Source: a virus. Taken from it: a stretch of DNA of 22,246 nt. Positions within the stretch are counted from its first letter, which is position 1. Each line of letters opens with the position of its first letter. The notes under the pieces were generated by a model, which was not told the origin of the DNA, searched no databases, and worked only from the letters and a program-made list of their open reading frames with translations. Where the stretch lies: IMG/VR virus record IMGVR_UViG_3300021335_000102, positions 1 through 22,246 of that record; one strand, written 5' to 3'. Position numbers and translations under genes: made by a program. Below, one piece after another: positions 1-22,246 of the stretch.

Positions 1-207
1 GTAACGATTACTGGTGCTGCCGCAACTGTTTATGTCCAGTACGATTCTTACTCTGGATCACCGACCATTACTGCTAGTGGAACTGTAGTCACCATTGGTT
101 CAACTAGCAATGGATATGCCACTCGTTATGTTTCGTCAGCATCTACACCTGGTTCCAATTCAATTGGTGCTGCTGGTGATATTTGGTATTACATTGGAAC
201 TACCTGA
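1..207 (+). CDS. C-terminal end of a tail-fibre-like structural protein (partial)
   Basis: An open frame runs from the first base of the window to a TGA at 205-207, so only the last 68 residues are visible and the start lies upstream. The residues are rich in Thr, Ser, Gly, Val and Tyr with alternating hydrophobic positions, the look of beta-structured fibre or virion surface proteins. The frame ends in residues WYYIGTT. The next gene, a glycine-rich fibre protein, begins three bases after the stop, so both probably belong to a late fibre or adhesin operon. No specific family can be named from this fragment. The structural assignment is inference from composition and context. Confidence 0.6.
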   Translation, partial: VTITGAAATVYVQYDSYSGSPTITASGTVVTIGSTSNGYATRYVSSASTPGSNSIGAAGDIWYYIGTT

Positions 208-209
208 TT

Positions 210-1145
210 ATGCCCACCACATCGTACATTAAAGACAGCAGCGGTTGGAATGCTATCAACCAGATGTATATTAAGAATGGTATTTCTTGGCATTCTGTTA
301 AAGAAGCATATATTAAAACCGATGATGAAACTTGGGAAGTGTTTCATAGCATCAAAAGTTCTGGTGATGCCATCGTCGGTGAGACTGCTGCTGGTGAGAT
401 AGTATGGGAGTTTGAATCTTCTTCATCATTCACTCTTGTCGAAGAAGAAGAGGTGAGGTTGCTGACTGTCGGTGGTGGTGGAGGATGGGGAGGTCCTTAC
501 TCTGCTGGTGGTGGAGGTGGTGGAGGGATCACCTATGAAGCATCCACAATGCTTCCTCCAGGTGAATACACGGTAACCATTGGTGCTGGTGGAAATAGTA
601 ATGGTAGAAATGGAGGTGCCACAAGTATTGTTCATGCTGATGGTAGTGTTAATTTTACTGCTCCTGGTGGTGGGGGTGGTACATCTGGTTCTAACTCTGG
701 AAACGGTGGTAGAGCTGGTGCGACGGTAGAGAATGGATCCACAGTAAGCACTGGACCTGGTGGTGGTAGTTTCTGCTGGAACGTCCATGCTGGATCTGCT
801 GGTGGAGGTGGTGGAGGTGCCGCTGGTGGTGGTAGTAATGGATCCAGTTGCGGTGGTTGCGGTGGTGGTCGTGGTGGCAACGGTGGTGCTGGTCGTCAGT
901 ATGATGTAGAAGCAGATGGTCCTAAGTTCTACTCTGGTGGTGGAGGAGGCGGAGGTGGTCGTTCTCCCAACTGTGGTGGACCTGGTGGTTCTGGAGGATC
1001 TGGTGGTAGTGGTGTAGGTAATAATGGTAACGATGGTGTCACCAGAGGAGAGAACCGTGGTGGCGGTGGTGGTGGATCTGGTGAGAACAATACGGGTCGA
1101 ACCTCTAAACCTGGTGATGGTGTGGCAGTTTTGAGATTTTTGTGA
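210..1145 (+). CDS. Glycine-rich tail fibre / adhesin-like structural protein
   Basis: A 311-residue protein. I chose the ATG at 210, just after the upstream stop, over a TTG at 183 that overlaps the previous gene. Residues 1-45 contain three degenerate repeats built on Tyr-Ile-Lys followed by a Trp about 5-9 residues later. Such short W/YIK repeats are common in phage fibre and baseplate-attached proteins. From about residue 80 onward the chain is dominated by Gly runs (GGGGG, PGGG) with Asn, Ser and Cys. This resembles the phage glycine-rich domain family and the polyglycine sandwich of T-even gp38-type adhesins. A likely role is distal fibre or receptor recognition, which is inference. The repetitive GGT/GGTGG codon tract makes long spurious frames on the other strand. 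Confidence 0.75.
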   Translation: MPTTSYIKDSSGWNAINQMYIKNGISWHSVKEAYIKTDDETWEVFHSIKSSGDAIVGETAAGEIVWEFESSSSFTLVEEEEVRLLTVGGGGGWGGPYSAGGGGGGGITYEASTMLPPGEYTVTIGAGGNSNGRNGGATSIVHADGSVNFTAPGGGGGTSGSNSGNGGRAGATVENGSTVSTGPGGGSFCWNVHAGSAGGGGGGAAGGGSNGSSCGGCGGGRGGNGGAGRQYDVEADGPKFYSGGGGGGGGRSPNCGGPGGSGGSGGSGVGNNGNDGVTRGENRGGGGGGSGENNTGRTSKPGDGVAVLRFL

Positions 1146-1164
1146 TAGAATTATCGAAATGATT

Positions 1165-1171
1165 CTAAATA
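1165..1171 (+). promoter_or_regulatory. Candidate T4-type late promoter (CTAAATA)
   Basis: CTAAATA, continuing as AATC, lies in the 47-base gap between the glycine-rich gene and the ATG at 1193. T4 late promoters have the -10 element TATAAATA, and cyanomyovirus structural genes are often preceded by relaxed NATAAATA or CTAAATA versions. Start of transcription would fall near 1178, giving a short leader. The match is short and A/T-rich, so it is only suggestive. Confidence 0.4.
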
Positions 1172-1192
1172 AATCGCACTATACATTTCTTT

Positions 1193-1408
1193 ATGTCTGA
1201 AGAAAATTTATACGCAATTGTGAAAGATGGTGTTGTTCAAAATACCATCCTTCTAAAAGAAGGATCATCATGGAAATGTCCTGATCCAGGGTGTCAAATT
1301 ATAAAAGTCACAGAAGAGACTGGATTTCCAGATATTGGACTTACCTATTCTGAAGGTCAGTTTGAGCAACCGATTTTTGAAGAAGAACTCCCCAATCACG
1401 GTTTTTAA
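1193..1408 (+). CDS. Conserved hypothetical small protein, 71 aa
   Basis: ATG at 1193, stop at 1406-1408. The product is acidic with no membrane segment. It opens with a short beta-like segment (LYAIVKDGVVQNTILL) and contains a Cys-Pro-Asp-Pro-Gly-Cys knuckle around residues 29-34, but no second Cys pair for a full zinc site. It ends only 5 bases before the glutaredoxin start, so the two are probably translated from one message. The opening resembles small phage proteins found near tail genes, but I cannot name a family, and no function is proposed. Confidence 0.7.
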   Translation: MSEENLYAIVKDGVVQNTILLKEGSSWKCPDPGCQIIKVTEETGFPDIGLTYSEGQFEQPIFEEELPNHGF

Positions 1409-1413
1409 TAACA

Positions 1414-1650
1414 ATGAAAGCAGTAGTCTACACAAAAGAAAATTGTCAATGGTGTGATCGAGTCAAATATCTTCTCGGTCATTTGAACTTTGATTACATC
1501 GAATATAAGTACGAAACCGATTTCACTAAAGAGCAGTTCTATGCTGAGTTTGGTGATGGTGCTACCTTCCCACAGGTATCCATCAACGATCAGTACATTG
1601 GAGGATGTAAGGATACCCTCCAGTATCTTCAAGAGCAGAAGATGCTATAA
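1414..1650 (+). CDS. grx: Glutaredoxin
   Basis: A 78-residue, single-domain glutaredoxin of normal phage length. The N-terminal strand KAVVYTKENC leads into a dithiol active site Cys-Gln-Trp-Cys at residues 11-14. The cis-proline motif Thr-Phe-Pro-Gln-Val is at about 51-55 and the Gly-Gly-Cys motif at 63-65, so the glutathione-binding features are all in place. It would reduce disulfides in the cytoplasm. In T4-like phages such proteins serve as electron donors to phage ribonucleotide reductase, which is consistent with the thymidylate synthase further along, though no reductase gene is in this window. It may be read with the 71-aa gene upstream. The coding end overlaps a TATAAT at 1646-1651. 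Confidence 0.93.
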   Translation: MKAVVYTKENCQWCDRVKYLLGHLNFDYIEYKYETDFTKEQFYAEFGDGATFPQVSINDQYIGGCKDTLQYLQEQKML

Positions 1651-1653
1651 TGT

Positions 1654-1661
1654 GATAAATA
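1654..1661 (+). promoter_or_regulatory. Candidate late promoter (GATAAATA)
   Basis: GATAAATA lies just after the glutaredoxin stop and differs from the T4 late -10 element TATAAATA at one base. Transcription would begin near 1668 and run about 85 bases to the ATG at 1753 through a leader that contains a stable hairpin. A sigma-70-like TATAAT sits directly upstream at 1646-1651 but has no good -35 box. Confidence 0.5.
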
Positions 1662-1702
1662 AATTTAAGTTATGGAGGAACATCACACACTTTAAGTAAG
1701 GT

Positions 1703-1726
1703 GGTTGTTCCGTGTGAGGAACAGCC
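1703..1726 (+). other. Hairpin in the leader of the 72-aa membrane protein gene
   Basis: GGTTGTTCC at 1703-1711 and GGAACAGCC at 1718-1726 form a 9-pair stem (one G-U) with a 6-base loop GTGTGA. It is not followed by a T run, so it is not a standard terminator. Another GGAAC at about 1677-1681 could pair with the same GTTCC, offering an alternative fold. It sits in the non-coding stretch 1651-1752, between the candidate late promoter and the AGGAG ribosome site of the next gene, so a role in mRNA stability or translation is possible but unproven. Confidence 0.5.
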
Positions 1727-1752
1727 GAATAGGAAGTTCCAGGAGAACAAAA

Positions 1753-1971
1753 ATGTTAGCAGTCAGTCTTGTTTTTGGAACGCTTGCTGCGTTCATGGCT
1801 TTTTTTGTTGGTGGCATGGTAGGATGGACAGCAAGGGAGTACTTGTTGTATAATTCTGTTCAAGAACCCTCTATGCACCCTGAAATGTATGACGAGGATG
1901 GTAACGTTCTTGCTGATTCATTGATTGCATTTAGATTCACTTATGATGACGAACTTGAAGACGAAGATTAA
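1753..1971 (+). CDS. Small single-pass membrane protein, 72 aa
   Basis: I take the ATG at 1753 as the start because AGGAGA lies 7-12 bases upstream. A longer in-frame TTG at 1705 would read through the leader hairpin. Residues 1-25 form one strongly hydrophobic helix (LAVSLVFGTLAAFMAFFVGG) followed by an acidic C-terminal tail ending DDELEDED, so an inner-membrane anchor with a cytoplasmic acidic tail, or the reverse, is expected. The N-terminus could also be read as a signal peptide, but no clear cleavage site is visible. No enzyme motif is present. It is followed 17 bases later by the DUF6433 gene with its own GGAG site. Confidence 0.75.
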   Translation: MLAVSLVFGTLAAFMAFFVGGMVGWTAREYLLYNSVQEPSMHPEMYDEDGNVLADSLIAFRFTYDDELEDED

Positions 1972-1988
1972 TTATTTGGAGTTTAATC

Positions 1989-2438
1989 ATGGCTAAATTA
2001 CCCCCCAACCCCCTTGTAACTGAAGTATTTCAAAAAGTTTCAAACGCAAAGACAAAATCAGAGAAGATTGCTATCCTGCAAGAGTATAGATCTCCCGCAT
2101 TGATTCATCTTTTCGTTTGGAACTTTGATGAAACAATTGAGTCTGCACTGCCCGACGGTGAAGTTCCCTACACCCCCAATGATAATAAGACTGGTGATGG
2201 TGTAAGCAGACTGAGCAGTCAGTACAGAATTCTCTACAACTTTGTGAAGGGGGGTAATGATGGTCTCAACACTACCCGTAGGGAGTCTATGTTTATTCAG
2301 CTTCTCGAATCCCTTCACCCCGATGAAGCTGAGTGCTTGTGTACTGTAAAGGATAAGCAACTTGGAAAACGATACAAAATCACCCACAACACAGTTAAAG
2401 AAGCCTACCCAGACATCGTTTGGGGATCTCGTGGCTGA
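1989..2438 (+). CDS. DUF6433-like cyanophage protein
   Basis: A 149-residue soluble protein with GGAG 7 bases before the ATG. The opening LPPNPLVTEVF, the segment KIAILQEYRSPALIHLFVWNF split into helices, the FVKGGNDGLNTTRRE region and the ending EAYPDIVWG match my memory of the DUF6433 family, which is widespread in T4-like cyanophages and other marine myoviruses. No catalytic motif is evident and its function is unknown. The mostly helical pattern and the conserved position near small early or middle genes suggest an accessory nucleic-acid or host-interaction role, but that is speculation. The next gene starts one base after its stop, so the two are coupled. Confidence 0.75.
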   Translation: MAKLPPNPLVTEVFQKVSNAKTKSEKIAILQEYRSPALIHLFVWNFDETIESALPDGEVPYTPNDNKTGDGVSRLSSQYRILYNFVKGGNDGLNTTRRESMFIQLLESLHPDEAECLCTVKDKQLGKRYKITHNTVKEAYPDIVWGSRG

Positions 2439-2439
2439 T

Positions 2440-2745
2440 ATGAAACCTTGGACCGAAGAAGAGATTCTTTGGTGCAAGAAAAAGTACGGATGTCAGTTGA
2501 TTTATCAGAATGCTAATGCTATTCAGCTTTCTGATACATCACTTCCTAACGACTGCCTTAAGGTTACCTACGAAATTGATGGCACTATCCTCTACGACTT
2601 GACTAGAAGTAGTAAGAGAGTGAAGGTCTTTGATATGTACTGGGATAAGTTCCGTCAGGGTCTCAAGAGTATTGACTGGGGTCCTGGCAGAGCTAATCCA
2701 AAACTGTGGGGTGAAGAACCCCCGAAATCAAAATCGAAAAAATAA
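2440..2745 (+). CDS. Conserved hypothetical protein, 101 aa
   Basis: ATG at 2440 lies 2 bases past the preceding TGA, and the frame ends at 2745. An in-frame ATG at 2362 is inside the upstream gene and is rejected. The protein opens MKPWTEEEILWCKKKYG, is rich in Trp, Tyr and Lys, and ends in a basic tail KSKSKK, which would suit nucleic-acid contact. I considered the late-transcription co-activator gp33 because of its length, but a better gp33 match lies at 6569. The gene is the last before the promoter at 2830 and is probably read with the DUF6433 gene. No family is assigned. Confidence 0.65.
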   Translation: MKPWTEEEILWCKKKYGCQLIYQNANAIQLSDTSLPNDCLKVTYEIDGTILYDLTRSSKRVKVFDMYWDKFRQGLKSIDWGPGRANPKLWGEEPPKSKSKK

Positions 2746-2829
2746 TCCCAAATATCGGGAAAAAAAATTCCAGGTATTTTTTGGTCTGTAGGGTTCACTA
2801 GGATACAAACAGTATAAATTAATACCCTC

Positions 2830-2858
2830 TTGACATAAATACTTGTACGGACTATAAT
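2830..2858 (+). promoter_or_regulatory. Consensus sigma-70 (early) promoter
   Basis: TTGACA at 2830-2835 and TATAAT at 2853-2858 are both perfect matches to the bacterial housekeeping consensus, with an optimal 17-base spacer. The predicted start at about 2865-2867 coincides with the first pairing base of the riboswitch-like RNA at 2867. This is the strongest host-type promoter in the window. It would be read immediately on infection by host RNA polymerase. The spacer also contains ATAAATA at 2835-2841, a late-promoter-like motif. Confidence 0.9.
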
Positions 2859-2866
2859 AGTCTTGT

Positions 2867-2927
2867 CGTTCATTCCATTTGCTATTTGCGAATAACGAAT
2901 GGGACGCAAGTAAGCCGACTCGGAACG
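2867..2927 (+). promoter_or_regulatory. Glutamine-riboswitch-like aptamer (downstream-peptide / glnA type), copy 1
   Basis: The RNA begins at or within two bases of the promoter start. P1 pairs CGTTC (2867-2871) with GAACG (2923-2927). P2 pairs TCCATT (2874-2879) with AATGGG (2898-2903), continuing after a small interruption into TATT/AATA around a TGCG loop. The 3' segment GGGACGCAAGTAAGCCGACT (2901-2920) fits my memory of the conserved core of the glutamine riboswitches named glnA and Downstream-peptide, which occur in cyanobacteria and cyanophages upstream of short genes. A short gene does start 14 bases after P1. The fold is visible in the sequence; ligand identity is by family recognition only. 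Confidence 0.75.
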
Positions 2928-2930
2928 GAT

Positions 2931-3145
2931 CGTTCATCCTATGTTATCATTACTGTCTGTACTATTCATGCATGTCCCACAGGACATGTATCTCAGGTGT
3001 GAGGATTATGAGTGGTTAAAGGAGGGACTAGAGTCATCTACTCTTTTCACTCCTGCTGAGAAATCTGAGATTATCCTTAAATGGATTGAGCATACGGATC
3101 CTCACTGTTTTGATGACTAGGACGCAAAAGCCGACTGAAGGAACG
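2931..3145 (+). promoter_or_regulatory. Second glutamine-riboswitch-like element, interrupted by a gene (copy 2)
   Basis: Three bases after copy 1, CGTTC (2931-2935) appears again, followed by ATCCTATG. Its partner GAACG is at 3141-3145, 205 bases later, at the end of a core GGACGCAAAAGCCGACTGAA (3120-3139) that closely repeats copy 1's 3' segment. P2 would pair TCCTA (2937-2941) with TAGGA (3118-3122). The whole 59-codon gene 2941-3120 therefore sits in the P2 loop, its start A and its TAG stop being part of the stem. The element ends 35 bases before the DUF4278-like gene. Whether the two halves really fold together needs testing. Confidence 0.55.
2941..3120 (+). CDS. 59-aa protein nested inside riboswitch copy 2
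   Basis: ATG at 2941, TAG at 3118-3120. The product is a short acidic protein with a hydrophobic start (MLSLLSVLFMHV), a conserved-looking LRCEDYEWLKEGLE segment and an ending WIEHTDPHCFDD. I believe similar short proteins recur in cyanomyoviruses, from memory only. The ribosome site is poor: a GGA at 2927-2929 is 12 bases upstream and overlaps the end of aptamer P1, so aptamer folding could control access. This is the short peptide gene expected downstream of a Downstream-peptide-type riboswitch. No function is known, but a role linked to host nitrogen status is a natural guess. Confidence 0.7.
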   Translation: MLSLLSVLFMHVPQDMYLRCEDYEWLKEGLESSTLFTPAEKSEIILKWIEHTDPHCFDD

Positions 3146-3180
3146 GGTTTTAACTAACTCATTTCTTTAGGAGTAATCCA

Positions 3181-3312
3181 ATGTCTAAAGTCGTTTATCG
3201 TGGACAATCTTACGACACCGTAGAGCGTCGTGAGCAACAGCAACAACAGCAGCAACCTCAAGCATACAACGAAGCCTATCGTGGCATCAAGTTTGTTAAG
3301 GAGGCAAAATGA
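3181..3312 (+). CDS. DUF4278-like small protein with poly-Gln tract, 43 aa
   Basis: A strong AGGAG at 3169-3173 sits 7 bases before the ATG. The N-terminus VVYRGQSYD and the later AYRGIKF resemble the two YRG blocks of the cyanobacterial DUF4278 family (typically LTYRGVxY ... YRGxxW). Between them is a run of eight glutamines encoded by mixed CAA and CAG codons. The domain is common in cyanobacteria and cyanophages and has no known function. The gene lies just after riboswitch copy 2 and its TGA overlaps the next ATG. The family call is moderate because the protein is so short. Confidence 0.7.
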   Translation: MSKVVYRGQSYDTVERREQQQQQQQPQAYNEAYRGIKFVKEAK

Positions 3313-3422
3313 CACAGAAACTCAATTTTCTTCAACTCATTAAAGAGAAGAAGCAAAAAGAAGATCGTCGTCACAATGCTGTGCTCTGCATGGCAGGAAA
3401 CTGTCAGGTAGGGAAAAAGTGA
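3309..3422 (+). CDS. 37-aa basic hypothetical protein
   Basis: The start is supported by a near-perfect AAGGAGG at 3298-3304, four bases before the ATG and inside the end of the preceding gene (ATGA overlap). The product is very basic in its first half (LIKEKKQKEDRRHN) and has two Cys in the second half (VLCMAGNCQ). The next GTG start overlaps its stop. Its size and the chain of overlapping stops and starts mark it as a real member of the mini-operon, but no family or function can be given. Confidence 0.6.
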   Translation: MTQKLNFLQLIKEKKQKEDRRHNAVLCMAGNCQVGKK

Positions 3423-3505
3423 TTCAACTCATCGCAGGTGTCTGCGTTGGGTCCACATTAATAATTCTCCTGATTTATGGGGAAGTTCTGTTGCTTAAAA
3501 AATAA
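3419..3505 (+). CDS. 28-aa predicted membrane micro-protein
   Basis: A GTG at 3419 overlaps the upstream TGA and an AGGG lies 5-8 bases before it. Translation gives 28 residues, nearly all one hydrophobic helix (LIAGVCVGSTLIILLIYG) with a Lys-Lys end that fits a cytoplasmic C-terminus. The stop overlaps the next ATG (TAATG), which supports genuine coupled translation. Phages often encode such tiny membrane proteins, but there is no specific homologue that I recognise. Confidence 0.5.
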   Translation: MIQLIAGVCVGSTLIILLIYGEVLLLKK

Positions 3506-3675
3506 TGGAAGACTACACATATCATTATGATGATATGGATAAAGATAACAGACCACCTGCCTGCTATCAACTAACTTATAGAGGATGTAGGTATTGGTCT
3601 TGCTATCGAATACACTTGCGTGATTGGTTTGAACAGTTAATGACTTTCAAACCGATTTATAACAGGAGGGGTTGA
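3505..3675 (+). CDS. 56-aa protein with DUF4278-like motif
   Basis: ATG at 3505 overlaps the previous TAA. The centre of the protein reads CYQLTYRGCRYWSCYR, including the LTYRG block typical of DUF4278, followed by an aromatic, basic tail. It may be a distant relative of the 43-aa gene at 3181. It is the last gene of the mini-operon: its TGA at 3673-3675 lies in the loop of the terminator hairpin, whose 5' arm encodes the last residues NRRG. Confidence 0.6.
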   Translation: MEDYTYHYDDMDKDNRPPACYQLTYRGCRYWSCYRIHLRDWFEQLMTFKPIYNRRG

Positions 3676-3691
3676 ATACCCCTCTTTTTTT
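3664..3691 (+). terminator. Rho-independent terminator of the riboswitch mini-operon
   Basis: GAGGGGT (3666-3672) pairs with ACCCCTC (3678-3684) around a 5-base loop, extended by weaker pairs at the base, and is followed by a run of seven Ts at 3685-3691. The stop codon of the 56-aa gene is in the loop. It closes the unit that begins at the 2830 promoter. Confidence 0.9.
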
Positions 3692-3701
3692 GTGCTATAA
3701 T
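3672..3701 (+). promoter_or_regulatory. Sigma-70 promoter overlapping the terminator
   Basis: TTGAAT (3672-3677, four of six matches to the -35 consensus) and TATAAT (3696-3701, perfect) are spaced by 18 bases. The -35 lies in the loop of the terminator, so transcription stops and restarts within about 40 bases. Start would be near 3708, which makes the in-frame ATG at 3700 unusable and supports the ATG at 3721 for the next gene. Confidence 0.6.
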
Positions 3702-3720
3702 GCGAGAAACCGATAAAATC

Positions 3721-3888
3721 ATGGAAAGAGACAAACTCAAATTGATCGTAAGGAATCTAAAACTTTTAGTTGATGCTTTGGAGTCGGAAGTGTTTTCTGA
3801 TATTGAAGCATATCAATATGATGAAATTGCACAACACATTTCAGACTACGACGAGGTATTTGACGATGACGATGGATATCCAGACTGA
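3721..3888 (+). CDS. Small acidic hypothetical protein, 55 aa
   Basis: I start this at ATG 3721 because the in-frame ATG at 3700 overlaps the -10 box. The product is helical and amphipathic in its first half (KLKLIVRNLKLLVDALESEV), which could form a short coiled coil, and very acidic at the end (EVFDDDDGYPD). It overlaps the next gene by 17 to 23 bases. It is the first gene of a unit that leads into thyX. Its function is unknown. Acidic small early proteins in phages often act by binding host proteins, but nothing here proves it. Confidence 0.65.
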   Translation: MERDKLKLIVRNLKLLVDALESEVFSDIEAYQYDEIAQHISDYDEVFDDDDGYPD

Positions 3889-4126
3889 TTGGAGATATTC
3901 CGACGAAAAGATGAAACTCAGAGAAGAGTGTATCAAAATCCTACTCATTAAGTTTGGATCTGAGTTAAATGAGAGTGGTGTATCTAAATACACAAATCAG
4001 TCAATATATGAGTGTGCTCATGACTGGGTTTCTCAAGGAAACATGATTTCACATGGTATAATTAAGTACTACGAGGTGTACTATGCGTCTCAAGGACACA
4101 ATTCGATTAGCCAAGAAAGCACTTAA
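3872..4126 (+). CDS. Hypothetical protein, 84 aa
   Basis: Starts at ATG 3872 (or ATG 3866, two codons earlier), inside the end of the preceding gene, and stops at 4126. The sequence, with WRYSDEKMKLREECIKILL and YECAHDWVSQGN among its segments, is soluble, helical and typical of a conserved cyanophage unknown. Its last 44 bases overlap the following 58-codon gene, which begins at 4083 in another frame. No motif allows a function call. Confidence 0.65.
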   Translation: MDIQTDWRYSDEKMKLREECIKILLIKFGSELNESGVSKYTNQSIYECAHDWVSQGNMISHGIIKYYEVYYASQGHNSISQEST

Positions 4127-4259
4127 GCAACCTTGGTTATACACAGAAGAAGAGTTGACTTATATGCGTAAAGCAAAGAAGTCGGCAAAGCAGCAACTAA
4201 AACAAAAGCACATGAGGAAGAATGACAGTAAGACTGATTCAAGCAACACCGAATCCTGA
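4083..4259 (+). CDS. Basic hypothetical protein, 58 aa
   Basis: ATG at 4083, TGA at 4257-4259. It is highly basic: Lys and Arg make up about a third of the chain, with repeated KKAL, RKAKKSAKQQ and KQKHMRKN segments that suggest a nucleic-acid-binding helix. It overlaps the upstream gene by 44 bases and thyX by 38 bases, and GAGG lies a few bases upstream of its start. A TATAAT with a TGG extension at 4054-4062 could be a weak promoter for it. No family is recognised. Confidence 0.6.
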   Translation: MRLKDTIRLAKKALKQPWLYTEEELTYMRKAKKSAKQQLKQKHMRKNDSKTDSSNTES

Positions 4260-4857
4260 AGAGAACATGGCGTATATTGCTCGTGTGAGCAATCCTGCCA
4301 ACCAAGAAAATCCCAACTATGCCAAGTTGTTGGGTTACTGCATTAAGCACAATCACTGGTCTGTGTTTGAACAGAGTTTTATGACTCTGGAGATTGAGAC
4401 TACTCGTGGTTTGGCAGCTCAGATTTTGCGCCACCGTTCGTTCACATATCAAGAGTTTTCGCAACGTTATGCTGATTCTTCCCTACTCTCGGAGACGATC
4501 CCTCTCCCTGAACTTCGTAGGCAGGACACCAAGAATCGTCAGAATTCTATTGATGACATTTCTGAGGAGACCAAGCAAAAGTATGAAACATTGATCAGGG
4601 ATCACTTCAAGGATGCAATGGCATTGTATCAAACGATGCTTGATGAAGGAATCGCAAAGGAATGTGCTCGTTTTGTGCTTCCTCTGGCAACTCCGACCAA
4701 AATCTACATGAGTGGTTCCTGCCGTTCTTGGATCCACTACATTAATCTGCGTTCTGCCAATGGAACTCAGAGGGAACACATGGACATTGCTCTAGAGTGT
4801 AAAGAGATCTTCAAGGGAGTTTTCCCCTCCGTTGCTGAAGCTCTGGAGTGGGTCTAA
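4222..4857 (+). CDS. thyX: Flavin-dependent thymidylate synthase ThyX
   Basis: A 211-residue protein of normal ThyX length. The signature RHRx7S is present as RHRSFTYQEFS at residues 70-80, followed by QRYAD, and the C-terminal half has the conserved Arg-Ser-Trp-Ile-His-Tyr-Ile stretch and the Gln-Arg-Glu-His block near residue 186. The enzyme makes dTMP from dUMP with FAD, NADPH and methylene-tetrahydrofolate, without needing dihydrofolate reductase. ThyX replaces the T4 td enzyme in many cyanophages and supports genome synthesis. The start ATG lies inside the 58-aa gene, with AGGAAG just upstream. It ends at a TAA that is part of a CTAAATA motif. Confidence 0.96.
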   Translation: MTVRLIQATPNPEENMAYIARVSNPANQENPNYAKLLGYCIKHNHWSVFEQSFMTLEIETTRGLAAQILRHRSFTYQEFSQRYADSSLLSETIPLPELRRQDTKNRQNSIDDISEETKQKYETLIRDHFKDAMALYQTMLDEGIAKECARFVLPLATPTKIYMSGSCRSWIHYINLRSANGTQREHMDIALECKEIFKGVFPSVAEALEWV

Positions 4858-4860
4858 ATA
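4854..4860 (+). promoter_or_regulatory. Possible late promoter (CTAAATA)
   Basis: CTAAATA overlaps the thyX stop codon and lies 19 bases before the ATG at 4879. It is the same core as at 1165, but the genes that follow are not structural, so it may be a chance match. Confidence 0.3.
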
Positions 4861-4878
4861 GGAATTTATGAGTAGGTA

Positions 4879-5130
4879 ATGGCAACTTATCCTGTAAAAA
4901 ATACCGAAACTGGTGAGACTAAAGAAGTAGTCATGAGTGTTCATGACTGGGATCAGTGGAAGATCGACAATCCCGAATGGATTAGAGACTTCTCTGACCC
5001 TAGCACCTGCCCTGGTGTTGGAGAAGTGGGGGAGTGGAAAGACAAGCTTGTTGCCCGCAACCCTGGTTGGAATGATGTACTTGCTAAAGCACAGAAAGCA
5101 GGTGGAAACCGTCAACGTTTGAAAATCTAA
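4879..5130 (+). CDS. Hypothetical protein, 83 aa (FmdB-like phage family?)
   Basis: ATG at 4879 with a weak GTAGG site, stop at 5130. The opening TYPVKNTETGETKEV and the middle SVHDWDQWKIDNPEW recall a set of small phage proteins that begin T-Y-x-(F/V)-K-N-T-E-T-G-E and are often labelled FmdB-like zinc-ribbon regulators. This copy has only one Cys (in STCPGVGEVG), so it cannot form a zinc ribbon. The C-terminal part, GWNDVLAKAQKAGG, is basic. It is read together with phoH, whose start is 8 bases beyond its stop. The function is unknown and the family suggestion is tentative. Confidence 0.6.
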   Translation: MATYPVKNTETGETKEVVMSVHDWDQWKIDNPEWIRDFSDPSTCPGVGEVGEWKDKLVARNPGWNDVLAKAQKAGGNRQRLKI

Positions 5131-5137
5131 GGAACTT

Positions 5138-5896
5138 ATGCCAAGAAAGAGAAAGTCTACTGATGCTTCACCCGTTGGTGCTGGTTATACAGCAAAGCAA
5201 ATGAAACGAAAGAAGCCTATCAACCAAGATTTACTGGTTGATATTGAACCTTTAACTGAAAACCAAAGAAAGTTTTTTGCCGCATACGAAAAAGGTCAAA
5301 ATTCATTCTTATATGGATGTGCTGGAACGGGTAAAACCTTTATTGCGTTATACAATGCTCTGAAAGACGTTCTCAACGAGTACACTCCTTATAACAAGAT
5401 TTACATCATTCGTTCTCTGGTAGCAACTAGAGAAATTGGTTTCCTCCCTGGTGACCACGAAGATAAATCAGCACTTTACCAGATTCCTTATAAGAATATG
5501 GTCAAGTACATGTTTGAGATGCCTACTGATGCTGATTTTGAGATGCTGTATGGCAATCTCAAGGCACAGGAAACAATTAGTTTCTGGTCTACGTCATTTG
5601 TTCGTGGAACTACTTTTGATGATGCGATTCTTATCGTTGATGAGTGCCAAAACTTGAATTTTCATGAACTTGATAGTATAATTACACGAGTGGGTGATAA
5701 CTCTAAAATTATGTTCTGTGGTGATGCCACCCAAACCGACCTCACCAAATCTTATGAGAAGAATGGAATCCTTGATTTCATGAAAATCATTGAGCAAATG
5801 GAATCTTTCAATATCGTCGAATTCGACACCGATGACATTGTTCGTTCTGGTCTGGTTAAAGAATACCTTGTTAAGAAACTGGCACTAGGATTTTGA
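5138..5896 (+). CDS. phoH: PhoH-like ATPase
   Basis: A 252-residue P-loop ATPase with AAGGAA just before the ATG. The Walker A motif GCAGTGKT is at residues 60-67, the Walker B ILIVDE at 164-169, and a GDATQTD motif at 195-201, all typical of PhoH. The N-terminal 35 residues are basic and disordered-looking. PhoH is one of the most common genes in cyanophages. In bacteria it belongs to the phosphate regulon and related proteins act on RNA, but its role in phages is not settled. The stop overlaps the exonuclease start (TGATG), so the two are coupled. Confidence 0.95.
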   Translation: MPRKRKSTDASPVGAGYTAKQMKRKKPINQDLLVDIEPLTENQRKFFAAYEKGQNSFLYGCAGTGKTFIALYNALKDVLNEYTPYNKIYIIRSLVATREIGFLPGDHEDKSALYQIPYKNMVKYMFEMPTDADFEMLYGNLKAQETISFWSTSFVRGTTFDDAILIVDECQNLNFHELDSIITRVGDNSKIMFCGDATQTDLTKSYEKNGILDFMKIIEQMESFNIVEFDTDDIVRSGLVKEYLVKKLALGF

Positions 5897-6585
5897 TGTT
5901 TAATTTTGTTGATGTGAATCTCCCTCAACTTGAGAGGGAGACCATAGATGGGGTTCGTTATTATAAAGTCCCTGCAGAAGAAGAGTTGCAGAAACTGGTG
6001 TCTATTACTTCGGTCACCAGTTTTTACAACAGACAGATCTTTCTTGATTGGAGAAAGAAGGTAGGTGAAGAAGAAGCAAATAGAGTTACAAAGGCAGCAA
6101 CCAGTCGTGGGACTGATATGCACTCTCTTGCTGAAAGTTATCTGAAGAACGAAGAACTTCCTAAAGTTCAACCTCTATCAGAGTATCTTTTCAAACAAGC
6201 AAAACCCTACATCAACAAAATTGATAACATCCATGCTTTAGAAGATAGTCTTTATAGTTTGTATCTGGGTATCGCAGGAACAGTAGACTGCATCGCAGAG
6301 TACGACGGTGAACTGGCAGTTATCGACTTTAAAACTGCCAAGAAACCAAAACCAAAAGAATGGATTGAAAACTATTTTGTCCAAGCAGCAGCATATGCTT
6401 GCATGTTCTACGAATTGACGGATATTCTCGTCAAGAAGTTTGTTATTTTGATGTCTTGTGAAAATGGTGAAGTTGTAGAGTATGTTATTAGTGGTGAAGA
6501 GAAAGTAAAATATATCAAACTCCTTGGTAAGTACGTCCAAAATTTTGTAGAACACAAACTAAACGAATATGGAACAAGAACTTAA
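5896..6585 (+). CDS. PD-(D/E)XK exonuclease (RecB/Cas4-like)
   Basis: A 229-residue nuclease beginning at ATG 5896. Motifs in order are RGTDMH at 71-76 (conserved His), Glu116 in ALEDSLY, Asp131 in GTVDCIAEY, the catalytic core Asp144-Phe-Lys146 in VIDFKT, and Gln163-x3-Tyr167 in QAAAY. This order is typical of RecB/AddB/Cas4/MGME1-type DNA nucleases with two metal ions. No Cys cluster is present, so it lacks the iron-sulfur site of Cas4. Likely roles are degradation of host DNA or processing of recombination intermediates. It overlaps gp33 by 17 bases. Cyanophage genomes commonly label this gene simply exonuclease. Confidence 0.88.
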   Translation: MFNFVDVNLPQLERETIDGVRYYKVPAEEELQKLVSITSVTSFYNRQIFLDWRKKVGEEEANRVTKAATSRGTDMHSLAESYLKNEELPKVQPLSEYLFKQAKPYINKIDNIHALEDSLYSLYLGIAGTVDCIAEYDGELAVIDFKTAKKPKPKEWIENYFVQAAAYACMFYELTDILVKKFVILMSCENGEVVEYVISGEEKVKYIKLLGKYVQNFVEHKLNEYGTRT

Positions 6586-6829
6586 AAAAGTATTTGATCA
6601 AAAATTCCTCACTGCCACTACTTTTGCGATGGAAATCGAAAAGATTGTACAGAGGGAAGAAGATATGAACTACATAGATGCAATAGTTCACTTCTGTGAA
6701 GAGAACAACATTGAAGTTGAATCAGTGTCTAAGATTATTTCTAAACCACTGAAAGAAAAGATTAAGTGTGACGCACTTAAACTTAACTTCATGAAAAAAA
6801 CCTCCCGTGCTCGTTTACCTATTGATTGA
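6569..6829 (+). CDS. 33: gp33-like late-transcription co-activator
   Basis: An 86-residue protein that aligns by eye with T4 gp33. The segment AMEIEKIVQREEDMNYIDAI matches the T4 stretch around IIEKMVEEFGMSYLEA, and the following FCEENNIEVESVSKIISKPL matches LEENSIPETQFAKFIPSG. In T4, gp33 links RNA polymerase to the gp45 sliding clamp and activates late promoters together with sigma gp55. Position also fits, since T4 has 33 next to 59 and 32. The start overlaps the end of the exonuclease gene. The presence of T4-type late motifs before the structural genes here agrees with this role. Confidence 0.85.
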   Translation: MEQELKKVFDQKFLTATTFAMEIEKIVQREEDMNYIDAIVHFCEENNIEVESVSKIISKPLKEKIKCDALKLNFMKKTSRARLPID

Positions 6830-6831
6830 AA

Positions 6832-7770
6832 ATGTCAATGTATACAACTGGACCCATGGGAATCCAGATGCCAACTCAAATGATCAGAGTTGCTGGTGCT
6901 CAGATTCCCGTAGGAACTAATATTCAAGCAAATAAAGTTGAGATTCTCAAAGCTCTTGATTGGGCAAAGGAGAATGAAGTAGATCATCTTCTAACTCCAG
7001 AATGTGCTCTTTCTGGATATCTTGGTGGTTGGGAAGATGACATTGAAGAGATTAAAGATGCACTCAAAGAAATTGAAGAACATCAAGCAAAGTGTAATCT
7101 TTACCTTCATCTTGGCACAAACTTCGAAGAACAAGAGTCAAAGGGTCTTATTCGTCGGAATGAGATTAGACACTATCACAGGGAAGGTCATATCGTTGGT
7201 GCCACTTTCAAAACTTTTGTTTTGAATGAAATGGAACACGTTCTTGGAAGAGACCATGACCGTGATCCAGTTGTTGTCGTTGAGTTGATGGAAAGAACAG
7301 CAGATAGGTATCATGTTCCTGCTGCTGCCTCTCTCATCTGTAACGATCTCTGGGGTCATGGTGAGGCAAAAGAACCACCCATCACTAATAAGATTAAGGA
7401 AATGGGTCTGGATCTCATGTTCCATGCTACCAATGGTAGAAAGATGGAACTAGATGATCCTCAAATGATTGTCTTTGATTCTTGGCATGACGCATTCCTC
7501 AGAATGACTTCCATGAATACCCTGATTCCTATTCTCACTGTCGATTCTTGTACTGATTGGAGATGGGATGGTGATGAAGATGAGGTAACTCATTATCACA
7601 CCTCTAGTCAAAGTGGATTTATCGACTATAATGGATGGCAGACAGATGTTCCTCGTGTTGGTCGTCAGTATTTTTACTACGATCACGATGTAACACTGTC
7701 CCCGTATGAAAAGTTCCAGTATATGATGCAACTTCGTGAACAAGAACAAGCTTCCAGTGACTCCGTTTGA
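6832..7770 (+). CDS. Carbon-nitrogen hydrolase (nitrilase superfamily) protein
   Basis: 312 residues from ATG 6832; a TTG at 6826 and an ATG at 6838 are alternatives. The nitrilase-fold triad is recognisable: Glu57 in LLTPECALSGY, Lys127 in IVGATFKTFV and Cys170 in SLICNDLWG. The intervening beta-alpha-beta pattern and length are normal for the family, which hydrolyses nitriles, amides or carbamoyl compounds. The substrate cannot be read. The residues after the cysteine (NDLWG) differ from the commonest branches. It sits between gp33 and gp59, which are adjacent in T4, so it is an insertion of a metabolic gene in a replication cluster. Related genes are known in other cyanomyoviruses. Confidence 0.88.
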   Translation: MSMYTTGPMGIQMPTQMIRVAGAQIPVGTNIQANKVEILKALDWAKENEVDHLLTPECALSGYLGGWEDDIEEIKDALKEIEEHQAKCNLYLHLGTNFEEQESKGLIRRNEIRHYHREGHIVGATFKTFVLNEMEHVLGRDHDRDPVVVVELMERTADRYHVPAAASLICNDLWGHGEAKEPPITNKIKEMGLDLMFHATNGRKMELDDPQMIVFDSWHDAFLRMTSMNTLIPILTVDSCTDWRWDGDEDEVTHYHTSSQSGFIDYNGWQTDVPRVGRQYFYYDHDVTLSPYEKFQYMMQLREQEQASSDSV

Positions 7771-8347
7771 TTGCTATCAAACATATTTGTCATTGAAAAA
7801 CCACTTTACGAAAGATAAGTATGACTTCTTTCAGTATGGTGGTCGGACCAGAGCATCTGTCTCTGCGTTTAATAAACGTAAGGACAAATACTGGTTCGAA
7901 AAAATGTCCAGGCAAAAGAAAGACGAAGAAGTTCGTGACTACTTTGTGGCAAACTTTATTTCATCAGATTCCCCTGAAAAGATATGGATTGGAGAATTAA
8001 TAAAAGAAGGAGAAACCGAGTATCAAAACTGGCGCAAAAGGACGCAGAGTTTGAGTTACTTGTTCAGAGAACAATCCGAAGAATTGCTATCGTCGAACGG
8101 ATTAGAGACACTTTTCGATTGTTCCACGGGTCATCCAATTCTCCTGAAAAAGTATCTTGGTGGAAAGGTATCACTAGAAACTTTAGTGATCTATGACAAA
8201 ATATTCGGGTTCAGAAAACGGTTTGACAAACAACTGAATGATCCCATCTGGGGTTCGGTTTCCCTCAAAATCAAGAAATACGAACCCTTTCTAAATATCG
8301 ATGTGCCAAAGCACAAACAAATCCTGAGGAGTATGATCTGTGAGTGA
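7736..8347 (+). CDS. 59: gp59-like loader of the gp41 replicative helicase
   Basis: Up to 203 residues if the GTG at 7736 is used; a GTG at 7757 is possible. No ATG is available near the expected N-terminus. The segment KNHFTKDKYDFFQYGG ... AFNKRKDKYWFEKMSRQKK parallels the T4 gp59 N-terminal domain (KQHMNGKYDVIKYN ... YQKRRDKYFFQKLSEKYK). The C-terminal IWGSVSLKIKKYEPFLNID parallels LVWNNYSIKLKAYRKILNID. gp59 binds fork DNA and gp32 and loads helicase gp41 during recombination-dependent replication. The gene overlaps the nitrilase gene by 35 bases and the next gene by 8, and stands close to gp32 as in T4. Confidence 0.92.
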   Translation: MNKNKLPVTPFDCYQTYLSLKNHFTKDKYDFFQYGGRTRASVSAFNKRKDKYWFEKMSRQKKDEEVRDYFVANFISSDSPEKIWIGELIKEGETEYQNWRKRTQSLSYLFREQSEELLSSNGLETLFDCSTGHPILLKKYLGGKVSLETLVIYDKIFGFRKRFDKQLNDPIWGSVSLKIKKYEPFLNIDVPKHKQILRSMICE

Positions 8348-8690
8348 GTTTTTTAAGTCTGATGTAGTTCGTGCCGAACTCGCAGAGATCAATCGGTTGC
8401 AGGAAGACATTTATTCCAACATGGCTTCTTTTGATTCTCTATCATTAGAAGAAAAGTTGGATAATCTGTCTCTTCTGGAGGACTTAGTTGAGAAACAAAA
8501 AATTATGTGGACTCGTCTCTCCCTTGCGGGTGACGATCCTGATGCGGTGCAGATGAAGGAACAGATCCAAGCATCTGCTATAATGATGGGGTTCCCAAAG
8601 AACACCGATGTCGGTGTCTTGTTCAATAACATGAAGAAGACACTCGAAGAAGTCCGTAGCCGTATTGACAACGGCTCCTCGGCATCCTAA
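8340..8690 (+). CDS. DUF1825 family protein
   Basis: 116 residues from a GTG at 8340 that overlaps the gp59 stop. The pattern FFKSDVVRAEL ... LLEDLVEKQKIMWTRLSLAGDD ... LFNNMKKTLEEVRSRID is that of DUF1825, a small helical family found across cyanobacteria and in their phages. The cyanobacterial versions have FFDSEIVQ at the start and a M/KTLE-RMK end. It is probably all alpha-helical and soluble. The function is unknown. Its place between gp59 and gp32 suggests use in replication, or acquisition from a host. A 6-pair hairpin lies at its 3' end (8658-8676). Confidence 0.8.
   Translation: MSEFFKSDVVRAELAEINRLQEDIYSNMASFDSLSLEEKLDNLSLLEDLVEKQKIMWTRLSLAGDDPDAVQMKEQIQASAIMMGFPKNTDVGVLFNNMKKTLEEVRSRIDNGSSAS
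8658..8676 (+). promoter_or_regulatory. Hairpin upstream of gp32, possible translational operator
   Basis: AGCCGT (8658-8663) pairs with ACGGCT (8671-8676) around a 7-base loop. It is followed by about 40 largely unstructured A/C-rich bases down to the gp32 start at 8718, where only a modest AAAGG (8704-8708) serves as a ribosome site. T4 gp32 represses its own translation by binding an unstructured leader nucleated at an upstream fold, so the layout is reminiscent, but no pseudoknot could be traced. Confidence 0.3.
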
Positions 8691-8717
8691 AATAACCAAG
8701 TACAAAGGCCAAATCTA

Positions 8718-9653
8718 ATGTCATTCGCAAATCTCAAAAAGCAGTCCTCTCTGGGTTCCCTGACCTCCAAACTGGTCAAGGAAGTTGAGAAGATGAACAG
8801 CAATGGTGGTTCTGGAGATGATCGTCTCTGGAAGCCCGAAGTAGATAAAGCAGGTAACGGGTATGCTGTCGTCCGTTTCCTTCCTGCTCCCGAAGGGGAA
8901 GAACTGCCTTGGGCAAAGATGTACACCCATGCCTTCCAAGGTCCTGGTGGTTGGTACATCGAGAACTCTCTGACTACTCTTGGTCAGAAGGATCCTGTGT
9001 CTGAACTGAACTCCCAGCTGTGGAACAGTGGGGTTGATTCTGACAAGGAAGTGGCACGTAAGCAGAAACGCAAACTGTCCTACTACAGCAACATCTATGT
9101 TGTGAAGGATCCCACCAATCCTCACAATGAAGGCAAGGTGTTCCTGTTCAAGTATGGTAAGAAGATCTTCGACAAGATCATGTCTGCCATGCAACCTGAG
9201 TTTGAAGACGAAGATCCCATCAACCCCTTCGATTTCTGGCAGGGTGCGGACTTCAAGATCAAGATCAAGAAGGTTGCAGGATACTGGAACTATGACTCCA
9301 GTGAGTTTGCCCGTCCTGGCACTTTGGGTGATCTCGAAGACTCCGAACTGGAAGAGCTCTGGAAGAAAGAGTATTCTCTTGCAGAACTCACCGCTGCAGA
9401 CCAGTTCAAGTCTTACGATGATCTGAAGAAGCGTCTGGACTATGTTCTGGGTAACACTCCTTCTCGTCGTCGTGTGGATGAAGAAGTTGAGAACGAAGAT
9501 GATGACCGTGGTTCGTATACTCCTGACTTCGGTGCTCGTTCGAAACCCGTTCCCCAAGACCTGAAGGATGAACTTGCCTCTCTGAGTTCCTCTTCTAGCA
9601 GTGATGAAGAAGACGATACTCTGAGTTACTTCCAGAAGTTAGCAGAGTTCTGA
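8718..9653 (+). CDS. 32: gp32 single-stranded DNA-binding protein
   Basis: 311 residues. The N-terminal basic patch KKQSS at 7-11 resembles the T4 LAST motif (KRKST) for cooperative binding. The core follows T4 gp32 closely: GPGGWYIENS, SYYSNIYVVKDPTNP, EGKVFLFKYGKKIFDKI, FWQGADFKIKIKKVAGYWNYD. The C-terminal tail is acidic with a Ser run (SSSSSSDEEDD) that recruits other replication proteins in T4. The protein has no cysteine at all, so the T4 zinc site (one His, three Cys) is lost. Codons are noticeably richer in C/G-ending forms (AAG, CTG, TCC) than in the neighbouring baseplate genes, as expected for a highly expressed gene. A strong terminator follows. Confidence 0.96.
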   Translation: MSFANLKKQSSLGSLTSKLVKEVEKMNSNGGSGDDRLWKPEVDKAGNGYAVVRFLPAPEGEELPWAKMYTHAFQGPGGWYIENSLTTLGQKDPVSELNSQLWNSGVDSDKEVARKQKRKLSYYSNIYVVKDPTNPHNEGKVFLFKYGKKIFDKIMSAMQPEFEDEDPINPFDFWQGADFKIKIKKVAGYWNYDSSEFARPGTLGDLEDSELEELWKKEYSLAELTAADQFKSYDDLKKRLDYVLGNTPSRRRVDEEVENEDDDRGSYTPDFGARSKPVPQDLKDELASLSSSSSSDEEDDTLSYFQKLAEF

Positions 9654-9659
9654 TCATCG

Positions 9660-9689
9660 ATCCCCCTGAGAAATCAGGGGGATTTTTTT
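9660..9689. terminator. Bidirectional rho-independent terminator between gp32 and gp53
   Basis: ATCCCCCTGA (9660-9669) pairs perfectly with TCAGGGGGAT (9674-9683) around a GAAA tetraloop, followed by seven Ts on the plus strand. On the minus strand the same stem ends the gp53 message, followed by GATGATC rather than a T run, so it is weaker in that direction. The 3' arm encodes the last residues and TGA of gp53. Confidence 0.9.
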
Positions 9690-10324
9690 CTAATATTATC
9701 AGTCTTTTTCAGGAAGGAATTAATATACTGTGAAGAATCTGGTTGATATTTGAACAACTCTGCGAGTTCAGTTACAACCTTGATTCTATATTCTGGTTTC
9801 ACCATATTAATTTCCCTCTTTGACTCATTCAAATCATACTCATATTCATAGTTAGTGACACCCTCAACTGGATTTAATGTTGATACTGGGTTATCTGGAT
9901 TTGGTATCGTAAAATCTTTATCAACGACCTGACCTGCAGGAAGAATTAATCTGCCATTCGAATCTTTGACTTCTGTGGTTATGTAGTGCTTGATTGCTGT
10001 TAAGTCATTACCATACTTATTCAATGAATATTCGTATAGTTCTTGACTAGAAAGAGGCCATTCGTGTCTTTGATTAATGATACCAGCACCTAAAATAACC
10101 AACCAATCAAAACTAGTATTCCCATAAATTTTTGATGCTACAGTATCAGGTCTTTCACCTTCTTGGATAATATACTTATTGAATAAGAAAGGACTTGCAA
10201 CTCCTTCGTCTGTGATTTTTATTCTTTTGAATAAGTTCTTTGCCCTGATATAGGAATCGTTTGATTGCCTATCACTGAGGGGAGAAAGATACTCTATATC
10301 TGGTAGAAATCTGAAGTAAGCCAT
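9674..10324 (-). CDS. 53: gp53 baseplate wedge protein
   Basis: 216 residues, slightly longer than T4 gp53 (196). The N-terminal FRFLPDIEYL is followed by the domain FNKYIIQEGERPDTVASKIYG ... WLVILGAGIIN, which resembles a LysM-like fold and is the hallmark of gp53. In T4 it completes the wedge and links wedges around the hub. Its ATG overlaps the gp48 stop by one base, so they are co-translated. The gene ends inside the shared terminator stem. Confidence 0.92.
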   Translation of the reverse strand: MAYFRFLPDIEYLSPLSDRQSNDSYIRAKNLFKRIKITDEGVASPFLFNKYIIQEGERPDTVASKIYGNTSFDWLVILGAGIINQRHEWPLSSQELYEYSLNKYGNDLTAIKHYITTEVKDSNGRLILPAGQVVDKDFTIPNPDNPVSTLNPVEGVTNYEYEYDLNESKREINMVKPEYRIKVVTELAELFKYQPDSSQYINSFLKKTDNIRKKSP

Positions 10325-11412
10325 TAGAATCCAACACCTCCTTGTCCTAGTTTAGAGTCATAATCTTCAGCATAAACTGGTGTCAATTCGTTGAATGCCA
10401 GAACCATGGTAACGATAACTGGAGTTCCATCTTCATATGAAATGTAACCAGATCCATTAGAGTAGTTAACAGTCATATTCTGCAAGGCACAATACTTAAA
10501 CTTGTTTAAGAAACTGTGCTCATTAGATCCAGTCATGTACTGAATTTGAAAAACGTCTGGTGATTGTAAGAATCCACCACCAGCACCACTAAGATTACTC
10601 GCTAGAGTTTTCTTAGGTGACATATGTTTTTTAAAATGACGAATAATCTGTTTTATCTCCTCACCTTCTTTTTCACTTCTAGCTACAAATGTAAAGGCAA
10701 AACTAAATTTTCTTAACTGTGGTCCTCGGAACAGGAACTCCGTGTTTGGGTTGATTACAACTCCTTGAGTTCTAGCAAGAGTATCTGTAAATGATAGTTG
10801 CGCTCCAGGAACCATATTAATCATCATACTGACTAGAGCACTTTGGGCAACCTGCACCATGCCACCCATTCCAGCCTGACTAAATCTTTGTTGTAAATTT
10901 CTAATCCCTTGTATGGCATTTTGAGTGTAGTCACCTTCGGAATTCATTAACTGTTGGGCAAAAGAACCAACAAGAGCAGCAATAGAATTCATATTGCCGT
11001 CTGACCAAGAGACTTGGTTTGCGTCTGCTAGTGCCAGAGGCATTGGTAAATCTATAATACCTCTCATTGTCTTAGAATCTACTTTTGCTCTAGCTCTGAT
11101 TGCTTCATCAGTGCTAGTGGCACTAAAGAGAGGTGCTGTTTTATTGCTGGCAGCAGTTATGGCAGCCTTGGATAGTCCAGGTGGAATGTACCGAACTACA
11201 GTAAATCTCATGTAGTCAGTTGTCTCAAAGATAGCATCTTGAGGATATCTGTAATAAAATTTACCCGTCGGCTCTCTATTATTGCCACTACCTCCACCAC
11301 CATTACTACCTTCACCATTACTACCTTTTGGAGCACGTTGAAGCGTTAAGGCTCTCCTTTTGGTAAAGTCTTGAATACTTTCACCTAGCTGACGAGTGAC
11401 TTCTGGTGCCAT
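10324..11412 (-). CDS. 48: gp48 baseplate tail-tube cap protein
   Basis: 362 residues, very close to T4 gp48 (364). The region RKFSFAFTFVARSEKEGEEIKQIIRHFKKHMSP, read across its two halves, is typical of tail-tube-like proteins of the gp19/gp48/gp54 group. The C-terminal half ends in the tube-domain strands FKYCALQNMTVNYSNGSG and PVIVTMVLAFNELTPV. Residues 29-46 form a Gly/Asn/Ser-rich flexible segment. It would cap the hub and start tube polymerisation. It is read after the 115-aa gene and from a candidate late promoter at 11425-11432. Confidence 0.9.
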   Translation of the reverse strand: MAPEVTRQLGESIQDFTKRRALTLQRAPKGSNGEGSNGGGGSGNNREPTGKFYYRYPQDAIFETTDYMRFTVVRYIPPGLSKAAITAASNKTAPLFSATSTDEAIRARAKVDSKTMRGIIDLPMPLALADANQVSWSDGNMNSIAALVGSFAQQLMNSEGDYTQNAIQGIRNLQQRFSQAGMGGMVQVAQSALVSMMINMVPGAQLSFTDTLARTQGVVINPNTEFLFRGPQLRKFSFAFTFVARSEKEGEEIKQIIRHFKKHMSPKKTLASNLSGAGGGFLQSPDVFQIQYMTGSNEHSFLNKFKYCALQNMTVNYSNGSGYISYEDGTPVIVTMVLAFNELTPVYAEDYDSKLGQGGVGF

Positions 11413-11419
11413 AACCTTT

Positions 11420-11767
11420 TTACCTATTTATCTTGAAACTGCCATAACCAAGAGCACGAGCACTATCCAGTTCTTCTGAGTAGATTTCGTATAGTTGACC
11501 TTGAACTTCTTCAAAGGTATAGTTTCTCATCTTTCCCCAGTGAAAGTTGAGACCCTTCCATCCCCATTGTGTAACTTCCATACAGGCAATCAAAGGAAAT
11601 TCATCATACTCAATGTTTGGAGTTTTGGGAGAGTAAATATAAGTGTAGAACTTACCGACTTCGGGAACCCACGATTTTACATCTAGGATTTCTAGAAGTG
11701 CCATCATAATATCATCATTCTCTTCAAGACCGATAAAGTTATCTTGATAAGTTTGAATCCTATTCAT
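11420..11767 (-). CDS. Conserved hypothetical protein between gp4 and gp48, 115 aa
   Basis: ATG overlaps the gp4 stop (ATGA) and the frame ends at 11420. The sequence contains aromatic stretches such as TQWGWKGLNFHWGKMRNY and a conserved-looking KFYTYIYSPKTPNIEYDEFP. I remember similar proteins next to baseplate genes in many T4-like phages. It has no membrane segment and no catalytic motif. Its constant position suggests a structural or assembly role in head completion or baseplate assembly, but no function can be named. Confidence 0.7.
   Translation of the reverse strand: MNRIQTYQDNFIGLEENDDIMMALLEILDVKSWVPEVGKFYTYIYSPKTPNIEYDEFPLIACMEVTQWGWKGLNFHWGKMRNYTFEEVQGQLYEIYSEELDSARALGYGSFKINR
11425..11432 (-). 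promoter_or_regulatory. Candidate late promoter for gp48 (GATAAATA, minus strand)
   Basis: The plus strand reads TATTTATC, which is GATAAATA on the minus strand, 12 bases before the gp48 ATG and overlapping the end of the 115-aa gene. Transcription would start only a few bases before the ATG, so it would give a nearly leaderless message. It could also be coincidental, since upstream genes supply read-through. Confidence 0.4.
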
Positions 11768-12198
11768 ACTTTTAGATCATCTTCGGTCAGAACTTTAAAT
11801 TCATAACGACGATCTTCACAGAATTCTTTTGCTGCTTCCCACTTTGCCTGGTTTTTGGCATATTCAGTGACTTCATAAAGATATTTTTTGGTTCTTCTCT
11901 TCTGAACCTTGGGTGCTTCGCAAAATCTCTTAGGTTTGATCTCAATAATCGATCTCCTAATAACTCCCCTACTATCACGGTATTTGATGAAGAAGTCTGG
12001 GAAGTATCTATGCCACTTGTTATCAATAGGAGACTTATAGGGAATTACCAACTCTTCACTTCCCCACTCTAAAATATTTTCATTCATGTCGCAGTAGACC
12101 ATGAACTTACGTTCCCATAAACTACGATAAATAATGTTGCGATGGTCTCCTTTATATTTTTTGATGTTGGTGGGTCTGTATCTACCACTGTAAGACAT
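11764..12198 (-). CDS. 4: gp4 head-completion protein (nuclease-like fold)
   Basis: 144 residues matching T4 gp4 (also called 50/4). The opening SGRYRPTNIKKYKGDHRNIIYR and LWERKFMVYCDMNENILEWGSEE are hallmark segments. FPDFFIKYRD followed by IIEIKPKRF gives the D-(x)n-E-x-K signature of a TnsA-like PD-(D/E)XK fold. In T4 the protein stabilises the filled head for tail joining, and nuclease activity is not established. It heads the minus-strand operon gp4-unknown-gp48-gp53 and is preceded by AATAAATA on the same strand. Confidence 0.92.
   Translation of the reverse strand: MSYSGRYRPTNIKKYKGDHRNIIYRSLWERKFMVYCDMNENILEWGSEELVIPYKSPIDNKWHRYFPDFFIKYRDSRGVIRRSIIEIKPKRFCEAPKVQKRRTKKYLYEVTEYAKNQAKWEAAKEFCEDRRYEFKVLTEDDLKV
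12126..12133 (+). promoter_or_regulatory. Candidate late promoter for the plus-strand tail operon (GATAAATA)
   Basis: GATAAATA on the plus strand lies inside the 5' end of gp4 and about 98 bases before the GTG of the gp54-like gene. No closer plus-strand late motif is seen. Transcripts from here would run antisense to the start of gp4. Confidence 0.4.
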
Positions 12199-12222
12199 AT
12201 TATTAGTAACAACTCCCAGAGG

Positions 12223-12230
12223 TATTTATT
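12223..12230 (-). promoter_or_regulatory. Candidate late promoter for gp4 (AATAAATA, minus strand)
   Basis: The plus strand TATTTATT reads AATAAATA on the minus strand, 25 bases before the gp4 ATG, and abuts the start codon of the divergent gp54-like gene. It matches T4's TATAAATA at seven of eight bases. Confidence 0.55.
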
Positions 12231-12983
12231 GTGGCATTCGATAGAGAAAAGATAAGAGCGAAAACCACTGATGATTTGGTCGCAAACTTTAGTCGTCTAG
12301 CACAAACCTCTCATTATAGTATTCAGTTTCTTGGTGTTAGTAGACTTACTTCTCTGACCAGATATCTTGCTAGAAGGGGTGTTGATTCTAGTTTTGTTGC
12401 TAGAGATTTGGGTGAGTATTGTCGTCGTGCTGCTATTCCTGGAACTAGATTATTCACTCATGAAGCAAATGACCAGTTTCCTGGGATTACTCAAAAGTTT
12501 GTATATAAGAGACAGTTTGAAGATCTACAACTGACTTTCTATGTTGATTATGAGTACAAGGTTCAGAAATTCTTCGAACTTTGGCAAGAATATATTACGA
12601 GTGGATCTGATGATAGGGATGAAGTCTCTCCAGATTCAAAGAGTTACTATTATAGAATGAAGTATCCTGAGCAATACAAATGCGAAAGGATTAGATTGCT
12701 GAAGTATGATAGAGATAGAGATAATAGGATCGAATATAACTTTATGAATGCTTTCCCCATAAATATCGCAACAACTCAGATCTCCTACGATGCATCTAGA
12801 GTTCTGGAAGTTACAGTAACTTTCTCCTATGACAGATATGTCTTTGGTACGATCGATAGTTATTCCAAAGCACTTAAGGAAGCATTTAACAAAGCAAGAA
12901 ACGAAAGAGGTGGTGACTATATTAGATTTGAAAAACCAAATGGAGATGCAAACCTAGAAGGCACTACTGGAACTGAAAACTGA
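12231..12983 (+). CDS. 54: gp54-like baseplate tail-tube initiator (gp19 family)
   Basis: 250 residues from a GTG at 12231 with AGAGGT 9 bases upstream. The region SLTRYLARRG ... YCRRAAIPGTRLFT ... FVYKRQFEDLQLTFYVDYEYKVQ ... FFELWQEYI is the gp19-type tail tube fold: a loop, then a strand-rich body with the RKFFEAW-like helix. Tube-family members next to baseplate genes are usually gp54, on which tube growth starts. It is shorter than T4 gp54 (320). In some cyanophage annotations the same gene is named a gp19-like tube protein. Its place at the head of the hub operon favours gp54. Confidence 0.75.
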   Translation: MAFDREKIRAKTTDDLVANFSRLAQTSHYSIQFLGVSRLTSLTRYLARRGVDSSFVARDLGEYCRRAAIPGTRLFTHEANDQFPGITQKFVYKRQFEDLQLTFYVDYEYKVQKFFELWQEYITSGSDDRDEVSPDSKSYYYRMKYPEQYKCERIRLLKYDRDRDNRIEYNFMNAFPINIATTQISYDASRVLEVTVTFSYDRYVFGTIDSYSKALKEAFNKARNERGGDYIRFEKPNGDANLEGTTGTEN

Positions 12984-12986
12984 CCC

Positions 12987-12994
12987 GATAAATA
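12987..12994 (+). promoter_or_regulatory. Candidate late promoter for the hub operon (GATAAATA)
   Basis: GATAAATA lies in the 33-base gap after the gp54-like gene and 22 bases before the ATG at 13017. It is followed by an A run and has the best placement of any late motif on the plus strand. Confidence 0.65.
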
Positions 12995-13016
12995 AAAAAA
13001 TAATACTGAGTTTATT

Positions 13017-13736
13017 ATGGCTTTACCAAAAATCGATGCACCTACTTACGAACTGACTCTTCCTTCTTCTGGTAGAAAAATTAAGTACAGACCTTTCCTG
13101 GTGAAAGAAGAGAAACTCCTCATCATTGCCATGGAAAGTGAAGACATGGGACAAATTGCTGGTGCGATTAAACAAGTTCTAAGTAACTGTATTATCACTA
13201 GGGGAATTAAGATCGATAAACTCTCTACTTTTGATATTGAGTATCTGTTCCTCAATGTAAGAGGTAAGTCTGTCGGTGAAAGTGTAGAAGTTCTTCTCAC
13301 TTGTCCCGATGATGGAGAAACTCAGGTTCCTGTCACCATTGCTTTGAGTGATATTCAGGTTCAGAAAGATCCAGAGCATACTGATACTATCAAATTGAAC
13401 GATGAGTATTATTTGAAGATGAGATATCCTTCTCTAGAGGAGTTTGTCAAAGAGAACTTTGAATCTGAGGGTATTGAGCAAATCGAACAATCTTTTGAGA
13501 TGATTGCTAAGTGTGTCGAACAAGTATATAATGAAGAGGAATCTTGGGCTGGTTCTGATCATACAGAAGAAGAACTCCTAGAGTTTGTAGAGGGTCTTGG
13601 GTCTTCTCAGTTTAAAGATATTGAGAAGTTCTTCTCCACAATGCCTAAACTGAGTCACACTGTTACCATCAAGAATCCTAATACTGGTGTAGAATCTGAT
13701 GTAGTCGTTGAGGGACTGGCAAGTTTTTTCAACTAG
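13017..13736 (+). CDS. gp26/gp51-family baseplate hub (T4_baseplate) protein
   Basis: 239 residues of the T4_baseplate family. Marks include PTYELTLPSSGRKIKYRPF and KEEKLLIIAMES at the start, and TFDIEYLFLNVRGKSVGESV around residues 72-91. T4 has two such proteins, hub subunit gp26 (208 aa) and assembly catalyst gp51 (249 aa), and cyanophages annotate either name; length and the following gene order (small ORF, tape measure, gp27) favour gp51. The gene stops at TAG 13734-13736, but the last codons read T-TTT-TTC, a canonical -1 slippery heptamer that would place ribosomes in the frame of the next gene. The protein may therefore be a tail chaperone of the G/GT type. Confidence 0.82.
   Translation: MALPKIDAPTYELTLPSSGRKIKYRPFLVKEEKLLIIAMESEDMGQIAGAIKQVLSNCIITRGIKIDKLSTFDIEYLFLNVRGKSVGESVEVLLTCPDDGETQVPVTIALSDIQVQKDPEHTDTIKLNDEYYLKMRYPSLEEFVKENFESEGIEQIEQSFEMIAKCVEQVYNEEESWAGSDHTEEELLEFVEGLGSSQFKDIEKFFSTMPKLSHTVTIKNPNTGVESDVVVEGLASFFN
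13724..13730 (+). other. Candidate -1 ribosomal frameshift site (T TTT TTC)
   Basis: The heptamer occupies codons 237-238 of the gp26/51-like gene in the correct X-XXY-YYZ phase. A -1 slip gives TTT TTT CAA CTA GGT ATG and continues in the frame of the 60-aa gene at 13739, producing a 301-residue fusion. The zero-frame stop is one codon downstream, as is common for such sites. No strong downstream hairpin or upstream pairing was found by eye. It could also be a chance T-run. Confidence 0.45.
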
Positions 13737-13738
13737 GT

Positions 13739-13921
13739 ATGGCTCATGAAAACCTTGAGTCATACTATAAAGTTAATTTTGCCTTGATTCAGCATCATAA
13801 ATATAGCTTGACGGAGCTTGAAAATATGATTCCTTGGGAAAGGGAAATTTATATCACTCTTCTCAAGCAACATATTGAAGATGAGAAATTGAGAGATCAA
13901 CAGGCTAACGGTGTATCTTAA
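13739..13921 (+). CDS. Small protein, possible tail chaperone extension, 60 aa
   Basis: A separate ATG at 13739 gives 60 residues, or the frame may be entered from upstream by a -1 shift. The ribosome site is poor (only AGG three bases before the ATG). The segment YSLTELENMIPWEREIYITLLKQHIEDEK resembles the C-terminal extensions of phage tail assembly chaperones, which typically have a Pro-(Trp/Tyr)-(Glu)-x-Glu-Ile-Tyr helix. The stop overlaps the tape-measure start (TAATG). In lambda-type phages the chaperone genes also precede the tape measure. The chaperone role is inference. Confidence 0.7.
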   Translation: MAHENLESYYKVNFALIQHHKYSLTELENMIPWEREIYITLLKQHIEDEKLRDQQANGVS

Positions 13922-15588
13922 TGGCGATCAATCGTAGAGCACTAATGGGTGAGGGTGGTCAAAGATCTGGGACCATCAGTGCTAGAGGAGTTCGCTCTGT
14001 TACTACGAAGGATAGCATTGCACTGACAAAGACACTCAAATCCATTAACATGAATTTGGTGTCTATTAATAAGTTATTACAGAAAAATGCCTTAGATGAA
14101 TCGAAAAGGCAAGAAGAATCTACTAGGAAGAAAAGAAAAGCAGAAGAAGGTTTAAGAAGAGAATCAAAAGAATCTGGGTTGGAGAAGAGTGGTAAATCTC
14201 TTCTCATGGGTGTCGGTGGTGTCATAGGTAAATTAAAAGATACTCTTGTTAATACTTCAAAAGGTATTCTAGGTAAGATATTAGACGTAGCAAAACCGTT
14301 TATTAAATTCTTTACCCTGGGTTTTATTGGATGGTTTTCTGGTAAGGTAGCAAAGTGGTTTGATGAAAATAAAGAAGATAGAAGGAAGAAGATAAAATCT
14401 TTCATACCAAAGATACTGTCAGCACTAACTATTGCTGGTGGTGTCTTACTTGCTATTAAATTTGGTATTCCAGTCATTATGGGATTGATTGGAACCATTG
14501 TTGGTATGATTCCTGTCGTTATTGGAGCACTATTAAGTCCAGCAACCTGGGTTGGATTGCTTGCCACTGGAGCAGCTGTTTTTGCTTTTGAATTGGGTTC
14601 TGGTCTCAAGGAAGCAATCGATCCTGGTCAGAGAGCTAGAGAAAGAATCAGATCTCTAACTGGTGCTAGGGATTTTACAACTGAAAGTCTTGATTTAGAA
14701 ACTAAGAGTAGCAAGATACAAGGTCAAGGTGGAAGAACTCAACGTGAATTTGTCAAGTTGGGTGATAGATACTATCTGAAGAGAGATATTGACAAGTTAT
14801 TCCAGTCTCAAGATGAATTTGATCAGCAGATCTATTTCTATAAGATGGGAAGACAAGGTGCCACTAGAGTTGGTGGTGAGCAAGTTAATCTCCAGACCCT
14901 TAGAGAAGGTAAAGTCTTATCTGGTATAACCAGAGAACTCAGATCTAACATTATTGACCAGAGAATTAAGAGCAGATTAGGTGTTGCTTATAAAGAGTAC
15001 GCAAAACAAAGAAATGAAATTTTGATGCGTGAGGAGAGGATAAAAGATAAGCAAAAGTTAATGCAACAATACCCAGACAAAGAAGGTACTCTTACAAAGG
15101 AAATAGAAGATTTACGCAAGGAGATTGCTGGATTCCAAAATAATATGGAATTTGCTGGTAAAGAAGTTACCAGACTTTATGCAAATCTAGATGCCCAGTC
15201 AAAAGAAAAATTAAGAACAGTAGCGGGAATAACCGAGAAGAACTTACTCTCTAGTTTTGCATTAACCGAGTCCGAAACTTTATTCCAAGCAAAGAAAGCA
15301 GGTGCTCAATTACAGAGTGCCGTAATGGGTGCTGCTGATCCATATCTAAGGCAAGCAACATCGATGATGACAGGTCTCAAAGCAGACTTGTCTGCTAAAA
15401 TCGATAATCTTTTTGATGGTGGATCAAAGGTCGATGTGAACTTAAATATTAAACAGACGATGCCAGATATGGCATATGATGATCCTACAGAAATTCCTGT
15501 TCCAGGTAATATGAGTCCTTATGATCTGACAAGTCCCTGGTTACAACATGCTACAAAGGTTTATGGTGTTTCTCCTGTAGGTGTATAA
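13921..15588 (+). CDS. 29: Tape-measure / hub protein, gp29-like
   Basis: 555 residues, near the length of T4 gp29 (590). Residues 30-90 are basic and helical (RKKRKAEEGLRRESKESG). A hydrophobic block from about 129 to 226 includes several possible membrane segments (IPVIMGLIGTIVGMIPVVIG), which is typical of tape measures that may insert in the host membrane on DNA entry. Residues 300-440 form long charged helices or coiled coil. The C-terminus is Pro-rich. Sequence identity to T4 gp29 is not obvious by eye, so the name rests on gene order (51-like, tape measure, 27-like) and architecture. Confidence 0.65.
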   Translation: MAINRRALMGEGGQRSGTISARGVRSVTTKDSIALTKTLKSINMNLVSINKLLQKNALDESKRQEESTRKKRKAEEGLRRESKESGLEKSGKSLLMGVGGVIGKLKDTLVNTSKGILGKILDVAKPFIKFFTLGFIGWFSGKVAKWFDENKEDRRKKIKSFIPKILSALTIAGGVLLAIKFGIPVIMGLIGTIVGMIPVVIGALLSPATWVGLLATGAAVFAFELGSGLKEAIDPGQRARERIRSLTGARDFTTESLDLETKSSKIQGQGGRTQREFVKLGDRYYLKRDIDKLFQSQDEFDQQIYFYKMGRQGATRVGGEQVNLQTLREGKVLSGITRELRSNIIDQRIKSRLGVAYKEYAKQRNEILMREERIKDKQKLMQQYPDKEGTLTKEIEDLRKEIAGFQNNMEFAGKEVTRLYANLDAQSKEKLRTVAGITEKNLLSSFALTESETLFQAKKAGAQLQSAVMGAADPYLRQATSMMTGLKADLSAKIDNLFDGGSKVDVNLNIKQTMPDMAYDDPTEIPVPGNMSPYDLTSPWLQHATKVYGVSPVGV

Positions 15589-15589
15589 G

Positions 15590-16969
15590 ATGATTATTAA
15601 TCGTGCTCTCTACTCTAGTATTTCTACTAACCTCGTTTCGATGAGGAAGAATACTATTGCCATCAGAAAAACCTTAATCAAGAGCAATAAGCAAAAACAA
15701 TCACTTAGAAAAAGTGACGAAAGAAGTGCTGAATTAGTAGAGCAGAACAAGAGAAGAGAACTTCAAGAGCAAAAACAAGAGAGTAAAAAGGCATTTAGTA
15801 TGCCTAATTGGAGATTGAATCTTAAGAATCCTCTTAAGGGTTTTTCTATTCCAGGACTAGGTATCCTTGGTGGAGTTGTTTCTTTCTTTGCTTTTGGTCT
15901 ACTTGGATGGATGCTCAATCATCTTCCTAAAATTATAAAATCAATCAAAGATTTTCTTTATAGAGCAAGAAAGTTCTTAGAAATACTCACAGACTTTTGG
16001 GATATTGTAAAAGGATTTTTCCAGATAACTTTTGATGCTTTTGAATCTCTATACAACAAATTGGGATTTGGTGGCACCGAAGGTCTTGGTAAGGGTGACG
16101 ATGTAAAGGTGAAGGAAAGGTTGTCCATGTTAGTTGGTCAACTTAAAAAATTCATCCTGGAGCTTCCAAAAAGAATCACTGGTCTTGTTAGAGACTTGAT
16201 GGCTAAGAAAGCTGGTGGTGAAAATGAACCCACAGACGATACCACTGGAATCGAAGAATATGATCCTGAAAAGAAATATAAGGTAGGTGATATTGTCAAT
16301 AAGGAAGGTAAACTACGTCAATTTGATGGACTGGGATGGGCAGAACTAAAGGGATCTAAACTTGAGAGAGATATTCTCGCATTTAGACAAGCAAGAACAA
16401 AGTTCGGTGTCAGTAGTGAAAGACAGGCAACCGATACTTCCTTTAATCTTGCCATTCGTGAACTTAGAGGTGCTGCTGGTGGTTCTTCAATTAACCCACT
16501 TGCCGATGACTTAAGTTATCAAAACGTCCATAAAGGAAGGGCACACAAAGAGGGATATGGATTTGACGTTCCCATTGCTAACCAGACTCAAGCAAAGTTT
16601 GTTATAGAATTTTTCCGTTCTAGGGGGTATGAAACTATTCATGGTAGGGGTGAAGATCCTACTGGTGGTCACGATTTTCACGTTCACGTTCAGGCTCCAC
16701 ATGCAAAAGCAAAAGAGTTCTTAGCATCTTCTAGTCTTTCCCCAACCACGGTCACAAAAGTTTCTCCACCACCACTTCAAGAACCTGTAGATTATAATAT
16801 GGGTCCAAAGAGGGAAGTTATCAATAGAACTGTGGAAATCCCCATTCCTCCAGAGGTGTTAAATAGAGTTAAACAGAATCTTCAACCATCTGAAGAATAT
16901 TTCAATAGAGCGATGAATATTAAGATAGCCATCGATGGTGATGACGTAACCTCAGGATTGTTCGACTAA
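15590..16969 (+). CDS. Tape-measure-like hub protein with an M15-type peptidase domain
   Basis: 459 residues from ATG 15590, one base after the previous stop; a GTG at 15581 is an alternative. The N-terminus is basic and coiled, followed by a hydrophobic segment at 88-109 and amphipathic helices to about 205. Residues 224-255 look like a small beta domain (YKVGDIVNKEGKLRQFDGLGW). Residues 310-370 carry His319-x2-Gly-x3-Asp326 and then His361-Asp-Phe-His364-Val-His366, the zinc-site pattern of M15/VanY-type D,D- or L,D-peptidases. It might cut peptidoglycan during injection. The N-terminal half resembles the preceding protein, suggesting an old duplication. The family assignment is from motif only. 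Confidence 0.65.
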   Translation: MIINRALYSSISTNLVSMRKNTIAIRKTLIKSNKQKQSLRKSDERSAELVEQNKRRELQEQKQESKKAFSMPNWRLNLKNPLKGFSIPGLGILGGVVSFFAFGLLGWMLNHLPKIIKSIKDFLYRARKFLEILTDFWDIVKGFFQITFDAFESLYNKLGFGGTEGLGKGDDVKVKERLSMLVGQLKKFILELPKRITGLVRDLMAKKAGGENEPTDDTTGIEEYDPEKKYKVGDIVNKEGKLRQFDGLGWAELKGSKLERDILAFRQARTKFGVSSERQATDTSFNLAIRELRGAAGGSSINPLADDLSYQNVHKGRAHKEGYGFDVPIANQTQAKFVIEFFRSRGYETIHGRGEDPTGGHDFHVHVQAPHAKAKEFLASSSLSPTTVTKVSPPPLQEPVDYNMGPKREVINRTVEIPIPPEVLNRVKQNLQPSEEYFNRAMNIKIAIDGDDVTSGLFD

Positions 16970-18441
16970 TGACAGCAGAAACACAGTCTTTTCCAGAGTC
17001 TACAGGTGCTCCTTCATTTGAGTCGATTAAACTTAGACTGAGGTATAAGAAAGACGGATCTCAAGTTCAATACACAGACTCCGCAGAAATTGATCTGCTG
17101 GAAATGAATGTCGTCGGTGAAATTCATTATTATGAGACTGTCTTCTCACCTGCGACTAGTGTGATGATGACTATTGTAAACCCAAACACTAGAACAAAGT
17201 TATTTGAAGATTATGCTTTGTTGGGTGGTGAAAGGGTTGAGTTTAAAATCCGTGATTTTTTGAGTCATAATTCTGCCGAACCTGGACTAACTTATGCTGG
17301 AGTGGTGACTCAGGTTGATAACTATACATCAAACAATTTTGCTGAGATTTTTAGAATAAGAATCACTACTGAGTGGAGATTTCCAAAAGGTTCTGGATTA
17401 TCTGGAACTATAACTGGATCACCATCAGAAATAGCAAAAGCTATGATAAAAGGAGCATATGATAAAAATCCCAATGCGGTAATTTATGAAGCAGGTAGCA
17501 CAGCTAATTTATATGCTGATGATGCTACAAATGAAATTACGATCAATATTGGTCAAGAGAAGAAAGATAATGTCATGGCAGTCGTTATGGCACTTGCCGC
17601 TTTATCAAGAACGGGAGAAAGAAGTGCTGGATACTTCTTCTATAGAAATAAGTACGGATTTCAGTTTAGGGCTATTGATAAAATTATATCTGATGGAATA
17701 TTGGGTGTAAAAGCAAAAGACCCACAAAACAAATTGACAAACGAAGAAACTCAGGATATAAATTTTCCAGCTGGGTACTTATATCAATATGAATATACTG
17801 GTTACAATCCAGGTGCTGTTGAAAATCCAGAGGCATCTCTTTTTAATGCAATAAGTTTTAAAGTTCAAACATCTGACTATGCTGAGAAGGATCAGGCTAG
17901 ATTGCAGGGTGGCAATTTGTTCATTTCTGCAGATCCATTGAAATATACCTTTATCGCATCTTCTCAGAAAAATTTAAATATTGGTAATGAGTTGGGGTGG
18001 AAGTATCTAAAAGATTCTAGTTTTTCAATTCAATCTGATTACCCCGATGACGATCAACTTTATTACAATACACAAAATCTAGGACTACAACCAGCCAGTT
18101 TGTTTAAAGATGCTGAAGGAATTTCTAGTCTTAAGTTTTCCAGTAATCCACATGAAGACTCTGCCGTTGGTAGAGCAAGGTACGCTAGTCTTCTAAGTGT
18201 TTCTTGTGTAATGACAGTGCCATTGAATTTGAACCTGATTGCTGGTACAATGGTTAGCGTCAATATCCCTAGACTTAAACCACAGCAAGAATGTAACACA
18301 GAAGAAGAGATTGTCCCCTCTGAATATAGTGGACTATATATTATTGCGGCAGTTTGTCATGCTATGGACAGAAAGAAGGGATACTCCACTCTGCATATAG
18401 TCAGAGACTTTGGCAAATTCAATACGGTATTAGTAAACTAA
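16969..18441 (+). CDS. 27: gp27-like baseplate hub protein
   Basis: 490 residues, longer than T4 gp27 (391). The N-terminal half has the hub-protein pattern EIDLLEMNVVGEIHYYETVFSP ... MMTIVNPNTRTKLFEDY ... GGERVEFKIRD, which is typical of gp27/gpD-like hub domains. The C-terminal part ends in beta strands (LNLIAGTMVSVNIPRL ... SGLYIIAAVCHAMDR ... HIVRDFG). In T4, gp27 forms the trimeric hub that carries gp5 and contacts the tape measure. The OB-fold gp5-like gene follows after one small gene. The start overlaps the upstream stop (TAATG). Confidence 0.78.
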   Translation: MTAETQSFPESTGAPSFESIKLRLRYKKDGSQVQYTDSAEIDLLEMNVVGEIHYYETVFSPATSVMMTIVNPNTRTKLFEDYALLGGERVEFKIRDFLSHNSAEPGLTYAGVVTQVDNYTSNNFAEIFRIRITTEWRFPKGSGLSGTITGSPSEIAKAMIKGAYDKNPNAVIYEAGSTANLYADDATNEITINIGQEKKDNVMAVVMALAALSRTGERSAGYFFYRNKYGFQFRAIDKIISDGILGVKAKDPQNKLTNEETQDINFPAGYLYQYEYTGYNPGAVENPEASLFNAISFKVQTSDYAEKDQARLQGGNLFISADPLKYTFIASSQKNLNIGNELGWKYLKDSSFSIQSDYPDDDQLYYNTQNLGLQPASLFKDAEGISSLKFSSNPHEDSAVGRARYASLLSVSCVMTVPLNLNLIAGTMVSVNIPRLKPQQECNTEEEIVPSEYSGLYIIAAVCHAMDRKKGYSTLHIVRDFGKFNTVLVN

Positions 18442-18458
18442 CCCTACTAGGAGCGATT

Positions 18459-18671
18459 ATGGAAAACATTGATCAGCACATTCAAAAAGACGAAGATCTT
18501 TTGAGTGATCCAACCATCTCCCCACAGTCTCGTAGGCACACTGAGGAAGAATTAGAAGCACTGAAGGCATATAAAGAGAATCATCCCGAAGATGATCATG
18601 ATCCTACTGGATTGGAACTATATTGTGATGCTAACCCAGATGCACTAGAGTGTAGAGTATACGACGATTAA
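18459..18671 (+). CDS. Conserved small acidic protein in the hub operon, 70 aa
   Basis: The ATG at 18459 has AGGAG 6-10 bases upstream. The sequence is acidic and helical (HTEEELEALKAYKENHPEDDHD) and ends LELYCDANPDALECRVYDD, with two Cys near the end. It sits between gp27-like and gp5-like genes and its stop overlaps the gp5-like ATG. I recall such a protein being conserved in cyanophages at this place. The role is unknown; a small assembly factor for the hub is a reasonable guess. Confidence 0.7.
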   Translation: MENIDQHIQKDEDLLSDPTISPQSRRHTEEELEALKAYKENHPEDDHDPTGLELYCDANPDALECRVYDD

Positions 18672-19408
18672 TGAATAACAAATATCCAAGTTGGTTCATT
18701 GGTGTAATTGCTGGTCTTGATGAAGAACAAAACATCAAGCAGACTAAGGCTGGTGTAAGGTATCGTGTCAGAAGATTTGGCATCGATGCCTTAAACGAAC
18801 CTGTGGATAAACTTTTGATGTTTGATTGTATTCTTCCTCTGACTGCTGGTGCTGGTGACAATAAGAAAGCAAAGTCAGTTGTTCTCTCCGATGGTGATTT
18901 GGTCTTTGGTATGCACACCGATGCTCCAGATCATCAACGTGGAGTTATCATTGGAGTTTTTCCAAGAACAGCTCTCATCAACTATGATGAATTTGTAAAA
19001 ACAGCAGATCTTCCAACTGCTTCAGGTGGAGATCAGAGTGAACTTGCTCAACCGATTCAACTTAATAGGGGTCGTAAGATTGAAGAATTGACAGCAGAAA
19101 CAGAAGAAGAAAAAAGTGCAATAAAAGAGGTTAAGAAAGCAACTGGAACTAATAAAAATAAACCAGTGAAGGCTTTGAACGAAAAGGGTGAAGAAGTCAA
19201 AGCTGGTACAACATCATACGATCCCACAGAAAATAACGGTATTCCTTCAATTACAGAAGAGGATTGGGAAAAAATTGATAGTTGTTATGATCCAACTTGC
19301 ACTAAGGAGTTTAAGCAGACTGCTGCCCGTGCTGCATTACGAGCAGGTTTAATATCAACACAAGAATTTCTTTCTTATAATCCAGCAAGCACCGAGAATA
19401 TTAAGTAA
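18671..19408 (+). CDS. 5: gp5-like baseplate hub OB-fold protein, no lysozyme domain
   Basis: 245 residues. Residues 5-110 look like the N-terminal OB domain of T4 gp5: SWFIGVIAGLDEEQNIKQ, RYRVRRFGID, FDCILPLTAGAG, VLSDGDLVFGMHTD, and GVIIGVFPR at the end. After about residue 120 there is a long charged, probably disordered linker (EELTAETEEEKSAIKEVKKATG) and a C-terminal part with a Cys pair (SCYDPTC). There is no catalytic lysozyme core between OB and C-terminus, and the needle domain is absent. A needle-like protein is coded separately at 20930, so gp5 seems split in this phage. Confidence 0.72.
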   Translation: MNNKYPSWFIGVIAGLDEEQNIKQTKAGVRYRVRRFGIDALNEPVDKLLMFDCILPLTAGAGDNKKAKSVVLSDGDLVFGMHTDAPDHQRGVIIGVFPRTALINYDEFVKTADLPTASGGDQSELAQPIQLNRGRKIEELTAETEEEKSAIKEVKKATGTNKNKPVKALNEKGEEVKAGTTSYDPTENNGIPSITEEDWEKIDSCYDPTCTKEFKQTAARAALRAGLISTQEFLSYNPASTENIK

Positions 19409-19427
19409 TAAATAAAAACAAGGAGGT
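19407..19427 (+). promoter_or_regulatory. Candidate late promoter AATAAATA with strong ribosome site
   Basis: AATAAATA at 19407-19414 overlaps the stop of the gp5-like gene. A near-perfect AAGGAGGT (19420-19427) follows, 9 bases before the ATG at 19437. The ribosome site is among the strongest in the window and implies high synthesis of the next structural protein. The promoter would start close to the ribosome site, so it is less certain. Confidence 0.4.
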
Positions 19428-19436
19428 AACTTTATA

Positions 19437-20930
19437 ATGGCAAGTATTGCTGCAGCACTAAATCCAGATGGGGATTATATCCCTGGAAATGATCCTAGCA
19501 GGGGAAAAGATGATAATGCCTCTAATGGATATTGTGTGCAGCTTGCCAAATGTGAGACTGATCCTGTCAACAAAATTACCAACACTATCAGAAACTTTCT
19601 GAGAGACGTAAAGAAAGTTCTTGCCTTTGCTGGTAATCTGAGAAGTGAGATATACGCAGCAGCGGGTATTCTAAAAGAAGTCGGCGGTATGCTGGTCGGT
19701 TCTTTAATGAATGCTCTGACGGAGAAGATAAAGAAGTTAGTAAAAGAAGGTGTTGAAGCATTATTAGCATCTACAGGTGGATTAGCATTACCATCTATCA
19801 TTAACTTAGGTCCAGCAATGGAAGCTCTTATGAAGGGCATGGTTTGCCTAATGAATAAGATTATCAATGGACTAGAAGATCTTGCTGTAAATCTTCTCTC
19901 TAATATCGTTGGTCAAGTTCAAAACTTTGCTACCTGTGCTGCTGAACAGTTCTGCGGTGCTTTTATTAATCCACTCATCGATCAGATTGCCGACGGTGTA
20001 ACATCTCTTCTTGGACCACTTGAAAAGATTATCTCCCCTGCTTTTAAGGTCGTTGATTTTCTTCTCGGGGCTCTGGATGCCATCAGTGCTATTAAGGGTT
20101 TGTTTCAGTGTAATGAAAAGTCTGAGTGTCCTAAAGTAAATGGATACTTTGTCGGTGGTGACTTCTGTCAAGGTGATGAGAAGGATGAACCATCTAACGT
20201 AGATAAAGTCCTCAAGAATATGAGTATTTCTAGAGGTGCAGCAAATCTTGCCAATGATTTTGAGAGAGATTTTGGAAAGTGGGACATCTTTGGTGATGGC
20301 ACCACTCTTAACGATAGTGGTCTTGTAGGTGCAACTGGAGAGTGCTATACAGGCAATCCTCTTGCTTGTGGCGCTCCTAAGGTATCAATCTTCGGTGGTG
20401 GAGGTGCTGGTGCTGCTGGTAAAGCTATCCTTGGTAACATTGTTCAGAACACAGAAGGACTGTCTGACGTAGTTGATAAAGTTGGTAGTGTCGTAGGTGT
20501 AGAACTTCTTAGTGGTGGTTCTGGATACAATACAACCCCATTTGTAACTATTACTGATAGTTGTGGTATGGGTTATGGTGGGTTTGCGAAGGCAAACATC
20601 AATGCTCAGGGTGAAGTCGAGTCTATCACTGTAATCTCTAGTGGTGTGATGTATCCTGTCACAGAAGAATTCCCACTTGGTATTGTCGATGCTGTCATTG
20701 AAGATCCTGGTGCAAACTATTCTCCAGAAGATACTATTGATGGATTTGATATTGTTGTAAGTAGAGGCAGAATCATTTCTGCTAAGATTAATAGAGTGAC
20801 ACCTGTAGATGGTCTCCCAACATTGAAGGTAAATACAAAGACGGGTAGTGGTGCTATAATTAAACCCATTATCAATTCTCTCCCTGTGGTTGAGAAGAAA
20901 CTCCAACAAGTTATTGACTGTATCGAATAA
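19437..20930 (+). CDS. Virion structural protein of the hub region, 497 aa
   Basis: Starts after a strong AAGGAGGT. Residues 45-235 are hydrophobic and helical, with Gly- and Ala-rich segments (LPSIINLGPAMEALMKGMV). A central Cys-containing part follows (CNEKSECPKVNGYFVGGDFC), then a Gly-rich stretch (FGGGGAGAAGK). The C-terminal 160 residues have a repeated beta pattern including VVGVELLSGGSGYNTTPFV and ITVISSGVMY, of the GSGY type that recurs in cyanophage structural proteins. It is therefore a tail or baseplate structural protein. It has 13 or so Cys, unusual for a phage structural protein. It cannot be tied to a T4 gene. Stop and next start overlap (TAATG). Confidence 0.65.
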   Translation: MASIAAALNPDGDYIPGNDPSRGKDDNASNGYCVQLAKCETDPVNKITNTIRNFLRDVKKVLAFAGNLRSEIYAAAGILKEVGGMLVGSLMNALTEKIKKLVKEGVEALLASTGGLALPSIINLGPAMEALMKGMVCLMNKIINGLEDLAVNLLSNIVGQVQNFATCAAEQFCGAFINPLIDQIADGVTSLLGPLEKIISPAFKVVDFLLGALDAISAIKGLFQCNEKSECPKVNGYFVGGDFCQGDEKDEPSNVDKVLKNMSISRGAANLANDFERDFGKWDIFGDGTTLNDSGLVGATGECYTGNPLACGAPKVSIFGGGGAGAAGKAILGNIVQNTEGLSDVVDKVGSVVGVELLSGGSGYNTTPFVTITDSCGMGYGGFAKANINAQGEVESITVISSGVMYPVTEEFPLGIVDAVIEDPGANYSPEDTIDGFDIVVSRGRIISAKINRVTPVDGLPTLKVNTKTGSGAIIKPIINSLPVVEKKLQQVIDCIE

Positions 20931-21436
20931 TGGCAGAAAAGGAAAAGGATTATAGTCAAAGGGATTTTGACTCCAGAACAAAATCTTTTAGGATTGATGT
21001 AAATAATCCACAAGAGGGTCAGGCTGGTCCTGAAGTCTTTAAGATTATGGGGGAAACTCCAGATGGAAAGATTTTTACCCAAAGTCTTGCCACAAATGGA
21101 CTTCTGAGAATTACTAATGAAGGAACGACCGAGATTGTAGGTGGTTCTAAGAACGAACCAGAGGGTATTGACATTAGAATCTTTGCTGCTAAGGGTGACA
21201 TTGCCATCAATGCAGATAAAGGAAATCTGCGTATCTATGGTAAGAATATCTTCTTCGAGACTCCTGGTACGTTTAATGTTCTAGCACAGAAGATCCAACT
21301 TGGTAACTCTATGACTAGATCTGTCAACCTTGAGGGTTTTGATACTCAACTCAAGGCACAGACGGGAAACATCAAGGTGAAGGGTGCTCTCGGTCTATTA
21401 GATTTCTTTAAATCTCTGCTGGGTCTTGACTTCTGA
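20930..21436 (+). CDS. Membrane-piercing needle protein (gp5 C-terminal / gpV-like)
   Basis: 168 residues. The middle contains regular beta repeats (IRIFAAKGDIAINADKGN, LRIYGKNIFFETPG, FNVLAQKIQL), the hallmark of the triple-stranded beta-helix of T4 gp5 and of P2 gpV spikes. The end is short and hydrophobic (LGLLDFFKSLLGLDF) rather than a metal-binding tip. It is the last gene of the hub operon. Together with the OB-fold protein at 18671 it could reconstitute the function of T4 gp5 without lysozyme. The assignment is from repeat pattern and position. Confidence 0.72.
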   Translation: MAEKEKDYSQRDFDSRTKSFRIDVNNPQEGQAGPEVFKIMGETPDGKIFTQSLATNGLLRITNEGTTEIVGGSKNEPEGIDIRIFAAKGDIAINADKGNLRIYGKNIFFETPGTFNVLAQKIQLGNSMTRSVNLEGFDTQLKAQTGNIKVKGALGLLDFFKSLLGLDF

Positions 21437-21455
21437 CCTAGACCCTTGCTATAAT
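21426..21455 (+). promoter_or_regulatory. Sigma-70 promoter after the hub operon
   Basis: TTGACT (21426-21431, five of six) and TATAAT (21450-21455, six of six) are separated by 18 bases. The -35 overlaps the 3' end of the needle gene. Start would be near 21462, about 17 bases before the ATG at 21479. It is a good host-type early promoter for the small genes and the tRNAs that follow. Confidence 0.75.
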
Positions 21456-21478
21456 ATGTGGGTAATCGAGACAAGCAC

Positions 21479-21685
21479 ATGATCCAGGAAACTGAAGAGT
21501 ACGTCCAAAGTGTCATGGTTGATGTGTGCTCTCGTTCCTTCAAGTTGTTCAGCAACTTTGGTGATGAACAAAAAATGAACTGTGATACTCCAGACGAGTT
21601 CATGGAAGTTCTTTCTTTCGTGAAGTGGATGCTGGAAGATTATGAAGCAGACCTTTATTTCTTAGATCCTATTACTGTAGAATGA
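21479..21685 (+). CDS. Hypothetical protein, 68 aa
   Basis: ATG at 21479, just after the predicted transcription start; an in-frame GTG at 21458 would lie upstream of it. The sequence is acidic and helical, with two Cys (VDVCSRSFKLF, KMNCDTPDEF) and the segment FMEVLSFVKWMLEDYEADLYFL. It is the first gene of a promoter-driven unit and its stop overlaps the next start (ATGA). No known domain is recognised. It is probably an early host-interaction or regulatory protein. Confidence 0.65.
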   Translation: MIQETEEYVQSVMVDVCSRSFKLFSNFGDEQKMNCDTPDEFMEVLSFVKWMLEDYEADLYFLDPITVE

Positions 21686-21840
21686 GACCAGAAACCAGGA
21701 AAGCAATGGAGATGTTGTTCTCTGCTAAATGGAACTTACCTAAAGCAGCAGAACATTGTGGACTAACAAACAAAGAAATGAAGATTACTTTCAATGAATA
21801 CTGTCACTTCCACCCACCCACCTATCACCATCACAAGTAA
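21682..21840 (+). CDS. Small helix-turn-helix-like protein, 52 aa
   Basis: ATG at 21682 overlaps the preceding TGA and the frame ends TAA at 21838-21840. The middle, NLPKAAEHCGLTNKEMKITFNEY, has the spacing of a helix-turn-helix (ala-gly turn around residues 22-29) and could contact DNA. The C-terminus is His-rich (CHFHPPTYHHHK). It overlaps the next gene by 47 bases. The HTH reading is plausible, but not tested. Confidence 0.55.
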   Translation: MRPETRKAMEMLFSAKWNLPKAAEHCGLTNKEMKITFNEYCHFHPPTYHHHK

Positions 21841-21970
21841 AGAACTCGAAGAACACTTTGAGTTCTTGGTTGATCTTTGCCATCGTGAAAACATCACATT
21901 CATGTTCGAACACAATAAGAAATGGATGTGTCTTGTTCCTTACGAGGAATACTTAAGTTACGGAGTGTAG
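21794..21970 (+). CDS. Small protein resembling Phd/YefM antitoxins, 58 aa
   Basis: ATG at 21794 in the frame two bases offset from the previous gene, stop TAG at 21968-21970. The pattern ITITSKELEEHFEFLVDL ... followed by ITFMFEHNKKWMCLVPYEEY resembles Phd/YefM antitoxins, which have (I/V)-x-(I/V)-S/T-x-x-E/A then a helix, then V-x-x-x-G/N-x-P-x-x-x-(L)-V-P-x-E-(D/E)-(Y). No toxin gene is next to it, so it may be an orphan antitoxin or regulator. Its last 10 bases are inside the tRNA-Pro gene. The family call is tentative. Confidence 0.5.
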   Translation: MNTVTSTHPPITITSKELEEHFEFLVDLCHRENITFMFEHNKKWMCLVPYEEYLSYGV

Positions 21971-22034
21971 CGCAGTTTGGTAGCGCATCCGCTTTGGGAG
22001 CGGGGGGTCGCAGGTTCGAATCCTGTCACTCCGA
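21961..22034 (+). tRNA. tRNA-Pro (anticodon UGG)
   Basis: The acceptor CGGAGTG (21961-21967) pairs with CACTCCG (22027-22033), followed by discriminator A at 22034. The D arm GCGC...GCGC, the anticodon stem CCGC/GCGG with loop TTTGGGA, and the T arm with TTCGAAT are all intact. No CCA is encoded. The 5' seven bases and the first D-region bases overlap the 3' end of a small gene. Confidence 0.95.
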
Positions 22035-22037
22035 TTT

Positions 22038-22121
22038 GGGACGGTGGTGGAAGTGGTAGACACACCAGACTTAAAATCTGTTGAGAGCAATCTCGTGAGG
22101 GTTCAAGTCCCTCTCGTCCTA
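22038..22121 (+). tRNA. tRNA-Leu (anticodon UAA)
   Basis: The acceptor GGGACGG pairs with TCGTCCT (first pair G-U) with discriminator A at 22121. The anticodon stem CCAGA/TCTGT frames loop CTTAAAA, giving UAA. A long variable arm GAGA-GCAA-TCTC shows it is class II, as expected for Leu. The T arm contains TTCAAGT. No CCA is encoded. Only 3 bases separate it from tRNA-Pro, so both are one transcript. Confidence 0.95.
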
Positions 22122-22138
22122 TTAGTCAATCTAAAACC

Positions 22139-22246
22139 ATGTGGAAAGATTATTCCGATTATCTCTATCACACATTAAACTTAAATGTCGTTGATGTAGG
22201 ACATGCATTAGGTAAGAACGACGCAGTATTAGGTTCTGCTGTATAT
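22139..22246 (+). CDS. N-terminal part of an unknown protein (partial)
   Basis: An ATG at 22139, 17 bases after tRNA-Leu, opens a frame that runs to the end of the window with no stop (36 codons). The residues MWKDYSDYLYHTLNL and VVDVGHALGKNDAV show no recognisable domain. There is no obvious ribosome site. Because only the start is visible, the frame call is moderate. Confidence 0.5.
   Translation, partial: MWKDYSDYLYHTLNLNVVDVGHALGKNDAVLGSAVY

Follow-up and report, generated by a model that had tools for sequence, protein, structure and literature searches.

The window, i.e., the whole stretch of DNA analyzed here, comprises the 22,246 nucleotides of the IMG/VR virus record IMGVR_UViG_3300021335_000102; T4-like cyanophages (Kyanoviridae) are its closest relatives. 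At the locus under study, a promoter is followed by a repetitive RNA, a small ORF, and a gene for a small DUF4278-like protein. Repeat units were defined as A, the 5' parts (CGUUCAUCC-like), and B, the 3' parts (GGACGCAA...GAACG); the window carries A1 from 2867, B1 at 2901-2927, A2 from 2931, and B2 at 3118-3145. The features proposed, with the evidence for each, are as follows.

2830..2858, plus strand: sigma-70-type promoter TTGACA-17-TATAAT (12/12 matches; spacing to the RNA conserved among relatives)
2867..2871, plus strand: P1 5' strand of A1, CGUUC, pairing with 3141-3145 as outer P1 (A1:B2 covariation)
2873..2904, plus strand: P2a hairpin, 2873-2879:2898-2904, UUCCAUU:AAUGGGA with one G-U (covariation, 177 distinct relatives)
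2905..2912, plus strand: J23, CGCAAGUA, putatively contacting glutamine and supplying the AGUA half of the E-loop (fold knowledge as given in PMC6698751)
Within J23, plus strand: C2907, equivalent to nt23, pairing with G3146 (nt23:nt60 covariation, 269 relatives)
2913..2920, plus strand: P3 5' strand, AGCCGACU, pairing with 3129-3136 (core1/core2 covariation)
2923..2935, plus strand: P1' hairpin GAACG-GAU-CGUUC, 2923-2927:2931-2935, joining the P1 strands of B1 and A2 (B1:A2 paired in 292/292)
2937..2941, plus strand: P2b 5' strand, UCCUA, holding the A of the ORF AUG and pairing with 3118-3122 (P2b covariation across the ORF)
2941..3120, plus strand: 59-codon ORF (phrog_13397; T4-GC 430 family), loop of P2b
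3118..3122, plus strand: P2b 3' strand, UAGGA (pairs with 2937-2941)
3123..3128, plus strand: inner J23', CGCAAA, whose C3125 can pair with G2928 (inner nt23:nt60 C-G in 267/269)
3129..3136, plus strand: P3 3' strand, AGCCGACU (core1/core2 covariation)
3137..3140, plus strand: J31, GAAG, with the putative GAA half of the E-loop; overlapped by the ORF stop codon in relatives
3141..3146, plus strand: outer P1 3' strand, GAACG, and nt60 (G3146) (P1 and nt23:nt60 covariation)
3135..3170, plus strand: predicted alternative (OFF) hairpin, 3135-3149:3156-3170, reaching into the Shine-Dalgarno sequence (predicted fold)
3181..3312, plus strand: gene for a DUF4278-like small protein of 43 aa, presumed target of regulation (E 0.015, below cut-off)

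Promoter and transcript start

The perfect promoter reported by the initial annotation is indeed present, with -35 TTGACA at 2830-2835, a 17-nt spacer, and -10 TATAAT at 2853-2858 (12/12 consensus matches). Its placement of the aptamer start at or next to the promoter +1 also held: CGTTC, the 5' strand of P1, begins at 2867, 8 nt past the -10 box, and the predicted RNA start (about 7 nt past this box) lies 1-3 nt ahead of the aptamer. This spacing is conserved. Of the 185 relatives that combine a short first loop with 60 nt of upstream sequence, 127 show a -10 box matching at 5/6 positions or better with a gap of 4-15 nt (7-8 nt in 109), whereas random positions show an equally good box in 9.5% of cases. 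Elsewhere in the window, a second promoter-like site (TTGAAT-18-TATAAT, 3672-3701) precedes an ORF at 3700 and is overlapped by a terminator-like hairpin at 3664-3686, and a weak CRISPR repeat family match at 13818-13848 (30.5 bits, below the cut-off) is probably due to chance.

Covariation between the repeats

We parsed 306 sites and kept 270 complete A1-B1-A2-B2 sets; the 36 left out lack A1, A2, or B2, with 18 located near contig ends and 18 internal (chance matches, letters missed by the pattern, and loci interrupted by inserts among them). In the ordinary arrangement each repeat closes its own P1 (A1:B1 and A2:B2), whereas in the swapped one A1 pairs with B2 and B1 with A2. The fifth P1 pair is the variable position in some lineages, and loci with a variant P1 were fetched by variation on one strand only. 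In these variant lineages both ordinary P1s are broken, the unswapped helix still retaining 4/5 pairs. Over the 270 sets, the swapped P1s are intact and the ordinary ones broken in 57, the reverse occurs in 0, neither is intact in 1, and both are intact in the 212 for which P1 is uninformative. B1 pairs with A2 at 292 of 292 sites (GAACG/CGTTC, 231; CAACG/CGTTG, 61) and A1 with B2 at all but one of 275 (CGTTC/GAACG, 265; CGTTT/AAACG, 9; a mismatch in L159). When partners were reshuffled, the swapped P1 pairing was reached in 0/2000 trials, and the ordinary A1:B1 pairing was always reached. On a tree built from the ORF and the DNA downstream of it, changes in B1 and A2 coincide in 9/9 independent pairs and those in A1 and B2 in 2/2; A1 does not follow B1. 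The same tree places about 13 changes on the B1/A2 hairpin, which has repeatedly flipped between GAACG/CGUUC and CAACG/CGUUG (L226, L261, about 60 loci).

The other long-range elements follow the same exchange. P3 forms between repeats, core1 AGCCGACT with core2 AGCCGACT, the common 8-nt form carrying C-A/A-C mismatches at the third and sixth positions; its last pair is U-A, A-U, or G-C, its first pair is C-G in S-SRM01, and in a 5-bp form (AGTCG:CGACT, AGTCA:TGACT) both strands are shortened together. A long-range nt23:nt60 pair beside the glutamine site is described from glutamine-I and -II crystal structures (PMC6698751). In the swapped arrangement, nt23 of B1 and nt60 after B2 are C-G in 229 relatives, G-C in 37, and C-A in 3 (266/269 Watson-Crick), whereas the ordinary partners clash (G-G, 35; G-A, 2; C-C, 37). 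P2a is also supported, with the limitation that its ORF-containing forms lie weakly above reshuffling (35/2000 reach the observed pairing).

Comparative evidence therefore supports outer P1 (A1:B2), P2a (A1:B1), P3 (B1:B2), and P1' (B1:A2), as well as P2b (A2:B2) with its ORF loop and the long-range nt23(B1):nt60(B2) pair, and as far as sequence comparison can tell the composite swapped structure is almost certainly correct. Copy 1 (2867-2927) had been read as an independent, free-standing aptamer. Instead, the partners of its P1 and P3 strands are found in the 3' repeat, some 200-270 nt further downstream; the partner of its 3' P1 strand is in the next repeat. The core (GGGACGCAAGTAAGCCGACT at 2901-2920) and the kind of riboswitch stand, but the extent does not: with the GAAG junction and the P1 partner lying at 3137-3145, the element runs from 2867 to 3146, and 2867-2927 covers just its 5' part.

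Folding and covariance models

In an alignment of 23 ORF-less natural RNAs, S-PM2 included, RNAalifold picks the swapped P1s unprompted. They are also present in the minimum-energy fold (RNAfold) of 22/22 ORF-less RNAs, most of which lack P3 in this fold, and the swapped structure is lower in energy in 268/270 sets. P1 is invariant in the rows of this alignment; two-sided changes occur at 8 pairs of the swapped structure, including P3 and nt23:nt60, versus 5 of the ordinary one, for which one sequence disrupts both nt23:nt60 pairs.

Two further arrangements were considered and rejected. In a permuted aptamer, with B1 and A2 forming a complete compact unit, the P1 hairpin holds up, but B1:A2 pairing in P2 falls below that of reshuffled partners, so this unit is only part of the composite. 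A split but unswapped second aptamer has P2b right and P1 wrong.

In the Infernal search that had been proposed as a check, RF01739 matches the window at 2865-2931 with 23.9 bits, below the 35-bit cut-off (E of 0.32 in the all-family scan and 7.6e-5 in the one-family scan), and RF01704 has no match in the window up to E 10. The weak RF01739 score is likely explained by copy 1 lacking GAAG and the conserved P1 partner, which lie past the ORF at 3137-3145. Among 23 loci scanned, RF01739 spans the composite only in L059, at 40.2 bits, above the cut-off. In most other ORF-less loci it scores the copies singly (A2-B2, 35.0-37.6 bits in 6/11), and no match spanned an ORF in the relatives scanned. 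The RF01704 cut-off of 33 was passed by three relatives (L059, L181, and L042; 33.2-35.9 bits).

The composite has the hallmarks of glutamine-I RNAs: P1 CGUUC:GAACG closes a P2/P3 junction, and J23 with GUA (from B1), J31 GAAG (from B2), and nt23:nt60 are all present. AGUA is found in the J23 of B1 and GAAG in the J31 of B2; we take these junction halves to be those of an E-loop, as is general for the motif, so the composite alone has both halves. By analogy with the fold established for glutamine-I, the E-loop would be built from the AGUA of B1 and the GAA of B2, and glutamine would bind at P1/J23. Glutamine is very probably the ligand.

The enclosed ORF

In the window, the AUG begins in the A2 helix strand of P2b and the UAG stop lies in the B2 helix strand. 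The initial annotation had placed the RNA ahead of small-protein genes; the position is right, but the RNA itself encloses the ORF that seemed to be under external control. All 226 ORF-bearing relatives have the AUG 9-12 nt from the A2 start, inside P2b. The first in-frame stop is a U[GA]A overlapping J31, before P1, in 212 of them and falls 15-18 nt earlier than J31, as in the window, in 8. P2b covaries across this insert: of 95 loci chosen because B2 has A as its third P2b nucleotide, 88 have the matching U in A2 (UCU/AGA), 72 of these across an ORF, and the other 7 comprise 4 that are not aptamers and 3 that look misparsed (L338, L139, and L148). Pairing of P2b across the whole set of ORF-bearing loci is 81.2%, versus a maximum of 71.6% in 2000 reshufflings. 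Synonymous differences at the last five sense codons are 0.054, 0, 0.008, 0, and 0, versus 0.334 in mid-ORF, the frozen codons being those that overlap B2; the GCA codon of the inner J23' shows no synonymous change.

The enclosed proteins form one family (223/226 in one cluster), and nearly all have 49-68 residues. They share two conserved cysteines and a tail, DAKAD/DAND, encoded by B2, and have no convincing Pfam match. They show a short hydrophobic N terminus, the near-invariant cysteines being C20 and C56 in the numbering of the window protein, and one relative, L352, has a start resembling that of a secreted protein. In 82/83 ORF-type first loops (e.g., L002 1304-1504 and L288 1812-2015), P2a holds another small protein family (T4-GC 429), its stop lying 8 nt into B1 in 51/82 and 3 nt before B1 in 12/82.

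Distribution in relatives

Among 412 distinct B sites in the loci gathered first, those of B1 type (CGGAACG) are closely trailed by an A in 201/202 cases, nearly always at 3-6 nt, and those of B2 type (AAGGAACG) in 0/203. The 270 sets comprise 165 with a short and then an ORF loop, 61 with ORFs in both, 22 with an ORF and then a short loop, and 22 with both short; hence, the RNA occurs without ORFs, and either P2 loop may hold one. All 17 cyanophage records examined, each selected because it was a BLAST hit, contain the element, as do many IMG/VR contigs. P-SSM4 and P-HM1 have ORFs in both loops, and the RNAs of S-PM2 and P-SSM2, which lie outside the 270 sets, read as the same composite. No cyanobacterium was among the matches listed in a scan of genome contigs.

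Some loci carry additional elements. In Sf-CH5 (L293, about 2030-2619), L365, L367, and L372, a large insert between B1 and A2 forms the loop of the P1' hairpin; that of Sf-CH5 is annotated as a homing endonuclease, and the endonuclease insertion yielded no Rfam intron. An HNH-like gene (L499 cluster) follows B2 in 3/259 loci. A strong manA RNA lies about 90 nt upstream of the composite in P-SSM4 (L002 1019-1204) and elsewhere in the contig in L059 (1299-1496) and L185 (867-1066), manA scores being 160-184 bits overall.

Downstream gene and predicted alternative hairpin

A Shine-Dalgarno sequence, AGGAG at 3169-3173, lies between B2 and the DUF4278-like gene. The targets had been called uncharacterized but can be assigned at the level of the family: 256/259 downstream genes form one cluster, and all 29 members scanned hit DUF4278 (E up to 0.1). 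This family is reported as a glutamine-riboswitch target in cyanobacteria (PMC6316151).

The end of P3, J31, and P1 (CUGAAGGAACGGGUU, 3135-3149) can pair with AACUCAUUUCUUUAG (3156-3170) in a predicted OFF hairpin. A strand exchange of this type is predicted in 180/218 distinct leaders and is missing in 38/218; the freshwater relatives L004 and L005 have no such hairpin. Leaders with a J31 AAAG have the partner CUUUAG or CUUUGG in 34/35 cases and never CUUCAG/UUUCAG, which occurs 28 times among 186 other leaders. The fold energy of window positions 3118-3200 is unexceptional (z -1.49).

Discussion

Our comparative data suggest that 2867-3146 is probably one glutamine-I-type riboswitch aptamer built from two strand-swapped repeats with a small ORF inside. 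Glutamine riboswitches, their occurrence in cyanophages (PMC9964418, PMC9602691), and tandem arrangements are already known. With glutamine-I (glnA, RF01739) the composite shares P1 CGUUC:GAACG, the A that follows it, P2, J23 CGNAAGUA, P3, J31 GAAG, the long-range nt23:nt60 pair, and a DUF4278 target; unlike it, P3 here opens into a second domain (P1' hairpin and P2b) with the ORF in P2b, and P1 and P3 strands are exchanged between the two repeats. The strand CGUUCA-hairpin-CGCA with GAACG recalls glutamine-II (Downstream-peptide, RF01704), as do the marine picocyanobacterial setting and the short ORFs nearby (PMC2864571). However, glutamine-II is described as a pseudoknot (PMC6698751), whereas the helices found here nest, with only nt23:nt60 as an extra pair, and the ORF lies inside.

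Functional RNAs with halves far apart have a precedent in the discontinuous hammerhead ribozyme of mammalian mRNAs, where the insert is 3' UTR; here the insert is a translated-type gene whose ends coincide with helices. As in the domain-swapped glutamine-II dimer in crystal 6QN3, the glutamine-site helix forms between strands of two repeats. That dimer comprises two molecules and is presumed to be absent in vivo (PMC7357161), whereas the arrangement described here is encoded in cis and conserved. Searches of open-licence PMC papers listed no report of cis strand-swapped repeats or of a gene inside a glutamine aptamer, and an earlier mention is possible.

Other explanations for these data deserve consideration. 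The swapped pairings might represent the ligand-free state of a two-fold switch in which unswapped tandem aptamers bind glutamine. The ability of 212/270 loci to form both P1 sets and the local, fast-forming nature of the B1:A2 hairpin would suit such a switch, but nt23:nt60 and the E-loop halves, which are parts of the ligand-bound junction, also follow the swap and 57 loci are unable to form both ordinary P1s perfectly, which makes it unlikely. Alternatively, the RNA could be a ligand-free translated leader or attenuator whose pairings gate only the translation of the ORF and of the DUF4278-like gene, or bind a protein. We regard this as quite unlikely: it accommodates the coincidence of ORF ends with structural boundaries and the widely predicted OFF hairpin, but not the retention of the glutamine-contact nucleotides and of J23/J31 of RF01739, the preservation of the whole RNA in ORF-less forms, or the match between its target family and known glutamine riboswitch targets.

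Glutamine-I aptamers in tandem are like the present RNA in having two aptamer repeats before one gene, and 157 doublets and 4 triplets have been reported (PMC9481103). In this 2022 survey, only tandems without intervening ORFs were counted, and they were treated as separate riboswitches. Two ordinary, independent (pseudo-cooperative) aptamers, the P2 loop of the second containing an ORF, would also explain why Rfam scores the copies singly in most ORF-less relatives. Independence would give each repeat its own P1, which is not what the 270 sets revealed (57 ordinary-broken/swapped-intact, 0 reverse); P1, P3, and nt23:nt60 covary when swapped and are broken in the ordinary arrangement, copy 1 is devoid of GAAG, and copy 2 is devoid of GUA. 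This reading is thus already disfavored and very unlikely. A single aptamer at 2867-2927 regulating downstream small proteins, as first annotated, is hardly credible in spite of its 23.9-bit RF01739 match and rightly placed promoter, since that score is below the family cut-off, GAAG is missing, and the conserved P1 partner lies at 3141-3145.

Returning to the single composite aptamer, known glutamine riboswitches are described as switching such genes on with glutamine (PMC6316151, PMC6698751), and an ON switch fits here because these riboswitches activate genes of this kind; we consider it reasonably likely that the composite is an ON switch for the DUF4278-like gene. Transcription would begin at +1 of the early-type promoter. 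Glutamine would then close the composite: P2b would mask the start codon of the ORF, and the aptamer would retain J31 together with the 3' strand of P1, leaving the DUF4278-like Shine-Dalgarno sequence free (ON). Without glutamine, J31 and the P1 strand would be free to form the 3135-3170 hairpin into the Shine-Dalgarno sequence (OFF). Ribosomes on the ORF would pull apart P2b, and P3 in most relatives, and stop on J31, favoring the OFF hairpin. Both the hiding of the start by P2b and the undoing of the aptamer by ribosomes are suggested by the geometry; if aptamer closure hides the ORF start and ribosomes undo the aptamer, the two would exclude each other and give two opposite outputs. That ORF translation and glutamine sensing are mutually exclusive in this way seems just on the likely side. 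More tentatively, the inner junction (P1', P2b, CGC, and its own nt23:nt60) might be a second glutamine site, making the RNA a natural cis-encoded domain-swapped pair. Two glutamines could then lock the RNA around the ORF cooperatively, so that one binding event would hide one start codon and uncover the ribosome site of the other gene, with translation of the enclosed gene as a competing input.

If correct, our findings depict two interlocked repeats that together make up a riboswitch aptamer with a translated gene enclosed in it. Defined compensatory mutants would allow a direct test of strand swapping in a natural RNA and of competition between translation and ligand sensing. Marine tandem glutamine riboswitches, so far counted separately, may likewise be one interlocked device. 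The carriers are viruses of ocean and lake cyanobacteria, and such a device would tie phage genes to host nitrogen status.

Follow-up and report, generated by a model that had tools for sequence, protein, structure and literature searches.

The small gene at 2941-3120 of the window (the whole 22,246-nucleotide stretch of viral DNA analysed here) lies within a twin glutamine-riboswitch (glnA/type I) element at 2867-3145. We think it fairly probable that this element is a cyanophage glnA riboswitch interrupted by a protein gene around which it folds, and that it makes a glutamine-dependent choice between this nested gene and the gene downstream. The nested gene is in the P2b loop of an inner junction, which is itself in the P3 loop of an outer, canonical aptamer. 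This inner junction is a second, permuted three-way junction formed by a P1b hairpin, the gene-enclosing P2b stem, and a P3 shared with the outer aptamer. The features, in order along the window, are as follows.

2830-2858, +: promoter, sigma70-type, TTGACA and TATAAT spaced by 17 nt (direct reading)
2867-2871, +: P1a 5' strand CGUUC of the outer aptamer, pairing with 3141-3145 (swapped pairing in 268/268 elements; MFE fold of the window; RNAalifold)
2873-2904, +: P2a, slot 1, a hairpin in the window and a whole gene in other phages (parsed elements; P-SSM4)
2905-2912, +: J2/3, CGCAAGUA, the AGUA side of loop E (RF01739 consensus CGGAAGUA except for one letter)
2913-2920, +: P3 5' strand (AGCCGACU), pairing with 3129-3136 across the gene (covariation between copies)
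2923-2927, +: P1b 5' strand GAACG (pairs with the equivalents of 2931-2935 in 268/268 elements)
2928-2930, +: P1b triloop GAU (direct reading, compared with relatives)
2931-2935, +: P1b 3' strand CGUUC, pairing with 2923-2927 and not with 3141-3145 (swapped pairing)
2937-2941, +: P2b 5' strand UCCUA, reaching the A of the start codon (standard pairs in relatives taken without a filter)
2941-3120, +: nested gene of 59 codons, phrog_13397, with a hydrophobic N-terminus and two cysteines (profile match; dN/dS; AlphaFold2)
3118-3122, +: P2b 3' strand UAGGA, which includes the UAG stop in the lineage of the window (direct reading; pairing in relatives)
3123-3128, +: inner junction strand CGCAAA, a shortened J2/3-like strand (direct reading; parsed elements)
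3129-3136, +: P3 3' strand (AGCCGACU) (covariation between copies)
3137-3140, +: J3/1 GAAG, the GAA side of loop E (direct reading; T[GA]A counts in relatives)
3141-3145, +: P1a 3' strand GAACG of the outer aptamer (swapped pairing; MFE; RNAalifold)
3169-3312, +: downstream gene, with an AGGAG Shine-Dalgarno sequence at 3169-3173 and the ORF at 3181-3312 (phrog_5049 match; DUF4278-like YRG protein)

A preliminary description of this DNA had reported riboswitch-like halves on either side of a 59-codon ORF. Direct reading confirms the letters (CGTTCATCCTATG at 2931 and TAGGACGCAAAAGCCGACTGAAGGAACG at 3118-3145, with CGTTCATCCT filling 2931-2940, the ATG at 2941, TAG at 3118-3120, and GGACGCAAAAGCCGACTGAAGGAACG running to 3145), and the bracket recurs in cyanophage relatives. 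That description did not include the full-looking upstream unit at 2867-2927, which is an essential part of the element. The phrog_13397 gene was found with the same bracket, which is nearly always present, in 41 phage records and 69 IMG/VR loci, and the bracket surrounds other small genes at hundreds more loci. As the bracket recurs in this way around an ORF, the co-occurrence of its two halves is not a matter of chance. The motif joining the two units is present in 414 phage records, mostly of Synechococcus phages, at one place in each, and carriers of the element include P-SSM4, P-HM2, S-SSM7, S-RSM4, and S-RIM8. A scan for host occurrence among about 85,000 genomes gave 8 matches, at least one of them by chance (L487), and most of the others look like phage contigs inside bacterial assemblies. 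A Nonlabens assembly and a Prochlorococcus assembly each include a contig (L488 and L491, 188-189 kb) that carries parts of the element, is of cyanomyovirus size, and is probably phage DNA. At locus L076, a divergent phrog_13397 gene (3001-3183) has no riboswitch flanks at all, and the protein is therefore not confined to the RNA slot.

The promoter position predicts that transcription begins at about 2865, coinciding with the outer aptamer's first base, and the distance from the end of the -10 box to CGTT is 7-8 nt in 193 relatives. At many loci (e.g., L003, L018, L028, and L122) the -10 box lies within a perfect dyad (GGTCTATAATAGACC, GGTATAATAACC) just 5' of the aptamer, which may bind a regulator or mark a class of phage promoter. 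Elsewhere in the window, a weak NsiR1-like match at 9640-9689 consists of a G+C hairpin and a T run directly after ORF 8718-9653 and is probably an intrinsic terminator between convergent genes.

Swapped pairing and the outer aptamer core

Each element has four P1 strands, which we named 5'1, 3'1, 5'2, and 3'2. They were compared in 268 distinct full elements, extracted by a parser from among the matches listed from pattern scans. The parser required 3-4 P2 pairs and four of the five P1 letters; as a check on circularity, the evidence on P1 was taken solely from the fifth P1 base, which was left free. The strands read CGTTC/GAACG/CGTTC/GAACG in 226 of the 268 elements listed, CGTTC/CAACG/CGTTG/GAACG in 34, CGTTT/CAACG/CGTTG/AAACG in 7, and CGTTC/AAACG/CGTTT/GAACG in 1. 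The swapped P1s, i.e., 3'1 with 5'2 and 5'1 with 3'2, are intact in all 268 and show compensatory changes: P1a becomes CGUUU:AAACG in 7 elements, and one P1b pair is seen as G-C, C-G, and A-U among the elements listed. Pairing each copy with itself breaks P1 in 42/268 (copy 1) and 41/268 (copy 2, with one more surviving as U-G). When the columns of the distinct rows were shuffled, the self P1s fell at the shuffle mean and the inner swapped P1 stood above every shuffle (1.000 versus at most 0.955). These P1 variants span different P3 types and different nested genes and therefore do not represent one clone. The MFE folds contain the outer P1 in 248 of the 268 elements listed and self P1s in 5.

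The preliminary description had paired 2931-2935 with 3141-3145, which is the copy 2 self pairing and is not supported. With the swapped P1s intact, the gene does occupy a P2-type loop of a riboswitch-like RNA, as had been proposed, but not the P2 loop of a self-standing second aptamer, a candidate that we rejected on P1 covariation and that the compensatory swaps contradict. The enclosure of the complete gene by UCCUA/UAGGA fared better. Because the parser itself called for P2 pairs, the P2b test was repeated without any pairing filter, and 874 of the 884 cells around the gene were standard-paired, compared with 0.34-0.70 when the strands were slid by 1-3 nt. As such, the comparison of 2931-2941 with 3118-3145 in relatives that had been suggested bears out the P2 strands, which covary, and not the P1.

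P3 pairs across the gene, between one copy and the other. In the window, six of its eight pairs are standard and two are A.C oppositions, which recur at fixed places in relatives. The covarying types include AGUCG/CGACU, GGACGG/CCGCCC, AAUCU/AGAUU, GGAAGG/CCUUCC, and AAUCG/CGAUU, and for each of the five scored pairs there are elements in which both bases differ (36 double changes). Given no structure, RNAalifold returned the outer P1, P2a, P3, the P1b hairpin, and P2b from three alignments, one hairpin/hairpin and two gene-bearing; P3 was only partly formed in two of the three, and P2b closed the gene in both gene-bearing sets. Judged by covariation, helices P1a, P1b, P2, and P3 are thus genuine parts of the fold. 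A degenerate relic, with the halves paired to copy 1, had also been considered; the idea of pairing with copy 1 was right, but the element is conserved and covarying. A relic or degenerate copy is ruled out by the covariation of P1, P2, and P3 together with a start and stop locked to the RNA.

The same swap brings the conserved core together. The glnA riboswitch has a loop E motif (PMC6698751), whose AGUA side is found in copy 1 only and whose GAAG side is found in copy 2 only; the two flank P3 only with swapped strands. J2/3 is one letter off consensus in the window (C for G), and J3/1 is AAAG in 47 of the 268 elements listed. Apart from that letter, only the swapped outer unit has the complete J2/3 and J3/1 core flanking P3, with its AGUA...GAAG loop-E bases; no full core is present in the inner junction. 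Since the only complete core is the outer one, the aptamer draws on RNA from before and after the gene. Its P1, CGUUC:GAACG, closes the three-way junction at 2867-2871:3141-3145 and covaries in relatives, as the RF01739 family would have it. Crystallography of glnA shows glutamine in contact with C1:G59, with C58 of the adjacent G2:C58 pair, and with G22 (PMC6698751). Their counterparts here fall at roughly 2867-2868 and 3144-3145 and within or beside 2904-2912, which places them on opposite sides of the gene. The glnA P3 moves upon ligand binding (PMC6806525), and P3 in this element is the link to the gene-bearing junction.

Database scores are low throughout. The RF01739 glutamine riboswitch model matches the window at 2865-2931 with 23.9 bits, and relatives reach at most 33.5, all under the gathering threshold of 35. 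Such scores are expected if the model, being that of a contiguous aptamer, cannot span the gene, although this does not in itself prove membership; given a contiguous model, we file the element as a variant and not as a plain member.

Gene slots, nested proteins, and the downstream gene

Both P2 loops act as slots, each occupied by a hairpin or by a gene. The four possible P2a/P2b combinations were all found, in numbers that count the matches listed and are not natural frequencies: hairpin/gene at least 143, hairpin/hairpin at least 58, gene/gene at least 34, and gene/hairpin at least 33. P-SSM4 (L492), for instance, has a gene in slot 1.

Genes in slot 2 keep a fixed relationship to the RNA. 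Their ATG is at one fixed offset from the 5' half in 171 of the 177 gene-bearing elements listed (one of the offset counts takes in minor stop variants). Their stop codon usually occupies a constant place within J3/1 (CGAC-UGA-AGG, or UAA), and among the elements listed T[GA]A is present at J3/1 in 174/177 with a gene versus 17/91 with a hairpin. The preliminary description had the A of the start codon and the entire TAG stop taking part in P2, which is true of the window; a stop within P2b is a minority trait, and most relatives read on to UGA or UAA in J3/1. The close relative L011, with AAG in place of the TAG of the window, reads on to UGA. The P1b triloop is GAG in most relatives with a slot-2 gene, producing a GGAG Shine-Dalgarno sequence 10 nt before the nested AUG. 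Among the elements listed, this loop is found in 132/177 with a slot-2 gene versus 2/91 without one (Fisher p ~1e-33), and the association also holds within the GGTCG type of P3 (5/5 versus 0/7). The window is of the AGCCG type with a GAU loop and hence does not have the clear GGAG of most relatives.

The insert is coding, to judge from its phrog membership, frame conservation, and purifying selection. The nested ORF matches the phrog_13397 profile over its full length (E 4.4e-30, residues 1-59), the median dN/dS is 0.21 for phrog_13397 and 0.35 for phrog_504-like genes, and most variation is at third codon positions. Among the 162 distinct slot-2 proteins listed, which belong to phrog_13397, phrog_504, and phrog_6471, every one has exactly two cysteines, 31-40 residues apart, and the N-terminus is hydrophobic on average. 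AlphaFold2 models the nested protein as a helical hairpin (mean pLDDT 85), for which a fold search against the PDB gave no match better than E 4.7, and a Pfam search of the nested proteins found no family. We infer that they are small exported or membrane-anchored proteins with a disulfide. Across all loci, slot-1 and slot-2 proteins are very divergent, yet they share a common length and a hydrophobic start, with two cysteines in all those of slot 2. The nested proteins are probably one superfamily spread over phrog_504, phrog_13397, and phrog_6471.

The downstream ORF at 3181-3312 matches phrog_5049 (E 3e-10) and, below the Pfam cut-off, DUF4278 (E 0.015). The same YRG start is seen in the downstream genes of L078, L492, and others. 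Genes with DUF4278 are associated with the glutamine riboswitch and are its usual type of target (PMC6316151). In a subset of elements (L003, L122, L186, L217, and L359), the outer P1 is closely followed on its 3' side by a further conserved hairpin, ACGGATCC-NNN-GAAA-NNN-GAGAAGGTTAA, which precedes the Shine-Dalgarno sequence of the downstream gene.

Proposed mechanism and rival readings

The promoter position, the fold, the gene, the locking of its frame, and the Shine-Dalgarno association are established by these comparisons, and on them we base the following model. The ligand pocket would be made of bases before and after the gene and would therefore close only on RNA free of ribosomes. 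In the closed state, the nested start region would be held in P1b/P2b and the end of the gene in P2b or J3/1, and with both inside the fold the nested gene would be shut. The downstream DUF4278-type gene would at the same time be opened, as in known glutamine ON switches; ON-switch behaviour is established for the glutamine-II riboswitch, and the IF17 gene, which bears DUF4278, is under type I control (PMC6698751, PMC6316151). At low glutamine, ribosomes on the nested gene would hold the aptamer open and its halves apart. Under this model, the nested gene could be translated or the aptamer folded, but not both at once, and the RNA would choose between two small proteins according to glutamine. 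We entertain tentatively a more elaborate form, a two-site interlocked sensor in which both junctions bind glutamine across the shared P3 and the ribosome on the enclosed gene is part of the switch. In that form, the RNA would decide whether the downstream protein or the small exported protein(s) encoded inside it are made, and the P2 loops would be interchangeable gene slots.

A rather unlikely reading, which keeps the same fold, is that the element senses no glutamine and is a ribosome-operated or protein-bound mRNA structure timing translation of the small genes, e.g., early versus late in infection. Glutamine binding is predicted, the inner junction has no full core, and J3/1 and J2/3 depart from consensus in places, all of which would suit such a structure. 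The outer core nevertheless keeps the glnA letters of P1, J1-2, J2-3, and J3-1, and the downstream genes include DUF4278-like proteins. It is improbable that the flanks owe their conservation chiefly to a role as homologous DNA through which phages exchange small genes, so that the locus would be a cassette slot and its RNA structure of secondary importance. The slots do hold varied genes of one protein type, in four combinations and between near-identical flanks, but DNA homology favours identity over pairing, so the compensatory changes in P1, P2, and P3 would be unexpected, and the Shine-Dalgarno sequence and stop codon track slot content. Very improbable, finally, is the model of the preliminary description, two self-standing tandem aptamers of which the second has a gene in its own P2 loop. 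The presence of CGUUC...GAACG in each copy speaks for it, as do weak whole-model Rfam matches on copy 1 alone. Against it, the copy 2 P1 does not rise above shuffles and is so often broken, copy 1 has no J3/1 GAAG and copy 2 no AGUA, leaving neither with a full loop E, and P3 covaries between the copies.

Relation to known RNAs

The glnA and Downstream-peptide motifs were described by Weinberg et al. (2010), who noted tandem glnA RNAs (PMC2864571). Cyanophage papers list the glutamine riboswitch without a gene-in-loop arrangement, and a literature search that covered few subscription papers turned up no case of a riboswitch loop that contains a gene. To our knowledge, no riboswitch described so far builds its aptamer from stretches flanking a complete gene or uses its loops as places for genes. 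The arrangement, found in hundreds of genomes of phages of ocean cyanobacteria, appears to be undescribed. If it works as we propose, it would link translation of one gene directly to metabolite control of the next. The arrangement also accounts for the tandem-looking glutamine riboswitches of cyanophage genomes, offers a reason for sub-threshold Rfam scores, and reveals a large family of phage proteins, with two cysteines each, encoded inside these riboswitches. As isolated, well-studied phages (P-SSM4, P-HM2, S-RSM4, and S-RIM8) carry the element, the model is directly testable.

With the glnA/type I family (RF01739), the element shares P1 CGUUC/GAACG, a P2 that follows directly after one A, J2/3 CG-AAGUA, P3, J3/1 GAAG, the loop-E letters, the three-way junction, and a putatively DUF4278-like downstream gene. 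It differs in that its P3 loop is expanded to take in another junction together with an entire gene, a coding sequence separates the two aptamer halves, and two interlocked units share P3. The Downstream-peptide (glutamine-II) motif, RF01704, is alike in the CGUUCAUCC...GGACGCA P2 region, the GGAACGG letters, and an associated small ORF, and it gives sub-threshold matches on copy 1 in several relatives. RF01704 has a pseudoknot and a peptide gene downstream, whereas the element has a swapped P1, needs no pseudoknot, and has its gene inside. In the cmscan alignments, several pairs of the 3' hairpin, in whose loop the P1 strand would lie in that pseudoknot, are non-standard, and it is the swapped nested helices that covary instead. 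Tandem riboswitches, such as glnA tandems and those for glycine, likewise have two aptamer-like units in a row, but the units of the element are interdependent, exchanging P1 strands and sharing P3. Group I and group II introns are catalytic RNAs with homing or maturase genes in their loops and so resemble the element in placing a protein gene in the loop of a structured RNA. In contrast, the host RNA here is a ligand aptamer, and its genes encode tiny two-cysteine proteins, with a stop codon that usually lies in the aptamer core.

Follow-up and report, generated by a model that had tools for sequence, protein, structure and literature searches.

An older review describes the general mechanism of G/GT frameshifting and treats it as a conserved trait of long-tailed phages, 'except T4' (PMC5009743). 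Tail assembly chaperones of T4-like phages were identified by Vladimirov, Gautam and Davidson (2022, Virology 566:9–15; cited in PMC10885494 and PMC12846349). As cited in the PRFect paper, that study describes T4-like phages in which a short gene is accompanied by a longer, fused one (PMC10885494); as cited in a 2025 paper, it describes poly-T −1 frameshift signals in T4-like TAC-N genes (PMC12846349). A short cyanophage gp51 was noted by Sullivan et al. (2010; PMC3037559), and gp51 was thought to be missing in Aeh1.

To the extent that the citing papers describe the 2022 study, the locus analyzed here belongs to the same gene family and has the same short and long forms. Chaperone frameshifts of this kind have been on record for T4-like phages since 2022. 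The abstract of that study reportedly agrees with a poly-T frameshift account. An earlier note on this DNA had held that T4-type phages are not generally described as using such a frameshift; the 2022 study, as cited, contradicts that statement, poly-T sites included, and the note's claim of novelty therefore fails. The locus also resembles lambda gpG/gpGT, in which the short chaperone gains an extension by −1 frameshifting and lies upstream of the tape-measure gene (a positional assignment here). The slippery sequence of lambda differs from the one described below, and the likeness is drawn from the layout.

The window, meaning the whole stretch of DNA that was analyzed, is the 22,246-base IMG/VR virus record IMGVR_UViG_3300021335_000102 of a T4-like cyanophage, and the phages most closely related to it are myoviruses of Prochlorococcus and Synechococcus. 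It carries several genes usual in T4-like cyanophages: those for ThyX thymidylate synthase (4222–4857), a PhoH-like ATPase (5138–5896), the gp59 helicase loader (7736–8347), and the gp32 single-strand DNA binding protein (8718–9653). A 314-aa ORF at 6826–7770 looked nitrilase-like by eye (CNDLWGHGEA) and had no match in Pfam at E 0.01; the 320-aa product of 183–1145 has a glycine-rich domain (PF21722) and is probably a structural or fiber protein. The features of the chaperone locus are as follows.

13017..13736, + strand: gp26-like gene, 239 aa (Pfam T4_baseplate PF12322, PHROG 150); predicted short tail assembly chaperone (TAC-N, G equivalent)
13710..13714, + strand: SD-like GAGGG, 9 nt upstream of the heptamer, seen in the sequence
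13724..13730, + strand: candidate slippery heptamer T_TTT_TTC, in phase X_XXY_YYZ, kept in relatives
13734..13736, + strand: zero-frame stop TAG, one codon past the heptamer
13737..13765, + strand: predicted hairpin of 10 bp (13737–13746 with 13756–13765) with a 9-nt loop and a 6-nt spacer, from folding z and covariation
13731..13921, + strand: −1 frame extension, QLG plus the 60-aa ORF (ORF2) at 13739–13921; predicted domain that the long form gains (TAC-NC, GT equivalent)
13921..15588, + strand: 555-aa ORF directly downstream; probable tape-measure protein, by position

The 555-aa ORF is probably the tape-measure gene, an assignment made from its position. Its product has hydrophobic segments at residues 160–216, and the ORFs that occupy this place in phiGrn1, Ochrobactrum phage OC, and phiN3 matched tape-measure PHROGs. 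The 555-aa ORF and the consecutive 462-aa ORF (15581–16969) are fast-evolving, with weak N-terminal similarity (E 0.006), and neither had a match in the phage collection. Either of the two could be the tape measure.

The slippery heptamer and its conservation

The gp26-like ORF ends with the codons AGT TTT TTC AAC TAG, so that T_TTT_TTC lies in X_XXY_YYZ phase, and a −1 slip there would lead through CAA CTA GGT ATG GCT CAT into the 60-aa ORF. In the earlier note the heptamer was in phase and one codon ahead of the TAG, and the −1 frame was joined through CAA CTA GGT to the small ORF; those coordinates, phases, and path were right. Among the 5,375 codons of the 19 window ORFs, this was the only in-phase T_TTT_TT[C/T/A]. 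That single occurrence, together with retention of the heptamer in all relatives with the single-gene form except two, rules out a chance heptamer.

Conservation was scored in IMG/VR relatives of several depths. The close set held 80 loci of 63–100% identity, from which 61 non-redundant members were taken. In all 80 the heptamer was present, and ORF2 was always in the −1 frame where the contig held it (one contig, L024, ends within ORF2); the zero-frame stop varied among TAG, TGA, and TAA. All of 16 distant loci and 79 informative diverse loci likewise had T TTT TT(C/T/A). Altogether the junction carried it in 175/175 informative relatives, down to ~30% protein identity, although these loci share ancestry and the counts are not of independent events. 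Six diverse loci had at first been scored as lacking the heptamer: four have T TTT TTA, a change of zero-frame Phe to Leu that retains slipperiness; one (L165) is cut by the contig end; and the sixth (L193, 2700–2735) retains the heptamer and has its zero-frame stop 8 codons further on, giving a longer short form.

Named phages gave similar results. T TTT TTC was found in 13/13 cyanophage isolates examined, which is the comparison among cyanomyoviruses proposed in the earlier note, and in Aeh1, Aeromonas phage 65, YB07, and phiGrn1; phiN3 and Ochrobactrum phage OC have T TTT TTT. The heptamer is genuinely absent in two Vibrio phages, 1.244.A (L084) and D503 (L090), which have the same gene pair with a TAATG overlap and no canonical heptamer. 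These two may have switched to reinitiation or to another site; a scan of viral contigs with the 1.244.A protein found nothing. With these two phages set apart, the expectation that the heptamer would be kept where the genes are kept held for the single-gene form, and the small gene was never found in a frame relation other than −1.

In the 61 non-redundant members of the close set, TTT was the first Phe codon in all 61, the second was TTC in 60 and TTT in 1, and the preceding codon always ended in T, whether it encoded Ser, Ala, Asn, or Asp. Elsewhere in these genes, Phe-Phe pairs took the form T_TTT_TTY in 0/61. Conservation of Phe-Phe as amino acids only is ruled out by the T-ending preceding codon, whatever its residue, and is contradicted also by the four TTA loci and by the other Phe-Phe pairs.

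SD-like element and hairpin

Two further elements flank the heptamer, neither of which was in the earlier note. The Glu codon of the SD-like element was GAG in 49/61 relatives, compared with a 35% background (p 3e-13, uncorrected for relatedness). The anti-SD duplex at this element averaged −8.0 kcal/mol in the relatives vs −2.1 kcal/mol in the gene; for 75 more diverse loci the corresponding values were −5.9 and −1.4.

Downstream, the hairpin at 13737–13765 had a folding z of −2.9 in the window and a mean z of −3.4 over 59 relatives. Its covariation score was 0.160 vs 0.056 ± 0.008 for shuffled alignments, and 0/500 shuffles reached it; relatedness of the loci inflates covariation counts, but slid controls, in which relatedness was retained, gave at most 0.05. 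One pair of the stem appeared among relatives as UA (32), GC (14), AU (6), and GU (4). S-PM2 has a strong hairpin of different sequence in the same place (z −5.3). The hairpin is lineage-specific, being strong in the window's clade and weak or absent in others, among them S-T4, DSL-LC03, and Aeromonas phage 65; in the diverse set of 75 loci the mean z was −1.2, and z was below −2 in only 28%. In one sublineage (L028, L034, L047, L048) the outer hairpin pairs are broken and the heptamer is retained.

The frameshift signal of E. coli dnaX consists of an SD-like element, a slippery heptamer, and a hairpin in the same order as those in the window, although its site is A AAA AAG and the gene is a different one. 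The window has the spacing of such a cassette as well: its SD-like element lies 9 nt upstream, where ~10 nt is expected, and its covarying stem follows a 6-nt spacer, where 5–8 nt is expected. As stimulators of the candidate frameshift, the SD-like element and the covarying hairpin may be new to the literature.

Short and long forms

The gp26-like protein matched PF12322 at E 9e-75 (251.5 bits, against a cut-off of 24.5) and PHROG 150 at E 2e-82. An AF2 model of the short form had a pLDDT of 88. The best PDB match of model residues 1–96 was the HK97 tail assembly chaperone 2ob9 (gp13; Z 7.9, 84 residues, 4.0 Å), followed by the Bacillus structures 3fgx (Z 7.8) and YqbN 3klu (Z 7.3) and then a drop to Z 4.3; values of 7.3–7.9 are middling, and matches below Z 8 may arise from a commonly occurring arrangement. 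The 2ob9 structure belongs to the tail chaperone family by its title, and YqbN belongs there too. In a PDB-only Foldseek search no match had an E below 0.1, and PDB sequence searches with the gp26-like profile or T4 gp51 found no relative. As modeled, residues 1–96 of the short form have a tail-chaperone-like fold. The likeness to HK97 gp13 and YqbN is in this N-terminal domain; the window protein adds a C-terminal alpha/beta part outside the matches.

The 60-aa protein matched PHROG 634 (gp51-like) at E 5e-28. It also matched the final 40 positions of PHROG 150, to which the gp26-like protein itself belongs, and this implies that fused versions exist. The extension was homologous in 23 diverse loci with a gap-free junction, and its AF2 model was helical (pLDDT 81). 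These results, with the heptamer and the frame, support the earlier proposal, in which a −1 frameshift adds a chaperone-type extension to the gp26-like protein in the lambda G/GT layout.

Taking together the signal, its phase and conservation, the covarying hairpin, the homologous extension, and the chaperone-like fold, we are highly confident that the locus is a −1 frameshift cassette making a short/long pair of tail assembly chaperones; the slippage itself, its rate, and its role in tail assembly we infer. Most ribosomes would stop at the TAG at 13734–13736 and yield the 239-aa short chaperone. A minority would pause, owing to the upstream SD-like interaction and the downstream hairpin, and slip −1 on T_TTT_TTC, with the Phe-tRNAs on TTT and TTC re-pairing to TTT and TTT. 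Those ribosomes would read CAA CTA GGT ATG and onward to 13921, producing a long chaperone of ~300 residues with a helical C-terminal extension and the ending ...SFFQLGMAHENLESYYKVNF...NGVS. If gpG and gpGT of lambda are a guide, the coat on the tape-measure protein would consist of many short copies and a few long ones, with the extension recruiting tail tube subunits.

The start codon of ORF2 bears on the alternatives. In the first, both routes operate, with the frameshift fusion accompanied by some free ORF2 product wherever the ATG exists. The codon at 13739 is ATG in 58/61 close relatives, so in the window's clade it is conserved though frameshifting does not need it. The Met may, however, be retained because the ATG belongs to the hairpin stem, in which GTATGG pairs with TCATAC, and three loci (L033, L039, L054) have CTG or TTG instead. 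We consider this combination unlikely.

In the second, the locus makes two separate proteins, and ORF2 is expressed by termination-reinitiation at the ATG, 2 nt past the TAG, its product acting in trans. The same frequency of ATG would suit this arrangement, as would the TAATG or TGATG overlaps in phiGrn1, YB07, and Vibrio 1.244.A and the listing of ORF2 in databases as a separate gp51. The ORF, whose own ribosome site the earlier note had called poor, lacks one, however: its anti-SD duplex was 0.0 kcal/mol, and the mean in relatives was −0.9. With no SD and the ATG in the stem, independent initiation should be weak. Many relatives have no start codon at all; the opening 12 codons of the extension contained no ATG, GTG, or TTG in 14/26 diverse heptamer-bearing representatives and, in a second set, in 34/73 loci. 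The annotated gene start falls inside the conserved part of the extension in S-T4, S-RIM8, and S-H35, and the extension is left unannotated in Aeh1, DSL-LC03, ACG-2014e, and S-WAM1. Separate proteins would also leave the invariant heptamer unexplained, and T4 gp51 is a fusion. Reinitiation as the sole route is therefore very improbable.

Transcriptional slippage on the six-T run in place of ribosomal slippage is scarcely credible, because, although a homopolymer of 6–7 T is present in all site-bearing relatives, six T are few for slippage by a polymerase, the sites are invariably in X_XXY_YYZ phase, and the SD-like element and hairpin at ribosomal spacing point to translation.

T4 gp26 and gp51

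T4 gp26 consists of the PF12322 domain alone, whereas T4 gp51 has PF12322 and the homologous C-terminal extension in one frame, with full-length matches to PHROGs 150 and 634. When the fused T4 junction was aligned by eye with the junction predicted for the −1 frameshift product, VFKLLVNPDEIFTFYQINH against FFQLGMAHENLESYYKVNF, no gap was needed. The two T4 genes are separate and on opposite strands, whereas the window has one gene and a −1 extension. The heptamer was absent from the gp26 genes of T4-type phages that have a long gp51. The simplest reading of these sequences is that T4 swapped one frameshifting gene for two paralogues.

A fuller account, toward which we lean by a little, is that a T4-like/cyano-type ancestor made both chaperones by −1 frameshifting at T_TTT_TTN, a site kept down to ~30% identity. 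In the T4 branch a duplication would have made gp51 the permanent long form and left gp26 to lose the slippery site; the signal in the window's clade further includes the SD-like element and the covarying hairpin, which would block an independent ORF2 start, and this combination may be undescribed.

The predicted frameshift would account for two peculiarities of gp51. The 'gp51' of cyanophages and marine vibriophages looks ~200 residues short, and the gp26-like gene would supply the rest. In Aeh1, where gp51 appeared to be missing, the extension lacks a start codon and is unannotated, and again the gp26-like gene would provide the remainder. The entries named 'baseplate hub assembly catalyst' in many phage genomes are probably chaperone extensions and not separate enzymes.
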